A DNA stretch of 64,000 nt. Source: Algisphaera agarilytica. Its GTDB lineage: Bacteria > Planctomycetota > Phycisphaerae > Phycisphaerales > Phycisphaeraceae. Both the position numbers and the translations under genes were made by a program. Positions 1-64,000 of this stretch are shown here, piece after piece. The notes under the pieces were generated by a model, which worked only from the letters and a program-made list of their open reading frames with translations, had not been told where the DNA came from and made no database searches. The DNA lies in NCBI RefSeq assembly GCF_014207595.1, contig NZ_JACHGY010000001.1:3876212-3940211 (forward strand), in the 5' to 3' direction. Numbering within the stretch: position 1 is the stretch's first letter; each line of letters opens with the position of its first letter.

Positions 1-433
1 GCGGTTTGCCGCCGACGCCCTTACGGCCGTGCAGCAGGCGCTCGATGGGGCGGAAGACGAATTCCATGTACACCGTCTGCGGGCAGCCCCACCCGCACCA
101 CACCCGGCCGAGCACCGCGGTGAGGAAGAAGATCGTCAGGAAGATGATGAGGATCGCGAGCGCGAGCGGCAGCGTGTCGGTGGGCAGGAACGTGGTGCCG
201 AGGATCAGGAACTTGCGGTTGGGGATGTCGAGCAGGATCAGCGGCTGGCCGTTCCACCGAAGCCAGGGGACGATGGTGAAGAAAGCGATCAGGCCGTAGG
301 CCATGAGGCGTCGGCGTTGCCAGTGCTTGCCCTTGGATAGACGCGGGTGGAGCCACCTGCGTTTGCCGTCGGCCTCCAGCGTGGAGAGGACCCGCTCTTC
401 GGGGTTCAGCAGGTTTTCGTTGGAGGTGGCCAT
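1..433 (-). CDS. ccoG: Cytochrome c oxidase accessory protein CcoG, N-terminal part
   Basis: The gene runs off the left edge; 144 codons are visible from an ATG at 433. The protein has a soluble start, a hydrophobic segment near residues 43-60, a longer one near 83-106, and the CGWGCPQT motif typical of the CcoG/RdxA/FixG family. Members of this family are polyferredoxin-like membrane proteins that help copper delivery and assembly of cbb3 oxidase. It is the last visible gene of the cco operon, 122 bases after ccoP. The C-terminal ferredoxin and Ig-like regions lie outside the window. Confidence 0.9.
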   Translation of the reverse strand, partial: MATSNENLLNPEERVLSTLEADGKRRWLHPRLSKGKHWQRRRLMAYGLIAFFTIVPWLRWNGQPLILLDIPNRKFLILGTTFLPTDTLPLALAILIIFLTIFFLTAVLGRVWCGWGCPQTVYMEFVFRPIERLLHGRKGVGGKP

Positions 434-451
434 GGGTTTGTCACGCTAGGG

Positions 452-539
452 TTTAGAGGAGGGGGATGGCCTTGCCATTCGCCGCGACGTCGCTGCGTCT
501 TAGCACCCTCCCCCTGCCCCTCCCTCTAGGAAGGAGAGC
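452..539. repeat. Degenerate copy of the CCCTCCC hairpin repeat (family A)
   Basis: Between ccoP and ccoG there is a G-rich half near 452-467 and a C-rich half at 503-538 (caccctccccctgcccctcc followed by ctctaggaaggag). It matches the layout of the better preserved copies at 16811 and 26048 but is diverged. It lies inside the cco operon, so it could affect ccoG expression. Confidence 0.45.
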
Positions 540-555
540 AGTACCCGGAATCACA

Positions 556-1179
556 TCACTGTTCGCTGAAGAACGGCGGGATGACTTCGCCCTCGGGGAC
601 GCGGGGGCTGGGCAGGTTCTGGCCGCGGAGCGAGGCGACGTAAGCGCTGACCAGCACGATCTCGTTGGGCTGGAGCTTGTTTTCCCAGGCGGGCATCGCG
701 CCGTTGTTCGCGCCCTTGTTGATCACGTTGATGATGCCCAAGGCGTCTTTGATGTTGAGGTAGTGGTCGTCGGTGAGGTTGGGCCCGGAGACACCCGCGC
801 CGTTGCCGCCGTGGCAGGCGGCGCAGTTGGCGACGTAGATGGATTGCCCGGCTCCGAGCCACTTGGCGTCGTCGGGGGTGGGGTTGTGCGCGAAGCGTGC
901 GAGGGTCGCTTCGTCGGGCGAGAGCTCGCCGAGCGTGGCAAACTGCTCCATGAGCGCTGCGGTCTGGGCGGCCTCGTAGGACTCTTCGTAGCCGAAGAGG
1001 GTCGGGACGCCCGCAGCTACGATCAGGTAGAGCGGGGCGAAGAAGATGGAGGCCACGAAGAGCCAGGTCCACCACCCCGGGGTGGGGTTGTCGTATTCCT
1101 GGATGCCGTCGTAGTTGTGGCCGGTTAAGGGATCGTCGGGGATGTGGCCGGCTTCGGATTCGGGTTTGGTTTCGGGCAT
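556..1179 (-). CDS. ccoP: cbb3-type cytochrome c oxidase subunit III (CcoP), single-heme form
   Basis: The 207-residue protein starts with the FixP/CcoP N-terminal signature (DGIQEYDNPTPGWW near residues 24-37), followed by one membrane segment. It ends in one cytochrome c domain with a single CAACH haem site and an axial Met in GAMPAW. Classical CcoP has two c-haems and about 300 residues, so this is a short one-haem version. It passes electrons from soluble cytochrome c to CcoO in the oxygen-reducing cbb3 complex. It lies 42 bases downstream of ccoQ on the same strand. Confidence 0.9.
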   Translation of the reverse strand: MPETKPESEAGHIPDDPLTGHNYDGIQEYDNPTPGWWTWLFVASIFFAPLYLIVAAGVPTLFGYEESYEAAQTAALMEQFATLGELSPDEATLARFAHNPTPDDAKWLGAGQSIYVANCAACHGGNGAGVSGPNLTDDHYLNIKDALGIINVINKGANNGAMPAWENKLQPNEIVLVSAYVASLRGQNLPSPRVPEGEVIPPFFSEQ

Positions 1180-1221
1180 GGTCGGTTACCTGGTGTGGGT
1201 CGCACGGGGCGAGTCGTTGGG

Positions 1222-1431
1222 TCAGTCTTGGGGTTTGGGTTGGGAACGGTCGTCGACGATGTCGTCGGGGTCATCGTGCAGGGGCATCGACGCCCAGCGG
1301 TCCACGGTCTTCTTCTTGCGGGTCAGCACCCACACGGTCACGAGGAGAAACACGGCGACGAAGATGACCAGCGCGATGCTGGAAAAGGCGTCGGCCGAGG
1401 TCGACTCGAAGATCTCTTTGAACTTTCCCAT
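1222..1431 (-). CDS. ccoQ: CcoQ-like small subunit of cbb3 oxidase
   Basis: This 69-residue protein has one membrane helix (about residues 18-36), then a basic RKKK patch and an acidic tail. That is the usual build of CcoQ, the small stabilising subunit of cbb3 oxidase. Its ATG overlaps the ccoNO stop codon by one base (TAATG), which predicts translational coupling. The call rests on size, topology and position between ccoNO and ccoP. Confidence 0.8.
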   Translation of the reverse strand: MGKFKEIFESTSADAFSSIALVIFVAVFLLVTVWVLTRKKKTVDRWASMPLHDDPDDIVDDRSQPKPQD

Positions 1432-3815
1432 TAGTTGGCCTCCGAGAGCTGTTCGGCGGGTTCAGCCGAAACGGTTTCTTCTTCGGTCGCGGGGGCTTCT
1501 TCCTCGGCCGGGGCGGGGGCGGGCTTGGTCAGGTCGGTGCCGAGCCGCTGCAGGTAGGCGACCAGGGCGATGGCCTGACGGTCAGAAAGGTCGATCGGTT
1601 CGCCTTCGCCTTTGTTGGAGACGTAGGGGCCGACGTTCTGATCGAGGAAGATCTCGTGCATCTCCTGGGCCTGCTTCTTGGCGTCTTCGATGGCCGAGGC
1701 GATCTGCTCGTCGGTGTAGGGCACGCCGACGGCGCGGTTGGCCTTCATCCGCAAGGGGATGGACTTGAAGTCGATCTTCTTTTTCATCAGCCACGGGTAG
1801 GCGGGCATGATCGAGCCGGGCACCATGCGTGGGTTGTCGAGGTGGGCGATGTGCCAGGAGTGGGTCCGGATGCCGCCCTCACGGGCCAGGTCGGGGCCGA
1901 TGCGTCGGCTGCCCCACTGGAAGGGGTGGTCGTAGACGGATTCGCCGGGCTTGGAGTAGTCGCCGTAGCGTTTGGTCTCGCTGAGGATCGGGCGGATCAT
2001 CTGCGAGTGGCAGTTGTAGCAGCCCTCGGCGACGTAGATGTCGCGGCCGGCCAGCTCCAGCGGGGTGTAGGGCGTGACCGAGGCGATCGTGGGCACGTTG
2101 GACCGGATCACGAACGTCGGGATGATCTCGAACAGCGAGGCCACCACCACCGCCACGATCACCAGCACCGTGAACTTCACGGGCATGCGTTCCCAGGTGC
2201 GGTGCCACCACATGGTCTTCCACACGTCGAGCTTCTGGGCGATGGGCACGACACCGTCGAGCGTCGACACGGGCTTGACCTCACGCTCGAACTCCTTGGA
2301 GAGCGGGGCGGCTTCGATCACCGGCTCGTCGTACTTCTCGGGGCGCTGCTTCCAGGCTTTGTACAGGGCGTACGTGCCGACCACCGCACCGCCGAGGTAG
2401 AGCAGGCCGCCGCCGACGCGGATCCAGTAGAACGGGATGATCTTCGTGGTGGTCTCGACGAAGTCGGGGTAGGCGAGCTGGCCTTCGGGGGTCATGGCCC
2501 GCCACATCAGGCCCTGGGTCAGGCCCGCGACGTACATCGAGATGACGTAGAGCAGGATGCCGACGGTCGCCAGCCAGAAGTGCAGGTTGGCGAGCTTGAC
2601 GTCGATGGCCTTGGTTTGGAACAGCTTGGGGGCGAGCCAGTACACCATGCCGAAGACCATGAAGCCGTTCCAGCCCAGGGCGCCGGAGTGGACGTGGCCG
2701 ATGCCCCAGTCGTTGTAGTGCGACAGGGAGTTCACGGCTTTGATCGAGAGCATCGGGCCCTCGAAGGTCGCCATGCCGTAGAAGGTGATGCCGACGACGA
2801 AGAACTTGAGGATCGGGTCGGAGGTGACCTTGTGCCACGCCCCGCGGAGGGTGAGCAGGCCGTTGATCATGCCGCCCCACGAGGGCATCCAGAGCATGAG
2901 GCTAAAGACCATGCCCAGCGACGACGCCCACTCGGGCAGGGCGGTGTAGTGCAGGTGGTGAGGGCCGGCCCAGATGTAGATGAACACCAGCGACCAGAAG
3001 TGCAGGATCGAGAGGCGGTACGAGAACACCGGCCGCTGCGCCGCCTTCGGCAGGAAGTAGTACATCAGCCCCAAGAACGGCGTCGTGAGGAAGAACGCTA
3101 CGGCGTTGTGGCCGTACCACCACTGCATCATCGCGTCCTGGACCCCCGCGTAGATCGGGTAGCTCTTAAGCACGCTCAACGGGTTGCCGGGCATTCCCCA
3201 CGCGACGAGCGGGACCCAGAGGTTGTTGAAGATGTGGAGGATGGCGACGGTGACGATCGTGGCGATGTAGAACCAAAGCGCGACGTACATGTGCCGCTCA
3301 CGCCGCTTGATCAGCGTCATGAAGAAGTTGCCGCCGAAGAAGCCCGCCCAGACCACGGCAATCGCGATGTCGATCGGCCACTCGAGCTCGGCGTATTCCT
3401 TGCCCTGGGTGATGCCCAGCGGCAGCGTGACCGCGGCACTCACGATGATGAGCTGCCAACCCCAGAAGTGGAGCTTGCCCAGGAGGTCCGACCACATGCG
3501 GGCCTTGCAGAGGCGCTGGGTCGAGTAGTAGATCGCCGCGAAGATGGCGTTGCCCGCGAAGGCGAAGATCGCGGCGTTGGTGTGCAACGGACGCAGCCGG
3601 CCGAAGGTGATGTACTCGATGCCGCCGTTGAGCTGGGGGACGGGGAGCTCGACCGCGAGGATCAGGCCGATGAGGAAGGCGACCAGCCCCCAGAGCATGG
3701 TGGCCCAGAGGAACATGCGAACGATTTTGTCGTTATAGGCAAATCGATCTAGATGTCCTTTATCGATTCGGGGCTCGGGGTTCTCGGCCGGGGTTTCCGG
3801 GGCAAGCGTGTTCAT
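1431..3815 (-). CDS. ccoNO: Fused cbb3 oxidase catalytic subunit and cytochrome c subunit (CcoN-CcoO)
   Basis: The 794-residue protein joins two subunits usually encoded separately. Residues about 20-500 are the polytopic haem-copper subunit I (CcoN), with the expected histidine-rich helices (for example HTNAAIFAF and the WWYGHNAVAF region). After a linker near 500-545 and one membrane helix, the rest is CcoO, a membrane-anchored cytochrome c with one CYNCH site near residue 600 and the downstream MPAYPW. The tail is Ala/Glu/Pro rich. It is the terminal oxidase core, reducing oxygen at high affinity. The gene starts 58 bases after the Rrf2 gene. Confidence 0.93.
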   Translation of the reverse strand: MNTLAPETPAENPEPRIDKGHLDRFAYNDKIVRMFLWATMLWGLVAFLIGLILAVELPVPQLNGGIEYITFGRLRPLHTNAAIFAFAGNAIFAAIYYSTQRLCKARMWSDLLGKLHFWGWQLIIVSAAVTLPLGITQGKEYAELEWPIDIAIAVVWAGFFGGNFFMTLIKRRERHMYVALWFYIATIVTVAILHIFNNLWVPLVAWGMPGNPLSVLKSYPIYAGVQDAMMQWWYGHNAVAFFLTTPFLGLMYYFLPKAAQRPVFSYRLSILHFWSLVFIYIWAGPHHLHYTALPEWASSLGMVFSLMLWMPSWGGMINGLLTLRGAWHKVTSDPILKFFVVGITFYGMATFEGPMLSIKAVNSLSHYNDWGIGHVHSGALGWNGFMVFGMVYWLAPKLFQTKAIDVKLANLHFWLATVGILLYVISMYVAGLTQGLMWRAMTPEGQLAYPDFVETTTKIIPFYWIRVGGGLLYLGGAVVGTYALYKAWKQRPEKYDEPVIEAAPLSKEFEREVKPVSTLDGVVPIAQKLDVWKTMWWHRTWERMPVKFTVLVIVAVVVASLFEIIPTFVIRSNVPTIASVTPYTPLELAGRDIYVAEGCYNCHSQMIRPILSETKRYGDYSKPGESVYDHPFQWGSRRIGPDLAREGGIRTHSWHIAHLDNPRMVPGSIMPAYPWLMKKKIDFKSIPLRMKANRAVGVPYTDEQIASAIEDAKKQAQEMHEIFLDQNVGPYVSNKGEGEPIDLSDRQAIALVAYLQRLGTDLTKPAPAPAEEEAPATEEETVSAEPAEQLSEAN

Positions 3816-3873
3816 CGGAGGCGTCTCGGAGGATGTTGGGAGGTCGGGTTCAGTGAAACGATGGCGCGGCGAT

Positions 3874-4353
3874 TTACCGCCGGATGCCGGTGGATCGGTC
3901 GTTGGGGAGTGATTTCTTGCCCTGAACGGTCAGCCCGCAGAGGGGTTTGACGCGGTTGGGCTTCTTGAGCATCTCGCCGATGGTGTGGTTGGCGAAGGCT
4001 TTTTCGATGTCGATCATGACGTCGTCGAGGGTGCGGTGGAGGTTGCAGAGGTTCTTGCCGTGGGCTTCGAGGCCCAGCGGGCAGGCCCGGATACGCTGCA
4101 CGGGCTCGACGGCGTTGACGACTTCGAGGATCGACAAGCCGTTGGGGTCGCGGGCCAGCGTGTAGCCGCCCTTGACGCCGCGCTGCCCGTAGACGATGCC
4201 CGCGTGGGACAGGCTCTTGAGGATCTTCGAGAGGTAGCTGCTGGGCATCTTCGTGGCGTCGGCGATGGAACTGCTGGTGTGCGACTCTTCGGGGTTGTCC
4301 GCCAGCCACACCACCGCCCTCAGGGCGTATTCGACGGTGTTGGACATTTGCAT
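3874..4353 (-). CDS. Rrf2 family transcriptional regulator
   Basis: The 159-residue protein has an N-terminal winged helix (MSNTVEYALRAVVWLA, SSYLSKILKSL, GVKGGYTLAR) typical of Rrf2/IscR/NsrR. Family members often hold an Fe-S cluster through three Cys near positions 91-104. Here Cys91 and Cys103 are present but the middle Cys is missing; another Cys lies near 139. It is the first gene of the cbb3 operon, so it probably controls that operon and itself in response to oxygen, NO or redox state. A second ATG two codons in is also possible as the start. Confidence 0.85.
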   Translation of the reverse strand: MQMSNTVEYALRAVVWLADNPEESHTSSSIADATKMPSSYLSKILKSLSHAGIVYGQRGVKGGYTLARDPNGLSILEVVNAVEPVQRIRACPLGLEAHGKNLCNLHRTLDDVMIDIEKAFANHTIGEMLKKPNRVKPLCGLTVQGKKSLPNDRSTGIRR

Positions 4354-4382
4354 GGGGCGGGCTCCACTAATTTAGATAATAA

Positions 4383-4400
4383 AAGATATTTAAATACCTT
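4383..4400. promoter_or_regulatory. Candidate Rrf2 operator in the cbb3 operon promoter
   Basis: AAGATATTTAAATACCTT is an inverted repeat in which 8 of 9 base pairs match. It sits in an AT-rich tract 30-47 bases before the regulator's start codon. The half-site AAGATATTT resembles known NsrR half-sites (AAGATGCATTT type). Autoregulation of regulator and oxidase is inferred. Confidence 0.5.
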
Positions 4401-4667
4401 AATCGGCTTGTGTCAACCCGGACATGAAAAACCTTGGATCAAAACCTCAAATTGCCCCTGTGAGCGGTCGCTCCTGATGGGGATGCGAATCGTAATTGAC
4501 ACCTCACAAGCCAGATATGAATCTCAGGCCGATGGATAACCGTGGCCGGATTAAACTCAATTCCGGACCTAATTGGCTCTGCACGCAATACACCGGCACC
4601 GGTTCGCTTCGTTGTTGAACGAATTAACCTTTTTGAAATACGCATTTTTTGCGGATCACCGCAGTCC
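4401..4667. other. Gene-free AT-rich spacer upstream of the cbb3 operon
   Basis: No convincing gene is seen between the Rrf2 promoter and the end of moaB. Base composition is clearly more AT-rich than the flanking genes, and short reading frames here have no recognisable motif. It probably holds the promoter region of the cbb3 operon and the end of the moaB transcript. Confidence 0.5.
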
Positions 4668-5186
4668 TCAGCGTGCCCGTTCCCAGATCAGGTGGGGCAG
4701 TTCGGGGATGATCAGCTTGGACATCGCCAGGCCCACGGCGTTGGTCGAACCGGGGAGGGTGAAGAGCAGGGTCTCGCCCGCCAGGCCGGCGACGGCGCGG
4801 GAGAGCATCGCGGCGGGGCCAACCTCGTCCCAGCTGAGCATGCGGAAGAGTTCGCCGAAGCCTTCGAGCTCTTTGTCGAGGTGTCGGCGGACGACCTCGA
4901 CGGTGGTGTCACGCGAGGCGATGCCCGTGCCGCCGGTGGTGATGATCGCGTCGAAGGGCGGTTGGGCGGCGAGCCAGTCGGCGAGCTGCGGCTCGATGGC
5001 GGTCGGCTCATCCGGAAGAATTTCGTACGCCCCGATCTCGTGCCCCGCGGTTTCGAGTTGCTCGATGATGAGCTTGCCGCCTTTGTCGGTGTCTTTGGTG
5101 CGGGTGTCGCTGACGGTCAGGACGGCGCAGCGGGCGCGTTGCTCGGCGGCGGCGGCACGGTGTTGGGCGGTCGATTCGCTACTCAT
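4668..5186 (-). CDS. moaB: Molybdenum cofactor biosynthesis protein MoaB/MogA family
   Basis: This 172-residue protein has the MoaB/MogA fold signature: TVSDTRTKDTDKGG near the N terminus, TTGGTGIASRDTT in the middle and LPGSTNAV near the C terminus. The family binds molybdopterin and adenylates it before metal insertion. It is last in a tight minus-strand run surE-mgtE-moaB, 10 bases after mgtE. The shared operon does not point to a common pathway. Confidence 0.9.
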   Translation of the reverse strand: MSSESTAQHRAAAAEQRARCAVLTVSDTRTKDTDKGGKLIIEQLETAGHEIGAYEILPDEPTAIEPQLADWLAAQPPFDAIITTGGTGIASRDTTVEVVRRHLDKELEGFGELFRMLSWDEVGPAAMLSRAVAGLAGETLLFTLPGSTNAVGLAMSKLIIPELPHLIWERAR

Positions 5187-5196
5187 GGTTCATCAC

Positions 5197-6585
5197 TCAA
5201 GTCGTCGGAGTCGTCAGGCTGGCGAGCATCATCGTCGCCAGCGCCAGCACCACCAGGAAGCTCACCAGATCGACCACGGTGGTCACGACCGGCCCGGACG
5301 CCATCGCGGGGTCGAGCCCGATTTTTCGCAGCAAGAGCGGCACGCAACCCCCGGTGATCTTCGCGGTGATCAGCACCAGCGGCACCGACCCGCCCACGAC
5401 GAGGCCCATCACCGGGCTGCCCTGCCAGATCCACACGATCAGAAACAGGACGACGCCGAGGATCACGCCGTCGATGAACGCCACCGCGGCCTCTTTGCCC
5501 ATCACCGTGATCAAGTCGGCGGGCTTGATCAGGCCCAGCGAGATCTCCCGCATGCTCACCGCCACGGCCTGCCCGCCGCCGCTGCCACACAACCCCGCGA
5601 CCACCGGCAGAAACATCGCCAGCACCGGCACCTGTTCGACGGTTTCGATGAACAAGTGGATCACGCTGGCCGAGAGCATCAGTAGCCCCGAGATCGGCAG
5701 CAGGTACGACAAACGCCTACCGGCCCGCGACGCCAGTGGCATCGACCGCAATTCCTCACCGCGGACGATACCGCCGAATTTGGCCAGGTCTTCCTCGGCC
5801 GCCTCACCGCGGGCTTCCTGCACCGCGTGGCGTTGAACCACGCCTACGAGCTTGTGCGCTTCGTCGATCACGGGGACCGACGAGAAGTCGATCCGGTCGA
5901 AGAGGTCTTCGAGTTCGTCGACGTGGGTATCGACCGTGACCACAATCGGGTCGCTAAGGATCAGCTTGGACACATGCGTGCCGCGCGGCGACATGACCAG
6001 GCGACGCATGGGGACGGTGCCGATGAGTTTGTGGTCGGCATCGACGCTGTAGATGTAACGGACTTCGTACTCGCCGTACTCGTCGCCGTGCTCGCGCAGA
6101 TCGTCGGCGACGGCCTCGACGGTTTGATCGACCGAATAAGCAAGGTACTCGGTGATCATCAGGCCGCCCGCGGTGTCTTCGTCGTAGCGCATCCGCCGAC
6201 GGGCGTCGATCGCCTCTTCGGGCGACATCTCGTCGAGGATCGCCTCGGCGTCTTCGCTGGGCAGTTCGCCGAGCACGTCCGCCTGTTCGTCGGAGTCCAT
6301 CTCGTCGACGATGGCGGCGGCGGTTTCGGGTTCGAGGTCCCCGACGATGTCCGCGGCGTGCGCATCGTCGAAGTGTTCCATCAGGTCGGCGGCGAACTCC
6401 GGCTCGGACTCGGCCAGGAGCGAGAACATCTGCGTCCGCCGCTCTTCGGTGATGTGCGAGATGGTGTACGGCGTCTCTTCGGGCGGCAGGTCGTGCAGGA
6501 ACGCCGCGATCGCCGAGGCGTCGCCGCCGTCCACGAGGTCGCTGAGCTCCAGCACCGGGTCGAAGGGTTGGGTGGGCATCGCCAC
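5197..6585 (-). CDS. mgtE: MgtE family magnesium transporter
   Basis: The 462-residue protein has the full MgtE order: an N-terminal superhelical domain (about 25-130, with LPPEETPYTI and MDSDEQADVLGELP repeats), a pair of CBS domains (about 135-255), and a C-terminal five-helix channel domain containing the SGLCGSGGGQA-like segment near 345. In characterised MgtE the cytoplasmic domains close the channel when Mg2+ is plentiful. The GTG at 6585 is preferred because a GGGGGA ribosome site lies 8 bases before it; an ATG two codons in is the alternative. It follows surE by 4 bases. Confidence 0.93.
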   Translation of the reverse strand: MAMPTQPFDPVLELSDLVDGGDASAIAAFLHDLPPEETPYTISHITEERRTQMFSLLAESEPEFAADLMEHFDDAHAADIVGDLEPETAAAIVDEMDSDEQADVLGELPSEDAEAILDEMSPEEAIDARRRMRYDEDTAGGLMITEYLAYSVDQTVEAVADDLREHGDEYGEYEVRYIYSVDADHKLIGTVPMRRLVMSPRGTHVSKLILSDPIVVTVDTHVDELEDLFDRIDFSSVPVIDEAHKLVGVVQRHAVQEARGEAAEEDLAKFGGIVRGEELRSMPLASRAGRRLSYLLPISGLLMLSASVIHLFIETVEQVPVLAMFLPVVAGLCGSGGGQAVAVSMREISLGLIKPADLITVMGKEAAVAFIDGVILGVVLFLIVWIWQGSPVMGLVVGGSVPLVLITAKITGGCVPLLLRKIGLDPAMASGPVVTTVVDLVSFLVVLALATMMLASLTTPTT

Positions 6586-6589
6586 GGGA

Positions 6590-7339
6590 TCAGTCCCCCA
6601 AGAGCTCGGCCCAGGCGGGCGTATTGGTCGGGCAGGTCGTGTCGAAGTGTAGCGGCGTCACGGTGATGTACTTGTCGTACAACGCGGCCACGTCGGTGTC
6701 GGGCTCGCGTTGTGCGAACGTCATCGTGTTGCACACGCGGTAGGTGGGGTTGCCCGCGTCGTCCGTGCCCGGCTCGTAGTCGACCACCATCTTGCTCAGC
6801 GACACCGGCGCGACCTTAACGCCCACCGGCTCGGCGCCTTCGTCGAGGACCGGCACGTTGACGTTCAGCAGGGTGTCGCCGTCCATCGGGCCGGTGATGA
6901 GCTGATCGATCGTGCGGCGGGCGTGCTCGGCGGCGCGGTCCCAGTGGTCGTGCTCCCAGTCGCCGATGTGGAGGCTGACCGCGATGGCGGGGATGCCGTT
7001 GAAGTTGGCCTCGCGGGCGGCGCCGACGGTGCCCGAATAGAGCACGTTGATGCCGACGTTGGCGCCCGAGTTCATGCCGCTGATGACCAGGTCGACGGGT
7101 TCTTCGACCAACGCGTGGAGGCCGAGCTTTACGCAGTCGGCGGGGCGTCCGGACACGGCGTAACCCAGCCCGCGTTTCTCGACCGAGATCGGGCGGTGAA
7201 ACGTCACGGCGTGGCTCGTGGCCGATTGCACCAGCGCCGGAGCGATCACGTGGACCTCGCCCAGCGATTCGATTGCTCGGTAGAGCGCGGCGAGGCCCGG
7301 GGCGTCGATGCCATCATCATTGGTCAGCAGAATCCGCAT
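6590..7339 (-). CDS. surE: 5'/3'-nucleotidase SurE
   Basis: The 249-residue protein begins MRILLTNDDGIDAPG, the metal-binding SurE signature, and carries SGMNSGANVG and YSGTVGAAREA further on. SurE removes phosphate from nucleoside monophosphates in a divalent-metal-dependent way and is linked to stationary phase. It is the first gene of a minus-strand run with mgtE and moaB. Length matches the family. Confidence 0.95.
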   Translation of the reverse strand: MRILLTNDDGIDAPGLAALYRAIESLGEVHVIAPALVQSATSHAVTFHRPISVEKRGLGYAVSGRPADCVKLGLHALVEEPVDLVISGMNSGANVGINVLYSGTVGAAREANFNGIPAIAVSLHIGDWEHDHWDRAAEHARRTIDQLITGPMDGDTLLNVNVPVLDEGAEPVGVKVAPVSLSKMVVDYEPGTDDAGNPTYRVCNTMTFAQREPDTDVAALYDKYITVTPLHFDTTCPTNTPAWAELLGD

Positions 7340-7458
7340 GAGAGGGATTGTAACGTCCGGCCACCGTTAGATTTCGTCGAGCAAAGGGTTGGCCCCCTAA
7401 AGCCGAAGGACACCGGCCCTGAGGTCCGCGATGAACCACGGAGCTTCGTGATACGGCT

Positions 7459-8184
7459 TCACGGGCTCGGCAGCACGATCGTTTCCCCCGGGGTGATCTC
7501 TCGCTGCCCGGTCAGGATGTCCCGGGCCAGGCCCGCCACGACCAGGGGGTCGAGCGTCTTGTCTTCGGGGATGGCGTTGGTCGGGAAATTGTCCCGCAGC
7601 ATCGGCGTCTCGATCGCCCCCGGCGCGATCGCCGCCGCGATAACGTTGAACCGCTTGCCTTCGTCGGCGGTCGCCTTGGTGAAGAGGTTGACCCCCGCTT
7701 TCGCCGCCGCATAGACGTTGAACCCCGTGAACGGGTCGATGCTCGCCATCGACGAGATGTTGCAGATCGCGCCCTGCTTCTGCTTGCGGAACGCGGGCCA
7801 GGCAGCGCGGGTCACGTACAACACCGACTTGAGGTTCACGTCCAACGCCGCGTCGATGATTTCGTCGGTCATCTGCGCGATCGGTTGCAGCGGGGCGGAA
7901 CCCGCGCAGTTGGCGATCGCGTCGATCCGGCCGAACTTGTCGAGGACGGCCTGGACCATCTGATCCACCGCCGCGGAGTCGCTCACGTCGGTGGGCAGCA
8001 CCAGCAGCTCGGCGTCTTCCGGCCCCTCGCTGCGGATGTACTCGGCCGCTTCCTGCAGCTTCGACTCGGTGCGGGCGACCAGGGCGACGGCGTACCCCGC
8101 GTCGGCCAACAAAAGAGCGGTGTCACGGCCCACGCCGCTGCCCGCGCCGGTCACGAGGGCGACTTTCTGTGCTTGTTCAGTCAT
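7459..8184 (-). CDS. SDR family NAD(P)-dependent oxidoreductase
   Basis: A classical short-chain dehydrogenase of 241 residues. It has the cofactor motif TGAGSGVG near residue 13, NCAG near 90, the catalytic Ser in SSMAS and YAAAK near 157-161. Substrate cannot be told from sequence; FabG-like or sugar/steroid dehydrogenases share this plan. A clear ribosome site (AAGGAAT) precedes the ATG. It is transcribed divergently from the M50 protease gene. Confidence 0.85.
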   Translation of the reverse strand: MTEQAQKVALVTGAGSGVGRDTALLLADAGYAVALVARTESKLQEAAEYIRSEGPEDAELLVLPTDVSDSAAVDQMVQAVLDKFGRIDAIANCAGSAPLQPIAQMTDEIIDAALDVNLKSVLYVTRAAWPAFRKQKQGAICNISSMASIDPFTGFNVYAAAKAGVNLFTKATADEGKRFNVIAAAIAPGAIETPMLRDNFPTNAIPEDKTLDPLVVAGLARDILTGQREITPGETIVLPSP

Positions 8185-8269
8185 GAGGATTCCTTCCAGC
8201 CATTCCCCGGTGATGCGAAACGTGTCAGTCAGATCGCTCGAAGCATAGGCGTTCGGCTATAGTTCGACC

Positions 8270-9061
8270 ATGCTATCCCCTCAAGGTTCATTCCGACTGT
8301 TTGGTTTCCGGGGCATCGACGTGTTCGTCCACTGGTCGTGGTTCATCGCGGCCTACATCCTCTTCAGCTACACCGGCGGCCAAAGCACGGGCGATCTGAT
8401 GAGTTTCATGCTCATCTACGGCTCGCTTTTCGGCATCATCGTGCTGCACGAGTTCGGCCACGCCCTGGCCTGCCGATCTGTCGGCGGGGAGGCGAAACAC
8501 ATCGTGCTCTGGCCATTGGGCGGCGTGGCGTTCGTGAACCCGCCGGCCCGGCCTGGCGCGGTGCTGTGGTCGATCGCGGCGGGGCCGTTGGTGAACGTGG
8601 TGCTCGTGCCGGTCTTCTTCGGGCTGTACATGTTCTCGGGCGGCTTCCCGGACTGGCTGCAGAGTTACCTACTGATCATGGGCAGCATCAACACGGCGTT
8701 GTTGGTGTTCAACATGCTGCCGATCTACCCGCTCGACGGCGGGCAGATTTTGCAGTCGATCCTGTGGTTCTTCATGGGCCGGGCCAAGAGCCTGCGTGTC
8801 ACCGCGAGCATCGGCCTAGTCATCGGCGGCTTCGCGTTCCTCACGGCCTTGCTCGGCGTGTCGAAGTTCATCCCGTTACTCCAGCAGATCAGCCAGATCA
8901 TGCTGCTGCTGCTCTCGGCCTTCGTCGTCTGGCAGGCGTGGAACGGCTTCCGCGTGGCGCGGTACTTGGCGTTGCAGGAAGCGTACGAGAAGGACGGCCT
9001 GGAGAAAGCTCTTCAACGCGCCAGGGAGATGACGGCCGGGCCGGGGCGTAATCAACCATAG
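8270..9061 (+). CDS. Site-2-protease family (M50) membrane metalloprotease
   Basis: This 263-residue polytopic protein has HEFGHALAC (HExxH zinc site) in a membrane helix near residue 64 and the third ligand motif PLDGGQ near residue 159. It lacks PDZ and CBS domains, so it belongs with minimal S2P-like proteases. Members cut membrane-bound anti-sigma factors or signal peptides; the substrate here is unknown. The last about 30 residues are a soluble basic tail. It stands alone. Confidence 0.88.
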   Translation: MLSPQGSFRLFGFRGIDVFVHWSWFIAAYILFSYTGGQSTGDLMSFMLIYGSLFGIIVLHEFGHALACRSVGGEAKHIVLWPLGGVAFVNPPARPGAVLWSIAAGPLVNVVLVPVFFGLYMFSGGFPDWLQSYLLIMGSINTALLVFNMLPIYPLDGGQILQSILWFFMGRAKSLRVTASIGLVIGGFAFLTALLGVSKFIPLLQQISQIMLLLLSAFVVWQAWNGFRVARYLALQEAYEKDGLEKALQRAREMTAGPGRNQP

Positions 9062-9066
9062 ATATG

Positions 9067-9210
9067 GTTTGCCTTGGTCCCCTCTCCCCCCGGGAGAGGG
9101 TTAGGGTGAGGGCACTAACGATCCGCCTGTGCCCACCGGCCGCCCGCATAAAAACTTCCAGCCGCCCTCACCCCAGCCCTCTCCCGGGGGGAGAGGGAGC
9201 AAAGGCAAAC
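9067..9210. repeat. Paired hairpin repeat (family B), full copy
   Basis: Two inverted units face each other: cccctctccccccgggagag then ggttagggtgagggc on the left (9080-9114), and the complementary ccctcaccccagccctctcc unit on the right (9164-9197). The outermost arms are GTTTGCCTT and AAGGCAAAC. Each unit is itself a hairpin, so the whole can fold into a large cruciform or transcript structure. Related copies lie at 39987, 58434 and 62585. Confidence 0.8.
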
Positions 9211-9224
9211 GCCTCGAAAGAGTT

Positions 9225-9656
9225 TCAATCGCTCTCGTCGAGCTCGCACATCCAGCCGCGCGCCCTTGCGAGGAAGTTCGGCAAGTGTCGCTCCACAAAT
9301 GTCGCCTCGTCCCACGCCTCTCCGCTTAGGAGGTGGCGATATTGCTCGGACACCACATACGAAAACGCCGGAGTACTTTCCCCCGAAGCCAACTCAACCT
9401 CAACGGTTTGCCGGTCATAGACCTCGCTCTCGAAATAATCGAGCCTTACCAACGACGCCTCATCCACATCGAAGTACAGCCTCCCCGTCACATGCATACC
9501 CTCGGCGGGCACGATCCCGGGATACACCTGCTGCGCGATCAGGAACCGCTCAAAGTCTCGAAGCGTTGCGTTTTCATGCCGAAACGAACGCCCCGTCACG
9601 ACCTCCATCACGGCCGGGATCACGAGCGAGCCGTAGGTGAAGACGTCTGCGGACAT
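9225..9656 (-). CDS. Gamma-glutamylcyclotransferase-like (AIG2/GGCT) family protein
   Basis: Starting at the ATG at 9656 the protein has 143 residues and begins with VFTYGSLVIPAVMEVVTG, the YGSL substrate-binding loop of the family. The central RLYFDVDEASLVRLDYFES matches the usual strand and the conserved acidic residue region. Family members act on gamma-glutamyl amines or peptides, or serve other cyclotransfer roles. An upstream non-ATG start would run into lysA, so the internal ATG was chosen. Confidence 0.75.
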   Translation of the reverse strand: MSADVFTYGSLVIPAVMEVVTGRSFRHENATLRDFERFLIAQQVYPGIVPAEGMHVTGRLYFDVDEASLVRLDYFESEVYDRQTVEVELASGESTPAFSYVVSEQYRHLLSGEAWDEATFVERHLPNFLARARGWMCELDESD

Positions 9657-9687
9657 AAGCACCGTTATCGCTGCGAGCTTACAACGC

Positions 9688-10956
9688 TCAGATCCCGTCC
9701 GGGATCGACTCAAACTGCGTTAACGATTCGAACGTCTGGCGTTGGCGGATCACGTGCGTCTGCCCGTCCTTCAGCAGGACTTCCGCGGCGAGGCGGCGGG
9801 AGTTGTAGTTGCTGCTCATGGCCATGCCGTAGGCGCCCGCGTCGTGGAGGACGAGGTAGTCGCCGGCGGTGGCGGTGGGCAGGCTGCGGGTGGTGACGAA
9901 GCCGCCTTCTTCCTGCGTGAAGACGTCGCAGGACTCGCACAGCGGGCCGGCCACGATGGAGTCGGTCGTGCCCTCGGGCGTCGAGCCGTCAGGGCGGACG
10001 ACCGAGATGTGGTGGTAGGCGCCGTAGAAGCTGGGGCGGACCAGGTCGTTGAAGCCTGCGTCGATCACAATGTAGTGCTTGCTGCCCGACTGCTTGACGC
10101 TGCGCACCTGCGTGAGCAGGTAGCCCGACTCGGCGACGAGGTACCGGCCCGGCTCGACTTCGAGGTGGATGTCGCGGCCGGCGATCTCGGCGATCTGTTT
10201 GCGGGCATCATCCCAGACCTGGTAGTAGCGGTCGAGGTCGATGCGCTCGAGATTGTCCTTGCGGTACGGAATCGGCAGGCCGCCGCCCGCGGAGATCGTC
10301 GTCAGCGTGTCGGCGTACTCGGCGAAGGTGCGCGCGGCATCGACCATCGCGCCAGCGACCTGGGCGAGGTGATCGAACTCGCTGCCCGAGCCGATGTGCA
10401 TGTGCAGGCCGTGGACGGTTAGGTTGTGCTTCTTGGCGGCGGCGAGGCAGTCGGCGACCTGGGTGTGCCAGATGCCGTGCTTCGAGGATTCGCCGCCGGT
10501 GTTGACCTTCTGCGAGTGGCCGTGGCCGAAGCCGGGGTTGATGCGGAGGGTGATCGGCACGTCGATGCCCGCCTCGGCGAGCTGGTCGATCATATCGGGG
10601 CTGCCAACGTTAACCGGTACGTTGTACTGGCGGATCATTTCGATCGCGTCGTTGTCGAAGATGTCGGCGGTGAAGACCACGTCGTCGGTGCCGAGCTCGT
10701 AGCCCGCGAGCTTGGCGCGGTGCATCTCCCCGGCGGTGACGGCGTCGACCTTCACGCCGTGCTTCCGCATGATCGCGAGCAGGGCCAGGTTCGAGTTGGC
10801 CTTCTGGGCGTAGCGGACGGTGTCGAACTGCTGGACCTCGCTGATGCGCTTCTCGATAACCGCGGCGTCGTACACCCAGGTGGGCGTGCCGTGGTCGGCG
10901 GCGATCTGCGAGCAGTCGAAGGGCAGGGCGGTGGCGTCGGTGGTGGGGGCGGTCAT
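9688..10956 (-). CDS. lysA: Diaminopimelate decarboxylase
   Basis: The 422-residue protein (from the ATG at 10956) is a fold type III PLP enzyme of the alanine racemase/LysA class. It has YAQKANSN (PLP Lys) near residue 48, the glycine-rich SAGGGLPIPY, and GPLCESCDVF near the C terminus with the Cys/Glu pair from the partner subunit. It decarboxylates meso-diaminopimelate to lysine; carboxynorspermidine decarboxylase is a less likely relative. A longer reading would need a TTG at 10995. The gene follows the MFS gene closely on the same strand. Confidence 0.85.
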   Translation of the reverse strand: MTAPTTDATALPFDCSQIAADHGTPTWVYDAAVIEKRISEVQQFDTVRYAQKANSNLALLAIMRKHGVKVDAVTAGEMHRAKLAGYELGTDDVVFTADIFDNDAIEMIRQYNVPVNVGSPDMIDQLAEAGIDVPITLRINPGFGHGHSQKVNTGGESSKHGIWHTQVADCLAAAKKHNLTVHGLHMHIGSGSEFDHLAQVAGAMVDAARTFAEYADTLTTISAGGGLPIPYRKDNLERIDLDRYYQVWDDARKQIAEIAGRDIHLEVEPGRYLVAESGYLLTQVRSVKQSGSKHYIVIDAGFNDLVRPSFYGAYHHISVVRPDGSTPEGTTDSIVAGPLCESCDVFTQEEGGFVTTRSLPTATAGDYLVLHDAGAYGMAMSSNYNSRRLAAEVLLKDGQTHVIRQRQTFESLTQFESIPDGI

Positions 10957-10999
10957 GGTCACGGTTGGGCTTTTCTTCGGGGGAAATCGGGGCAAAGGG

Positions 11000-12202
11000 T
11001 CATTGTAGGGCTTGCGCTGCGTCTTGGCTCGGGGCCGGGTCGAGGCGTTCCTCGCGACGCAGCTTGATGAGCGGCCAGAGCGAAGCAGCCAGGCAGAGCA
11101 GCACCAGCGGGGCGACGGCGATCAGCATCCCGCCGACGGGGTCGCCCACGACGCGCTGCAGCCCGATGCCCGCCAGGCCGATGGCGGGGCCCAGGGCAAA
11201 GCCGCTGCCGATCAGGGCCTCGTGGTGACCGCCCGCCTCGACGGATGCGTTCTCCAGCACCATGGCGTGGTAGAGCGCCGCGAAGTACACCTGCCCGCCG
11301 CAGAAGCCGAAGATCAGCTCCCCGCCGATCGCCACCGCGGTGGTCGGGGCGAACAGGACCATGAGAAACCCGGTGGGCACCCCGATCGCCGACACGGCCA
11401 GAGGCAGCGATCGGCCCCGCCAGAACGTCCAGATGCCGAGCGCCACGAAAGTGAGGAATCGGCCGACATCCAGCACCGAGGACAACGCCGGGGCCCAGAG
11501 CACGCCGTGCCCCAGCCGGTCGAAGATGCTGGGCATCAGCGGGACGAGCAGGAACATCATTGCGCACGTCCCGATCAGCGACCAGCGGGACGAGTTCATC
11601 AGGGCTCGGTACCGCCGGACACGCCGCGGGTCGGGGCGTTCGGGGTGGTCGTGCGGCAGGTGCTCGGGCACCCACGGCAGCTGCAGGATCACCGGCAGGG
11701 TGAAGAGGTAGATCGCTCCGGCGAGCATGATGAACGAGGAGGGCGGCAGCCATTCGATCATGACGCCGGTGAGCGCCAGGGCGAAAGGCATCGCACTCGA
11801 CCAGGCCATGTTGAATCTGCCGATGACCTTGAGCGTCCGGTCGGGCGTGGCCCCGGCAGTCACGTAACTCTCGATCACCGGCCACTTCATCCCGATGAGC
11901 AGGCCGATCCCCGCAAAGCCCGACCACACGATCAGCGGCGTCGGCATCAGCGCGACCGTCATGTTCAGCATGCACAGCCCGATCATCAGCGATTGCAGCG
12001 TCGGCCGTTCGCCGCGTTTCTTGGTGACCTTGTGCGAGAGCATGGCACCCGATGCGTAGCAGACGCCGAACACGATCGCGAGCCCGAGATTTTCCGCCTC
12101 GCTGAACTTGAGGATCTCGTCGGTGTAGAAATACAACCCCCGCTCGAGCAGCACGGTGGCGAGGCTCTGGAAAAAAGTCAGGGGAATAAGCAGGCGTTGC
12201 AT
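11000..12202 (-). CDS. MFS family transporter
   Basis: From the ATG at 12202 the protein has 400 residues and about twelve hydrophobic segments, with the loop-2 basic motif (SHKVTKKRGERP) typical of MFS carriers. The substrate is not evident. It lies directly upstream of lysA, with 43 bases to the lysA ATG, so the two may be co-transcribed. The start was chosen because the upstream part is compositionally unlike a membrane protein and overlaps a repeat. Confidence 0.75.
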   Translation of the reverse strand: MQRLLIPLTFFQSLATVLLERGLYFYTDEILKFSEAENLGLAIVFGVCYASGAMLSHKVTKKRGERPTLQSLMIGLCMLNMTVALMPTPLIVWSGFAGIGLLIGMKWPVIESYVTAGATPDRTLKVIGRFNMAWSSAMPFALALTGVMIEWLPPSSFIMLAGAIYLFTLPVILQLPWVPEHLPHDHPERPDPRRVRRYRALMNSSRWSLIGTCAMMFLLVPLMPSIFDRLGHGVLWAPALSSVLDVGRFLTFVALGIWTFWRGRSLPLAVSAIGVPTGFLMVLFAPTTAVAIGGELIFGFCGGQVYFAALYHAMVLENASVEAGGHHEALIGSGFALGPAIGLAGIGLQRVVGDPVGGMLIAVAPLVLLCLAASLWPLIKLRREERLDPAPSQDAAQALQ

Positions 12203-12252
12203 AGCTTTGTCGCGATCGGGCTTCGGGTTAATCGGAAGATGATAAGTAGCCG

Positions 12253-12434
12253 TCGCCTGCGCGGCGAGTGGCAGGGGCTCTGCCCCTGCACCCCGAAGGC
12301 ACCGGGCGGCGGTACGCACCATCCGAGCACGAAGCGTCAGCGAGTGCTTCTGCCGGGCACTCGCTCACGCTTCGTGCTCGGGTAGGGCTGTTGGGGTGTC
12401 GGGGCGCAGCCCTGACCGCCCGCCGCGCAGGCGA
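12253..12434. repeat. Large nested inverted repeat (family E)
   Basis: Outer arms of about 45 bases match imperfectly (starting TCGCCTGCGCGGCG on the left and ending CGCCGCGCAGGCGA on the right). Inside them, 25-bp arms at 12323-12347 and 12357-12381 match at 24 of 25 positions (CCGAGCACGAAGCGT left end). It sits between smpB and the MFS gene, both on the minus strand, and may end smpB transcription. Confidence 0.8.
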
Positions 12435-12449
12435 TCTTCCAAGAAAAAA

Positions 12450-12938
12450 CTACCCAATGACCCTTCGTGTCATTGCTTTCCGGATTTCCTTGTCGGCTTC
12501 CTTCTTGCGGATGTCCTGGCGTTTGTCGGCCTGCCGTTTGCCGACGCCGACGCCGATCTCCAGCTTGGCCATGCCGTTCTTGAAGTAGAGGGCCAGGGGG
12601 ATGATGGTGACGCCTTTGGCGGTGGTCCGGCCGTAGAGCTGCTTGATCTCGCGCTTGTGGGCAAGGAGCAGGCGGACGCGTTTCTGGTCGTGCTGGAAGG
12701 GGCCGGCCTGGGGGTAGTGGGCGATGTCCACGTTGTGCAGCTGCAGCGTCATCGCGTTCGGGTTGACCGCGACGTAGCCCTCGGCGAGGGAGACGTGGCC
12801 GTGGCGGATGCTCTTGACCTCGGTGCCCAGCAGCTTCATGCCGACTTCCAGCTTCTCGCTGATGTCGTAGTCGTGCTTGGCGCGTCGGTTGAGGATGCGC
12901 GGCTCGAAGTTGCGGGGTGGTTTCTTTCGCTTGGCCAT
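12450..12938 (-). CDS. smpB: SsrA-binding protein SmpB
   Basis: The 162-residue protein starts MAKRKK and has the SmpB core: NRRAKHDYDI, GTEVKSIRHGHVSL and the oligonucleotide-binding barrel, ending in a basic tail with ADKRQDIRKKEADKEIRK. SmpB binds tmRNA and brings it to stalled ribosomes. The start at 12938 gives the normal length; the upstream in-frame part is non-coding in character. No tmRNA gene is visible nearby. Confidence 0.95.
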   Translation of the reverse strand: MAKRKKPPRNFEPRILNRRAKHDYDISEKLEVGMKLLGTEVKSIRHGHVSLAEGYVAVNPNAMTLQLHNVDIAHYPQAGPFQHDQKRVRLLLAHKREIKQLYGRTTAKGVTIIPLALYFKNGMAKLEIGVGVGKRQADKRQDIRKKEADKEIRKAMTRRVIG

Positions 12939-13032
12939 AAATACATTCCGCTCCGCGGCTCCGGGCGGCGGATCGCACAGGGTAACCGCTCGCAGCGATT
13001 TCGGCGAAACGGTTTGTGTAGAAATGAACGAA

Positions 13033-13061
13033 AACGGCGTCCTGTTGTGCAGGACGCCGTT
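13033..13061 (-). terminator. Rho-independent terminator of folE2
   Basis: A perfect 12-bp stem (AACGGCGTCCTG) with a 5-base loop is followed on the minus strand by TTTTCGTT. It lies 60 bases after the folE2 stop. Confidence 0.85.
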
Positions 13062-13119
13062 GGGTGGTGTGGTTGTTTGCTGGCTGACAGTCAACCGTCA
13101 GGCGGCGGAGCCGAATGCC

Positions 13120-13950
13120 TTAGCGCTTGTCGCGTTCGACCATCGCGTAGGCGTTGTGGTTGTGGATCGACTCGAAGTTTTCCGAGTTGACCTGGTACCA
13201 CGCGATGCGGTCTTCGTTGTTCAGAGCCACCGCGAGGTCGCGGACGATATCTTCGACGAACTTGGGGTTCTCGTAGGCGTCTTCGGTGACGAATTTTTCG
13301 TCGGGACGCTTGAGCACCGAGAAGACCTGCGTGCTGGCGCACTTCTCGACGATCTCGAAGAGCTCTTCGATCATCATCGATTGCCCTTCTGCGAAGCGGA
13401 CCTTGGCTTCCATGACGCAGCGCTGGTTGTGGGCGCCGTACTTGGAAATTTCTTTGGAGCAGGGGCAGAGGCTGGTCGCGGGGACCTTGATGCCCAGGAT
13501 GAAGTCGTCGGTGCCGTTGGAGTTGCACTCGAAGGAGACTTCGATGTCGAGCTTGCCGGGCATGCCGGAGATGGGGGCTTCTTTGTCGATGAAGTAGGGG
13601 AACTCGAGTTCGAGGTGGGCGTCGTCGGCGTTGAGACGCTGCTTCATGTCGTGGCAGACGAGCATGATGTCTTTGGAGCTGATCGCTTCGTGGTACTTGT
13701 TGAGGATCTCCAGGAAGCGCGACATGTGGGTGCCCTTTTTCTCCTGGGGCAGCGAGACGTACATGTTCACCGTGGCCACGGTCGACTGCTTGCCGCCACT
13801 GGGGGTGTCCAGGGCGATGGGGTAGCGGATGTCTTTGACGCCCACTTTGTTGATCGCCACGCGGCGTTGATCCTGCGAACCCTGCACGTCGGGCATGGCC
13901 TGCTTGTCGGAGTTGGTGTCGGTTTCGTCGAGGGTGGAGCTGTCGGGCAT
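13120..13950 (-). CDS. folE2: GTP cyclohydrolase FolE2
   Basis: The 276-residue protein matches the FolE2 (GCYH-IB) family: KVGVKDIRYPI near the N terminus, the catalytic-Cys/metal region ATSLCPCSKEISKYGAHNQR, and IEELFEIVEKCAS towards the C terminus. It converts GTP to dihydroneopterin triphosphate for folate and, in many bacteria, queuosine precursors. The first about 25 residues are a flexible Ser/Asp-rich lead. The gene is divergent from the cobalamin adenosyltransferase gene. Confidence 0.93.
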   Translation of the reverse strand: MPDSSTLDETDTNSDKQAMPDVQGSQDQRRVAINKVGVKDIRYPIALDTPSGGKQSTVATVNMYVSLPQEKKGTHMSRFLEILNKYHEAISSKDIMLVCHDMKQRLNADDAHLELEFPYFIDKEAPISGMPGKLDIEVSFECNSNGTDDFILGIKVPATSLCPCSKEISKYGAHNQRCVMEAKVRFAEGQSMMIEELFEIVEKCASTQVFSVLKRPDEKFVTEDAYENPKFVEDIVRDLAVALNNEDRIAWYQVNSENFESIHNHNAYAMVERDKR

Positions 13951-14106
13951 GGTGATCCTTTGGTTGGACAGCGGCTGGGTGTCTCCCGGATTCGCCGCAA
14001 CGCATCAGCATAGGCGTATGTTTCCCGCGAGGCAAAAATACTTTGTTTTGACGCCGTATTTCATGACGCGGCTCAACTCCGGCAAACCGTGTCCTATCAT
14101 GCAGCA

Positions 14107-14694
14107 ATGAAGCTTTACACCAAACGTGGCGACGCGGGTCTGACCGATCTTTACGGCGGCCAACGCGTGGGGAAACACAACCTCCGCGTCGAGGCCTACG
14201 GCACCGCCGACGAACTCAACAGCGTCATCGGGCTGGTCATTTCGACCGGCGGACCCGACGAGATTTTGCAGCCCCTGACCTCGATCCAGAGCCGGTTGTT
14301 TGAGATCGGCGCCGACCTTGCGACGCCCCACGGCGAGCTGGATGAGGACGGCCACGAGACCGGCCGCAGTTCCACCGTCCCCCGTGTCGGCGAGACGCAG
14401 GTTGCTGAATTAGAGCAGTGGATCGACGCGGTCTGTGAGCCCGTGCCCGCCATGCAACACTTCGTGCTGCCGGGCGGGACCGAACTCGCTTCGCGCTTGC
14501 ACGTGGCTCGGACAGTTTGCCGCCGGGCCGAGCGGTTGTGTGTCGCGCTGGCCACGATGGAGCCCATCGGCGACCACGTCATCGTGTACCTCAACCGCCT
14601 AAGCGATCTGTTGTTTGCCATGGCCCGCCGGGCGAACCAGCTTGAGGGGGTGGACGACATCCCGTGGATCGCGCCGGGCAAGGGCGATGACTAA
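14107..14694 (+). CDS. Cob(I)alamin adenosyltransferase, PduO type
   Basis: The 195-residue protein starts MKLYTKRGDAGLTDLYGG, the ATP-binding signature of PduO/MMAB adenosyltransferases, and has CRRAERLCVAL and YLNRLSDLLFAMARRAN towards the end. It transfers the adenosyl group of ATP to cob(I)alamin to make coenzyme B12. No cobalamin riboswitch is seen upstream. It overlaps the next gene by 8 bases, suggesting coupling. Confidence 0.92.
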   Translation: MKLYTKRGDAGLTDLYGGQRVGKHNLRVEAYGTADELNSVIGLVISTGGPDEILQPLTSIQSRLFEIGADLATPHGELDEDGHETGRSSTVPRVGETQVAELEQWIDAVCEPVPAMQHFVLPGGTELASRLHVARTVCRRAERLCVALATMEPIGDHVIVYLNRLSDLLFAMARRANQLEGVDDIPWIAPGKGDD

Positions 14695-15508
14695 AGCCGA
14701 TGACCCAGCGAAGCCCAAGCGACGCCGGCGGAAACGGAGGCGGGTTTTGAAGATCGTCGGCGGGTTGCTGTTGCTCGGGGTGCTCATGCTCCCGGCATGC
14801 GGGCACATCCAGGTCGCGTTGCTGCCCATCGCTGAAACCATCGGGCCGGAGGGCACGTTCCGGGTGGACGTGGGGGACGAGAAACTGATCGCACTCACCA
14901 TCGACGACGGCCCGTCGGATCACACCGAGCCGATACTCGATCTGCTGGCGGAGCACGACATCACCGCAACGTTTTTCATCCACGCCGACCACCTCGACGT
15001 GATGGGCGAGAGGGGTGACAAGGCGGTGCAGCGCATCCTGAGCGAGGGGCACGAGCTGGGCAACCACACGCTGTCCGATGTGCCGAGCGTTTCGTTAAGC
15101 GAGTCGGAATTCGCCGCAACGTTTAGCGCCGCCGACCAACGGCTGCGTGACTTGGGGGTGGAGCCGCGTTGGTTCCGCACCGCGGGCGGGAATTTCGACC
15201 CCGACGTGATGTTGCCCGCCGTGGTGGCCGCGGGATACGAGCCCACGTTTGCCATGGGTTCGTTTATGCCGTGGGACACGTTCCTGCATCTGCCCGAGAC
15301 TTACGGCAGGCAGATCGGCGGGGCGGCCTTCCCCGGTGCGATTCTGGTGCTGCACGAAGGTATCGGCGAGCAAGCGGGCCGGGGTGAACGGACCCTGAGG
15401 ACGTTGGAGAAACTGATCGAGGTCACCGAGAAACGCGGCTACCGGATGCGGAGTTTGTCGGAAGTGGTGGACCACTCACGACAGGTCGATGCCGGGCAGG
15501 GCTTGTGA
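14687..15508 (+). CDS. Polysaccharide deacetylase (NodB homology) lipoprotein-like protein
   Basis: Starting at the ATG at 14687 (273 residues) the protein has a very basic N terminus (KPKRRRRKRRR), one hydrophobic segment with a Cys (LMLPACG, possible lipobox), then a NodB domain. Motif 1 is complete (TIDDGPSD). In motif 2 the usual HxxxH reads NHTLSD, so the second metal His appears replaced by Asp. Family members remove acetyl or formyl groups from cell wall or exopolysaccharide sugars. Its 3' end overlaps the converging pseudouridine synthase gene by 33 bases. Confidence 0.8.
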   Translation: MTKADDPAKPKRRRRKRRRVLKIVGGLLLLGVLMLPACGHIQVALLPIAETIGPEGTFRVDVGDEKLIALTIDDGPSDHTEPILDLLAEHDITATFFIHADHLDVMGERGDKAVQRILSEGHELGNHTLSDVPSVSLSESEFAATFSAADQRLRDLGVEPRWFRTAGGNFDPDVMLPAVVAAGYEPTFAMGSFMPWDTFLHLPETYGRQIGGAAFPGAILVLHEGIGEQAGRGERTLRTLEKLIEVTEKRGYRMRSLSEVVDHSRQVDAGQGL

Positions 15509-16789
15509 GAGGTTGATGTGCGTGCCGTCGGTGACGACTTCGCCCTCGGCCCGGTGGTTGGCTTCGAGCTCACGGACGATGTCGAGCATTGGCGAGTGGA
15601 GCGGGGCGGTAAAAGTCATCGATTGTTCGCTCACCGGGTGTTGAATGCGCAGGAGTGCCGCGTGCAGGGCGGGGGTGCCCATGACGAGTTCACCGCTGGC
15701 GGCGCGCTCGGCGGCTTTCGCCTCGATCTTCTGGCCCTCGGCCTTGGTGCGGGCGAAGTTGAGGTTGGGCCGCGCCCCGGCCGCGATCGGAGGGTCGAGG
15801 AGTTCGGGAGGCCCGACGGTTTCGCCGCCGTAGAGCTGGTCGCCGACGATGGGGAAGCCGTGGTAGGACAGGTGCACGCGGATCTGGTGGGTCCGCCCGG
15901 ACTTGAGCTCGCACTCGATGAGCGAGAACCCCTTGTACCGGCGACGCACGCGGAAAAACGTCAGCGATTCCTTGCCGCTTGCATCGTTGCGCACGGCGTG
16001 CCCTTCGCGGATGGTCGGGTGCTTGCCCAGCGGCTGGTTGATCGCGCCGGAGGGTGGGTCCGGGCAGCCGTGGACCAAGGCGAGGTAGCACTTGAGGTTG
16101 GTGCGGTCTTCGAACTGCTTGGCGAGGAGCCAGTGGGTGGTTTCCTGCTTGGCGAAGATGATCACGCCGGTGGTGTTCATGTCCAGGCGGTGGACGACGC
16201 CGGGGCGCTGATCGTCTTTGCCGACTTCCGAGAGCTCGGTCTTCTGCGCCTTGGCCTGCTCGGTGAACGGCGAGGCGTTGTAGCCGGGGTGTTCGAGGTG
16301 GTAGGCCAGGGCGTTGACCATCGTGCCGGTCTTGTATTTCCGGGCGGGGTGGACGATGAAGTTGGCCTGCTTGTTGACCACGACCATGTCGCGGTCTTCG
16401 AAGAGGATGTGCAGCGGGATCGGCTCGGGGTGGACGTCGATCGCGGGCTTGGGCGGGACCATCACCTCGACGCGGTCGTTTTGGCGGAGCTTGTAGGACG
16501 GCTTGACGTTGTTGCCGTTGACGGTGACGCCGCCCAGGCCGATGAGCTTCTGGATCTGGTTGCGGCTGATGCCCTTTAGGCGGTTGTGCAGATACACATC
16601 CAGCCGTTTCTTGGAATCGGTGGTGATGTCGTAAACGCGGTGCTCGGCCCCGGCGTCTTCGAGCTCTTCGAGGGTCGTGGCCTCGTAACGCGCATCGGGA
16701 TCGAGCTCGCGGTCGGGCGCGGGCTCGGGGGAGTCGTGGCTTAAGTCAAAAGGGTTGGAAGCGTCGGGTTGATCTTCTTCCGCGGGCAT
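15476..16789 (-). CDS. RluD-type 23S rRNA/tRNA pseudouridine synthase
   Basis: The 437-residue protein has an acidic N-terminal extension (about 50 residues), an S4 RNA-binding domain (RLDVYLHNRLKGISRNQIQKLI, about 64-125) and a RluA/RluD catalytic domain with HRLDMNTTG (catalytic Asp) near residue 205 and SGRTHQIRVHL near 303. It turns uridine into pseudouridine in rRNA or tRNA. It is longer than usual because of inserts and a long tail. The ATG at 16789 is preferred over a GTG three codons upstream. Confidence 0.85.
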   Translation of the reverse strand: MPAEEDQPDASNPFDLSHDSPEPAPDRELDPDARYEATTLEELEDAGAEHRVYDITTDSKKRLDVYLHNRLKGISRNQIQKLIGLGGVTVNGNNVKPSYKLRQNDRVEVMVPPKPAIDVHPEPIPLHILFEDRDMVVVNKQANFIVHPARKYKTGTMVNALAYHLEHPGYNASPFTEQAKAQKTELSEVGKDDQRPGVVHRLDMNTTGVIIFAKQETTHWLLAKQFEDRTNLKCYLALVHGCPDPPSGAINQPLGKHPTIREGHAVRNDASGKESLTFFRVRRRYKGFSLIECELKSGRTHQIRVHLSYHGFPIVGDQLYGGETVGPPELLDPPIAAGARPNLNFARTKAEGQKIEAKAAERAASGELVMGTPALHAALLRIQHPVSEQSMTFTAPLHSPMLDIVRELEANHRAEGEVVTDGTHINLSQALPGIDLS

Positions 16790-16810
16790 GACGAGCACAT
16801 TCCTACTCCA

Positions 16811-16957
16811 CCTGTAGCCTCGGGTTCAATCCCCCTCCCTTGAGGGAGGGGTTAGGGGAGGGTGACTAACCTCGCCCCAAACCACGGCAAACCGCAAGCC
16901 TCGGCACCCTCCCCCGGCCCCTCCCTCAAGGGAGGGGAGAAGACAAAACGCTACAGG
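16811..16957. repeat. Paired hairpin repeat (family A), full copy
   Basis: The left unit ccctcccttgagggaggggt then taggggagggtg and the right unit caccctcccccggcccctcc then ctcaagggagggg face each other, bounded by CCTGTAGC and GCTACAGG. The copy at 26048 has the same ends and a recognisably related centre. Confidence 0.8.
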
Positions 16958-17026
16958 TGAAAACGTTTTGGTCTACTGGGGGCTGGGCGTTTTTCGGGCG
17001 AGGTGGACCGCCCGTGACGGCTCGCG

Positions 17027-17803
17027 TCACTCGGCCGCGGCGGGCTCGGCTTCGGCGGCGGGTTCCGCTTCGGCCGAGGCTTCGGGGGTTTCCGGGGCAA
17101 GCTCGAAGGGCGTGGTGAGGTCGACACCGCTGACGGTGGGCGGGGCGGACGATCCGCTGGCCGACTCTTCGGCGACAGGCTCGGGGGCGAACTCGACGGC
17201 CTCGGCAAGCTCGGGCAGGAGGGCCAGGCGGTTCTCGGCGAGGCTCACCCAGTAGGGGAACTCGCCCTCGGCCTTGGTCTTGATCTGCTTGTAGAACTCG
17301 CCGGCCTTGGCGGTGTCGTACTGCGATTCGGCGACGGTCGCCAGGCCGTCAAGTGCGTTGAGCTCGAAGATGAGGTGGGGCGCTTCGTCGAGCGCGGCCT
17401 GGTACTGCTCGGCGGCCGAGCTGAGGATCGCCGGGGCGTCTTCATCCGAGGCGGTGCGCGATTCGGCGAGCAGCAGGTCACCGGCGTTGAGGTGGGCCTT
17501 GGCCCGGACGGCGGGGTTCTTGTTGCTCTCGGCGGTGACTTCGAGCGCTTCGGGGGTGACCGAGGCGTAGAGGTCCAGCCAGGCGGTCTGCAGGGCGGAC
17601 TCGCGGTTCTTGGTGATCAAGTTGTAGCCGGCGAAGACGATGGCAAAGATCGCCAGGCCGCCGATGAACTGGGTTCCGAACTTGTCGTAGACGTACTTCA
17701 CGTCGCTGAAGAAGCTGGACAGCTCGCTGTCCATGTCCGCTTCGTGCGGGTCGTGAGCCATCGGGGCGTTCTTGGGCGGGGTGGCTTTGGGGGGCGTTTC
17801 CAT
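17027..17803 (-). CDS. Membrane-anchored TPR-like protein (YfgM-like)
   Basis: The 258-residue protein has a short cytoplasmic N terminus, one membrane helix (about 47-64, FIGGLAIFAIVFAGYNLI), then alpha-helical repeats with Ala-rich helix pairs. It ends in an Ala/Glu/Pro tail. This layout resembles YfgM-type periplasmic TPR proteins that help outer-membrane chaperones, but similarity is structural rather than motif-based. It precedes no obvious partner; the downstream gene on the same strand is the RluD-type synthase. Confidence 0.6.
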   Translation of the reverse strand: METPPKATPPKNAPMAHDPHEADMDSELSSFFSDVKYVYDKFGTQFIGGLAIFAIVFAGYNLITKNRESALQTAWLDLYASVTPEALEVTAESNKNPAVRAKAHLNAGDLLLAESRTASDEDAPAILSSAAEQYQAALDEAPHLIFELNALDGLATVAESQYDTAKAGEFYKQIKTKAEGEFPYWVSLAENRLALLPELAEAVEFAPEPVAEESASGSSAPPTVSGVDLTTPFELAPETPEASAEAEPAAEAEPAAAE

Positions 17804-17877
17804 GGGGTGGCAATTCCGGGGGCGATCCCGGTCCGCGTGAGAGCGGTCGAGAGGCGATTAGGTTGAGGAGAATGAAA

Positions 17878-18387
17878 TTACTGGGGCGGGGCGATCGGGC
17901 TGATGGTGATGGCCATGGTCGTGATGCCCTTGTCGCCGGTGATGGCGATGCGGAGTTGTTCGGGGCCCTTGGCGTAGGACTGGAGGGTGGCCCGCGGGTC
18001 GCCGTTGTCGAAGCCGTCGAGCTGCCAACCGAAGTCGTCGAGGTTACGACGGAAGTAGGCGGCGGCGTCCTGGGTGTTGGACCGGCCCTGGTAGACGTGG
18101 TGCACGGTGCGGATGCCCGAGATCGGGTCGACGCTGCTGGTGCTCTTGGAGGGCACGCCGACGAAGCCCACGGGGCGGGGCACGTCGGGGATCTCGGCGT
18201 CGGGGGACATGACCAGGCCGGCACCCGAGGGCTTGGGCAGCAGGTCGCCGTCGTCGGAGTAGGCGACGACCGGGAACGGGCCCTGGGTGCCGGGGCGGCA
18301 GCCGCCGACCATCACGGTGACGACGAGCAATCCGACGAGGCACAGAGCGGTCCAGATCGAGTGCGGCTTGGCAGCGGGCTTCATCAT
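17878..18387 (-). CDS. Putative lipoprotein of unknown function
   Basis: From the ATG pair at 18387 the protein has 169 residues with a signal peptide ending in a lipobox (VMVGGC near residue 29). The mature part has no motif I recognise; it contains a segment AAAYFRRNLDDFGWQLDGFD and ends in a beta-strand-rich stretch. Longer upstream readings would overlap the region before the tRNA-His promoter. It lies 74 bases upstream of the TPR-like gene on the same strand and may share its transcript. Confidence 0.65.
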   Translation of the reverse strand: MMKPAAKPHSIWTALCLVGLLVVTVMVGGCRPGTQGPFPVVAYSDDGDLLPKPSGAGLVMSPDAEIPDVPRPVGFVGVPSKSTSSVDPISGIRTVHHVYQGRSNTQDAAAYFRRNLDDFGWQLDGFDNGDPRATLQSYAKGPEQLRIAITGDKGITTMAITISPIAPPQ

Positions 18388-18531
18388 GTAGGAGTCTGCT
18401 TTCGGGGGGTTCACAATCTGATCGATGACGCGCCGCACCGCGGCGCGGGCGTGACGCAATATCGTATCTGGCGCTTGGGGGGCGAGCAAACGCTGCTTAA
18501 CGTGGCGGCGTCAGATCAGCATGCGGGGCGT

Positions 18532-18561
18532 TTGACAGCGCAAGGCCCTCGGCGATATTCT
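18532..18561 (+). promoter_or_regulatory. Sigma-70-type promoter for tRNA-His
   Basis: TTGACA (18532-18537) and TATTCT (18556-18561) are separated by 18 bases and lie about 40 bases before the tRNA. Confidence 0.65.
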
Positions 18562-18602
18562 TTGGCGCTTGACGCTAAGGCCATGCGGCCCGCGTGTCAG
18601 AT

Positions 18603-18677
18603 GGTGATCGTAGCTCAGTTGGTTAGAGCATCGGGTTGTGATCCCGAGGGTCGCGGGTTCGAATCCCGTCGGTCACC
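18603..18677 (+). tRNA. tRNA-His (GTG)
   Basis: A full cloverleaf can be drawn: a 7-bp acceptor stem GTGATCG/CGGTCAC with one G-U pair, D arm GCTC..GAGC, anticodon stem TCGGG/CCCGA with loop TTGTGAT (anticodon GTG), and T arm GCGGG TTCGAAT CCCGT. An extra G at 18603 can pair with discriminator C, the hallmark of tRNA-His. CCA is not encoded. Confidence 0.97.
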
Positions 18678-18780
18678 CTTTCTCATCATTTGGATCGGCG
18701 GCAAAGTGCTGATGAGCGGGACGATCCGCCGATCTCATTCCGGTGGGCTGCAACAATCAAGCGAGCGAGGCACCTCAAGG

Positions 18781-19611
18781 ATGATGGCTGACCGGCTGGC
18801 GAACTTCGGAACCAACATCACCGACCGCCTGGCGGGGTTCGGCGAGTTTTCGCGTTTCTGCGGGCACTGGGCCTACTGGACCGTCCGCAAGCCCGCGGGC
18901 TACAGCCGGCTGCGGCTGCTCATGCCCCAGCTGTTCACCATCGGTGTCCGCAGCATCCCCGTGGTCATGCTCGTCGGGGCGTTCGTCGGCGCGGTCATCG
19001 GCCTAGAGACCTACGGCCAGTTCGAAGCGATCGGCCAGGAGAACAAGCTCGGCGGCGTCATCGCGCTGTCGGTCGTGAAGCAGATCGGCCCGGTGCTGGC
19101 CGCGGTCATGATCGCCGGCCGCGTCGGCGGGGCGGTCTCGGCCGAGGTCGGCACGATGCGGGTGACCGAGCAGCTCGACGCCCTGCGCGTCATGGGAACC
19201 GACCCGATCCAGCACCTGGTCGTGCCTCGGGTCATGGCCTGCATCATCATGCTCCCCATCCTGACGATCTTCTCGAACCTGCTGGGCATCGCGGGGGGCT
19301 ACCTCGTCGTCTCGACGGGCTTCGGCGTCGACCAAACCGACTACTGGGACTTCACCGCCCAGCTCGTGACCAACTGGGACGTCTTCACCGGCCTGTTCAA
19401 GTCGGTCTTCTTCGGCCTGTTCATCGGGCTCATCGCCTGCTTCAAGGGCTTCAACTGCGAGAGCGGCGCAGCGGGCGTCGGTAAAGCGGCCACCGAGTCC
19501 TTCGTGCTCGGCTTCATCGCCATCATCATCAGCAACTTCTTCCTGGCCCAGTTCCTCAACACCCTCGACCCGCTGATCAACGGTATCGGCGGCGCAAGCG
19601 TCGTGGGCTGA
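18781..19611 (+). CDS. MlaE/YrbE family ABC transporter permease
   Basis: The 276-residue protein has the MlaE build: a soluble N-terminal helix, then five or six membrane segments with the conserved VGAFVGAVIGLETYGQF and IAGRVGGAVSAEVGTMRVTEQ regions (the EQxDAL motif). MlaE permeases move phospholipids between membranes with an ATPase (MlaF) and an MCE protein (MlaD). Neither partner is next to it here: the next gene is terC. The first of two adjacent ATGs is used; GAGG lies just upstream. Confidence 0.85.
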   Translation: MMADRLANFGTNITDRLAGFGEFSRFCGHWAYWTVRKPAGYSRLRLLMPQLFTIGVRSIPVVMLVGAFVGAVIGLETYGQFEAIGQENKLGGVIALSVVKQIGPVLAAVMIAGRVGGAVSAEVGTMRVTEQLDALRVMGTDPIQHLVVPRVMACIIMLPILTIFSNLLGIAGGYLVVSTGFGVDQTDYWDFTAQLVTNWDVFTGLFKSVFFGLFIGLIACFKGFNCESGAAGVGKAATESFVLGFIAIIISNFFLAQFLNTLDPLINGIGGASVVG

Positions 19612-19656
19612 CCCGATTCTGATTCAACCTTCCGAACCCTTTCCGCGAAAAACTCT

Positions 19657-20451
19657 ATGGCCGACCTCCTCACATTCGAAAACTTCGCCAATCTTGGCGT
19701 GCTCCTGTTCCTCCAGGCCGTCCTGGGCTTCGACAACCTGCTCTACATCTCGATCGAGAGCCAGCGGGCCCCGAAAGACAAGCAGAAAGCGGTCCGCCGC
19801 AACGGCATCCTGATCGCGATCGCGCTGCGCATCGTCCTGCTGTTCGTCATCATCTCGCTGATCAAAAAACTCGAAGCGCCGTTTTTCGAGGTCCACTGGG
19901 AAGGCGTGATCGAGGGCGCGTTTAACTTCTCGACGATCGTCTTCCTCTTCGGCGGGGCGTTCATCATGTACACCGCGATCAAAGAGGTCCGCCACCTCTT
20001 GTCGATCGACGACTTCCATCACGCGGGCAAATCCAAAGAGTCCAAGAGCGCAGCGCAGGTCATCGCGCTGATCGTGTTCATGAACCTGATCTTTTCGTTC
20101 GACTCGATCCTCTCGGCCCTGGCGATCACCGAGGTCTTCGTCGTGCTGGCCATCGCGATCGTCAGCTCGGGCGTGGCGATGCTGCTGCTGGCCGACCGCG
20201 TGACCGATTTCATCTCCAAGAACCGGAAGTACGAGGTCTTGGGGCTGTTCATCCTGTTCATCGTCGGCATCGTGCTGCTGGGCGAGGGCGGGCACGAGGC
20301 GCACCTCAAGCTGTTCGGCTTCGAAGTCCACCCGATGAGCAAGGCGACGTTCTACTTCTCGGTCGCGGTGCTCGTGATCGTTGATGTGATCCAGTCGGGC
20401 TATCAGAAGAAGCTGGACGCGGTGAAGGCCGCCCAGCCGAATCGGCATTGA
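19657..20451 (+). CDS. TerC family integral membrane protein
   Basis: The 264-residue protein has about seven membrane helices and the two TerC signature regions: LGFDNLLYISIESQ near residue 23 with the membrane Asp-Asn, and FSFDSILSALAIT near residue 148. TerC proteins are linked to tellurite resistance and to manganese or other metal efflux, often for proteins being exported. It follows the mlaE-like gene by 45 bases and may share its transcript. Confidence 0.85.
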   Translation: MADLLTFENFANLGVLLFLQAVLGFDNLLYISIESQRAPKDKQKAVRRNGILIAIALRIVLLFVIISLIKKLEAPFFEVHWEGVIEGAFNFSTIVFLFGGAFIMYTAIKEVRHLLSIDDFHHAGKSKESKSAAQVIALIVFMNLIFSFDSILSALAITEVFVVLAIAIVSSGVAMLLLADRVTDFISKNRKYEVLGLFILFIVGIVLLGEGGHEAHLKLFGFEVHPMSKATFYFSVAVLVIVDVIQSGYQKKLDAVKAAQPNRH

Positions 20452-20520
20452 CCGGAAACGAATCGCTGATGTGAGGCGGGGCCTTGCCCATGGTGGGGCG
20501 GGCAGGTTTACACTGTGCGG

Positions 20521-22800
20521 ATGCCGCCTGCCGACCATCACGAATTAACCGGGTTGAGTCGCATGAAATCGGCGTCGGTGGCCGCGATGGCGGTGTTGCT
20601 CACAGCGATGGCGCTGGTGCCCTGCTTCACGCCCAACTCGCCGGTGCGGTACTTCGAAAGCGACCCGCGCATCGATATGCAAGGTCTGTATGGGGATCAG
20701 CTGCCCGAGCTCGGCCCGTTGGGCATGGCCTGGCTGCAGACGCTGACGGTGGTGGTGGCGGGGCTGGGAATCGCGGTCGCGGTCTGGGCCGGGGCGAGGC
20801 TGAGCAAGGCGGCACTGGTGCTCGCGTCGCTGGGGATGGCGGTGGCGGCGTTCCATATGACCAAGGGCACCGCACGCTGGGAAGACTGGACCCAGGGCGG
20901 GGCGTGGATCGCAGCGTCGGCGGTGGGGGTGTCGGCGATGCACCTTGCACAGCACGCATCGGCCCGGAAGTGGATCGTGGCATTGGTGGTGGCCGCGGCG
21001 TTGCCGTTGCTGGCCGAGGCGGGGTGGTACGTCTGGGTGGAACACGCCATGACGGTGGCGGTGTTTGATGAGGACCCCGCCGCGATGCTGGAGCGTCAGG
21101 GGCTGGTCCCGGGGACCGAGGCCGCGGTGCTGTTCGAGCGTCGCCTGCGGTTCGCCGATGCGACGGGGACGTTTGGGCTGTCGAACGTGTTGGCTTCGGT
21201 GGCTGGGGCGATCGCGATGCTGGGGCTGGGCGTGGCGGGGTGGTCGGCGTGGCGTTCGCGGGGGCAGGGCCGATGGGTCTTGGCCGGGGCGGCGGGCGTG
21301 GCGGCGGTGGCGGCTTTCGTGGTGGTGGGGTTGACCGCATCCAAGGGCGCGACGCTGGCGCTGGTCGCCGCATTGGGCTTGGGGGGGCTCGTCTTCATCG
21401 GCACGCGTTGGAAGCGTGCGTCGGGGCTGATCCATTTCGCGACGATCGCCCTGGTGCTCATGGCTTTTGCGTCGATTGGCGTTCGGGGCGCGATGGGTCC
21501 GCCCCCGGCCTCGCCCGACGGGTTCGTGGCCGGGGCGGCGATCGACGGCGAACGCAGCCTGCTGTTTCGCTGGCACTACCTGCAAGCAGCGATACAGATC
21601 GCCTCGGAAAACCCGCTGCTCGGGAGCGGGGCACGCGGCTTTGCCGACACCTACCCGAGTGCGAAGAACCCGATCAACCCCGAGACGGTGACGAGCGCCC
21701 ACAGCGTATTCACCGACCAGATCACCATGCTCGGGCTCGGCGGCTGGGCGTGGACAGCACTGATGCTGTGGTGGCTGTGGCGGGCGGGCGGCGCGGTGGG
21801 CCGATCTTTGGCGGCCGAAGACTCGTCACCCGAAACCGAGCCTTATGCGGCCACGCGTTCGACGGTGTGGACCGCGGTGGGTGCGGCGGCGGTGGTCTTC
21901 ACGATCACGCTCACCGTCCGGCAGGGGGCGTTGTTCATCGACACGGCCCTGCTGTGGCTCCTGGCGCTCGCGTTGTTCATCACGGTGGCGGCGTTGCTTG
22001 GCGCACGGGGCGGGATGTCCACGACGGCCCAGCGGGTCGCGCTGCTGCTGGCCGCGACGGCGGCGTTGGTGCACAACCAGATCGAGATGGCGTTCTTCCA
22101 GCCCGCGGCGATGGGCATCCTCTGGCTGATCCTCGGTGCGGCCGGAGCGCGTGTCGTTCAATCCAAGGCGGTCGTCGCAGAAGACGCGCCTGCCGAAGCC
22201 GCTAAACCGCCGAGCAAGGTCAGCCCCATGATTGCGGGGGGTTGGGGGTTGGTCGTGCTTGTAATGATGGGCGTCTACGCCGCGGGCGTCACCCATCACG
22301 AAACCGCGATGGCCCGGGCCACCTCGGCCCTGCGTGCGGGCAATCTATCGACCACACTGGATCGCTTGGCCGAGGCACAGCACGCCGCGGGGCTCGACAC
22401 GCGGGCTCTGCGTTGGCGTGCCCAGCTGGTCCCGGTGTCGCAGCTCGGCTCTGTGCTGCGGTGGATCGAAGACGCGGTCGATGAAGCCAAACGCCCGGCC
22501 ACGTTCGAACGCTTGCGGGCCTCGGTGTTGGCCGAGTTGGCGCAGCAGCTCAGCACGCCCGAAGCTCACGGGGCGACCGACGAGGCCTTCGCGGCGCTGG
22601 CGGAGAAATCGCCCTACAACATCCAGGACCGGCTGATGTGGGCCGACTCGCGTTGGGCCGCGGGGGAACACGGCGAAGCCCGTGAGCACTACCGGGCCGT
22701 CTTGGAATTGCGTGAGCAGAAATACCTCGACCCCGCCGACCCGCTGAGCCCTGAACAGCTTGAGCGGGTGCGTCGGGCGCTGGAATCTGCGGCTCCTTAA
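20521..22800 (+). CDS. O-antigen ligase family (Wzy/WaaL-like) membrane protein with C-terminal helical repeats
   Basis: The 759-residue protein has about twelve or more membrane helices, with the Wzy_C/O-antigen ligase loop (RWHYLQAAIQIASENPLLGSG, then GFADTYPS and TSAHSVF) near residues 340-400. The last about 170 residues are soluble and TPR-like. Such proteins polymerise surface glycans or attach them to a lipid or protein. The ATG at 20521 is used; an ATG at 20563 is also plausible as it starts directly at the first membrane helix. With ugd, the deacetylase and acyltransferase genes, it suggests active surface glycan synthesis. Confidence 0.8.
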   Translation: MPPADHHELTGLSRMKSASVAAMAVLLTAMALVPCFTPNSPVRYFESDPRIDMQGLYGDQLPELGPLGMAWLQTLTVVVAGLGIAVAVWAGARLSKAALVLASLGMAVAAFHMTKGTARWEDWTQGGAWIAASAVGVSAMHLAQHASARKWIVALVVAAALPLLAEAGWYVWVEHAMTVAVFDEDPAAMLERQGLVPGTEAAVLFERRLRFADATGTFGLSNVLASVAGAIAMLGLGVAGWSAWRSRGQGRWVLAGAAGVAAVAAFVVVGLTASKGATLALVAALGLGGLVFIGTRWKRASGLIHFATIALVLMAFASIGVRGAMGPPPASPDGFVAGAAIDGERSLLFRWHYLQAAIQIASENPLLGSGARGFADTYPSAKNPINPETVTSAHSVFTDQITMLGLGGWAWTALMLWWLWRAGGAVGRSLAAEDSSPETEPYAATRSTVWTAVGAAAVVFTITLTVRQGALFIDTALLWLLALALFITVAALLGARGGMSTTAQRVALLLAATAALVHNQIEMAFFQPAAMGILWLILGAAGARVVQSKAVVAEDAPAEAAKPPSKVSPMIAGGWGLVVLVMMGVYAAGVTHHETAMARATSALRAGNLSTTLDRLAEAQHAAGLDTRALRWRAQLVPVSQLGSVLRWIEDAVDEAKRPATFERLRASVLAELAQQLSTPEAHGATDEAFAALAEKSPYNIQDRLMWADSRWAAGEHGEAREHYRAVLELREQKYLDPADPLSPEQLERVRRALESAAP

Positions 22801-22814
22801 GACGTCGTGTGGTG

Positions 22815-23738
22815 TCAGATCGTCTGTGTCGACAACGCGGCCACGTTCAATTCATCGCGGATGACTTGCGCTAACCCTTCGGCATCGTCTGCCGAATCGG
22901 TGACGGCAAAACACGCCGCCCCCGACCCGGTGACATGCACGGGGCGGGGCGAGAGCCTGCCCAGGTCCTCCAGGAGCGACTTGAGCCGCGGCTGGACGTC
23001 AGCCGCGGCGGCGGTCAGGTCGTTGAACAATTCGCGGTTGCCGGGCGTGAAGCCCCGGGCGAGTTCCCGGATGTCGTCGGCGTTGATCGGGGACTTCGAA
23101 GCGTTGAGCCGATCAAACGCGGCGTACACCGCCCCGGTGGGGCAGCCGAAGGGGGGCAGGATCAGCACCAGATGGATTGGCCACGTGGCGGAGCATGGGG
23201 CGGGTTCGACTTGATCGCCCGTGCCGGTGACGATCGACGAGGTTTGTCCCGCCAGCACGCCCAGGGCAAAGTGGACATCGCTCCCGAGTTCCGCCGCCAA
23301 AGCGGATTGATCGCTTGCGTTAAGCCCCAGCTCGAAGAGCCGATCCAACGCCACGATCATCCCCGCCGCGTCGCTCGACCCGCCGCCGAGCCCAGCGCCG
23401 GTGGGGATGCGTTTCTGCAGCTCAACCCGCACCGCCAGCGGCCGGCCCATGCGTTGCTCGACCAGCGCGTGAGCACGAAACATCAGGTCGTCTTCCAGTG
23501 CCCAATCGATCGCCCCCGGGACCGGAGCGTCGGGCGCATACGCCAACTCGAACGAAGACTCGCCCGGCGATTCCGAGTCGGGAACAACCCGCTCCACCGT
23601 CAACGTGTCGGCAAACGACAACGCCGCCATCCAACTCGCGATCGGGTGGAGGCGGCGGGGGTCGTTGGGTTGTGGTGGGTCGACGGCGAGCGCGAGGTTG
23701 ACCTTGGCCGGGCAATCGAGGGTGACCGGGCCGGCCAT
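22815..23738 (-). CDS. ispE: 4-diphosphocytidyl-2-C-methyl-D-erythritol kinase
   Basis: The 307-residue GHMP kinase has CPAKVNLALAV at the N terminus, the ATP loop PTGAGLGGGSSDAA near residue 112 and the C-terminal HVTGSGAACFAV. IspE phosphorylates the 2-OH of CDP-ME in the MEP route to isoprenoids. It starts 4 bases after the tetR gene on the same strand and converges with the O-antigen ligase gene, leaving 14 bases between stops. Confidence 0.9.
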   Translation of the reverse strand: MAGPVTLDCPAKVNLALAVDPPQPNDPRRLHPIASWMAALSFADTLTVERVVPDSESPGESSFELAYAPDAPVPGAIDWALEDDLMFRAHALVEQRMGRPLAVRVELQKRIPTGAGLGGGSSDAAGMIVALDRLFELGLNASDQSALAAELGSDVHFALGVLAGQTSSIVTGTGDQVEPAPCSATWPIHLVLILPPFGCPTGAVYAAFDRLNASKSPINADDIRELARGFTPGNRELFNDLTAAAADVQPRLKSLLEDLGRLSPRPVHVTGSGAACFAVTDSADDAEGLAQVIRDELNVAALSTQTI

Positions 23739-23742
23739 TGAG

Positions 23743-24378
23743 TCAGCCTTGCTGCGGGTTTGAGATCGCGGTGCCGGGCAACAGGTCGTCGATGCGACGG
23801 CCCATCATGATGGCGCCGTGCAGCTGAGCCCAGAACGACTCGGCGGCACGCTGGTCGTTGAACTGCTTGGTCCAGCTCTCGATGATCTTCTGGACCACGA
23901 CGGGCATCGTGGTGTCTTGCGTAGCCTTGCCGATGCTCGACAGCCAGAACATCAGGCGGTACAGCTCGGGCTGATCGCTGGCGATCTGAGCGTAGAGGTT
24001 GGCCGAGGCATCGGCTGGGGCGCCTTGCTCGATGCGTTCGAGCACGGGCTCGAAGCGGCGTTGCACGACGGCGGCGAGCAGGGCCCGCTTGTCGTCGAAG
24101 TAGCGGTAGATCGAGCCGACCGCACAGTCGAGCTGCTTGGCGATACGGCGGATGGTGGTGCCGTCGTAGCCGAGCTCCTGCAGGCAGGCCTCGGTGGCGT
24201 CGAGGATCTGCTCACGGCTGAGCTGCGTGGGCGGTTTGGGGGTGGCGACGTTGGGGACCGGGCCGATGGTGCCCAGCACGTCGGGACGAGAGACAGCGGC
24301 CGGGGTCACCGGGGCGGTCAGCGCGTCGAGAGGTTGATTCGGGTGGGGATTAACCGATCCGTCGGTTACTTGTGACAT
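23743..24378 (-). CDS. TetR family transcriptional regulator
   Basis: The 211-residue protein has a Pro/Thr-rich N-terminal extension of about 50 residues, then the TetR helix-turn-helix (REQILDATEACLQELGYDGTTIRRIAKQLDCAVGSIYRYFDDK). The C-terminal ligand domain is about 110 residues with no family name I can assign. A strong ribosome site (GGAGGTG) precedes the ATG. It is tightly linked to ispE, so it may control that operon, and is divergent from pcm. Confidence 0.85.
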   Translation of the reverse strand: MSQVTDGSVNPHPNQPLDALTAPVTPAAVSRPDVLGTIGPVPNVATPKPPTQLSREQILDATEACLQELGYDGTTIRRIAKQLDCAVGSIYRYFDDKRALLAAVVQRRFEPVLERIEQGAPADASANLYAQIASDQPELYRLMFWLSSIGKATQDTTMPVVVQKIIESWTKQFNDQRAAESFWAQLHGAIMMGRRIDDLLPGTAISNPQQG

Positions 24379-24583
24379 AGGCGTTCACCTCCATGCGAAC
24401 AGTTATCGGTAGTTTGAAGCCTACGGCGCGAAACGTCAAGTGTCTTGTGAAAACAGGGGTTTTACGGTGTTTAGCTCGGGGGTTTTCCACATCGGGTGTG
24501 GTTTATCATGGATGTGAGGTCCGGGCAGCAGCCGATTGCCCCGCCAGACCGCGCATCGTAACCCCGAAACCGGTGAGGTGGAT

Positions 24584-25237
24584 GTGAATCTCGATTTCGA
24601 CCAAGCCGCCGAACGCATGATCCGCACGCAGCTGCGGCCGCGGGGCATCCGCGACCCGCGGGTGCTCGAGGCGATGCGGCGTGTCGAACGCCACCGGTTC
24701 GCACCGCAGCAGTTGACCCCCGCCCAGGTCTACGGCGACCACGCCCTGCCCACCGAGCTGGGCCAAACCCTCAGCCAGCCCTTCGTCGTCGCCCACATGA
24801 CGGCGTTGCTCGACGTCCAGCCCGGCCAACGGGTCCTGGAGATCGGCACCGGCAGCGGCTACCACACCGCGGTCTTGGCCGAGCTCGGCGCGTCGGTGAT
24901 CAGCGTCGAACGCCACGCCGCGCTTTCCGAAGCCGCGGGGCAGCGTCTCCACGTAGCCTGCCCGAAGGCGGACCTCACGCTGGTGGTGGGTGACGGCTCG
25001 CTCGGTTGGCCCGACCTCGCGCCCTACGACCGCATCCTCGTCACCGCCGCTGCGCCGAGCCTGCCGGTGGCCCTCGACCAACAGCTCGAACCCCACGGCC
25101 GAATGGTGATTCCACTGGGCGACCGCAACGAACAGGTGCTCGCGGTGTTCACCCGCGACGGCGACGAGCTCCAACGCCACGACGACCTGGCCTGCCGCTT
25201 CGTCCCCATGATCGGCTCCGACGCCTGGCCGGGTTAA
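24584..25237 (+). CDS. pcm: Protein-L-isoaspartate O-methyltransferase
   Basis: The protein (217 residues from the GTG at 24584) has the PCMT plan: FDQAAERMIRTQLRPRGIRDPRVLEAM, YGDHALPTELGQTLSQPFVVAHM, and the SAM site LEIGTGSGYHTAVLAEL near residue 82. It methylates isoaspartyl residues in aged proteins so they can be repaired. The GTG is chosen because GGTGAGG lies five bases upstream; a TTG 16 codons earlier lacks such a site. Confidence 0.9.
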   Translation: MNLDFDQAAERMIRTQLRPRGIRDPRVLEAMRRVERHRFAPQQLTPAQVYGDHALPTELGQTLSQPFVVAHMTALLDVQPGQRVLEIGTGSGYHTAVLAELGASVISVERHAALSEAAGQRLHVACPKADLTLVVGDGSLGWPDLAPYDRILVTAAAPSLPVALDQQLEPHGRMVIPLGDRNEQVLAVFTRDGDELQRHDDLACRFVPMIGSDAWPG

Positions 25238-25336
25238 GTTTCTGCATCATCCGTATATACCTCTAGCCACTACCATTTCACCTTTCGTGCGGTATATTGT
25301 GATGTCTTACGTTGTATCAATTACGGGGAAAGCCTG

Positions 25337-25948
25337 ATGGTCATGCAAAAACTCAAACTTTCGGTGGCGGCAGTTGTGGTATGCACGTTTGTTGCGTCTA
25401 GCGCCCATGCGGTGGCGGTGACGCAAGATGGTCCATTCGTTTGGGGGCCAGACCGCATAATCCGCATGAATATCACCAACGATGATGTGGGGGCGACGTA
25501 CAACTCGCTTACGATCGACACCTCGCACCTCTTCGACCAGCTCGCCGCGGCCAACGGGATGACGCTGGCAGATGTCATCTCACAGTCTTGGGTAGGCACG
25601 ATTACCACAACCCAGGGTGTTGATTACACCGGTTGGTTCGGCAACTTTGATGCGTCTGGGGATATTCAGATCACAAACGTCGGTGGCACCGCGGGCATTA
25701 CATACGAAACGTTCGACTACAACCACGGCATACGATTGTTTTTCATTACCCCCACCGCACTGTCCCCATTGGGCATTGGCTACGGGCTTGCAAACGCGGG
25801 GTTGGTGGAAGCAAAGGATGATGCGGGGTTGGGGGCATCGTCTTACTATGGCTCCGGCAATACCTACATCGTCCTCCCGGAACCCGGCACCCTTGCGTTT
25901 CTGGGGCTGGCGGGCCTGGGGCTCTTGGCACGCCGCCGATCCGCATAG
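25337..25948 (+). CDS. PEP-CTERM sorting-domain protein, unknown function
   Basis: The 203-residue protein has a signal peptide (about 1-25, cut after AHA) and a C-terminal PEP-CTERM tail: LPEPGTLAFLGLAGLGLLARRRSA (Pro-Glu-Pro, hydrophobic helix, basic end), written here in pieces PEPGT, LAFLGLAGLGLLA, RRR. The middle is beta-rich with many Asn, Thr and Gly and no known domain. Such proteins are handled by exosortase at the cell surface. A ribosome site (GGGGAA) precedes the ATG, and the gene is monocistronic with its own terminator. Confidence 0.8.
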   Translation: MVMQKLKLSVAAVVVCTFVASSAHAVAVTQDGPFVWGPDRIIRMNITNDDVGATYNSLTIDTSHLFDQLAAANGMTLADVISQSWVGTITTTQGVDYTGWFGNFDASGDIQITNVGGTAGITYETFDYNHGIRLFFITPTALSPLGIGYGLANAGLVEAKDDAGLGASSYYGSGNTYIVLPEPGTLAFLGLAGLGLLARRRSA

Positions 25949-25979
25949 CCCCCGGGTACCCCATTAAGCAACGACCATG

Positions 25980-26007
25980 CACCCCCGCACTACGCCGGGG
26001 TGTTTTT
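25980..26007 (+). terminator. Rho-independent terminator of the PEP-CTERM gene
   Basis: A 9-bp stem with one mismatch (CACCCCCGC/GCCGGGGTG) and a 5-base loop is followed by TTTTT, 31 bases after the stop. Confidence 0.75.
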
Positions 26008-26047
26008 GTTTGGGGTATTTCTATCACGTTTGTCGCGTCGCGCTCAC

Positions 26048-26171
26048 TTCCCCTCTCTTGAGGGAGGGGTTAGGGGAGGGTGTGAAACCTCGTCCTAAAT
26101 CGCGGCGGACTCTCGAGTCTCGGCACCCTCCCCCGGCCCCTCCCTCAAGGGAGGGGAGAAGACAAAAAGTC
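26048..26171. repeat. Paired hairpin repeat (family A), second full copy
   Basis: It has the same ends as the copy at 16811 (cccctctcttgagggagggg left, cctccctcaagggaggggag right) and the same spacer length class, ending in gaagacaaaa in both. It lies between the PEP-CTERM terminator and the 3' end of comM. Confidence 0.8.
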
Positions 26172-26235
26172 ACGCGTGGAGTCGTTGGGCTCTGACGTGG
26201 CTACGAGGGCATGGGCAGGCAGAGTCCGGAGCCGC

Positions 26236-27097
26236 TCACGTCGATCGATCCAGCAACCGGTACTGGATCGCCTCGCCCACATGGGCGACCGTGATGTCAT
26301 GGCACTCTTCCAGGTCGGCGATGGTCCGCGCGACGCGGCGCACTTTGTCGTACGCCCGGGCGCTCAGGCCGATGGAGGTCATGGCTTCTCGGAGGAGTTC
26401 TTTGGCCTGCGGTTCGAGTGGCGCAACTTCGTCGAGCTCGCTGCCGGACAAGACACGGTTGGTCTTGAGTGGTCCGCCATTGCGCTCGGCCTGGCGTGCC
26501 CGCGCTTGGACGACACGCTGACGGAGTGTGGCCGAGTCGGTGCCGTTCTTCTCGCCGGTGAGTTGTTGGTAGGGCACGGGCGGGACTTCGACGTGGATGT
26601 CGACGCGGTCGATGAGCGGACCGGAGATCTTGGCCATGTACTTGTCCATCGCGCGTTGGCTCACGTCGTCGGTGGGCTTGCTGCCCTTGGGCGTGGGGTT
26701 CATGGCGGCGACGAGCATGAACCGGGCGGGGAAGCGGATCGAGCCCTGAGCCCGGGCAATGGTGACGTGGTTGTCTTCGAGCGGTTGGCGGAGCGTTTCG
26801 AGCACGGCCCGCGGGAACTCGGGCATCTCGTCGAGAAAGAGCACGCCGTGGTGGGCGAGCGACACCTCGCCGGGCCGGGGGATCGCGCCGCCACCCACCA
26901 CGGCGAAGGGGCTGGCGGTGTGGTGCGGGCCTCGCACGGGGCGGGCGGTCATCAGCGACTGGCCTTTGGGGACCTGACCGATGGACGAGTAGATGCGTGT
27001 GACCTCTAACGCCTCGTCACGCGACAAGGGCGGGAGGATGCCGGGCAAGGCTTTTGCGCACATGCTTTTTCCCGTACCCGCCGGGCCGATCATCATG
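26236..27097 (-). pseudogene. comM: ComM/YifB family ATPase, C-terminal part, cut off by the element
   Basis: This is the 3' part of comM (yifB), about 287 codons. It begins at MMIGPAGTGKSMCAKALPG (Walker A) and includes VLFLDEMPEF (Walker B), the AAA+ core and the Mg-chelatase-like C-terminal domain to YRLLDRS. ComM is a hexameric helicase that helps branch migration in natural transformation. The N-terminal domain lies 10.4 kb away at 37482-38138. Joined at CATG the two parts give about 505 codons, the normal family length. This half has no proper start or promoter of its own, so it is probably inactive. Confidence 0.93.
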
Positions 27098-27119
27098 ACA
27101 TTAGCGCTAATTTAACCAA
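27083..27119. other. Left attachment junction (attL)
   Basis: Host sequence gggccgatcat is followed by core CATG (27094-27097), then ACATTA and the attP arm GCGCTAATTTAACCAA (27104-27119). The arm is the inverse of the one at the right junction. Confidence 0.85.
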
Positions 27120-27209
27120 CCACTGACTACGCCAACCGAGCGGATTGGAAACGCCCAGATGACGCGAAACTGATGATACGGTTAGGCGGAGTAGCTACCG
27201 CCGTGCAAC

Positions 27210-27249
27210 GGCCCGCCGCTGGGTTTCTTTCTTTCCCCAGCGGCGGGGC
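27210..27249. promoter_or_regulatory. Strong stem-loop in the leader of the first element gene
   Basis: A 13-bp stem (GCCGCTGGG inner part) with a pyrimidine-rich loop tttctttctttc lies 25 bases before the GTG start of the resolvase-like gene. It may act as an attenuator or protect the transcript; function is inferred. Confidence 0.5.
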
Positions 27250-27274
27250 GTGCGACCCAACGAAAGGAAGCCCC

Positions 27275-27934
27275 GTGAAACAATCAAGACGAAGGGGCGT
27301 CCGCCGCCCCCGGCACCACTACTGGCCAAGTGAAGACATCCGACACATCGACGACATCCCACCGGGCACGCCCACCGTGCTGTATTGCCGCGTGAGCGGC
27401 TCCCGCCAAGACCCGGAGCCGCAAACGCAAGATCTAATCCAAGCGGCCGCCGCCGCAGGATTGCCCGTGGTGGGCGAGCGGTGCCACACCGGCCCAGCGG
27501 GCGAGGCGTTGGCCGCAATACGCGAGGCGGCGATCCTGGCGGCCGAGCACGGCGGCGTGGTGTTGGCGACGGGGACGACCCGCTTTGCCCGTGCCGCCGC
27601 GTGGCAGACCGGCGAGCAGGACAACGTGCGGGCAGGCCAGCACACCATCAAGGAAGTATGCGAAGCCGCCGGGGTGCCGCTGGTGACGGTGCTGCACCCG
27701 GATACCCCACCGCGTGAAGAACGCGAGTACCACGCCCGGTTAGGACGCACCGCGAAGCCACCCGCCGGGCGAACACCGAATAAGCGACCGGGATATAAGA
27801 AGCGGCGGCGCTTGAAGCTACTGCCCCGCGTGCTACGCATGCGGCTGGATGGTTACAGCAACCGGGGGATAGGACGCGAACTTGGGGTGGCGGAAAAAAC
27901 GGTCCGTGATTGGCTAAAACGATGCGACGCATGA
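27275..27934 (+). CDS. Divergent serine recombinase (resolvase-like) with C-terminal helix-turn-helix
   Basis: The start is the GTG at 27275 with AAGGAAG four bases upstream (219 residues). Residues about 30-150 look like a serine-recombinase domain: TVLYCRVSGSRQDPEPQTQ holds the catalytic Ser in RVS. In the later motif, where most relatives have DRLxR, this protein has TTRFAR, so the Asp is missing while both Arg remain. After a basic linker (KKRRRLK) comes a helix-turn-helix (YSNRGIGRELGVAEKTVRDWLKR). It could resolve or invert element DNA, or act only as a regulator. Confidence 0.7.
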   Translation: MKQSRRRGVRRPRHHYWPSEDIRHIDDIPPGTPTVLYCRVSGSRQDPEPQTQDLIQAAAAAGLPVVGERCHTGPAGEALAAIREAAILAAEHGGVVLATGTTRFARAAAWQTGEQDNVRAGQHTIKEVCEAAGVPLVTVLHPDTPPREEREYHARLGRTAKPPAGRTPNKRPGYKKRRRLKLLPRVLRMRLDGYSNRGIGRELGVAEKTVRDWLKRCDA

Positions 27935-27983
27935 CTGCGGGGATTTTGCCCGCGAGTTCACATGACGAACATAGGTAAATGCC

Positions 27984-28063
27984 GCAAATATTTGCAATAG
28001 CTTGCGTTACTACACCTGTGGCTTGGCCTATGCTAGGCGGTATGTCCTAACAGCCAGTACTGG
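27984..28063. promoter_or_regulatory. Palindromes upstream of the methyltransferase gene
   Basis: GCAAATATTTGC (27984-27995) and CCAGTACTGG (28054-28063) are perfect palindromes in the 225-base gap before the methyltransferase. They could be operators for the restriction-modification genes or crossover sites for the neighbouring recombinase. No protein gene is seen in the gap. Confidence 0.4.
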
Positions 28064-28159
28064 CCCGGCTAGCTTGCCAGCCCTACGCACCACCCATATA
28101 GTGCTGTGTAGCCAATTTTCTGACTCCATGTGAAATTATCTGTTTACGGCAAGGAAGCC

Positions 28160-29251
28160 ATGGCCTCAAAATACAAAGTAATTGACCTATTTGCCGGAGC
28201 CGGGGGACTGAGCCTTGGCTTTCGCCAAGCTGGGTTTGAGGCTGTTTTTGCTGTTGAGAAAGAGCCCGACTTCGCGAAGACCTATGCCGAGAATTTTGGC
28301 AGCCACATCGTCGCCTCTAGTATCGAGGACGTTGTTGCTTCGGGTATTTGTCCCAAGGCGGATATCGTTGTTGGCGGGCCACCATGCCAGGGGTTCTCAA
28401 ACCTCACGGGCAATAAACGTTCTGATCCTAGACGCAAGCTTTGGCAGTATTTCATGGACGTCGTAGAGTCGTCCGACTGCAAGGTTTTTGTGTGTGAAAA
28501 TGTGCCAAACATGCTTACCTCGGCGGAGGGTACCGCACTCATACGGAGGGCACGTAAACTTGGATTCCATGTCACCGATGACAGCATGGGTGTTTTGCTA
28601 GCGAGCGAGTATGGCACACCGCAGAATAGGCGACGGTGCATAATCATCGGTTCAAAGCTAGGGCCTACCAAACTACCAAAACCAAATGGTGAGAAGCGAA
28701 CGGTGCGGGACGCATTTCAGTCGATTCCTTTAAAGCCTATTCACAAAGATCTGCATGCAACTCCTGCTAGCGGATCTGACTTGCACATTGCCCGTAACCC
28801 CACAGAGCTTTCACTCAAGCGATACAAACTAATTCCACCCGGTGGCAACCGGTTTGATTTACAACGGTTGGCACCCGAACTAACTCCGGGCTGCTGGATA
28901 CGTAAAACATCCGGAGGCACGGACCTGTTTGGACGCCTTGAGTACGACGGCCCTGCACGCTGCACAATCAGAACAGAGTTCTATAAACCCGAAAAGGGTA
29001 GGTACCTCCACCCGAAAGCTGACCGACCTATCACACATTGGGAAGCCTCACGCCTACAAGGTTTCCCCGATGACTTTCGATGGCATGGAACCAAAATTCG
29101 AATCGCGATACAAATCGGTAATGCTGTACCACCTCCACTAGCGAAGGCAATCGCCGAGAACGTTAAGAAGCATCTTCGCGAATTCAAACATAGACCAACG
29201 TCACGCCCAGCAAAGGCTGATCTAAGGCAGCTTTCATTGCTTCCTAGCTAA
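28160..29251 (+). CDS. DNA (cytosine-5) methyltransferase
   Basis: The 363-residue enzyme starts at ATG 28160 after an AAGGAAG site. It has the ordered C5-methyltransferase motifs: DLFAGAGGLSLGF (I, SAM), GGPPCQGFS (IV, catalytic Cys), ENVPNM (VI), QNRRR (VIII) and GNAVPPPLAKAI (X), with a target-recognition region between VIII and X. It probably protects DNA from the HNH endonuclease encoded tail to tail with it (8-base overlap). GC content is well below that of the host genes, a sign of transfer. Confidence 0.93.
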   Translation: MASKYKVIDLFAGAGGLSLGFRQAGFEAVFAVEKEPDFAKTYAENFGSHIVASSIEDVVASGICPKADIVVGGPPCQGFSNLTGNKRSDPRRKLWQYFMDVVESSDCKVFVCENVPNMLTSAEGTALIRRARKLGFHVTDDSMGVLLASEYGTPQNRRRCIIIGSKLGPTKLPKPNGEKRTVRDAFQSIPLKPIHKDLHATPASGSDLHIARNPTELSLKRYKLIPPGGNRFDLQRLAPELTPGCWIRKTSGGTDLFGRLEYDGPARCTIRTEFYKPEKGRYLHPKADRPITHWEASRLQGFPDDFRWHGTKIRIAIQIGNAVPPPLAKAIAENVKKHLREFKHRPTSRPAKADLRQLSLLPS

Positions 29252-30053
29252 GCGACTTTGATCCACGCTTTTGAGCGGACTTGGCAATTTCCGCCTTGAT
29301 ATTCGCTGGCCATGGCCTAGAAGAAATAAGCTGATACGCGAAACGTGCGGCTCCGCTTTCACCCTTCGCCCGCACAGATTTTACTTCCCAACCAAGGTCG
29401 CGTAGCTCGCGAAGCCGACGAGTCCATTCATCATCTTGCCCAACAATCTCAAGCAAACGGCGTGGAACTATCTGTCCATCAAAAGCCTTAAGTAGTTCGC
29501 CGAGTCGCTGTATCGGTAGCTCGAAATTCATGCATTTACGCATGAGGTCTGCGTCAAGCGACGCAAAGAAATCCTTCTTTCCACCATTACATTCTTCGCA
29601 TAGGGCTTCGAGGTTTTCAATATCATTTGATCCACCCCAGTTGCGAGGGACCTTGTGATCTACAACTAGCTTAACTCCGTCTTCTTTAACAGTCAGTCCG
29701 CACATTTGGCATCTCCGCCCTGCTCTATGCATGACTTCTGCACGGTCCTTAGCACTAATCGAGTGTGGCTGCTTGTGCTCAAGCGTCGGCTCAATTGATT
29801 CAAGGGCATAGAGAAACTGACGATTTCGACGCCCTTCAACACGTCGAGCGTTCCAGCCCGCATCTCTTAGTTCTTGTATCCGTTTCCGGAGTTGTTGCTG
29901 CTCATGAGGCTCGAACCCCATTACGGCACGGATTTCATTTAGCGTTACGGGCTGGGCAACACCCAAACTGATAAAAGCTCGAAGTAGTGTTTGGTGAAAC
30001 GGGCCAAGACGCTCTTCTGCAAGATTCGGAATCGGAATTGAATTCAAGTCCAC
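29244..30053 (-). CDS. HNH endonuclease, likely type II restriction enzyme
   Basis: The 269-residue protein has a central HNH domain (about 107-170) with a zinc knuckle CQMCG..CEEC and the active-site stretch VVDHKVPRNWGGSNDIENL. On each side lies a similar winged-helix-like unit: RKRIQELRDAGWNARRVEG near 57-75 and RRLRELRDLGWEVKSVRA near 215-232. Its location facing a cytosine methyltransferase and overlapping it by 8 bases marks the pair as a restriction-modification system. The recognition sequence is not predictable from this view. It is the only minus-strand gene of the element. Confidence 0.85.
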   Translation of the reverse strand: MDLNSIPIPNLAEERLGPFHQTLLRAFISLGVAQPVTLNEIRAVMGFEPHEQQQLRKRIQELRDAGWNARRVEGRRNRQFLYALESIEPTLEHKQPHSISAKDRAEVMHRAGRRCQMCGLTVKEDGVKLVVDHKVPRNWGGSNDIENLEALCEECNGGKKDFFASLDADLMRKCMNFELPIQRLGELLKAFDGQIVPRRLLEIVGQDDEWTRRLRELRDLGWEVKSVRAKGESGAARFAYQLISSRPWPANIKAEIAKSAQKRGSKSLS

Positions 30054-30176
30054 ACGAATAAGATAATCGATGCATTAGAGTTGCGAGTGGCGGATGAGCC
30101 GCTTTTCAAAACAATCTCTATATTTCTTTAAATATCTCCTAAACAAGGAGTTGCGACGCCTATTCGTTGCCGTACA

Positions 30177-30214
30177 GTGCGGGTGTAACGAACGCGGCAT
30201 GTTGCCGCACACCC
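30177..30214 (+). promoter_or_regulatory. Leader hairpins before the H1-like gene
   Basis: GGGTGT (30181-30186) pairs with ACACCC (30209-30214) around an inner hairpin GCGGCA-tgt-TGCCGC. An alternative pairing GTGCGG/CCGCAC overlaps it. A ribosome site AAAGGAG follows. A similar arrangement precedes the gene at 31566. Confidence 0.5.
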
Positions 30215-30235
30215 CCAACGCCAAAGGAGACCACC

Positions 30236-30589
30236 ATGGCAACCGCAACGAAGAAGACGACCGCAGCGACCACAACCGCGAATAAGAAGGCGACGGCGAA
30301 ACAAACCGCACCGGTAGATGAGCAACCGACGGCCGCCAAGCCCAAACCGAGGAAGCCCAAGGCCCCCGGCGTACAGGCGAAGGTGACCCGGCCCTACCTC
30401 GCCGGGCAGATCATCGCCAAGCACGGTTTGGCCGCGGGTGTGACCCCGGCCATGGTGGCCGAGTTGAACGAGGCGTACGGCAAGCCGAACGACGTTGAAT
30501 CTGCCTTCTGCCTGAAGAATGCCCACCACGCCATCCGTGGTGCGACCGGCCTAGCCGAAGACCAAGCGTACGAGGACGCAGCTAGCTGA
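30236..30589 (+). CDS. Small basic histone-H1-like protein
   Basis: The 117-residue protein starts MATATKKTTAATTT and its first about 55 residues are Lys/Ala/Thr/Pro rich, like bacterial H1-type DNA-condensing proteins. The C-terminal about 60 residues (KVTRPYLAGQIIAKHGLAAG to RGATGLAED) look like a small helical domain I do not recognise. AAAGGAG lies seven bases before the ATG. It may bind element DNA or help its packaging; this is inferred. Confidence 0.65.
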   Translation: MATATKKTTAATTTANKKATAKQTAPVDEQPTAAKPKPRKPKAPGVQAKVTRPYLAGQIIAKHGLAAGVTPAMVAELNEAYGKPNDVESAFCLKNAHHAIRGATGLAEDQAYEDAAS

Positions 30590-30640
30590 ATACCAAACGC
30601 CCCGGCACGGCGGGCCGCAACACCCGGTTACAATTACGTG

Positions 30641-31114
30641 ATGCTCAGATACGCCGCATTTGCGTTTGCCTTCTTGTTATCTACCTCGACTCAGGCCGAC
30701 ACTCTGACCGGCCGTGTCGTGGGCGTGAGTGACGGCGACACGATTACCATCCTGATTGATAAAGAAGAAGTAAAAATCCGCCTTGAAGGCATAGACGCCC
30801 CCGAGACGGGGCAGGCATTTGGTACGCAAGCTAAGAAGGCATTGTCCGATCAAGTATTTGGCGAGGATGTTGCCGTCGTTGTTACCGATACCGACCGCTA
30901 CCAACGCAAGATCGGCAGGGTGTACGTGAAAGTGAGAGGCAAGACCCGCGACATCAATCTCGCTATGGTCGCGGCGGGCATGGCCTGGCACTACACCGCC
31001 TATAGTGACGACCCCGAACTGGCCGAAGCCGAAGAAACTGCGAGGAAGAAACGCCGAGGCCTATGGCGTGATCCGGACCCGATGCCGCCGTGGGAGTGGC
31101 GGAAACAGAACTAA
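30641..31114 (+). CDS. Exported SNase-like (thermonuclease) nuclease
   Basis: The 157-residue protein starts with a signal peptide (LRYAAFAFAFLLSTSTQA) followed by a staphylococcal-nuclease domain. Visible family motifs are VVGVSDGDTITI, KIRLEGIDAPETGQAFG and TDRYQRKIGRVYV, which hold the calcium Asp residues and the catalytic Arg/Glu. It should cut DNA and RNA outside the cytoplasm. The ATG at 30641 is preferred over an overlapping GTG one codon before. Confidence 0.9.
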   Translation: MLRYAAFAFAFLLSTSTQADTLTGRVVGVSDGDTITILIDKEEVKIRLEGIDAPETGQAFGTQAKKALSDQVFGEDVAVVVTDTDRYQRKIGRVYVKVRGKTRDINLAMVAAGMAWHYTAYSDDPELAEAEETARKKRRGLWRDPDPMPPWEWRKQN

Positions 31115-31516
31115 TCTTGCTAGGTTAATCACCTCTCCTGACACCATTGTTAGCACCGGCCATGCCCCGCCCCGCGGCGGGGAATGTCATCCCCCTGCAT
31201 GCCCTTACACCCCTCTTATCAACTAGACGGCCCGCGAGCCCAAGCCGGGGACCGACGCGGCAGGTGGCCGACAGGCCCACGAGAGAACGCGACCCCTAAC
31301 AAAGCGACCATTGCCGGGGCAACCTCCACCCATCACCGCGAAATACAAGTGAAACGAGGGATGATTTTGCGGCTTGCTATCGCGTCGGCGCTAGATTTTT
31401 CCAAATTAGTGAAAACTTTTTTACCGCGAGCCACAGTATGGGGTTACGTGCCGAAATGATGCCCAAAACATTGAAATCAGAAAAAGGAAACTTCGACTCA
31501 CATCGAATCTGTATAT
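31115..31516. other. Gene-poor stretch inside the element
   Basis: No convincing protein gene lies here. The first half is GC-rich with short hairpins (CCCCGCCCCGCGGCGGGG near 31163). The second half, from about 31360, is AT-rich and includes TTTTTTACC runs, suggesting a promoter or origin-like region. GGCGCTAGATTTTTCCAAAT at 31387-31406 resembles the attP arm but with an extra base and two changes. Confidence 0.45.
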
Positions 31517-31548
31517 GGCGGGTGTGTTATGCCCGCCGAGAGACACCC
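31517..31548 (+). promoter_or_regulatory. Leader hairpins before the gene at 31566
   Basis: GGCGGG (31517-31522) pairs with CCCGCC (31532-31537); GGGTGT (31520-31525) can instead pair with ACACCC (31543-31548). The two pairings exclude each other. A ribosome site AAGGAG follows, as in the leader at 30177. Confidence 0.5.
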
Positions 31549-31565
31549 TAACAAGGAGACAGACG

Positions 31566-31898
31566 ATGAGACGTGGTGACAGTGAATATGACGAGTACGA
31601 AGAGCACAAGATTCAGACTTTCGATGATTATTTGGCCATGCTCCGCCGGAGCTACCACCTGATGCGGAAGTTGAATCATAGCGATCCCAACGAAGAAGCC
31701 GTGAGGCGAAGAGTGGCTACGGCAGTGAGTTTCATTGTGGAAGAAATCTACGTATGGAACCTGCAAGCCTCCGGGTGGGACACCGTAGGCGACGCTGTGA
31801 AGGCCCTTGTCCCGCCCCCTTATGGGAACCCGGAATGCATGTGGGCACTCGAAGAGGTAAATCCCGAGAGAGGCCAAGCGAGCAGCCCGAGGGCGTAG
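31566..31898 (+). CDS. Hypothetical 110-residue element protein
   Basis: The start ATG follows AAGGAG by seven bases. The protein is acidic at its N terminus (GDSEYDEYEEHK) and mainly helical in the middle, with no motif I recognise. Its leader resembles that of the H1-like gene, which suggests shared control. No function is proposed. Confidence 0.6.
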   Translation: MRRGDSEYDEYEEHKIQTFDDYLAMLRRSYHLMRKLNHSDPNEEAVRRRVATAVSFIVEEIYVWNLQASGWDTVGDAVKALVPPPYGNPECMWALEEVNPERGQASSPRA

Positions 31899-32081
31899 TA
31901 CACACCCCAGCCCCGACGCACCCCCTACCCCCGGCCCGCATACGCATACGGATTGAATGTACGTTTAGGGTGCGAGGCGATTAAGCCAAAAAAACGCCCC
32001 TAGAGCCGCCGCTGCGCCCTTACATCAAGTAACACCACACCCGTACCCTTACCGGCACACCCCTAACCACGAGGTAATGCC

Positions 32082-32672
32082 ATGCAAAAGAAGGTTGCGG
32101 TTTATATCCGCGTGAGCACCACCGGGCAGAACGAAGCGGGCCAACGCGAGGCGATAACCGCGTGGCTCAAAAATCATGGTCACGACATACTCATGGTCAC
32201 TTGGCACGTGGAACGCTACACAGGGACGACAACCACCCGTCCCGCGTTAGACCAACTACAGGCCGCCATCTTTAGGGGCGAGCACGAGATGGTGGTGACA
32301 TGGCGTTTAGATCGCCTAAGCCGCAAACAGCGTGACGGAATCAACCTCCTTGCCAACTGGTGTGACGCGGGCGTACGCGTTGTTTCAATTAGCCAACAGC
32401 TTGACCTTAGCGGTGCGACCGGCCGCCTGATAGCCGGGGTGCTGTTTGCCGTGGCCGAGATGGAATTAGAGACGATGCGGGAGCGACAGAGGGTAGGAAT
32501 TGAGGCAGCAAAGCAGCGAGGCGTATACCAAGGACGCGTACCCGGCACCACTAAGGCGAAGCCCACCCGTGCCGCCGAGCTACGCGACCGGGGGCTAACG
32601 CAGGAGGAGATTGCAACGGCTCTTGGCGTGAGCCGGACGACCGTAAATCGATACCTAAGAAAGGTTGGCTAG
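32082..32672 (+). CDS. Small serine recombinase (resolvase/invertase)
   Basis: The 196-residue protein is a complete member of the small serine recombinase family. VAVYIRVSTTGQNEAGQ holds the catalytic Ser, TWRLDRLSRKQRD the DRLxR active-site Arg residues, and a helix E region (GVLFAVAEMELETMRERQRVG) leads to a C-terminal helix-turn-helix (LTQEEIATALGVSRTTVNRYL). It probably resolves dimers or inverts a segment of the element. It lies 92 bases before the TerS-like gene. Confidence 0.9.
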   Translation: MQKKVAVYIRVSTTGQNEAGQREAITAWLKNHGHDILMVTWHVERYTGTTTTRPALDQLQAAIFRGEHEMVVTWRLDRLSRKQRDGINLLANWCDAGVRVVSISQQLDLSGATGRLIAGVLFAVAEMELETMRERQRVGIEAAKQRGVYQGRVPGTTKAKPTRAAELRDRGLTQEEIATALGVSRTTVNRYLRKVG

Positions 32673-32764
32673 GGACTCTACACCCCATGCGACCTCCCGT
32701 AAGCTCGCGGCGATACCGCACCAATAGGCCGCCGATGCCCCAACGTTCGGGCATAGATAGGCAA

Positions 32765-33139
32765 ATGATCATGCCCACCAAACGCAAAGACATCACTGCG
32801 ACCTTCAAACCCATGTTTTGGGATGACCTAGATGGTCGCACCGGCACCGCCCCAAACATCCGCGACCGGTACATGACGCTAAAGGCGGACGCGGGGGCCG
32901 TGAGCCGCCAACGCGACATCCTTTGCCAGCGTGCGGTGTTTATGTGCGTGTGCCTCGAAACAATGGAGTGTGAGGCGGTGGCCACGGGCAAGTTCGACGC
33001 CGGGGTCTACACGCAGATGAGCAACGCTCTCCTCGGCTTACTCAAAGCCCTTGGCCTTGAACGCCACGTGAAGAAGGCGGGCGGCCTCAAGGACTACATC
33101 CGCGAGCGGCAGGCCGAAGCCGAGGAGGTAGCCGCGTGA
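32765..33139 (+). CDS. Phage terminase small-subunit-like protein
   Basis: The 124-residue helical protein overlaps the TerL gene start by 4 bases (GTGA), the usual terS-terL arrangement. It ends in GLERHVKKAGGLKDYIRERQ, resembling the C-terminal region of several small phage proteins that precede TerL. Similarity is weak, so the call leans on position, size and coupling. TerS normally binds phage DNA and directs TerL. ATG 32771 is an alternative start. Confidence 0.6.
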   Translation: MIMPTKRKDITATFKPMFWDDLDGRTGTAPNIRDRYMTLKADAGAVSRQRDILCQRAVFMCVCLETMECEAVATGKFDAGVYTQMSNALLGLLKALGLERHVKKAGGLKDYIRERQAEAEEVAA

Positions 33140-34557
33140 ACATCATCGAAGCCATCAAAGACCCGCAACTATTCCGGCATTGGCTTGCCCCGGATGGAAA
33201 CCTCCGGAGTTGGCAACCGTGGCTTGCGGCATTGCGTTCGCTCTACCACATCCCAGGCAAAGGTAAACACGGTGCCCGCCTCGCCGCCCAGGCCACCGGG
33301 CATAGCCCGAGTGTGATTAACACATACGCCCCCTACGACGTGGGCCTATTCCTTACCGGCCGCCGCTCCGGCAAGAGCCGCATCGCCGCCGTGATTGCCG
33401 CGTATGAGGCCGTATTGGCGGGGCACCAAAAGAAGCTGGCCCCCGGCGAGGTTGGCGTGGTGCCGGTGCTGGCCCCCACCATGAAGCAGGGCCGGATCGT
33501 AAAAGGCTATCTCCGGGCGATCTTCGATCTACCCCTCCTACAGGGTGAGCTTGCAACCGAAACGGCCGAAGGCTTCACCCTACACGATGGTACGCGGATC
33601 GAGATCATGGCCGGTGATTACCGGAAGGTTCGTGGCTACACGCTCCTTGCCGCCATCATCGATGAAGCCGCGTTCTTCCAATATGAAGACACGGCGAAGG
33701 TGAACGACACGGAGTTGGTGCGTGCCCTACGGCCTAGCCTTGCCACCACGCAGGGGAAGTTGATTGCAATCACCAGCCCGTACGCACGGAAGGGTTGGTG
33801 TTGGTATGCCTACCGCACCTACCACGGAAGCCATGCCCGCACATGCTCGGCCGCCCTCATTTGGCAGGCCCCAAGTCGCACGATGAACCCCACCCTCCCG
33901 CAGAAGGTGGTGGATGATGCGTTGCGAGAAGACTACGCAGCGGCCAAGAGTGAATACCTCGCCGAGTTCCGCGACGACGTGGCCGCATACGTGGACCGCA
34001 GCGTGGTTGAAGCCGCCACCGACGCGGGAACACCCGAGCGATTGCCCCGGCCCCACACCGCCTACACCGCGTTTGCCGACCTGAGCGGGGGCCGCAACGA
34101 CGACGCGGCGTTGGCCATCGCCCACAAGGAGGGTGAGCGGGTCATCATCGACTACGCCCGCCAGTGGCGGCCCCCGCACAACCCCACCACGGTTATTGAG
34201 GACATGGCCGCTGAGCTACGGCGTTACGGCATACGGCGTTGCACCGGCGACAACTACGCGGCCGAGTTTGTCGCCGGTGCGTTCCGTGCCAACGGCATCA
34301 CCTACAAACGTGCCCCGCTTCCAAAGTCCGGGCTCTACATGGAATTTCTGCCCCGGCTCACCTCCGGCCTTATCACGCTGCCCGCCAACCCCGTGCTGGC
34401 CGAGCAGCTTTGCAACCTTGAGCGGCGAACCCGTGCGGGGGGCCGCGACATCATCGACCACCCCCCGGGCGGCCACGACGACCTGGCTAACGCCGTTGCG
34501 GGCGTAGCCACCACCGCCGCTACCCCGGCCCGCCTTGTTGGGGCGTTGGCCATCTAA
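33136..34557 (+). CDS. Phage terminase large subunit (TerL)
   Basis: The 473-residue protein has both TerL domains. The ATPase domain (about 60-260) has Walker A TGRRSGKS and Walker B LLAAIIDEAAFF. The RNase-H-like nuclease domain (about 300-460) has ADLSGGRNDDAALAI with the first Asp, TGDNYAA and the late HDDLANAVAG with the final Asp. TerL cuts DNA and pumps it into a procapsid. No portal, protease or capsid gene follows, which is unusual. It is the largest gene of the element after the integrase. Confidence 0.92.
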   Translation: MNIIEAIKDPQLFRHWLAPDGNLRSWQPWLAALRSLYHIPGKGKHGARLAAQATGHSPSVINTYAPYDVGLFLTGRRSGKSRIAAVIAAYEAVLAGHQKKLAPGEVGVVPVLAPTMKQGRIVKGYLRAIFDLPLLQGELATETAEGFTLHDGTRIEIMAGDYRKVRGYTLLAAIIDEAAFFQYEDTAKVNDTELVRALRPSLATTQGKLIAITSPYARKGWCWYAYRTYHGSHARTCSAALIWQAPSRTMNPTLPQKVVDDALREDYAAAKSEYLAEFRDDVAAYVDRSVVEAATDAGTPERLPRPHTAYTAFADLSGGRNDDAALAIAHKEGERVIIDYARQWRPPHNPTTVIEDMAAELRRYGIRRCTGDNYAAEFVAGAFRANGITYKRAPLPKSGLYMEFLPRLTSGLITLPANPVLAEQLCNLERRTRAGGRDIIDHPPGGHDDLANAVAGVATTAATPARLVGALAI

Positions 34558-34575
34558 CCCCAATGGAGTCCCACC

Positions 34576-35046
34576 ATGATCGAAGACCTGACACCCGGCC
34601 AACGAGTAGCCCGTTTTGACGCCCAGCATGGCCCCGGCGGCGAACGCGATGAGGCTTGGCTCTATTTCCCCGATGGTGCACGCCGCGAGCTGAACCCCAT
34701 GGGTGCCCTGTGCGAGCCGCCCCGGGACGAAGCCGAGCGGTGCCGACTCATCGCCCATTACCACCGCACCATCGTCAACCGCCTTGTGCGGACGTTTGAC
34801 GATAAGAAAACGCTCTACACGGAAAACGCCAGCCAGTACGACCATGAGGAGTGCATGGCGGAACTGAAAAGCCTGAAGGCCGAGATTACGACGGCCCGTG
34901 AGGCGTTGGCGGAAGCCGAGGAAGCCGAGCGGTATGCCCGCACCGGCCGCACCCGCGAGGAGGAGGCCCGCTACCAGCAGATGGAGGCGGACCACGCAGC
35001 GGAACGTGAGCGGCGACGCAAAGAACTCGAAGGGATCAACGTATGA
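34576..35046 (+). CDS. Hypothetical coiled-coil protein of the element
   Basis: The 156-residue protein begins MIEDLTPGQRVARFDAQHG and its C-terminal half (about 95-150) is a long charged helix rich in Glu, Ala and Arg, likely a coiled coil. A ribosome site ATGGAG precedes it, 18 bases after terL. Its stop overlaps the start of the next gene (ATGA), suggesting coupling. Function unknown; a packaging or scaffolding helper is only a guess from position. Confidence 0.65.
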   Translation: MIEDLTPGQRVARFDAQHGPGGERDEAWLYFPDGARRELNPMGALCEPPRDEAERCRLIAHYHRTIVNRLVRTFDDKKTLYTENASQYDHEECMAELKSLKAEITTAREALAEAEEAERYARTGRTREEEARYQQMEADHAAERERRRKELEGINV

Positions 35047-35318
35047 ACACTACCACTAGGAATATACCCATGATGTTTTACGACGACGGTTTGCCACTAC
35101 CGGTTATGAACTTTGGTAACCCGGACCCACGCCCCCCGGCGTGCGGGGCGGATGATGTGGACGACATGCTGCAACTGCCGGTGATGAACTTTACCGGCAA
35201 CGGCGACAAACGCCCCGACACGGGCGAGGTTGGCCAGCAGCACCAAAGCCCCCAGACCACCACGACAAACGCGGCACGCGGCAACGACGGGCTACTCCCG
35301 TTGCCGAGCACGCTGTAA
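35043..35318 (+). CDS. Small element protein with repeated LPVMNF motifs
   Basis: The 91-residue protein has two copies of a short motif, DGLPLPVMNFGN near residue 15 and DMLQLPVMNFTGN near 41, and a shorter DGLLPLPSTL at the very end. Between them the chain is Pro/Asn/Gln/Thr rich and probably disordered. No domain is recognised. The repeats could be binding motifs for a partner protein. It is translationally coupled to the coiled-coil gene. Confidence 0.6.
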   Translation: MNTTTRNIPMMFYDDGLPLPVMNFGNPDPRPPACGADDVDDMLQLPVMNFTGNGDKRPDTGEVGQQHQSPQTTTTNAARGNDGLLPLPSTL

Positions 35319-35326
35319 GCACGAAG

Positions 35327-35535
35327 CCGGTGGCGGCATCCGGCACTTGTCCGCCTGGCCGCTCACTCCTTCCCCGGATCAATCACGGGGTCCACGGGCG
35401 GTACGCCGCCACCGGTTTTTTAGAACACCACCCCACGGGGTGGCGACGGCGTGGGTTTGATCCCCCACACCGGGCATGTAACCCCCTTGACCGCATGCTA
35501 CGCCACCCCGTCTTTTAACCCATTGGTCAAGGGGG
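35327..35535 (+). ncRNA. Structured leader of the integrase with interlocking inverted repeats
   Basis: Three perfect 11-bp pairs lie here: 35327-35337 with 35405-35415 (followed by TTTTTT, terminator-like), 35435-35445 with 35501-35511 (followed by CTTTT, also terminator-like), and 35482-35492 with 35525-35535. The last two interlock (left-left-right-right), so they form either a pseudoknot or two alternative folds. The final arm ends 16 bases before the integrase ATG, next to its ribosome site. A control switch for the integrase is inferred; a separate small RNA is also possible. Confidence 0.55.
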
Positions 35536-35551
35536 AAAGGTCGAGGGGCCC

Positions 35552-37453
35552 ATGGCAACCGAGACAGAACCGACACGGGTGTATTCATACATTCGCTTCA
35601 GCACAGAAGCACAGGGCAAGGAAGGTCGTGATAGCGAACGCCGCCAGAACGAATGGCGTGACAGATTTATGGCGGCCCATCCCACGTACGTGTTGGACGA
35701 CGAACTCAAGCTCCTAGATGATGCGTGTAGTGCCTACAAGGACGAACACCGGGGTAAGGATGGAAAACTAGGACAGTTCCTAGATCACGTTGAACATGGC
35801 CGCATCCCCACCGGCAGCATCTTGTTGGTTGAGAGCATCGACCGGCTGACACGGCTGGAGCCCTTTACCGCATTGGAGATGATTTGTTTTGGCCTATTAA
35901 AACACGGCATAACTATCCAGACGCAGATTGCTCGTTACGACCGTGAAGCAGCAACAAACGGCCAAATCCATGGCCTTATCGCCGAGATCACCCGTGCCTA
36001 CCAAGAGTCGAAGCATAAGAGTGAGCGGGTTCGAGCGGCGTTTGATAACAAATTTAAGAAGGCACGCACATGCGGTAAGAAAGTGACTGCTCGCTGTCCA
36101 GCATGGCTATGGCTAGACAAGGAGACCGATGAGTTTGTAGAGGTACCCGGTGCAAGGGAGACAATCCAACGCATTTACCAAATGAAACTGGACGGGCTTA
36201 GCCAACACAAAATTGAGAAGACGCTTAACGCCAAAATCGGTGGGGCAACATGGCAGCGGCCGAAGGGGTGGGGAGTTGGCTATATACGGAAGATTTGGAG
36301 CAACCCTGCCGTCATTGGCGAGTTACAACGTTACCGCCGTGGGGCGGATGGCAAACGACGCCCCGTGGAGGCACCGATCCCGGGTTACTTTCCCGTCATC
36401 GTTGATCCGGACACCTTCTATGCCGTTCAGTCTCAGCTTGCCGGCAACCGAGGCAAGGGAGGTCGGAATGGGAAGAAGTGGAATGTATTCACACACATCA
36501 TCAAGTGCGGGTATTGCAGTGGGGCTATGTATTACAAGCCTCCCCACGCAAGAGACGCCGCTAGGCTGAAATGCAGTAACGCCAAACGCGGCCTTGGGTG
36601 TGTTGCGGGAACTGTACGGTATGCGGAGGTTGTGGATGTATTGTTGCGGGGATGCGTGTACCTAGACCCGGCCCAAGTGCTGCCCGCCGCCGATGAACAC
36701 GCGGCGAAGGCTGCGGCACTACGGAAGCAGCGGGATGGCGAACTGGCGGAATTGCAGGGTATAAAACAAAGACGAAAAAACTTCCTAGATCAACTGGGCC
36801 GTACGAACTGCCCCGAGACGCGTGATGATTACCAACGGATGCGGGCAACCCTGGCGGAGCGTGCAAACGAACTAGAAGACACCACGGCAGAGGTGATGCG
36901 GCAGCTAGTGAAGCTGGAAAACGGAACAAAAAACATGCGGTGTTGGCAGCGTGGAGTGGCCGACTTGATCGACGCCATCGAAGACGACGAAGCGGCAGAC
37001 ATGCGGGCCAAACTATCCGCCCACCTCCGAACGTTTATTGACTGCATCGAGGTGTTCCCCCACGGCTTCCCCAAGGTGGCGGAGCCCGCGACTCACTGCC
37101 AAATAGAACGGGGTGAGCCGGTGCCGGGCAAGCGTGGGCGACGGCGACGTGTTCCCGCGAAGCGGTGGTGGGACGCGGATGTCGACACCATAATCGAAAC
37201 GCTGGATGCGGCATACGACGACACGCTCGGCCCCAGGCCAACGAATAAACGGTGGGCCAAATTTGAGCGTTATGTATTGGACCGCCGGATGAGCAAAGAG
37301 GGCCGCTTCTACCGCGTGCACTTCAAAACCGGTGAGCGGGTGGACCTAGTGCCGCCGGGTGGGCTAGCCACCGGATATACCACGGTAGGCAAGACGGTAG
37401 AAAAAACGCTGCCAAACATCGCGGGGCTGTGGAAGGACTTTAATGAGGCGTGA
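35552..37453 (+). CDS. Large serine integrase (recombinase)
   Basis: The 633-residue protein has the full large-serine-recombinase plan. The catalytic domain (about 8-155) shows YSYIRFSTEAQGKEG with the active Ser and ESIDRLTR. A recombinase domain (about 175-300) is followed by a zinc ribbon (CGYCSGAMY..CSNAKRGLGC near 315-350), a coiled-coil region (about 375-460) and a basic C-terminal part. Such enzymes integrate DNA at short att sites without host factors. Its stop lies six bases from the right attP arm, the usual place for an integrase gene. It is the best candidate for the enzyme that inserted this element. Confidence 0.95.
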   Translation: MATETEPTRVYSYIRFSTEAQGKEGRDSERRQNEWRDRFMAAHPTYVLDDELKLLDDACSAYKDEHRGKDGKLGQFLDHVEHGRIPTGSILLVESIDRLTRLEPFTALEMICFGLLKHGITIQTQIARYDREAATNGQIHGLIAEITRAYQESKHKSERVRAAFDNKFKKARTCGKKVTARCPAWLWLDKETDEFVEVPGARETIQRIYQMKLDGLSQHKIEKTLNAKIGGATWQRPKGWGVGYIRKIWSNPAVIGELQRYRRGADGKRRPVEAPIPGYFPVIVDPDTFYAVQSQLAGNRGKGGRNGKKWNVFTHIIKCGYCSGAMYYKPPHARDAARLKCSNAKRGLGCVAGTVRYAEVVDVLLRGCVYLDPAQVLPAADEHAAKAAALRKQRDGELAELQGIKQRRKNFLDQLGRTNCPETRDDYQRMRATLAERANELEDTTAEVMRQLVKLENGTKNMRCWQRGVADLIDAIEDDEAADMRAKLSAHLRTFIDCIEVFPHGFPKVAEPATHCQIERGEPVPGKRGRRRRVPAKRWWDADVDTIIETLDAAYDDTLGPRPTNKRWAKFERYVLDRRMSKEGRFYRVHFKTGERVDLVPPGGLATGYTTVGKTVEKTLPNIAGLWKDFNEA

Positions 37454-37459
37454 TGTCAT

Positions 37460-37500
37460 TTGGTTAAATTAGCGCCAATAGCATGAGGTTGTGCCCGCCC
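37460..37500. other. Right attachment junction (attR)
   Basis: The attP arm TTGGTTAAATTAGCGC (37460-37475) is followed by CAATAG, core CATG (37482-37485) and host sequence aggttgtgcccgccc from comM. Confidence 0.85.
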
Positions 37501-38138
37501 GCCGCCGCGATGGTCAGCGCCCGCTTCACCGCCTCCTGCCCGCGCACATCCGCGAAGTCGATCGCGGCGTTTGCACGTGCGAGTTCATGCTCGACCGCCA
37601 CCGGCCCCAAAGGCTCGATGTCGAACGTCCCGTTCAGAAACCCCACCACGCTCGACAACGCATCCACCGGGTACACCTCGATCCCGTCCACCGCCCGCGC
37701 TTCCTCGGCGTTGTCCACCGGCACAACCACGCCTTCCACGCCCAGCTTCTTCGCCAGGATCGCGAGGTTGATGACCCCATTGATCGGCCGAACACGCCCG
37801 TCCAACGCCAGCTCCCCGGCGAACAACAGCCGCTTGTGACGCTGGGTCTGCACCACCTGTGCCGCGAGCAGCAACCCCACCGCAATCGGCAGGTCATACA
37901 CCGGCCCCGACTTGGCGATGTCCGCCGGCGCAAGATTCACCAACAACCGCGCCATCGGAAACGGGTACCCCGAATTCACGATCGCCGACCGCACCCGCTC
38001 GATGGATTCTTTCACCGCGGTGTCGGGCAGCCCGACGATCGTGGTCTTGGGAAAGCCACTCTCAGCGACATCCACCTCGACCTCGCACGCCAGCGGGTCG
38101 ATCCCCTGCAACACAAAACTATGAACCTGAGCCAACAT
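37482..38138 (-). pseudogene. comM: ComM/YifB family ATPase, N-terminal part
   Basis: This holds the first about 218 codons of comM from ATG 38138 (MLAQVHSFVLQGIDPLACEV). It includes the N-terminal S5/GHMP-like domain (VGLPDTAVKESIERVRSA, SGYPFPMARLLVNLAPADI, LPIAVGLL) up to AAAGGHNL, just before the Walker A motif. After the CATG core the frame runs into the element and stops at 37464 after seven more codons. The product would lack the ATPase domain. The downstream half is at 26236-27097. Confidence 0.93.
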
Positions 38139-38420
38139 CGCGCAGACCTGCCTGAAAACGGTCGGCCCCGCGTTCCCAGACACCCCCGGAAACGCCCCCG
38201 GCCGATCGGAAAAGAATTGTCATTAAACACCATACTCAGTGCCACGGCTTCACGCACGGAAAAAGAGGTGCGCCCCTTCGGTTGGGGGCACGAATGGGGA
38301 GAGAATTCCTCATCGGTACAGGGGTGTTTGCCCCGATGAAACCTTGTCATGCGTCATGGATCGCGTTAGCTTGGGGCATCGATAGTTTCAGTACGGGGAT
38401 CGATCGAATCTGGAGGAAAG

Positions 38421-39656
38421 ATGTACATGATGGCTAAAGGTTTACGGGGCGGTGCGTTGGCGTTGGTTGGCGGACTGCTCGGGATCGGTGTCGGCGTGCC
38501 CTCGGCTCAGGGGGCCGTGGTGTTCAGCCTGAATCGGGACGGCTCGTCGGCGGACGGCGTGCTGGACGACGGCTCGCGGTGGAACGCGGTCCAAACCAAC
38601 TTCGTGCGCAACGGCACCACGCTTGAGCGGTCGCTGGCGGGCGGCCTCCGGTACTCGCTCCAGGGCGGCTCTTACGCGGCGTACCGCGACTTGTTTTCGT
38701 GGCGCATCACGCCGTCGACCCAGGCGTTTACCGACGCGGTGGATCGGGCGTTCAATGCCTGGACCAAAGTCGACCCCGTATCGGGCTTCGGCACCCAGCT
38801 CTCGTTTCAGGCCGACCTGAACACCGCGGTCGACGACGGTGTGGACAACTACGTGCGGCTGGGTTCAGAGATCGACCTGTTCGGCAAGAACATCGGCACC
38901 GGCCAACGAGGCCAGGCCTACTTCAACTCGATCTCGCTCAACCAGGGATTGACCCTCACCTCCGGCACGACCGGCTACGGCGGCTTCGCGATCGCCGGGG
39001 CGGACGTCGACATGAACACCAACGTGACGTGGTGGTCCTTGTCCGACTTCGAGGTCATCCTCACCCACGAGATCGGCCACGCCATCGGGCTCGGCGACGT
39101 CGACTTCCCGGGAAGCAACGGCTTCATCGACAACAACTACGACCCGAACAACCCCACCGCCACGCTCACCGACAGCTGGGCGGACCTCGTCAACCCGCTG
39201 AACCCCGCCGACTCGGCCGGGCTCTCGCTCTACACCGTGCCCAACAGCAGCCAGGGCGTGGACGCCCCCGGCGTGGACATCTTGATGGAGAGCAACATCC
39301 CCTCGGTCTTCTTCAGCCAGGGCTACGCCGAGCTACAAAACGACGACTTCGGCGGCCGCCAGTTCCTCTACCCCGAGCTCGAGCGTGCCCTGATCCTCGC
39401 CGGCGACTACAACGGCAACGGGGTGGTGGACGCGGCGGACTACACGGTGTGGCAGGACAGCTTCGGCTCGACGATCGCCCTCGACGCGGATGGCAACGGC
39501 AACGGCATCGTGGATGCCGCTGACTACACCGTCTGGCAAGACAACTTCGGAGCCATCGCCGGCACCGGCACACTCTCGATCATCCCCGAGCCTGCGACGG
39601 GATTGGCTATGCTCGGTTTGCTCGGGTTTCGTCGTCCTTCGCGGCGTGGGGCCTGA
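38421..39656 (+). CDS. Secreted metalloprotease-like protein with dockerin and PEP-CTERM
   Basis: The 411-residue protein has a signal peptide (about 1-33), then a metzincin-type domain with [11 protein letters not shown] near residues 216-226 (HExxHxxGxxD, Asp as third ligand). A dockerin-like pair follows near 330-375 ([21 protein letters not shown], spelled in parts [14 protein letters not shown] and [13 protein letters not shown]). It ends in a PEP-CTERM tail ([19 protein letters not shown]). A strong ribosome site GGAGGAAAG precedes the ATG. It is likely exported, bound through dockerin-cohesin and sorted by exosortase; proteolysis is inferred from the zinc motif. Confidence 0.85.
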
Positions 39657-39705
39657 GCCGATCGGCGAGCGCTCGCTCTTTCATCGACCCCAAAATATGT
39701 CCAAC

Positions 39706-39736
39706 AAAAAACCCCGTTGACTTGCGTCAGCGGGGT
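39706..39736 (-). terminator. Terminator of tRNA-Asp
   Basis: An 11-bp stem with one mismatch (ACCCCG..CGGGGT) and a 4-base loop is followed on the minus strand by TTTTTTG, ten bases after the tRNA. Confidence 0.8.
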
Positions 39737-39746
39737 CTTCTGTAAG

Positions 39747-39820
39747 CGAGGGTGACGGGGCTCGAACCCGCAACCTTCGGATCGACAGTCCGATGCTCTA
39801 ACCAATTGAGCTACACCCCC
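39747..39820 (-). tRNA. tRNA-Asp (GTC)
   Basis: The cloverleaf is complete on the minus strand: acceptor GGGGGTG/CACCCTC with one G-U pair, anticodon stem TCGGA/TCCGA with loop CTGTCGA (anticodon GTC), T arm GCGGG TTCGAGC CCCGT, and discriminator G as expected for Asp. CCA is not encoded. Confidence 0.97.
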
Positions 39821-39986
39821 TAGGGGGAACGTCGGCTGAAAACGAGGTCGTTTCAGCGAACGTGCCCGGCTTGCTTAGGGCCGGGCCACATAGAGTAGCT
39901 AAGCCCCGCCGCATGTCAAACGGCCGGGTTGCATGTTCGGGATAACAGCATTTAGCGCCGTTTAGGGAGAGACGGCTGCGGGTTTT

Positions 39987-40116
39987 ACTCCCTCTCCCGC
40001 CGGGAGAGGGTTGGGGTGAGGGCACACGGTGTCGCGATAGGCCCGACACCAATGTGGATTCGCGTTCCCCCTCCGACGGGTTCCACCCGCCACCTCCCCC
40101 GGTGGGGGAGGGGTTA
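39987..40116. repeat. Hairpin repeat (family B), partly degraded copy
   Basis: The left unit (ccctctcccgccgggagagg then gttggggtgagggc, 39989-40022) is intact; the right half (cacctcccccggtgggggag, 40090-40109) is shortened. It fills most of the gap between tRNA-Asp and the helicase gene; no gene is seen in the remaining bases. Confidence 0.7.
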
Positions 40117-40123
40117 TAAACAG

Positions 40124-41557
40124 CTATCCAGACTTCGGGCCGCGCCGCCGGGGTTTACCGCCGCCGGAATTGCCCCCCGAACGGCCGCCGGGTTTGCCTT
40201 TGCCCTTGCCGCGTCCGCCGCCGGAGCCGCCTTGGGCAGCGCCTTGGCCGGGCTTGCCGCGGGGTTGGAAGCGGCGTTTGGGTTTCTTGCTGGATTTGGA
40301 CAACTTGGCCTGTCCTTGAACACCACCGCCGCCTCGCCGAGGCTTGCCTTGGCCCTGGTTCTGGCCGCGCTGCTGACGCTTGGGGGATGGCGTGTCATCG
40401 GGCAGCTTCGCGGCTTCACCCTCGGGGATGTCATCCGGGAAGTCGGTCAGCACCGGCAGCTTCATCTTGATGGTCCGCTGCACCGCGGTCAGGTTGGCCC
40501 GCTCGAGCTTGTCGCAGAACGCGATCGCCATGCCCGAGGCCCCGGCCCGAGCCGTGCGACCGATGCGGTGCACGTACGACTCGGGGTCGTCCGGCAAGTC
40601 GTAATTGAACACGTGCGACACGTTGTCGACGTCGATCCCGCGGGAGGCGATGTCGGTCGCGACGAGAACATGGCACTGCCCGGACTTGAAACGTTCGAGG
40701 CTGCGGAGGCGGGCGTTCTGGGTTTTGTTGCCGTGGATCGCCTCGGCGGGGAATTTGAACTTCTTCAGACGACGTACGAGCTTGTCCGCCCCGTACTTGG
40801 TGCGGGTGAACACGATGGCCCGCGAGACCGAGTGCTTGCCCAGGAGGTGCGCGAGCATCTGCGGCTTGTGGCCCTTGTCGACGAAGTACACCGCCTGCTC
40901 GACCCGGTCGGCCGTGGTGGACTGCGGGGCGGTGCTGATCTTCACCGGGTTGCGCAGCAAATCGTTGGCGAGCTTCTCGATCGCGGGCGGCATCGTCGCG
41001 GAGAACAGCAGCGTCTGGCGGTCCTTGGGCACCTTCTTGTTGATCTTGCGGATGTCGGGGATGAATCCCATGTCGAGCATCCGGTCGGCCTCGTCGAGGA
41101 TGAACGTCTGCACCCGCGACAGGTCGACGTGGCCCTGCTCCATCAGGTCGATCAGTCGGCCGGGCGTGGCGATGATCAGGTCGACGCCGCGGTTGAGCTT
41201 GGTGATCTGCGGGTTCTGGTTCACACCGCCGTAGACGAGCACGCTGGCGAGGTCGATTCGCTGGCCGTAGTCCTGGAAGCTCTGGGCGATCTGCCCGGCC
41301 AACTCGCGGGTCGGCGCGAGCACGAGGCAGCGTGGCAATCGCTTGCCGGACGGGCGTTTCTCGGTGTGCATGCGGTGGAGCGTGGGCAGGGCAAACGCGG
41401 CGGTTTTGCCGGTGCCGGTCTGGGCGCAGCCGAGCACATCACGCCCCTCGAGCGTGTGGGGGATCGTCTGGGCCTGGATCGGCGAGGCGGTGACGTAACC
41501 GCAGTCGGCGACGGCCTGGAGGATCGGTTCGGCAAGGGGGAGTTGGGCGAAGTCCAT
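40124..41557 (-). CDS. DEAD-box RNA helicase, RhlE type
   Basis: The 477-residue protein has the full DEAD-box set: Q motif (PIQAQTIP), AQTGTGKT (I), PTRELA (Ia), ATPGRL (Ib), LDEADRML (II, DEAD), SATMP (III), and the C-terminal ATDIASRGIDV (V) and HRIGRTARAG (VI). The last about 90 residues are a Gly/Lys/Arg/Gln-rich RNA-binding tail, as in RhlE. It likely remodels rRNA or mRNA structure, especially in the cold. A long plus-strand open frame across it is an artefact of high GC. Confidence 0.93.
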   Translation of the reverse strand: MDFAQLPLAEPILQAVADCGYVTASPIQAQTIPHTLEGRDVLGCAQTGTGKTAAFALPTLHRMHTEKRPSGKRLPRCLVLAPTRELAGQIAQSFQDYGQRIDLASVLVYGGVNQNPQITKLNRGVDLIIATPGRLIDLMEQGHVDLSRVQTFILDEADRMLDMGFIPDIRKINKKVPKDRQTLLFSATMPPAIEKLANDLLRNPVKISTAPQSTTADRVEQAVYFVDKGHKPQMLAHLLGKHSVSRAIVFTRTKYGADKLVRRLKKFKFPAEAIHGNKTQNARLRSLERFKSGQCHVLVATDIASRGIDVDNVSHVFNYDLPDDPESYVHRIGRTARAGASGMAIAFCDKLERANLTAVQRTIKMKLPVLTDFPDDIPEGEAAKLPDDTPSPKRQQRGQNQGQGKPRRGGGGVQGQAKLSKSSKKPKRRFQPRGKPGQGAAQGGSGGGRGKGKGKPGGRSGGNSGGGKPRRRGPKSG

Positions 41558-41593
41558 CGGGTGGGATTCAGTATCCGTTGGCGGGGTGAGTCG

Positions 41594-41624
41594 AAAAAAA
41601 GACCCGCGTGGGTCGCACGCGGGT
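41594..41624 (-). terminator. Rho-independent terminator of the OmpA-like gene
   Basis: A stem ACCCGCGTG/CACGCGGGT with a 5-base loop is followed on the minus strand by CTTTTTTT, 48 bases after the OmpA-like stop. Confidence 0.85.
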
Positions 41625-41671
41625 GGTGGGGCGGGGTTGTCGGGCGGCGCGTCGGGCCGCCGGGCCGAGCC

Positions 41672-42556
41672 CTATTTGTAGAGCTCGGGGCCTTCGTCGG
41701 CGGGCTTGGGCGACTTCATCGGTACGACGGTGTCTGCCGGGGCGAGCGTGTTGCTCGGCGCGGCTTCGGCGGCGGGAGCGGCTTCGGCCTCGGCTTCATC
41801 GCCGGGCATGGCGACGAGGTAGATCTCGACACGGCGGTTGGCTTCCGAGCCACGCGGGCCGTTGGGCTCAACCGGGCGGAACTCGCCGTAGCCGGCCACG
41901 CTCATGCGCGACTCGGGGATGCCGGCCGAGCGGAAGCCCTTCATGACCGCGACGGCGCGGGCGGTGGACAGGCCCCAGTTGTCGCCGAACTGCTGCTTCA
42001 CGAAAGCGTTCTTGATCGGCACGTTGTCGGTGTGGCCCACGACACGCACTTCGTACTGCGAAGCGACCGGCGAGCTGAGCACCTGAGCGAGCCGTTCCAC
42101 GATCGGGGCGGCTTGTTCACGCAGTTCTGCTTTACCGGAGCCGAAGGTCACGTCGCTGCGGAAGCGGATCGCGCCGGTCTTCTCGTTGTAGCTCATCAGG
42201 TCGGGGTTGGCCTCGGCCAGGCGAGCCAGTTCGTCGGCCAGTTCCACGGGGATCGGGGTGGTGCCGGCACGGGAGAGCTGGTCCTTGAGCTTGGCCACGG
42301 CGGCTTCCAACGCGGCACGGTCGGCCAGGGCGTCGGCGAGCTGGGCCTGGAGGTCGGCGTTGGGGTTCTTCGCGCCGCGGAGCAGCTCGATCTGGCGGTC
42401 CTTGTCTTCGAGCTGGGCCTGGAGGTCGAGGATCTGTTCTTGAGCCACGCGGTACTGGGCGCGGTAGTTGGCGACCGCACTGTCGCTCACGCACCCGATG
42501 GAGAAGAGGGCGGGCAGAGCGATCGCGAGCGCGGAGAGGGTCAGGCGAGATTTCAT
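41672..42556 (-). CDS. OmpA-family peptidoglycan-binding lipoprotein
   Basis: The 294-residue protein has a lipoprotein signal (FSIGC near residue 22), a coiled-coil stalk (about 30-95), then an OmpA/MotB-type domain (about 120-250) with VVGHTDNVPI, LSTARAVAVM and VEIYL near the end. It anchors the cell envelope to peptidoglycan. The last about 45 residues are Ala/Glu/Pro rich. It is a single gene with its own terminator. Confidence 0.85.
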   Translation of the reverse strand: MKSRLTLSALAIALPALFSIGCVSDSAVANYRAQYRVAQEQILDLQAQLEDKDRQIELLRGAKNPNADLQAQLADALADRAALEAAVAKLKDQLSRAGTTPIPVELADELARLAEANPDLMSYNEKTGAIRFRSDVTFGSGKAELREQAAPIVERLAQVLSSPVASQYEVRVVGHTDNVPIKNAFVKQQFGDNWGLSTARAVAVMKGFRSAGIPESRMSVAGYGEFRPVEPNGPRGSEANRRVEIYLVAMPGDEAEAEAAPAAEAAPSNTLAPADTVVPMKSPKPADEGPELYK

Positions 42557-42724
42557 ATTCGTGGGTCCCTGTTGAGATCTGCAAAAAGCGCACCGTTGTG
42601 CAATCTTTGCAGTTTAACACGGTCGCCGTGCGGGCGTGTCCGGGGGGAGGCTTTTTATGAAGCCGTGGGCGGTTATCGGCGGGCGATGCCGGAGTGCTAT
42701 GCTAGATCGAGTGAGATATCCGCG

Positions 42725-44029
42725 ATGAACCGTTCTGAACCCGAGCCCTCTGGCAGCCCTTTCGAAGATGTCACGCTGATCCGTGCGGGAGCCATCGCGG
42801 GTTTCGATGCATCCGCGACCATCGTTTCAACCATACCGGAAGCGTTCCCAGAGGCCCACCGCCGAGCCGCGAACGCACGTCCCGCAGCGATCTTGGTGTC
42901 CGCGGGCCGGGTGGCGATCGCCGGCGAACCGAATGTCATTTGCGGGTTTGCAGGCGACAGGCCACCCCGGGTGATCGATCTGCCGGACCGGTTGGTCATG
43001 CCGGGGTTCATCAATGTCCACGCCCACCTCGAGCTGACCTCGATCGGTCCGCAGCCCTACGGCGGAGACTTCGTGGGCTGGGTGGCGATGTTGCGGGAGC
43101 ATTGGCCGGGCGAGGGCGAGGCGTTCGCGAAGTCGCCCGACCCGGAATGGTTTGCCGCGGCGGCCGCCCTGGGTGCCGAGCAGTCGCGGGCGGCGGGCGT
43201 GCAGGCGATCGGTGACATCACCCGGTTCGACGCGGTAGCCGAGGCCCGGCGGGCCGGGGGGCTCGACGGCGTGAGTTTCATCGAGCTCTTCGGGATGGGA
43301 ACGCCCTGGGACGCCGAGGCGCTGGCCCGTCTGGGTGAGCCCGCCGACGGTTTTCAGCCGCACGCGCCGTACTCCGCGGGCCCGGCATTGTTCGACGCGG
43401 CGTGTGCCTCGGGTCGGCCGGTGAGCTGCCACCTCGCCGAGACACACGACGAGCGGCGTTTCATTGCCGAGGGGGACGGCCCGTTTCTGGATTTGCTCCA
43501 GTCATTGGGCAAGTGGTCGCCCGACTTTGCATCGCGGTACGGCGACGGCCTGTCGCCCGTGCGTTGGATGGAGCCGTATCTGCGGCGGGCGCCGTGGCTG
43601 CTTGCGCACTGCAACTACGTCAGCGACGACGACATCGCGCTGCTCGCCGAGACGGGGGCGTCGGTCGCCTACTGCCCGATCGCCAGCGAATACTTCGGTC
43701 ACGACAACCACCGCTACCGCGAAATGCTCGACGCCGGCGTGAACGTCTGCCTCGGCACGGACTCGATCGTGTGCCAGCCGGCCAACGAACCGCAACCGCT
43801 CGGCATCCTGCCGCAGATGCGTCGGCTGTATCAACGCGACCAAACCGATCCGGCGTTGTTGCTGCGCATGGCGACGGCCCACGGCCGACAGGCATTGCAA
43901 CTCGACGGCAAGCTGACCTGTCTCGCCACCGCGCCGTTTGATCCCGACGACGAAACCGATGCGTTGACGCAGGTGTTGCAACGCCAAGACCCTGTCCAAG
44001 CGTTGGCGCTGAATGAATTTTCCAGCTGA
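42725..44029 (+). CDS. Amidohydrolase family deaminase/hydrolase
   Basis: The 434-residue protein has the Atz/Trz subfamily metal motifs: HAHLEL (HxH), HLAETHDE, HCNYVSDDD and LGTDSIVC (Asp). Close families include SAH/MTA deaminases, guanine-type deaminases and aminodeoxyfutalosine deaminase of the alternative menaquinone route; the sequence alone does not choose among them. The ATG at 42725 gives a normal N terminus. Much longer upstream frames cross the helicase gene and are not real. Confidence 0.75.
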   Translation: MNRSEPEPSGSPFEDVTLIRAGAIAGFDASATIVSTIPEAFPEAHRRAANARPAAILVSAGRVAIAGEPNVICGFAGDRPPRVIDLPDRLVMPGFINVHAHLELTSIGPQPYGGDFVGWVAMLREHWPGEGEAFAKSPDPEWFAAAAALGAEQSRAAGVQAIGDITRFDAVAEARRAGGLDGVSFIELFGMGTPWDAEALARLGEPADGFQPHAPYSAGPALFDAACASGRPVSCHLAETHDERRFIAEGDGPFLDLLQSLGKWSPDFASRYGDGLSPVRWMEPYLRRAPWLLAHCNYVSDDDIALLAETGASVAYCPIASEYFGHDNHRYREMLDAGVNVCLGTDSIVCQPANEPQPLGILPQMRRLYQRDQTDPALLLRMATAHGRQALQLDGKLTCLATAPFDPDDETDALTQVLQRQDPVQALALNEFSS

Positions 44030-44134
44030 GAACCGCGTTTGGATTTTCCTTCCTCGGCCCGATCGGCGTGGATAGAATTGTGTGAGAGAGGGTTGTTACT
44101 TCCGCCGCGCGTTCTTGCCGTGAAGGATTCAACC

Positions 44135-44506
44135 ATGACCCACGAGTTGCCTCGCCTTTCCCCCATAACCGCTGCCGCGTCTCACCCGGCCCGAGGCAAT
44201 GTCCACTTCCCGTACGCGTATCTCGCGCTCGTCTTCGTCTCGGCACTCGACCTGATCCTGACCTACATCATCCTGCTCATGGGCGGGTACGAAGTGAACC
44301 CGATCGCCAACGCGGTTCTGCAGAGCCCGGCCGACTTCCACGGGCTCATCCTGTACAAGTTTGTGATCGTGGTGAGCGTGGTGCTGATCTGTGAGTACAT
44401 CAGCCGGCACGCCAACCACGCCGGGCGTCGCCTGGCCGTGTGGGCGGTGGCGATCAGTGCGTTCCCGGTGGTGTGGTCAACGCTGCTGTTGATCGATCAA
44501 TTCTGA
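44135..44506 (+). CDS. DUF5658-like membrane protein
   Basis: From ATG 44135 (GAAGGA upstream) the protein has 123 residues with about three membrane helices and the motif LDLILTYIILLMGGYEVNPIA typical of DUF5658-like small membrane proteins; the motif is given here in parts LDLILTYIIL and GGYEVNPIA. Function of the family is unknown. It follows the amidohydrolase by about 100 bases and converges on the radical SAM gene. Confidence 0.7.
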   Translation: MTHELPRLSPITAAASHPARGNVHFPYAYLALVFVSALDLILTYIILLMGGYEVNPIANAVLQSPADFHGLILYKFVIVVSVVLICEYISRHANHAGRRLAVWAVAISAFPVVWSTLLLIDQF

Positions 44507-44520
44507 ATCGTGCTGCCGGT

Positions 44521-44592
44521 GTTTAGCGGGCGGCACGCAGTGCCCCGCTTTATTTGTCATGTAAGTGGGACGCTTCGCGTCTTCCGCTAAAC
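44521..44592. terminator. Bidirectional terminator-like inverted repeats
   Basis: Outer arms GTTTAGCGG (44521-44529) and CCGCTAAAC (44584-44592) enclose a G/C-rich hairpin (gcggcacgcagtgccccgc). The repeats lie between converging genes and probably end both transcripts. Confidence 0.6.
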
Positions 44593-44617
44593 GGTTTTGG
44601 CGTCTTTCAAGTTGTGG

Positions 44618-46006
44618 TTATTCACCGAACAGGCCGAGCTGCCCGTCGAGGTTGGGGCGGCGGAAGTGTTTGCGGGCGATGGGGCGGATGTCGCGGTTGA
44701 GTCCGTACTTTCTGCAGTAGACGTCGAAGACGCGCTTGAGGTGCTCGACGTGGACGCCCGCGCCGCGTCGGCGGTCGTGGGCGGGGCGTTGGGGGATGCC
44801 GGACTTGCCGACGAAGTGCATCGCCGGGCGTTGGGATTGGGTGCCGAGGGTGACGCCGCCGTCGCGGGATTCCTGTGAGGCGGCACGCGGGTTCGCCACC
44901 ATCTTGCCGGTGTGGTCGTCGAGTTTGTTCCGCTTGGCCATGGGGCCGGTGTCGTACAGCTTGCCGCCGCGGGCCTGGCGGATGAGCGATTCCACGTGCT
45001 TGGCCCGCTCGGGGTGGACGTTGCGTTGCAGCCAATCCAGGAACAACGCCTTGAGCTGGTAGGGCAGCCGCAGCAGCACCCACGCCACCCGCTTGGCCCC
45101 CGCGTCGGCGATCGCCTCGAGCAGCCGGGGCAGCTCCGTGTCGGTCAGCCCGGGGATCACCGGCGCGATGTTCACGCTCACCGGCACGCCCGCCTCGGTC
45201 AGCTTCTGGATCACCCGCAGCCGTGCGGTCGGCGGTGAGGCCCGCGGCTCAAGCCGTGTCGCCAACTCATCGTCGAGCGTGACCAGCGTCACCGTGACGC
45301 GTCCCACGTTGCGCTCGCCCAGCTTCTGCCAAAGGTCCAGGTCGCGCAGCACCAGGGTGTTCTTGGTCATCGTCGACACCGGCTGCATGCAGTCGGCCAT
45401 CACCTCCAGGCACCCGCGTGCGATCTTCAGTTCCTTTTCGATCGGCTGATAGATATCCGTAATCGCCGACATCACGATCGGCTCGCCCGGCCAGTCCTTG
45501 CGGGCGAGCTCACGTTTGAGCAGGTCCGGCGCGTCGTGCTTGGCCATGATCTTGGTTTCGAAGTCCAGCCCCATCGAGAAGCCCAGGTACTCGTGGTACG
45601 GCCGGGCGAAGCAGTAGATGCAGCCGTGCTCGCAGCCGCGGTACGGGTTCACCGTCCAGTCGAACGGCACGTCCGACGTCTGCTTCACGCGGTTGATGAT
45701 CGCCTGGGTCTTGTCGGGGAAGATCTGCAGCGGCACCCGCACCGCCTGGTCCTGAGCGTCCGCCGCGTTGCCCGGGTTGGTGGGGCGGATTACCGAGTGG
45801 CGGTTGTCGCTGGGCCCGGCCCGCTCGGCTTCCTGCGCGTCGGCCTCACGCTCGGCCCGCTGCGCATCGATCGCGTCGCCGAGCACGTGCACGTTGTGTT
45901 TCTCGAACCGGTTGCCCGGATTCAGGCCCGCGCCACGCCGGTGGGCGGGGCCGTCGGGCAGAGCATCGCGGTAGTCCGGTTCCCGCTCGGGGTCGCTTCC
46001 TTGCAT
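44618..46006 (-). CDS. PA0069 family radical SAM protein
   Basis: The 462-residue protein (ATG 46006) has the radical SAM cluster site CEHGCIYC near residue 125 and following elements of a TIM-barrel (SVNIAPVIPGLTD). Its overall shape and the region NPYRGCEHGCIYCFARPYHEYLG match the PA0069/SPL-like family, distantly related to spore photoproduct lyase. The N-terminal about 90 residues are charged and disordered. Substrate is unknown. A promoter lies almost directly at the start codon, so the message may be leaderless. Confidence 0.85.
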   Translation of the reverse strand: MQGSDPEREPDYRDALPDGPAHRRGAGLNPGNRFEKHNVHVLGDAIDAQRAEREADAQEAERAGPSDNRHSVIRPTNPGNAADAQDQAVRVPLQIFPDKTQAIINRVKQTSDVPFDWTVNPYRGCEHGCIYCFARPYHEYLGFSMGLDFETKIMAKHDAPDLLKRELARKDWPGEPIVMSAITDIYQPIEKELKIARGCLEVMADCMQPVSTMTKNTLVLRDLDLWQKLGERNVGRVTVTLVTLDDELATRLEPRASPPTARLRVIQKLTEAGVPVSVNIAPVIPGLTDTELPRLLEAIADAGAKRVAWVLLRLPYQLKALFLDWLQRNVHPERAKHVESLIRQARGGKLYDTGPMAKRNKLDDHTGKMVANPRAASQESRDGGVTLGTQSQRPAMHFVGKSGIPQRPAHDRRRGAGVHVEHLKRVFDVYCRKYGLNRDIRPIARKHFRRPNLDGQLGLFGE

Positions 46007-46012
46007 ACCGTA

Positions 46013-46041
46013 CAAAATACAAACATATTTTGCAGCGTCAA
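46013..46041 (-). promoter_or_regulatory. Promoter with overlapping inverted repeat for the radical SAM gene
   Basis: On the minus strand TTGACG (46041-46036) and TATTTT (46019-46014) are 16 bases apart. The perfect inverted repeat CAAAATA-n6-TATTTTG (46013-46032) covers the -10 and spacer, so a repressor could bind there. The -10 ends 8 bases from the ATG. Confidence 0.55.
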
Positions 46042-46046
46042 GGGGT

Positions 46047-47015
46047 TTATTCGGCCGCGGCGGCGACGTCCAAAGCCGCCGTATCAGTGGGCTCGGCCTG
46101 ACCCGTGAAGGTGAACGTCACCGCGGCACGCTGCCAGTCCGCCCCGGCGTTGCGGAGCGATTCGAGGTTGGCGTCGGCGAAGCCGGGGTGCTTCTGGATG
46201 GTGCGGATGTAGTCGGGTACCAGGCCGGCATCGGGGACGACGAGGGTGAACGTGCCGTCGAAGGATTGGGCGCGTTCGCCGTTGCCGGTGCGAGCGATCG
46301 ACAGCTTCACCGGCTTGGCCGAGCCGGGCATCAGCGAGGTCAGCTCGGCGATCGGTTGCGACCACGATGCGTCCGCCCCGAGTTGTTCAAGGGTCTGGCT
46401 CTTGCCACGCAACTCAGCCTCGATCATCGAGACCGCGAGTTCGAGCTCTTCGTTGCGCAGGTCGGCGACGTTCATCTCCGCGAGGGCGGTGAGTCCGGTC
46501 GGGCGATCGAGGAGGATGCCGACTTTGAGCTGAGCGACCACGCGGTTGCGCAGCGTGTGCAGTTCGACTTCCCGGAGGATTAGGCGGCGGGGCGACGCTT
46601 CGATCGCCTGCAGCCAACCCACGACATCGGCCCACTCGCCCTCGGCCTGCATCATCGCGGGGCGGACCGCGACGCCTTGGCGTTCGATCACGACCTCGGG
46701 CATGACGCGCGTCAGTTCCAGGCCCGACCCGGCGGCGGAGGTGCGCAGCCAGTTGAGCCCCGCCTCGCCGTCGTGGCCGGGCCACATGCGTTCGGCGAAG
46801 AAGTCGAGCGCGGTGAGCCGCATCGACAAGCGTTGCTGTTGTTCCTGGTGTCGGGCCTGTTCGGGGCTAACCTCCGGCGGGGCGACGGCGGGTTGCACGG
46901 CGGAGGTGGCCGGGTCCGTCTGGCTGGATTCGGCGGGCGATTGGGAAGACGGATCGCACCCCACGGCCGCCACGGTCAGCGCGGCGAGGGTGAGGCGAGC
47001 GGCAATCGTACGCAT
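46047..47015 (-). CDS. Putative lipoprotein with PilO/GspM-like domains
   Basis: From ATG 47015 the protein has 322 residues with a lipobox (AAVGC near residue 18) and a Pro/Gln/Ser-rich linker. The region GLELTRVMPEVVIERQG to WADVVGWLQAIEASPRRLILREVELH resembles PilO/GspM-type domains of pilus or secretion platforms, and a second similar half follows. Similarity is at pattern level only. It is 40 bases upstream of the radical SAM gene on the same strand. No pilus genes are nearby. Confidence 0.55.
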   Translation of the reverse strand: MRTIAARLTLAALTVAAVGCDPSSQSPAESSQTDPATSAVQPAVAPPEVSPEQARHQEQQQRLSMRLTALDFFAERMWPGHDGEAGLNWLRTSAAGSGLELTRVMPEVVIERQGVAVRPAMMQAEGEWADVVGWLQAIEASPRRLILREVELHTLRNRVVAQLKVGILLDRPTGLTALAEMNVADLRNEELELAVSMIEAELRGKSQTLEQLGADASWSQPIAELTSLMPGSAKPVKLSIARTGNGERAQSFDGTFTLVVPDAGLVPDYIRTIQKHPGFADANLESLRNAGADWQRAAVTFTFTGQAEPTDTAALDVAAAAE

Positions 47016-47190
47016 GTCGAGAGCTCCGGAGGGCAAAGTGAAACAAAAGGCCTTAATCGTGCTATCGGCCGATGCCGATCGCCGGTGAGGCGGGGGAAAT
47101 TGTTTTCTTGGCTTCGGCGGCTGGGCGCGTTAATTTGTGCGGGTCAAGGGACCTGACACGTCTAACCCATGTCGCAGAGGAGAGGGGATC

Positions 47191-48021
47191 ATGAAATCGA
47201 AAAGAATCCGTAAGGCCATGACTTTGGCTTTGGGCCTGTCCGCATCGGCCGCGTCGGCCCAGATCACCGACCTGACCACCTGGTCGCTGGTTGAAGACCC
47301 CTCCCACCCGCTCATGAACGGCTCGGTCACGACGGGCGCGGCCACGCTCACCGCGGGCAACGGCGTGATCCCCATCGCCACCGACATCGGCTACGCCAGC
47401 GTCAACGGCCAGGACGTCGCCACCTCGACCTCCGGCTTCTACTTCGACCCCGGCAGCGACTTCGTGGCCGCGGTCGACTACGACCTGTCGTTCGCATCCT
47501 CGCCGATGCCTTCGGGCGGCCTCGCGGTCGGCTTCGGCGTCGGGGAAGACATCGACGGCACCGACTCGGCGGGTTTCACCGCACTGATCCAGAAGAGCGG
47601 CACCAGCACCTTCGGCTCGCTGGTCACCGCCGCACGAACCGACGATAACCCCGCGGGCGGAACGATCCTCAGCTTCACCCCCATCGCCACCGGCAGCATG
47701 TTTGTCGCCTACGTCGCCAGCACCGGCTCGATCACCGCCAGCTTCTCCGCCACCCCCGGGACCAACACCCCCGGCAGCGGCGCCGCAGCGTCCACCTTCA
47801 TCGGGCTGCAAAACAATTGGGACAATCAGGGGCTCTTGCTCTCGTTCTTCCTCCGCAGCCAGAACCTCTCCGGGCAGCCCGCGTGGACCGCCGGCGACGC
47901 GACCGCGGTGTTCTCCAACCTCCGCGTGCTCTCGGGCACACCGATCGAGGTCCCCGAGCCGACCACGGCCATGTTGCTGGTTGCGGCTGGGGCGGGCCTT
48001 CTGCGTCGGCGACGAGGATAA
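47191..48021 (+). CDS. PEP-CTERM protein, unknown function
   Basis: From ATG 47191 (AGGAGAGGGG upstream) the protein has 276 residues: a signal peptide (about 1-24), a beta-rich middle and the PEP-CTERM tail (VPEPTTAMLLVAAGAGLL, then RRRRG). No known domain is seen in the middle. It is expected to be exported and processed by exosortase. It is transcribed divergently from the PilO-like gene. Confidence 0.8.
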   Translation: MKSKRIRKAMTLALGLSASAASAQITDLTTWSLVEDPSHPLMNGSVTTGAATLTAGNGVIPIATDIGYASVNGQDVATSTSGFYFDPGSDFVAAVDYDLSFASSPMPSGGLAVGFGVGEDIDGTDSAGFTALIQKSGTSTFGSLVTAARTDDNPAGGTILSFTPIATGSMFVAYVASTGSITASFSATPGTNTPGSGAAASTFIGLQNNWDNQGLLLSFFLRSQNLSGQPAWTAGDATAVFSNLRVLSGTPIEVPEPTTAMLLVAAGAGLLRRRRG

Positions 48022-48168
48022 GCACAGCGCGTCACGATTGCGTTCGGGTGGCCGGGGCTGACGCTCGGGGAAGCCCCGGAGGTGCGGGTGTTGCGTAAGT
48101 CTTTTATCACTCGTTCCGGGGCAACGAAGACTCTGCCCCGGCCACACTCACCCCGCATCCCTCACGTC

Positions 48169-49896
<1,728 letters not shown>

Positions 49897-50022
49897 GCTC
49901 GGGATTTTAGAAGAGTTCGCGGGGAATTGTTGGATGCATCCAGCCCAGCGTGTATGGTGTTCATTCTGAGCAAACGCCCGGCAATTCCACGGGATCTTTT
50001 TTGTTGTTTCCAGAGGGCTGAG

Positions 50023-51162
50023 ATGAGTGTGCTTTCAATCGTGTTCCGGGCTTCCGCAGTGGCTTGTGCGCTGAGCCTGTCGTTTTCAAGCATCGGCCAA
50101 ACCTTCACTCTCGATCTCGACGGGGTGAGCCTCTACGCCGGAGGCACGCTGGATCTCGGTAGTTTCGCCTCGGTCGAGGGCGGCGCGGTCGTCGCGGTAG
50201 GCGATGTCACCGGCTCCCTAGACGTGGATTCGATCTACGGCGAGGGTGCCCTTACCAGCGATGGGTTCGACAACTCCCGCGGCGAGATCTTCTTCAACGG
50301 ATCGATCTCGGGCGTCGGCGGCCCGGGCTCGGTCCTCGACGGCCCGGTGACCAGCGCGACGGGCAGCATCACCATCGGCGGCAGCACCACGGTCAACGGC
50401 GACGTCTCTGCCGGGGGCAACTTCAGCCAGACGTTCTCGTTCGGCGTGATCAACGGCAACGTCGCGGCGGGCGGAGACGTCGCGGTCGATGGCACCGTAA
50501 ACGGCAACGTCACGCACGGCGGCACGCTGACGCTCGGGACCTTTGCCGACGTGACGGGCACGACAGCGCCCGGCGGCCCGGTCACCCCCACGCCGTTCGC
50601 CGCCCCGGACCTGGCCCCGAGCAGCGGGTTGTCGGCGGGCATCGTCGATATCAACCTCACTACGTTCGAAGACATCACGCTCGCGCCCGGCACGTACGGC
50701 AGCCTTAATTTCGATTCGGGCAACACCGTCAGTCTGAGCGCCGGCACCTACGTCTTTGCCGACATCGTCTCGAGCTTTAACCTCAACGAGCTCGCCTTCG
50801 ACACCAGCGGGGGCGAGATCTTCATCAACATCGATTCTATGGACACGACCCTGGACCTGATTCAGAGCATCAATGGCGTCGACCTGTTTACGGGTTTGAT
50901 GCCCGACCCGGCGCTGGCCGAGCTGATCACGCTGGAGGCCGAAGGGTCGCTCACGCTGAACAGCGATTTCTACGGCACGGTGCTTGTGCCCGACGGCGAC
51001 CTGGAGCTCGGCACCTTTTCTGAGCTCACCGGCCGGGCCCTGGTGGGCGGGGACGTGACTCTGGGGAACTCGACCGCCATCCTCGCGGTGCCCGAGCCGT
51101 CGTCGGCGCTGCTGGTCCTCGGGGCGCTTGGCGTCGTGGCCCGCCGGCGGGCCCGACGCTGA
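50023..51162 (+). CDS. PEP-CTERM protein with repeated beta-helix-like units
   Basis: From ATG 50023 the protein has 379 residues: signal peptide (about 1-26), a glycine- and aspartate-rich repetitive body, and the PEP-CTERM tail ([18 protein letters not shown], then RRRARR). The body repeats a pattern such as [29 protein letters not shown] and [13 protein letters not shown], followed by GDV, which suggests a beta-helix or bactofilin-like fold. Surface or matrix role is inferred. The ATG follows AGAGGG. Confidence 0.8.
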
Positions 51163-51191
51163 TTCCGCAGGGCGGTACAATCGCCCGCCCC

Positions 51192-52667
51192 ATGAGCGAC
51201 CCAACTCAAAACGTCATCACGCGATTCGCCCCCTCGCCCACCGGCGAGCTCCACATCGGCGGGGCCCGCACCGCGCTCTTCGCCTGGGCCTACGCCAAGC
51301 GCCACGGCGGGAGCTTCCTCCTGCGTTTCGAGGACACCGACCAGAAACGATCCTCCAAGCAGGCCGAGCAGAACATCCTCCGCGACCTCGAATGGCTCGG
51401 ACTGCGCGGCGACAACCACGATGCGATCCCCCGTCAATCCGAACGGCTGGACCTCTACAACACCGCCCTCGACAAGCTCAAAGCTGCGGGCCTGACCTAC
51501 GAGGACGACGGCGCGGTCCGCTTCCGCATGGACAAGCCCGTCGCGTTCGACGACGCAGTGTTTGGCCACATCGCGGTGGAAGAAAAAGACCTCGAAGACT
51601 TCGTCATCCAGAAGGCGGACGGCTTCCCGACGTTCCACCTCGCCGTGGTGGTCGATGATGCCGACATGGGCGTGACCCACGTCATCCGTGGCCAGGAACA
51701 CCTGAGCAACACCACCAAGCACGCGGCGCTCTACGACGCCCTCGGCGAGCCTCGGCCCGTTTGGTGCCACACGCCGAGCATCATGAACCCCGATGGGTCG
51801 AAGATGTCGAAGCGGGACAAGGCCAAGCTCGCCCGGCAAGCCGCCAAGCAGAACGCGTGGCCCACGCCCGAATCGATCGACGCCTCGCGGTTCGATGCGT
51901 TCATGGGCAAGGACAACGACGACCTGGACATCGCCACCGCGATCGCGGAGGCGAATGGCCTGGAGCTCCCCGAGATCTACGTCGATGACTTCCGCCGCAG
52001 CGGCTACACCGTGCCGGTGCTGCTGAACTACCTCGCCCTGCTCGGTTGGAACCCCGGCAACGACCTCGAACGGTTCGACCTCCACTACCTCTGCGAGCAC
52101 TTCGACTTCGACCGTATCGGCAAGAGCAATTCCAAATTCGACCGCGACAAGCTCGCCGCGTTCAGCCAGGACACGTTCCTGCAGATGCCCGAGGACGAGT
52201 GGATCGCCACGCTCAAGGCCCACTTCGAGGCGTATTTCCCGAACTACATCGAAAAATTGGGTGATGGCTTCGGCGTCTTCGCGATGGCCTACAAAGAACG
52301 CAGCAAGACCCTCAGCGACCCGGCCGAGCTCGGCAAGTTTTTCGTTGAAGCGCCGGCCGCGTACGTACCCAAGGCGGTGAAGAAGAACCTCACCAAGAAC
52401 GAAGGCGAGGGCCTAAAATCCCTTGCGAAGGTGCGTGAGACACTGGCCGCGTTGCCCGAATGGAAGGCCGAGCCGATCCACGCGTCGCTGGATGAGCTCT
52501 GGCAGACGTTGGAGCTGAAGAACATGGGCGGCGTCGCCCAGCCGCTGCGGGTCGCCCTCACCGGCAACGCCGTCTCCCCCGAGATCGGCCCGACCCTTGA
52601 AATCCTCGGCCGCGACGAAACGTTGCAACGCATTGACAACTGCCTCGCCGCTCACCCAAGCCCCTAA
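51192..52667 (+). CDS. gltX: Glutamyl-tRNA synthetase
   Basis: The 491-residue class I enzyme has FAPSPTGELHIGGARTALF (HIGG version) at the N terminus, LRFEDTDQKRS, and KMSKRD near residue 205, with the bacterial anticodon domain after residue 330. It charges tRNA-Glu. It starts 30 bases after the PEP-CTERM gene and is followed by the EVE gene, so the three may be read together. Confidence 0.95.
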   Translation: MSDPTQNVITRFAPSPTGELHIGGARTALFAWAYAKRHGGSFLLRFEDTDQKRSSKQAEQNILRDLEWLGLRGDNHDAIPRQSERLDLYNTALDKLKAAGLTYEDDGAVRFRMDKPVAFDDAVFGHIAVEEKDLEDFVIQKADGFPTFHLAVVVDDADMGVTHVIRGQEHLSNTTKHAALYDALGEPRPVWCHTPSIMNPDGSKMSKRDKAKLARQAAKQNAWPTPESIDASRFDAFMGKDNDDLDIATAIAEANGLELPEIYVDDFRRSGYTVPVLLNYLALLGWNPGNDLERFDLHYLCEHFDFDRIGKSNSKFDRDKLAAFSQDTFLQMPEDEWIATLKAHFEAYFPNYIEKLGDGFGVFAMAYKERSKTLSDPAELGKFFVEAPAAYVPKAVKKNLTKNEGEGLKSLAKVRETLAALPEWKAEPIHASLDELWQTLELKNMGGVAQPLRVALTGNAVSPEIGPTLEILGRDETLQRIDNCLAAHPSP

Positions 52668-52691
52668 CCCCCAACTCCCAAGCCCTCACCC

Positions 52692-53114
52692 ATGAACTAC
52701 TGGCTCTACAAATCCGAACCCGGCAACTGGTCGTGGGACGACCAGATGGCCGCCCCGAAGAAGACCACCGAGTGGGACGGCGTCCGCAACTACCAGGCCA
52801 ACAACAACATGAAGGCCATGAAGAAGGGCGACCGCGGCTTCTTCTACCACTCGGTCAAAGAAAAGACCATCGTCGGCGTCGTCGAGGTCGTCAAAGAACA
52901 CGAGCCCGACCCCACCGACAAAACCGGCAAAGGCTTCGGCATGGTCACCCTCAAAGCCGTGGGCCCCATGCCCGAGCCCGTCAACCTCGCCCAGATCAAA
53001 GAAGAGCCCAAGCTCGAATCGATGGTGCTCGTCAACAACTCCCGCCTCAGTGTCCAACCCGTGACTGCGTCGGAGTGGAAGCACATTTGCAAGATGGGGA
53101 AGTTTAAGAGTTGA
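52692..53114 (+). CDS. EVE domain protein
   Basis: The 140-residue protein is a single EVE domain: YWLYKSEPGNWSWDD at the start, GVRNYQANNNMKAMKKGD and FFYHS in the middle, and WKHICKMGK at the end. EVE domains (thymocyte nuclear protein 1, YTH/PUA-like fold) bind modified bases, often 5-methylcytosine derivatives, and appear near restriction systems. Here it follows gltX by 24 bases, a housekeeping setting. Confidence 0.9.
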   Translation: MNYWLYKSEPGNWSWDDQMAAPKKTTEWDGVRNYQANNNMKAMKKGDRGFFYHSVKEKTIVGVVEVVKEHEPDPTDKTGKGFGMVTLKAVGPMPEPVNLAQIKEEPKLESMVLVNNSRLSVQPVTASEWKHICKMGKFKS

Positions 53115-53180
53115 GGCGCTAGGGATTAGGCGCTAGGCGTTAGGCTCCGACACCTGACCTAGCGCCTAATCCCTAGCGCC
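53115..53180. repeat. Perfect 23-bp inverted repeat (family D)
   Basis: GGCGCTAGGGATTAGGCGCT plus AGG (53115-53137) is the exact inverse of 53158-53180, with a 20-base loop. It starts right after the EVE stop codon and has no T tract. Confidence 0.85.
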
Positions 53181-53243
53181 GAGCGCCTCGAACCCTTTTC
53201 CGCTTACGACCAACCCCAATACCTCACCACCCCGAGAACCCCC

Positions 53244-54155
53244 ATGTCCCTCATCGTCACCGGCAGCATCGGCATCGACACCATCCACACGCCCACCGGC
53301 CAGGCGCCCGACGTGCTCGGCGGCAGCGCGATCTATTTCGCCGCCGCCGCGAGCTTCCACGGCCCGGTCCGCCTCGTCGGCGCCGTCGGCGACGACTTCC
53401 CCGATGAACTCGAGAAGCCGTTCCACCACTTCGATATCGATCTCGCGGGCCTCGAGAAACGCCAGGGCTCCAAGACCTTCCGCTGGACGGGCAAATACCT
53501 CGAGAACATGAACGACCGCGAGACGCTCAGCGTCGACCTGAACGTCCTGGCAGAGGACCTGCCGCCCGTGCCGGAGGCGTTCAAGAACAGCGAATACCTG
53601 TTCCTGGCCAACACCCACCCCGGCGGCCAACTCGCGCTGCTGGAGCAGTTCCCCGCGGCGAAGCTGACGGTGGCCGACACGATGGACCTGTGGATCGAGA
53701 CCGAGCCCGACCTGCTCAAGACGCTGCTCGGCAAGATCGACGGCCTGGTGCTGAACGACAGCGAAGCCCACCTGCTCACCGGCGAGACCAACATCGTCAA
53801 GGCCGGCGAAGCGGTGCTCGCGCTCGGCCCCAAGTTCGTCGTCATCAAGAAGGGCGAGCACGGCGCGTTCCTGCTCCACGCCGACGGCGCGGTGGCGTTG
53901 CCCGCCTACCCCGCGAAGGACGTCATCGATCCCACCGGCGCGGGCGACACCTTCGGCGGCGGCATGATGGGCTACCTCGCGGCCTCAGGCGGCGATACGT
54001 CGCTGAGCAGCCTGAAGAAAGCCATGGCGGCCGGTACCGTGGTGGCGAGCTACAACATCGAGTCGTTCAGCCTCGGCAAGCTCATGGAGATCGGCAAGAG
54101 TGATCTTGAGCTGCGCCACAGCGAGTTCGCCGCGATGCTCGACGTCAGCGAGTAA
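53244..54155 (+). CDS. PfkB-family sugar kinase (first of a pair)
   Basis: The 303-residue protein is a ribokinase-like kinase: VTGSIGIDTIHTP at the N terminus, GGSAIYFAAAASFHG, and the catalytic DPTGAGDTFGGG near residue 232. It phosphorylates a sugar or nucleoside; the substrate is not clear. A second kinase follows after 18 bases and the two share their N-terminal plan, so they are probably old tandem duplicates. Confidence 0.85.
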   Translation: MSLIVTGSIGIDTIHTPTGQAPDVLGGSAIYFAAAASFHGPVRLVGAVGDDFPDELEKPFHHFDIDLAGLEKRQGSKTFRWTGKYLENMNDRETLSVDLNVLAEDLPPVPEAFKNSEYLFLANTHPGGQLALLEQFPAAKLTVADTMDLWIETEPDLLKTLLGKIDGLVLNDSEAHLLTGETNIVKAGEAVLALGPKFVVIKKGEHGAFLLHADGAVALPAYPAKDVIDPTGAGDTFGGGMMGYLAASGGDTSLSSLKKAMAAGTVVASYNIESFSLGKLMEIGKSDLELRHSEFAAMLDVSE

Positions 54156-54173
54156 TTCCGCGACACTGCGGTC

Positions 54174-55076
54174 ATGAGTTTTCCTGGTGTTTTGATCAAC
54201 GCGACGCTGTGCATCGATACCGTCGAGGTGCCGGGACGAGGAAAGGTCGTTGACATCCTCGGCGGGGCGGCAGCCTACTTCGCCGCCGCAGCGCGGTTCT
54301 ACGGCCCGGTGCGCATCCTCGGCTCGGTCGGCAGCGACTACCCCGATGAGCTCTGGCAACAGCTCCAAGCCATGGGGCTCGACCTCTCGGGGGTGGAGCG
54401 ACGCGCCGGTGAGACCCTGCGCTGGCACGGCTCGTACCACGCCGACCTGAAGAACCGCGACACGCTGGTGGTCCACGAAGACCTCGCGGTCGAAGCGATC
54501 CCGCCGCTACCCGACGCGTGGCGTGACACGGCCTACGTCTGCTCCGGCGTGACCCAACCCACCAATCAGCTCACGCTGCAAAGCCAATTCCCGGATGCCC
54601 TCCTGATCGTCCTCGACACGATCGACCTGTACGTCCGTGAGCACCGCCCCAAGCTGCTCGAAGCCATCGCCGGGGCGCACGGCCTGGTCATCAACGACTG
54701 GGAAGCCACCCAACTCACCGGCGAAGCCGACGCGACGGAGGCGGCCCAAAAACTCCTCGGCCTCGGCCCACGCTTTGCGATCGTCAAACGCGGCGAGTTC
54801 GGCGCGGTCCTGGCTCACTCCGAAGGGGTCTGGCATTGCCCTGCCTACCCCGTGAAAGACCTCGTTGACCCCACCGGCGCGGGCGATTCGTTCCTCGGCG
54901 GGTTCCTGGGTTATATGGCCGAGCAGAACGCCGATGCGGAGGATTTCACGGCCATCCAACAAGCGATGCGTCACGGCACCGCCGCCGCGAGTTTCACCAT
55001 TGAGGATTTCAGCTTGCGGCGTTTGGCAGATTTAACGCGTGAGCAGATCGATGAACGCGTTGCGGCGCTGACGTGA
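54174..55076 (+). CDS. PfkB-family sugar kinase (second of a pair)
   Basis: The 300-residue paralogue of the preceding gene has NATLCIDTVEVPGRG, DILGGAAAYFAAAARFYGPVR (shown as GGAAAYFAAAARFYG) and DPTGAGDSFLGGF near the C terminus, so its catalytic Asp is intact. Sequence identity with its neighbour is moderate, with matched motifs along the whole length. Different sugar substrates, or a heteromeric pair, are both possible. Confidence 0.85.
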   Translation: MSFPGVLINATLCIDTVEVPGRGKVVDILGGAAAYFAAAARFYGPVRILGSVGSDYPDELWQQLQAMGLDLSGVERRAGETLRWHGSYHADLKNRDTLVVHEDLAVEAIPPLPDAWRDTAYVCSGVTQPTNQLTLQSQFPDALLIVLDTIDLYVREHRPKLLEAIAGAHGLVINDWEATQLTGEADATEAAQKLLGLGPRFAIVKRGEFGAVLAHSEGVWHCPAYPVKDLVDPTGAGDSFLGGFLGYMAEQNADAEDFTAIQQAMRHGTAAASFTIEDFSLRRLADLTREQIDERVAALT

Positions 55077-55089
55077 TACCGATGGATAC

Positions 55090-55158
55090 GTAGGTCAGGC
55101 ATGCTTGCCTGACATGAGCGACAAAAATCATGGCGTCAGGCAAGCATGCCTGACCTAC
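55090..55158. repeat. Perfect 24-bp inverted repeat (family C), copy 1
   Basis: GTAGGTCAGGCATGCTTGCC plus TGAC (55090-55113) is repeated exactly inverted at 55135-55158 around a 21-base loop. Each arm is itself a hairpin. A sister copy lies at 56846. Confidence 0.85.
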
Positions 55159-55380
55159 AGGAGTGGCGCTTGCTTGTGGTTTTCTTGAATCCCATGCGGA
55201 AATTTCTTAACAGTTCCGTACCCCGCGTCGTATATTGAATTAGACAATTCGATTTGCTGCGTGTTGAAGGGATCACTCGCATCTATTTGCCATTCTTGTT
55301 TTGATCTCCATTTTTCTGATCCTTTCCTTCCTGCGGGATTTGCTTTTTTGTTTCGTGGGCCAGCGACGCTGAGCAGGTGT
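55159..55380 (-). other. AT-rich stretch with a possible gene remnant
   Basis: No complete gene is seen from 55159 to the membrane protein start at 55542. On the minus strand 55155-55380 could encode about 72 residues of protein-like sequence (KWRSKQEWQIDASDPFNTQQ, then IELSNSIYDAGYGTVKKFP), but there is no good start. Base composition is more AT-rich than the genes around it. It may be the tail of a decayed gene; I do not recognise the family. The rest (55381-55541) looks like a promoter region. Confidence 0.35.
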
Positions 55381-55541
55381 TCTGCTTGGCGGTTGTGACG
55401 GTTGTGGACTGAGCCTGTTCTGCTCGGCACGGTGGTGGTGTTGAGTGTGGGGCGGGTTGATTCGGCCGTCTTCACGGTGTGGTGCTTTGCACGGCAGCGG
55501 TCAGCTGTCGCGTGGGCCAAATACGAAAGGTCAGGTGTCGG

Positions 55542-56834
55542 ATGAACGCGGAATGGGCGATAGCGGACGGCAATGCGGAGACGGTGGATCTGGCGGTGAC
55601 GAACGAAGCGGAAACGCAGCGACCGAAATCCACGGGCATCATCGAGACGTTGACACGTCGGTTTAACCTGCGGCCGACAGACGAAGGGGCGCACCCTTGG
55701 TTTCTGCTGAGCGGGTTGTTCATGGTCGTTGGCTGCGTGTTGCTGAACGCGGCGGCGCACCAGCGGCAGGACGAGATCGGCCCAGTGCTGCTGATCCTGG
55801 CGGTGGTGACGGTGTACGAGGTCGCGGTGCTGGGCATCGGCTGCCGGTTCGTCGGCAAGGGGCGACGCAGCGGCGAGCCGAGGACGGCCCGGGAAGGGCA
55901 CCAGTTGCTGGGCTTGCTCGTCGTGATGACCGCAGACCTGACGTTTGTCTTCAACGAGTTGTCGGTGGCGGACCTGGGGATCGGCACGACGCTGGCGGGG
56001 TTGGCTCTGGTTTGGGGGCTAACCAAGATCGGCATCGCGACGCGGGTCGCGGGCCTGCGGCTGGGCGGCACGGCGTGGGCGGTGGTCGTGGTGAGCCTGG
56101 GCCTAACGTTCGGCGCAGCGCTGGTTGCCCGCGCGGTCGGCGGGACGGGGCGGCTGCCCGAATGGTTCGGGCACGCGGTATGGTGGCCCGCGGCGGGGCT
56201 GCTAGCCGCGGGGCTGTGGGCGTTTAGCGATCCACGCGGCGCGGAGCGGGCGGCGGGTTTGCATTGGCTGCGCGGACTGATCCTGCTCGTGCCAATGACC
56301 TCGGCGTTGATGCACGTGTTGGCGTTGCACTGGATGTATCACTTCGAACTGGAGCCGGCCTATCTCTCGCCGGTGCTGCTGGGCCTGAGCGTGGTGATCA
56401 TGCTGCGGGTGGACCGCAGTGCGCCCAAGACGCGACGCCTGGCGGAGTTCTGCGGGTTGATCGGCGCGGTGACCGCGATGTCGAGCCGGGACGTGTGGCG
56501 GCTCGAGCTGGGCGGGTTGGACCCGATCGCGTTCACGCCGTTCCGGGTGTGGTTAGCGGCGGCGGTGGTGGGGTATGCGGTGGTGTGGTGGCGGCAGCGG
56601 ACGCTGGGTTTGCTGCTGGTTTGGCCGTTGCTCGGCGGGGCGGCGCTGATGGGACATAACCTCGGGATGATTCTCGACCGTGTCACGGGGATGTTCGAGC
56701 AGGTCTGGCGTGCGATGCGTTGGCTGGCCCCGAAGACGCTGTGGGCGTGGGGCACAATCGTGGTCGGCATGGCGTTTGTGATGCTGGGCATCGGCGCGTG
56801 GACGAGTTCTCGGCGCGGCGGGACGCAGCCTTGA
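55542..56834 (+). CDS. Polytopic membrane protein of unknown function
   Basis: From ATG 55542 the protein has 430 residues with a soluble start of about 50 residues and about ten membrane helices (including FLLSGLFMVVGCVLL and the long hydrophobic run from 110 to 430). I see no family motif. It stands alone between two family C repeats. A transporter or envelope role is possible but not supported by sequence. Confidence 0.65.
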   Translation: MNAEWAIADGNAETVDLAVTNEAETQRPKSTGIIETLTRRFNLRPTDEGAHPWFLLSGLFMVVGCVLLNAAAHQRQDEIGPVLLILAVVTVYEVAVLGIGCRFVGKGRRSGEPRTAREGHQLLGLLVVMTADLTFVFNELSVADLGIGTTLAGLALVWGLTKIGIATRVAGLRLGGTAWAVVVVSLGLTFGAALVARAVGGTGRLPEWFGHAVWWPAAGLLAAGLWAFSDPRGAERAAGLHWLRGLILLVPMTSALMHVLALHWMYHFELEPAYLSPVLLGLSVVIMLRVDRSAPKTRRLAEFCGLIGAVTAMSSRDVWRLELGGLDPIAFTPFRVWLAAAVVGYAVVWWRQRTLGLLLVWPLLGGAALMGHNLGMILDRVTGMFEQVWRAMRWLAPKTLWAWGTIVVGMAFVMLGIGAWTSSRRGGTQP

Positions 56835-56845
56835 ACTCGGGATCA

Positions 56846-56911
56846 GTAGGTCAGGTCTTCGACCTGACGCCTGCCCAAGCGAAACCACGTCAGGTCGAAG
56901 ACCTGACCTAC
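56846..56911. repeat. Perfect 23-bp inverted repeat (family C), copy 2
   Basis: GTAGGTCAGGTCTTCGACCT plus GAC (56846-56868) is exactly inverted at 56889-56911. The right arm supplies the stop codon (TAG) of the acyltransferase gene at 56908. Confidence 0.85.
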
Positions 56912-58035
56912 AGCACCTGCTTGGCCTTGGTCCGTCGCAGGAGCATCACGAGCAGGGCGGTGAGGAGCCAGATCACCGCGAGTTTGCCGAAGCGGTTGTG
57001 CATGACGATGCCGACGGGAAAGAGGACTTTCCAGGCGGCGGTTTCGTAGAGGGCGCCCAGGAGTTGGCCGAAGCGTGAGCCGACCCAGCCGTGCAGCAGG
57101 TAGATGCCCATGGTGAGGATGGCGATGCGCATCAACCAGGCGGGTGTCTTGCCGGTGACCTGTACCGCGAGGGCGACGGCGAGGAACGCGAAGGCCTGAC
57201 GCCACCACTGCCAGATCGCGTGGCCGTGGATGATCGGGTTGTCGAAACACTTCCAGACGTAGTACAGCCCGAACATCGCCAACGCCCCGGCGAGCAGCCA
57301 TTGGCGCGGCGCGGGGTTGCTTCGGCCCTCGGGGGTAACTGACAGGCTGAGCGTTCGGCCGAGCGCGATCCCCAGGAAGACCGACGCCGTGCCGAACAGC
57401 CACGACTTGCGGACCGTCCAGCCGTAGAGCGCGGCACGCTCGGCGTAGTCGTCGCTGCCCATGGTCATGCCGCCGTAGACCGTCGTGGCTTGGTCGTACA
57501 TCGCTCCGGTCAGCACGATGCAGCCGGTCGCCAGCGCGATCGAAACCGCGATGATTACGCCCGTCGGCACGCGACGCAGCGGAGCCAGCAAGCCCAGCAC
57601 CGCCAACTCCGCGACAAAGATGAACGGCAGGAACCAGAGGTGCATGCTCGTTCCGCCGAGGATCATCCACGGGTAAAACAACCCTTCAACCGATTTCTCC
57701 GGGTCCAGCCCCGCCCAGAACACGCGGTTGAGCCCGAAGAAGACCGTCCACACCACCCACGGCCAGAGCACCCGCGCCGCCCGCTTCCGCGCCGCCTCCG
57801 GCAACTCGCCCCAGCCCGGCAGCTCGGGCTTGCGCACCCCCAACGCCACCGCCACGATGATGAACACCGGCAGCCCCATGCCCCAGAGCAGGTAGTGTTT
57901 GGTCACGTGGATCGACACGATGTCCATCATCGCCACGATCCGCAGCGCATCGAGCAGCGGGTAGCGCGGCGAAGGCTTGGCCGAGGCGCTCGGCGCGCAG
58001 TCAGTTTGTGGTCCACGTCCCATCAGGCGGGCCAT
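56908..58035 (-). CDS. Acyltransferase 3 family membrane protein
   Basis: The 375-residue protein has the AT3 plan: about ten helices with RYPLLDALRIVAMMDIVSIHV near the N terminus (the region around the conserved Arg/His) and a C-terminal helix bundle. AT3 proteins move acyl groups onto sugars of surface polysaccharides. It could modify the glycan built by the O-antigen ligase and ugd genes in this window, though these lie far apart. Confidence 0.75.
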   Translation of the reverse strand: MARLMGRGPQTDCAPSASAKPSPRYPLLDALRIVAMMDIVSIHVTKHYLLWGMGLPVFIIVAVALGVRKPELPGWGELPEAARKRAARVLWPWVVWTVFFGLNRVFWAGLDPEKSVEGLFYPWMILGGTSMHLWFLPFIFVAELAVLGLLAPLRRVPTGVIIAVSIALATGCIVLTGAMYDQATTVYGGMTMGSDDYAERAALYGWTVRKSWLFGTASVFLGIALGRTLSLSVTPEGRSNPAPRQWLLAGALAMFGLYYVWKCFDNPIIHGHAIWQWWRQAFAFLAVALAVQVTGKTPAWLMRIAILTMGIYLLHGWVGSRFGQLLGALYETAAWKVLFPVGIVMHNRFGKLAVIWLLTALLVMLLRRTKAKQVL

Positions 58036-58137
58036 TGTGGCAAAACCTCACGCCTCGTGTGCCGCTTCGTGCATATATTTTCTTAGCTTCGATAAGAACC
58101 GCCTTGGGAGAACCGGAGCCCGCGAGGAGCAGCCACG

Positions 58138-58416
58138 ATGGACCCCTATCACGAACCCGAACGCCAACGATTCGTCTTGCCGCTGGAGCCCGAGCCCGCG
58201 ATCGTGGACTACTGCCCGGTCGGCGGGGGCGTGGTGTCGTTTGACCGGGTCTACGTGCCGCCGGCCCACCGCGGCACCGCGGCGTCGCGGACCATCCTGG
58301 CTTTTGCTTTTGACCATGCTCGGGAAGCGGGGTGGAAGATTCGACCGACGTGTCCCTACATCGCCGACCGTTATGTGCCTCGGCATCCGGAGCTGCAGGA
58401 CCTGATCGAGAAGTAA
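58138..58416 (+). CDS. Small GNAT-type N-acetyltransferase
   Basis: The 92-residue protein is a minimal GNAT of the YidJ/YjdJ type: VVSFDRVYVPPAHRGTAAS holds the acetyl-CoA loop (HRGTAAS), then ILAFAFDHAREAGWKIRPTCPYIA. The substrate is unknown. It is a single gene, transcribed divergently from the acyltransferase gene. Confidence 0.8.
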   Translation: MDPYHEPERQRFVLPLEPEPAIVDYCPVGGGVVSFDRVYVPPAHRGTAASRTILAFAFDHAREAGWKIRPTCPYIADRYVPRHPELQDLIEK

Positions 58417-58433
58417 GAACGTGTCCGGGAAGC

Positions 58434-58577
58434 CATGGCCTTGGTTCCCTCTCCCTTTGGGAGAGGGTTAGGGTGAGGGCGTTTGGGACTCTCGTATGCC
58501 TGCGTAAGCGCAGATCCCTCCGGACTCGCGTTCCCTCACCCCAGCCCTCTCCCGGAGGGAGAGGGAGTAAAGCCAGC
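58434..58577. repeat. Paired hairpin repeat (family B), copy at 58.5 kb
   Basis: The left unit (ccctctccctttgggagagg then gttagggtgagggc) and the right unit (ccctcaccccagccctctcc then cggagggagaggg) face each other, as in the copy at 9067. It fills most of the space between the GNAT gene and the ugd terminator. Confidence 0.8.
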
Positions 58578-58615
58578 CTTCACTTGTTCATGTGAGAAGG
58601 TATGGGCATAACGAC

Positions 58616-58644
58616 AACCGCCGAGCGGGTGACGCTCGGCGGTT
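58616..58644 (-). terminator. Hairpin terminator of ugd
   Basis: A perfect 12-bp stem AACCGCCGAGCG with a 5-base loop lies 30 bases after the ugd stop; the minus strand continues GTCGTTAT, a weak T tract. Confidence 0.7.
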
Positions 58645-58673
58645 GCGGTTTGATTCGATGGTTGCGGCGAAGC

Positions 58674-60053
58674 TTACTTCGCGACGTTGGCCTCTTCGGC
58701 GTTGACCGGGGTGCGGCCGACGCTGAAGTAGGTGAAGCCTTCGTCCTGCAGCAGTTGCGGGTTGTAGAGGTTCCGGCCGTCGAACACGATCGGCGAACCC
58801 ATCAGCGAACGCATCTTGCCGAAATCGGGCTGCTTAAACTCGGGCCAATCGGTGCAGATGACCAGCGCGTCGGCGCTGCCGAGGGTGGCGTAGAGGTCGT
58901 CGTGGTAGCCGATGGAGTCGCCCAGCACGATCTGGGTGGTCTCGTGGGCCACGGGGTCGTGGGCTTCCACGGTGGCGCCGGCGTCGACCAGCTTATTGGC
59001 GATGGTCAGGGCGGGGGCTTCGCGGACGTCGTCGGTGCCGGGCTTGAAGGCCAGGCCCCACATCGCGATCTTCTTGCCCGACAGGTTTTCTTCGCCGCCG
59101 AAGAACTCGACGATCTTGTCGTAGAAGTTCAGGCGTTGCTGCTGGTTCACGTCGTGGACGGCTTTGAGGAGGGGGGTCGGGGTTTCCGACTCGATGCCCA
59201 TGCTGACGCAGGCGAGCGTGTCCTTGGGGAAGCACGATCCGCCGTAGCCCAGGCCGGGGTAGAGGAACTTGTTGCCGATGCGGGCGTCGCTGGTCATGCC
59301 GCGCCAGACCTCGTCGACGTTGGAGCCGTAGGCTTCGCAGAGGTTGGCGATCTCGTTGATGAACGAGATCTTGGTGGCGAGCATCGCGTTGGCGGCGTAC
59401 TTGACCATCTCGGCCGAGGGCACGTCCATCACGAAGATGGGGTGGCCGTTGCGGACAAACGGCTCGTAGAGCTTACGCATCCGGCCGCCGGTGCCTTCGT
59501 CGTTGACGCCGACCACTACCCGGTCGGGCTTGTTGAAGTCGTTGATCGCGGCGCCTTCTTTGAGGAACTCGGGGTTCGAGGCCATGTAGAAGGGCTTGTT
59601 CGTTTCCGCGGCGATGGCCTGGCGGACCTTCTCGTTGGTGCCGACGGGCACGGTCGACTTAACCACGATGATCTTGCCGCGGCGTTCTTCGAGCTCGCCG
59701 CCGGTTGCGCCGGGGGCGTTCTCGATGGCCTTGCCGATGTCGCTGGCGGCGGCCAGGACGTACTTCAGGTCGGCGTGGCCCATCTCGTCCGAAGGCGTGC
59801 CCACGCAGATGAAGATCATCTCGGCGTTGGTGTAGGCCTGGGTCTTGTCAGTCGTGAAGTGCAGACGGCCGGCCTTGTGGTTGCGGTCGATCAGCTCGTC
59901 GAGGCCGGGCTCGTAGATCGGGCTGATGCCGTTGTTGAGCTTCTCGATCTTCGCGGGATCAACGTCGAGGCAGGTCACCTCGTTGCCGATGTTCGAGAAG
60001 CAGGTGCCGGTCACGAGTCCGACATAGCCGGTGCCAACCATGGTGATACGCAT
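58674..60053 (-). CDS. ugd: UDP-glucose 6-dehydrogenase
   Basis: The 459-residue enzyme has MRITMVGTGYVGLVTGTCF (NAD site), ICVGTPSDEMGHADL, and the catalytic Cys region YGGSCFPKDTLA near residue 271. It oxidises UDP-glucose to UDP-glucuronate for acidic surface glycans. The gene is single, with a terminator and an upstream gap of about 490 bases. Confidence 0.95.
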   Translation of the reverse strand: MRITMVGTGYVGLVTGTCFSNIGNEVTCLDVDPAKIEKLNNGISPIYEPGLDELIDRNHKAGRLHFTTDKTQAYTNAEMIFICVGTPSDEMGHADLKYVLAAASDIGKAIENAPGATGGELEERRGKIIVVKSTVPVGTNEKVRQAIAAETNKPFYMASNPEFLKEGAAINDFNKPDRVVVGVNDEGTGGRMRKLYEPFVRNGHPIFVMDVPSAEMVKYAANAMLATKISFINEIANLCEAYGSNVDEVWRGMTSDARIGNKFLYPGLGYGGSCFPKDTLACVSMGIESETPTPLLKAVHDVNQQQRLNFYDKIVEFFGGEENLSGKKIAMWGLAFKPGTDDVREAPALTIANKLVDAGATVEAHDPVAHETTQIVLGDSIGYHDDLYATLGSADALVICTDWPEFKQPDFGKMRSLMGSPIVFDGRNLYNPQLLQDEGFTYFSVGRTPVNAEEANVAK

Positions 60054-60541
60054 GGAAACTGTCCTTCTTGCTGCCGACCGTCGGGTCGAGCGATGAAAAA
60101 TGTCGGTCCCTGATCTGTGGGCCGATTAGTGAGACCCCGCTGCGATCCGTTCGCCGAGCGAGAGTCCCACCCTATTTGTCGGCCGAATGCCTCAGCCGCT
60201 TCACGGAGCGGGTCTTATCGGCCAGCAGACCCGAAATCCGCGGCGTTGCACCACGGGCCTCGGCACCGCAGTGCCACCCACTCCAACCGGCCGTACCCAC
60301 GGCCAGCCTACCCATTGAAACACGCAATCCCCGGCCGAGCAACACAACCTGCCCCGCAATCTTTCGCCACCCCGCGCAAAGGCCGGTCTGTGCCGAAAAC
60401 CCATTATCCGGACCTCCGATTCGCCACTAAGCGTTGTCCCTAGCCCCGCCGATTCGCAACGCCCCGCAACCCGACTATCATGTCCCATCTGACCCGATAA
60501 ACCGGGACGCTCCATCCCCTTACACGAGATTTACCCCGACC
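60054..60541. other. Gene-free region between ugd and the reductase gene
   Basis: No protein or RNA gene is recognised in these 488 bases. Open frames here have no family motif and poor codon pattern. It must hold the promoters of the two divergent genes; no clear operator is seen. Confidence 0.5.
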
Positions 60542-62560
60542 ATGGCCGACAAGCCCGCCAAGAAGCCCCGCCCCGTCAAACTCCCCGAGCCCCTCCTCCA
60601 GACCCCCGAGGACCAGCTCTCCCACGACGAGCACTTCAAGATCAACTCCAAAGGCGTCGTCGGCCCCCTCCCCGAACGCTACCGCGACCACGACACCCTC
60701 GACCTCGAAAAAGAGTCCGAGTTCCTCTCCAAGTCCCACGGCCTCTACCTCGAGTACAACCGCGCCAAGACCGGCCGCGAAAAGGACTGGATGTACATGG
60801 TCCGCGTCACCGTCCCCGGCGGCGGCGCGTTCAACGCCGACCAGTGGGCCATCCTCGACAAGGTCGCCGACGACTACTGCCACCACAACCCCTACGGCGG
60901 CAACTCCCTCCGTCTCACCACCCGGCAGAACATCCAGTACCACTGGCTCCGCAAGCCCGAGGTCATGTCGCTCGTCCAGGACGTCGCCAAGACCGGCTTC
61001 TACACCCTCAACGGCTGCGGAGACAACGTCCGCAACGTCATGGGCTGCCCGCTCTCCAAGTTCACCACCCTCGAAGGCGCTTCCGCCTTCGACCTCGCCC
61101 ACCAATACGGCACCTACTTCCGCCTCCCCGCCGCGCCGCACATCCAGGTCTTCGCCGTCGACCCCAACGACATCGACGACACCGGCGTGGGGTACGACTA
61201 CGGCAAGCAGCTACTCAACCGCAAGTTCAAGATCGCCTTCAGTACCGCCCACCGCGACCCCGACACCGGCGCGATCACCTACGACAACTGCACCGAGATC
61301 CGCACCAACGAGATCGGCGTCGCCCCCCTCGTCGAAGGCACCGGCTCCGACGCCAAGGTCGTCGGCTACCAGGTCTACGTCGGCGGCGGCCAGGGCGAAA
61401 AGAAAGGCAAGCCCACCTTCGCCGCCCACGGCAAACCTCTGGGCATCTTCACCCCCGAAGAACTCATGCCCGGCCTCAAGGCCATCGTCGACGTTCACAA
61501 AGAATGGGGCGACCGCAAAAACCGCGTCTGGGCCCGCATGAAGTACGTCGTCTGGAAGCAGGGCATCGCGTGGTACCGCGACCAGGTCAAAGCCCTGGGC
61601 GCCTCCTTCGACCTGCCTAACGAAGACCACCACCCCGGCGAACGCAACCTCCACACCGGCTGGTCCAAGCAGGAGTCCAACGGCAAGTGGGCCTACGGCG
61701 CTTACATCGAATGCGGCCGCCTCACCGACGGCGTCTACATCGACCCCGCCAAGACCGCCGCCGAACGCGGCAAAGAAGCCCCCACGGGGCGTGCGGACTT
61801 CAGTCCGCATGAAGCCCCGCGCCTCCGCGCCATGGTCCACGCCGCCCTCCAATCCTTCCCCGGCACCGAGGTCATGGTCACCCCCAACCAGGACCTGCTC
61901 TTTACCAACATCGACGAAGCCGCCAAGGAAGACTTCACCGCCAAGCTCGCCGAGTTCGGCCACGGCACCCGCCGCGGCAAAACCTACTCCACGCTCCGCG
62001 TCCTCTCGGGCGCCTGTGTCGGGCTGCCCACCTGCCGCCTGTCCTACACCGACTCCGAGCAGTTCGAGCCCGAGCTCCTCGACGAGCTCGAAGACCGCGG
62101 CTACGGCGACATGGCCGAGTCCATCGGCATCACCGGCTGCGAACGCCAATGCTTCCGACCCGCCACCAAGACCCTCGGCTGGATCGGCTCCGGCGGCGAC
62201 AACTACGCCCTCAAGCTCGGCGGCTCCGAAGACGGCTCCACCCAGGGCCACTGGCTCACCGACGGCCAACTCCAGTTCCTCTCCGCCGTCCCCCGCGAAC
62301 GCGTCGCCGACGTCTGTGCCACCCTCTTCGACTGGTACAAAACCGACCATCTCGCCGAAGGCGTGCGGGCTTCAGCCCGCATGGACGACGACACCAAGTC
62401 CCCCGAAAAAATGGGCCCGTTCATCCACCGCATGGGCTACGCCGCCGTCCTCGAAAAACTCAAAGCCGACGAGCGCACCGCCGACCTCCTCGAGAAACGC
62501 AACCCCGCGATGGTCTTCGACCCCTACATCGAGAAGAACCTCGTCGAGACGACTTCCTAA
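60542..62560 (+). CDS. Siroheme/4Fe-4S nitrite or sulfite reductase
   Basis: The 672-residue protein has the ferredoxin-type nitrite/sulfite reductase plan: two ferrodoxin-like half domains, with LRLTTRQNIQYHWL near residue 125, and the cluster site CVGLPTC (C-x5-C, near 496) with GCERQC (C-x3-C, near 532). It reduces nitrite to ammonia or sulfite to sulfide with ferredoxin; the choice between the two cannot be made here. Two 24-bp palindromic insertions lie in frame (about codons 416-423 and 607-614). A decayed copy of its 3' end lies at 63700. The ATG at 60542 gives a normal basic N terminus. Confidence 0.9.
   Translation: MADKPAKKPRPVKLPEPLLQTPEDQLSHDEHFKINSKGVVGPLPERYRDHDTLDLEKESEFLSKSHGLYLEYNRAKTGREKDWMYMVRVTVPGGGAFNADQWAILDKVADDYCHHNPYGGNSLRLTTRQNIQYHWLRKPEVMSLVQDVAKTGFYTLNGCGDNVRNVMGCPLSKFTTLEGASAFDLAHQYGTYFRLPAAPHIQVFAVDPNDIDDTGVGYDYGKQLLNRKFKIAFSTAHRDPDTGAITYDNCTEIRTNEIGVAPLVEGTGSDAKVVGYQVYVGGGQGEKKGKPTFAAHGKPLGIFTPEELMPGLKAIVDVHKEWGDRKNRVWARMKYVVWKQGIAWYRDQVKALGASFDLPNEDHHPGERNLHTGWSKQESNGKWAYGAYIECGRLTDGVYIDPAKTAAERGKEAPTGRADFSPHEAPRLRAMVHAALQSFPGTEVMVTPNQDLLFTNIDEAAKEDFTAKLAEFGHGTRRGKTYSTLRVLSGACVGLPTCRLSYTDSEQFEPELLDELEDRGYGDMAESIGITGCERQCFRPATKTLGWIGSGGDNYALKLGGSEDGSTQGHWLTDGQLQFLSAVPRERVADVCATLFDWYKTDHLAEGVRASARMDDDTKSPEKMGPFIHRMGYAAVLEKLKADERTADLLEKRNPAMVFDPYIEKNLVETTS
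61786..61818. repeat. Palindromic insert in the reductase gene, copy 1
   Basis: TGCGGACT-TC-AGTCCGCA (61792-61809) lies in a 24-bp unit (61788-61811), with outer GGGGC/GCCCC arms. It is read as RADFSPH in frame 2 relative to the unit. Confidence 0.8.
62360..62383. repeat. Palindromic insert in the reductase gene, copy 2
   Basis: TGCGGGCT-TC-AGCCCGCA (62364-62381) lies in the same 24-bp unit, differing from copy 1 at two paired positions that keep the stem. It is read as codons GVRASARM. The downstream paralogue lacks these eight codons. Confidence 0.8.
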
Positions 62561-62584
62561 CCCGCTGACGAAAAGGCCGGCCGT

Positions 62585-62627
62585 CACCCCCTCTCCCCCC
62601 GGGAGAGGGACGGGGTGAGGGCACACG
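62585..62627. repeat. Single hairpin unit (family B) after the reductase gene
   Basis: ccctctccccccgggagagg followed by gacggggtgagggc is one half of the paired family B element, 24 bases after the reductase stop. Confidence 0.7.
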
Positions 62628-62732
62628 AGTCCCGCAAGACCACCACCCCAAGCACAGGAATCTTTCTGTGCCTATCATGTGGTGCGTCTTGATTTAAGTA
62701 CTTCAGCATCACCTCTCCAGGAAAAAGTCGCC

Positions 62733-63587
62733 ATGCCTGCCCCGAACATCTGTGCTCGTTTCTCCGCAGTCGCCATCGCCCTCATCCTCGCGGCGTTCAC
62801 TTCCACCGCCGTCGCCCTCCCCCCAGCCCCCGAAGGCTACAAGTGGGAAAAACAAGAAGCCTTCTCCGACGAGTTCAACGGCGACGAGCTCGACAAATTC
62901 AAGTGGCGCACCTACCACCCGTTCTGGCACACCGGCCGAGCCCCCGGCCGATTCACCGCCGACACCATCTCCGTCAAAGACGGCAAGCTCCAGATCAAAA
63001 ACCGCATGCTCGACCAGCCCCAGGACGGCTACACCATCGCCTGCGGCTCGGTCACCTCCATCAGCGAAGACGCCCACTACGGCTACTACGAGGTCAGCAT
63101 GAAGGCCTCCTCGGTCAACCTCTCCTCCACCTTCTGGTTCACCAACCGCCCCCACTACGGCGTCCACCACGAGATCGACGTCATCGAGGCCGTCGGCGGC
63201 GACCCGAAATTCGAAATCATGCGCCTCGGCATGAAGTCCAACACCCACACCTTCACCGACAAGGGCCAGCAGTTCTCCCAAGGCGGCAGCACCAAGCTGA
63301 ACGTCCCCGCCGACGAAGCGTTCCAGCGCTACGGCATGTGGTGGAAAGACGCCAACACCATCGACATGTACTACGAAGGCGAATACGCCTTCACCATCCA
63401 CCCCAAGACCGACGTCTCCGACACCCCCTTCGACCGCCCGATGTTCATGTGCCTCGTCACCGAAACCTACGACTGGCAACCCCCGCCCACCGCCGAAGAC
63501 CTCGCCGACGACACCCGCAACACCACCTACTACGACTGGGTCCGGGCCTATCGCCTCGTGCCGATTAAAGAGCACGCTGCCGAGTAA
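62733..63587 (+). CDS. Secreted GH16 glycoside hydrolase
   Basis: From ATG 62733 the protein has 284 residues: a signal peptide (about 1-29) followed by a GH16 jelly-roll domain. FSDEFNGDELDKFKW and the catalytic motif HEIDVIEAVGG (ExDxxE, both Glu kept) are plain. The N-terminal pattern fits agarase/porphyranase-like or laminarinase-like members. It should cut marine algal polysaccharides outside the cell. It is a single gene with GGAAAAAG upstream. Confidence 0.85.
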   Translation: MPAPNICARFSAVAIALILAAFTSTAVALPPAPEGYKWEKQEAFSDEFNGDELDKFKWRTYHPFWHTGRAPGRFTADTISVKDGKLQIKNRMLDQPQDGYTIACGSVTSISEDAHYGYYEVSMKASSVNLSSTFWFTNRPHYGVHHEIDVIEAVGGDPKFEIMRLGMKSNTHTFTDKGQQFSQGGSTKLNVPADEAFQRYGMWWKDANTIDMYYEGEYAFTIHPKTDVSDTPFDRPMFMCLVTETYDWQPPPTAEDLADDTRNTTYYDWVRAYRLVPIKEHAAE

Positions 63588-63699
63588 CGGCATCTCACCA
63601 TCTGCTTTCGGCCCGCCCCAGGCAGAGGCCGCTTTAAACGGACCCTGTTATCATGCAACAGATGATTTTCGGATACTCATTTCCTCAATCATGCTTTAC

Positions 63700-63935
63700 C
63701 TTTATCCGCAATACACCGCCAACTTCTGCGCCAACCTGTTCGAGAGATACAAAGCCAAATGGTTGGAAGCAGAAGCTGCTAAACTAGAAATCGAACCCAT
63801 GGACCTCTTTTTACCTGCATGGACTACGCCGCCGTGCTGGAGAAACTCAAAGCCGACGAACGCACCAGCGACCTCTTCGAGAAGCGTAATTCGAAGAAGC
63901 TGTTCGACCCGTATGCTGAGCAAACATTTTTCTGA
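63700..63935 (+). pseudogene. Decayed copy of the reductase C terminus
   Basis: From 63819 the sequence reads MDYAAVLEKLKADERTSDLF then EKRNSKKLFDPYAEQ, closely matching the C terminus of the reductase (MGYAAVLEKLKADERTADLL, EKRNPAMVFDPY). Upstream in another frame ANFCANLFERYKAKWLEAEA matches the reductase region ADVCATLFDWYK; a one-base deletion before 63819 separates the two frames. Similarity fades before about 63700. It is a remnant of a second reductase gene or of a partial duplication. Confidence 0.8.
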
Positions 63936-64000
63936 TAGTTACCTTTGGCTGTCGTAAAGGCAAAAAATGCTTCAGAGATTAATTGTAGAGAACTTCAGAT

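What the first reader, a model, noticed from the sequence alone, without database searches (positions are those of the whole stretch)
32765..34557. TerS-like and TerL genes in an element with no capsid, portal or tail genes
Seen: a complete TerL with ATPase and nuclease motifs, preceded by a coupled small gene. No other virion gene is recognised in 10.4 kb. Known phage satellites such as PICIs usually carry TerS only and borrow the rest. Inferred: this may be a new satellite type that brings its own packaging motor, or a remnant prophage.
Basis: partly seen in the sequence, partly recalled or inferred. Interest (0 to 1): 0.82.

Follow-up and report, generated by a model that had tools for sequence, protein, structure and literature searches.

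The report
Phage satellites with own packaging motor
A 10.4-kb mobile DNA element in a planctomycete bacterium keeps a complete, apparently working virus DNA-packaging motor but no gene for the virus shell, its entry port or its tail, and many bacteria carry relatives, which suggests parasites of viruses that use their own motor to load themselves into another virus's particles.

Summary
TerS-like (32765-33139) and TerL (33136-34557) genes lie in a 10,388-bp element between CATGA copies in comM. Joining the flanks restores an intact ComM, and the relatives in which comM was found whole lack the interruption. The element encodes no portal, capsid or tail protein, and no unassigned ORF on its coding strand is long enough to hide a portal.

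It is not a lone remnant. Nine planctomycete TerLs form one clade. The mappable elements keep the order resolvase-TerS-TerL-(usually a 156-aa protein)-large serine integrase, but sit in different genes. More distant relatives occupy 6-18-kb elements in Proteobacteria and other phyla, 17 of them bounded by tRNA repeats, and small plasmids. TerL catalytic residues are invariant in 63/63 relatives and dN/dS is 0.09-0.15. Some elements carry one or two virion genes (protease, capsid or tape measure); no portal was found in them.

Limits: true phages with portals share this TerL family at 37-41% identity, so satellites probably took the motor from such phages. Packaging itself is untested.

Best reading: phage satellites that package their own DNA with their own TerS-TerL docked on a helper's portal, between PICIs and cf-PICIs. 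One relative sits inside a prophage capsid gene.

The parts
27094..27098 (.). left junction core CATGA inside comM (attL)
   Evidence: joining at CATGA restores an intact ComM reading frame; a 16-bp inverted sequence GCGCTAATTTAACCAA / TTGGTTAAATTAGCGC lies just inside both ends
27275..27934 (+). left-end resolvase-like / HTH protein (c73), function unknown
   Evidence: homologues at the left end of L011, L012 (tblastn E 6e-11, 2e-18) and similar proteins in L144, L145
28130..29251 (+). C5 cytosine DNA methyltransferase (cargo)
   Evidence: Pfam PF00145 E=1e-57; this stretch is 50.5% GC against 62.5% for the packaging module
29244..30053 (-). HNH endonuclease, convergent with the methyltransferase; probable restriction partner (inferred)
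   Evidence: Pfam PF01844 E=4.5e-12
30236..30589 (+). 117-aa lysine-rich basic protein, unknown
   Evidence: similar lysine-rich proteins near the same place in L010, L012, L144, L145 (22-27% identity)
30638..31114 (+). staphylococcal-nuclease-like protein with hydrophobic N-terminus
   Evidence: Pfam PF00565 E=5e-27
31515..31898 (+). small ORF of unknown function (127 aa)
   Evidence: no match in Pfam; only a weak PHROG match at E=0.028
32082..32672 (+). small serine resolvase/invertase
   Evidence: Pfam PF00239 E=3e-33; a resolvase lies near TerS-TerL in 23 of 72 related loci
32765..33139 (+). TerS-like small terminase subunit (124 aa)
   Evidence: homologues upstream of TerL in 50 of 72 loci; AF2 model resembles viral TerS
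33136..34557 (+). TerL large terminase subunit, catalytic motifs intact
   Evidence: phrog_2 E=2e-24; motifs invariant in 63/63
34576..35046 (+). 156-aa protein (c16), short beta region plus long helices; conserved in planctomycete elements, unknown
   Evidence: homologues at TerL+1 in L008, L009, L010, L011, L012; AF2 pLDDT 91, no confident fold match
35043..35318 (+). 91-aa low-complexity protein with repeated LPVMNF motif
   Evidence: motif or a variant in the proteins at the same place in L008, L009, L011, L144, L145
35552..37453 (+). large serine integrase
   Evidence: PF00239, PF07508, PF13408; phrog_95 E=3e-57
37482..37486 (.). right junction core CATGA inside comM (attR)
   Evidence: as left junction

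Best explanation
The element is a phage satellite, a mobile parasite of tailed phages. A large serine integrase inserts it at specific sites (here comM) and removes it (integration shown by the junctions; excision inferred). When a helper phage is active, the element is thought to excise, multiply by a route not identified here, and use its own TerS to recognise its DNA and its own TerL to pump that DNA into empty heads whose shell, portal and tail come from the helper (inferred). The 156-aa and 91-aa proteins after TerL may adapt the motor to the helper's portal or shell (guess). The methyltransferase/HNH pair is probable restriction-modification cargo (inferred).
For: Precise insertion, intact empty site, and whole comM in relatives. 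Planctomycete relatives keep the module and share a TerL clade (99/97 support), yet sit in different places: comM, a YjbQ-like gene, a tRNA, a phage capsid gene, probably nfo. TerL active sites invariant 63/63 and dN/dS 0.09-0.15, 0.15 for a planctomycete pair. No portal, capsid or tail gene in the planctomycete elements, only DUF2213/head-protease-like proteins in four of them. Relatives elsewhere are 6-18-kb elements with integrase, often primase, TerS and TerL, 17 of them bounded by tRNA repeats. No portal was seen among 101 proteins downstream of TerL in the listed families, nor in the large ORFs scanned. Co-resident prophages: the window's genome has a separate prophage with portal and capsid, and 7 of 8 carrier genomes encode a portal. 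PF05136 alone is in 6/8 carriers against 48/244 planctomycetes (Fisher p=0.0014, relatedness not corrected).
Against: No experiment shows induction, packaging or transfer. No pac/cos site was identified and no replication gene was recognised in the window element. Phages with portals share this TerL family, so descent by gene loss is possible. TerL-portal pairing is usually specific (own knowledge), so docking on a foreign portal is an assumption. The TerS assignment rests on position and a moderate fold match. TerL has no detectable similarity to the resident prophage's TerL, so nothing ties the two together. No relative was found in 50 other genomes of the family.
Confidence: 0.68

Rival explanations
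1. A remnant of a full prophage that lost its head and tail genes and keeps terminase by chance.
For: Full phages with this TerL family exist (portals in L067, L069, L072, L074). Some relatives carry isolated virion genes.
Against: The same compact layout recurs at different insertion sites in different planctomycetes. TerL is under strong purifying selection with intact active sites in all 63 relatives. Joining the flanks restores comM exactly. One genome holds two related elements with near-identical end and resolvase modules but TerLs that differ strongly.
Confidence: 0.13
2. The terminase pair serves another purpose, such as element replication, concatemer resolution or plasmid maintenance, and the element is not packaged.
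For: Relatives occur on small plasmids with ParA and VapE and without head genes apart from DUF2213. A resolvase often sits beside TerS-TerL.
Against: Both ATPase and nuclease motifs and a TerS partner are kept. Several elements add head protease, capsid or tape-measure genes, which point to particles. Satellite-plasmids are known (PMC13230959).
Confidence: 0.1
3. A very small virus whose shell proteins are too divergent to recognise.
For: Several small proteins have no match (P0003, P0006, P0010, P0011).
Against: No unassigned coding-strand ORF reaches 200 aa, too short for a portal; the 156-aa protein's confident model is mostly helical and matches no capsid or portal.
Confidence: 0.04

Closest known systems
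Phage-inducible chromosomal islands (PICIs, including SaPIs)
   Same: Size, site-specific integrase, small terminase subunit; many proteobacterial relatives also have integrase, AlpA-like and primase order.
   Different: PICIs are described as bringing TerS, or a protein that redirects the helper's TerS, and using the helper's TerL (PMC10690885); here a full TerS-TerL pair is kept.
[quoted passage not shown]
   Same: Carry both terminase subunits; some relatives here also lie on plasmids; an HNH protein is present.
   Different: cf-PICIs also encode portal, protease, capsid and connectors; none of these is in the window element.
Streptomyces satellites MulchRoom/MiniFlayer
   Same: Own TerS and TerL, helper-dependent.
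   Different: They carry portal, capsid and scaffold (PMC10690885).
Mycobacterial PICI-like elements such as phiRv1
   Same: PICI-like integrated elements, some with serine integrases and some with terminase genes.
   Different: Defined by carrying a major capsid gene (PMC10654092).
PISP TG93 satellite-plasmid of Vibrio
   Same: Plasmid satellite with small terminase and head protease, like the Komagataeibacter plasmid relatives.
   Different: Encodes capsid protein E; no TerL is mentioned in the passages read (PMC13230959).

Membership tests
Phage satellite (general) | integrated element of about 7-20 kb with its own integrase | tested here: met
   10,388 bp, large serine integrase, restored empty site; size range from PMC13376191
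Phage satellite (general) | lacks a full set of virion genes | tested here: met
Phage satellite (general) | mobilised in particles made by a helper phage | not testable with these tools
   needs induction and particle sequencing; only co-residence of prophages was seen
PICI | uses the helper's TerL, bringing TerS or a redirecting protein only | tested here: not met
   own TerL with intact motifs
PICI | AlpA/Stl-type regulation and primase | tested here: not met
   none recognised among window proteins; present in many proteobacterial relatives
cf-PICI | own portal, head protease, major capsid and connectors | tested here: not met
   none in the window element
cf-PICI | own TerS and TerL plus HNH endonuclease | tested here: inconclusive
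   TerS-like and TerL present; the HNH protein lies next to a methyltransferase, away from the terminase genes, and looks like restriction cargo
Tailed prophage | portal, capsid and tail genes with TerL | tested here: not met
   absent from window and planctomycete elements; portals present in some contigs with distant TerL homologues
P4-like satellite | P4-type primase, Sid/Psu, helper terminase | tested here: not met
   no primase, Sid or Psu match in the window element; own terminase

The most novel reading that the evidence does not exclude
A widespread, undescribed class of satellites that carry a complete TerS-TerL motor but no portal, so the motor must work on a foreign phage's portal. 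Some add a single helper-replacing piece (protease, capsid or tape measure), and some planctomycete members insert into the capsid gene of a resident prophage.
Probability: 0.55. Interest if true: 0.85.

Novelty: new variant of a known kind. Interest (0 to 1): 0.72.

Why it matters
If true, it fills the step between satellites that borrow the helper's motor and those that bring motor plus head, and it makes testable whether a terminase can work on a portal it did not evolve with. It would extend satellites to planctomycetes and several other phyla, and give a sequence marker (portal-less TerS-TerL next to an integrase) that tools built on known satellite gene sets may miss.

Tried and rejected
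A plain-sequence scan of viral contigs with the window TerL found nothing; an alignment including plasmid homologues was needed. The idea that the TerL family is satellite-only was rejected after portals appeared in L067, L069, L072 and L074. A direct link to the resident prophage's terminase was rejected: no significant TerL similarity. Promoter and terminator scans did not exceed shuffles. The 156-aa protein gave no confident fold match. A core sequence for L144 could not be fixed. Cluster c7 joins VapE-type proteins with what looks like DNA polymerase I, so its L009 member was not counted as an element primase. The satellite survey PMC10085698 is not held, so its exact models were not checked.

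Full report
Observation. The element is bounded by a 5-bp core CATGA at 27094-27098 and 37482-37486 (10,388 bp). It interrupts comM; joining the flanks gives an uninterrupted ComM with ...GHNLMMIGPAGTGKSM.... In the relatives searched, comM matched as one uninterrupted frame wherever a full match was found, and only the window's genome shows two pieces with the element between (a few hits are partial, one genome had none). A 16-bp sequence is present in inverted orientation just inside both ends, as expected of the arms of a serine-integrase attachment site (own knowledge). Gene content from Pfam and PHROGs: methyltransferase, HNH, SNase, resolvase, TerL and large serine integrase; no portal, capsid or tail.

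Terminase. TerL matches phage terminases by PHROG profile and solved TerL nuclease domains. Alignment of 63 relatives shows invariant K80, E177, D315, D372, D448 and D449. dN/dS between close pairs from elements in Rhizobiales, Roseobacters, Halomonads and two planctomycetes is 0.09-0.15. The small upstream gene is shared by 50 of 72 loci. Its model best matches viral small terminases and, weakly, HK97 TerS, so the TerS assignment is likely but not proven.

Relatives. Pattern-based scans gave 57 genome loci and 69 viral-contig loci; about ten of the latter are close. The window TerL lies in a clade of nine planctomycete sequences (99/97). The planctomycete loci share resolvase, TerS, TerL and, in most, the 156-aa protein (not found in L013); where the contig reaches far enough a large serine integrase follows. 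Their insertion sites differ: comM in the window; a YjbQ-like gene in L144, with its two parts on either side (core not fixed); a tRNA at L009; apparently nfo at L145 (these gene names are from reading the translations, not from a family search). In Lacipirellula limnantheis (L012) the 12,305-bp element lies inside a major capsid gene (PF25209) of a prophage that has its own TerL and portal; excision in silico restores a 387-aa capsid frame. The L008 element abuts the 3' end of a homologous capsid gene. Genome G155 carries two elements with near-identical left-end and resolvase proteins but different TerLs (53% and 45% identity to the window), a sign of module exchange. Prevalence is low: 4 of 392 planctomycete genomes, 1 of 51 in the host's family.

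Outside planctomycetes, 17 elements are bounded by direct repeats at tRNA genes and are 6.4-16.2 kb; two more have clear repeats away from tRNAs. Their common layout is integrase, often AlpA-like protein and primase, TerS, TerL, then a few genes. Plasmid relatives include a Komagataeibacter plasmid (VapE, ParA, resolvase, small protein, TerL, DUF2213) and a 9.7-kb Roseomonas plasmid in which TerL is broken. Among 101 proteins downstream of TerL, head proteases, HK97-type capsids and tape measures appear in a few, and no portal among the families listed (only the 25 commonest families are printed). Ten of the large unassigned ORFs in the bounded elements were scanned singly: no portal, although L073 has a PHROG 'virion structural protein' of unknown role. 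A few large ORFs, mostly beside primases, were not scanned. HK97-type portals (PF04860) occur in 20 of 46 carrier genomes; their contigs were not all mapped, but the coordinates that could be compared do not fall in the elements.

Counter-evidence. Viral contigs L067, L069, L072 and L074 carry this TerL family with portal genes. L067 falls among rhizobial elements in the tree (96/80 with L044). So the family spans phages and portal-less elements; the direction of change is not settled, but recruitment of a phage motor, or reduction from phages, is likely.

Helper candidates. The window's genome has a separate prophage-like region (about 1.178-1.216 Mb) with portal and capsid by profile and a TerL-sized gene and long structural block around them by position. 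Seven of eight planctomycete carriers encode a phage portal somewhere, and PF05136 is over-represented in carriers (6/8 against 48/244, p=0.0014 without correction for relatedness). In L012 that portal belongs to the prophage that hosts the element. This fits, but does not prove, helper dependence.

Comparison with the literature. Published classes found are P4, PICI, cf-PICI, PLE, PICMI, satellite-plasmids, Streptomyces satellites and mycobacterial PICI-like elements. None of the papers read describes elements with TerS and TerL but no portal or capsid. The main satellite survey was not available and subscription papers are not held, so absence from the literature is not established.

Conclusion. 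Shown: an integrated element of defined ends with a conserved, selected TerS-like/TerL pair and no portal, capsid or tail gene; related compact elements in several phyla. Inferred: helper dependence, docking on a foreign portal, excision, restriction cargo. Not shown: packaging.

Noticed in passing
L012:2779-15089: In Lacipirellula limnantheis the related 12.3-kb element is inserted in the major capsid gene of a resident prophage; in-silico excision restores a 387-aa capsid frame.
   Followed up: yes
L008:3602-6389: Another related element abuts the 3' end of a homologous capsid gene, whose frame runs on into the integrase gene without its own stop.
   Followed up: partly
G000:C1 about 1178000-1216000 (L140-L142): Separate prophage-like region in the window's genome with portal, HK97 capsid and a long structural block; a candidate helper.
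   Followed up: partly
L144 and L145 (genome G155): Two elements in one chromosome with near-identical end and resolvase proteins but different TerLs and integrases.
   Followed up: partly
window:35043-35318: Small protein with repeated LPVMNF motif, kept in most planctomycete elements; possible docking peptide.
   Followed up: partly
window:28130-30053; L009:82-3400: Methyltransferase-HNH pair at lower GC in the window, and a methyltransferase-like gene with neighbours beside the L009 element: probable restriction cargo in the variable part.
   Followed up: no
L011:12348-12941; L144:12855-13541; L145:7400-7960; L013:4650-5177: DUF2213 / head-protease-like protein in four planctomycete elements but not in the window.
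   Followed up: partly
L020, L022, L023, L030, L035, L040, L046, L054: Bounded proteobacterial and acidobacterial elements that carry a tape-measure-like protein although no portal was found.
   Followed up: partly
L003, L004 (Komagataeibacter plasmids): Plasmids that hold two copies of much of a roughly 13-15-kb unit, as if the unit were dimerised.
   Followed up: no
L005:8253-8762: TerL of the Roseomonas plasmid is truncated at 169 aa, with a further open frame downstream.
   Followed up: no
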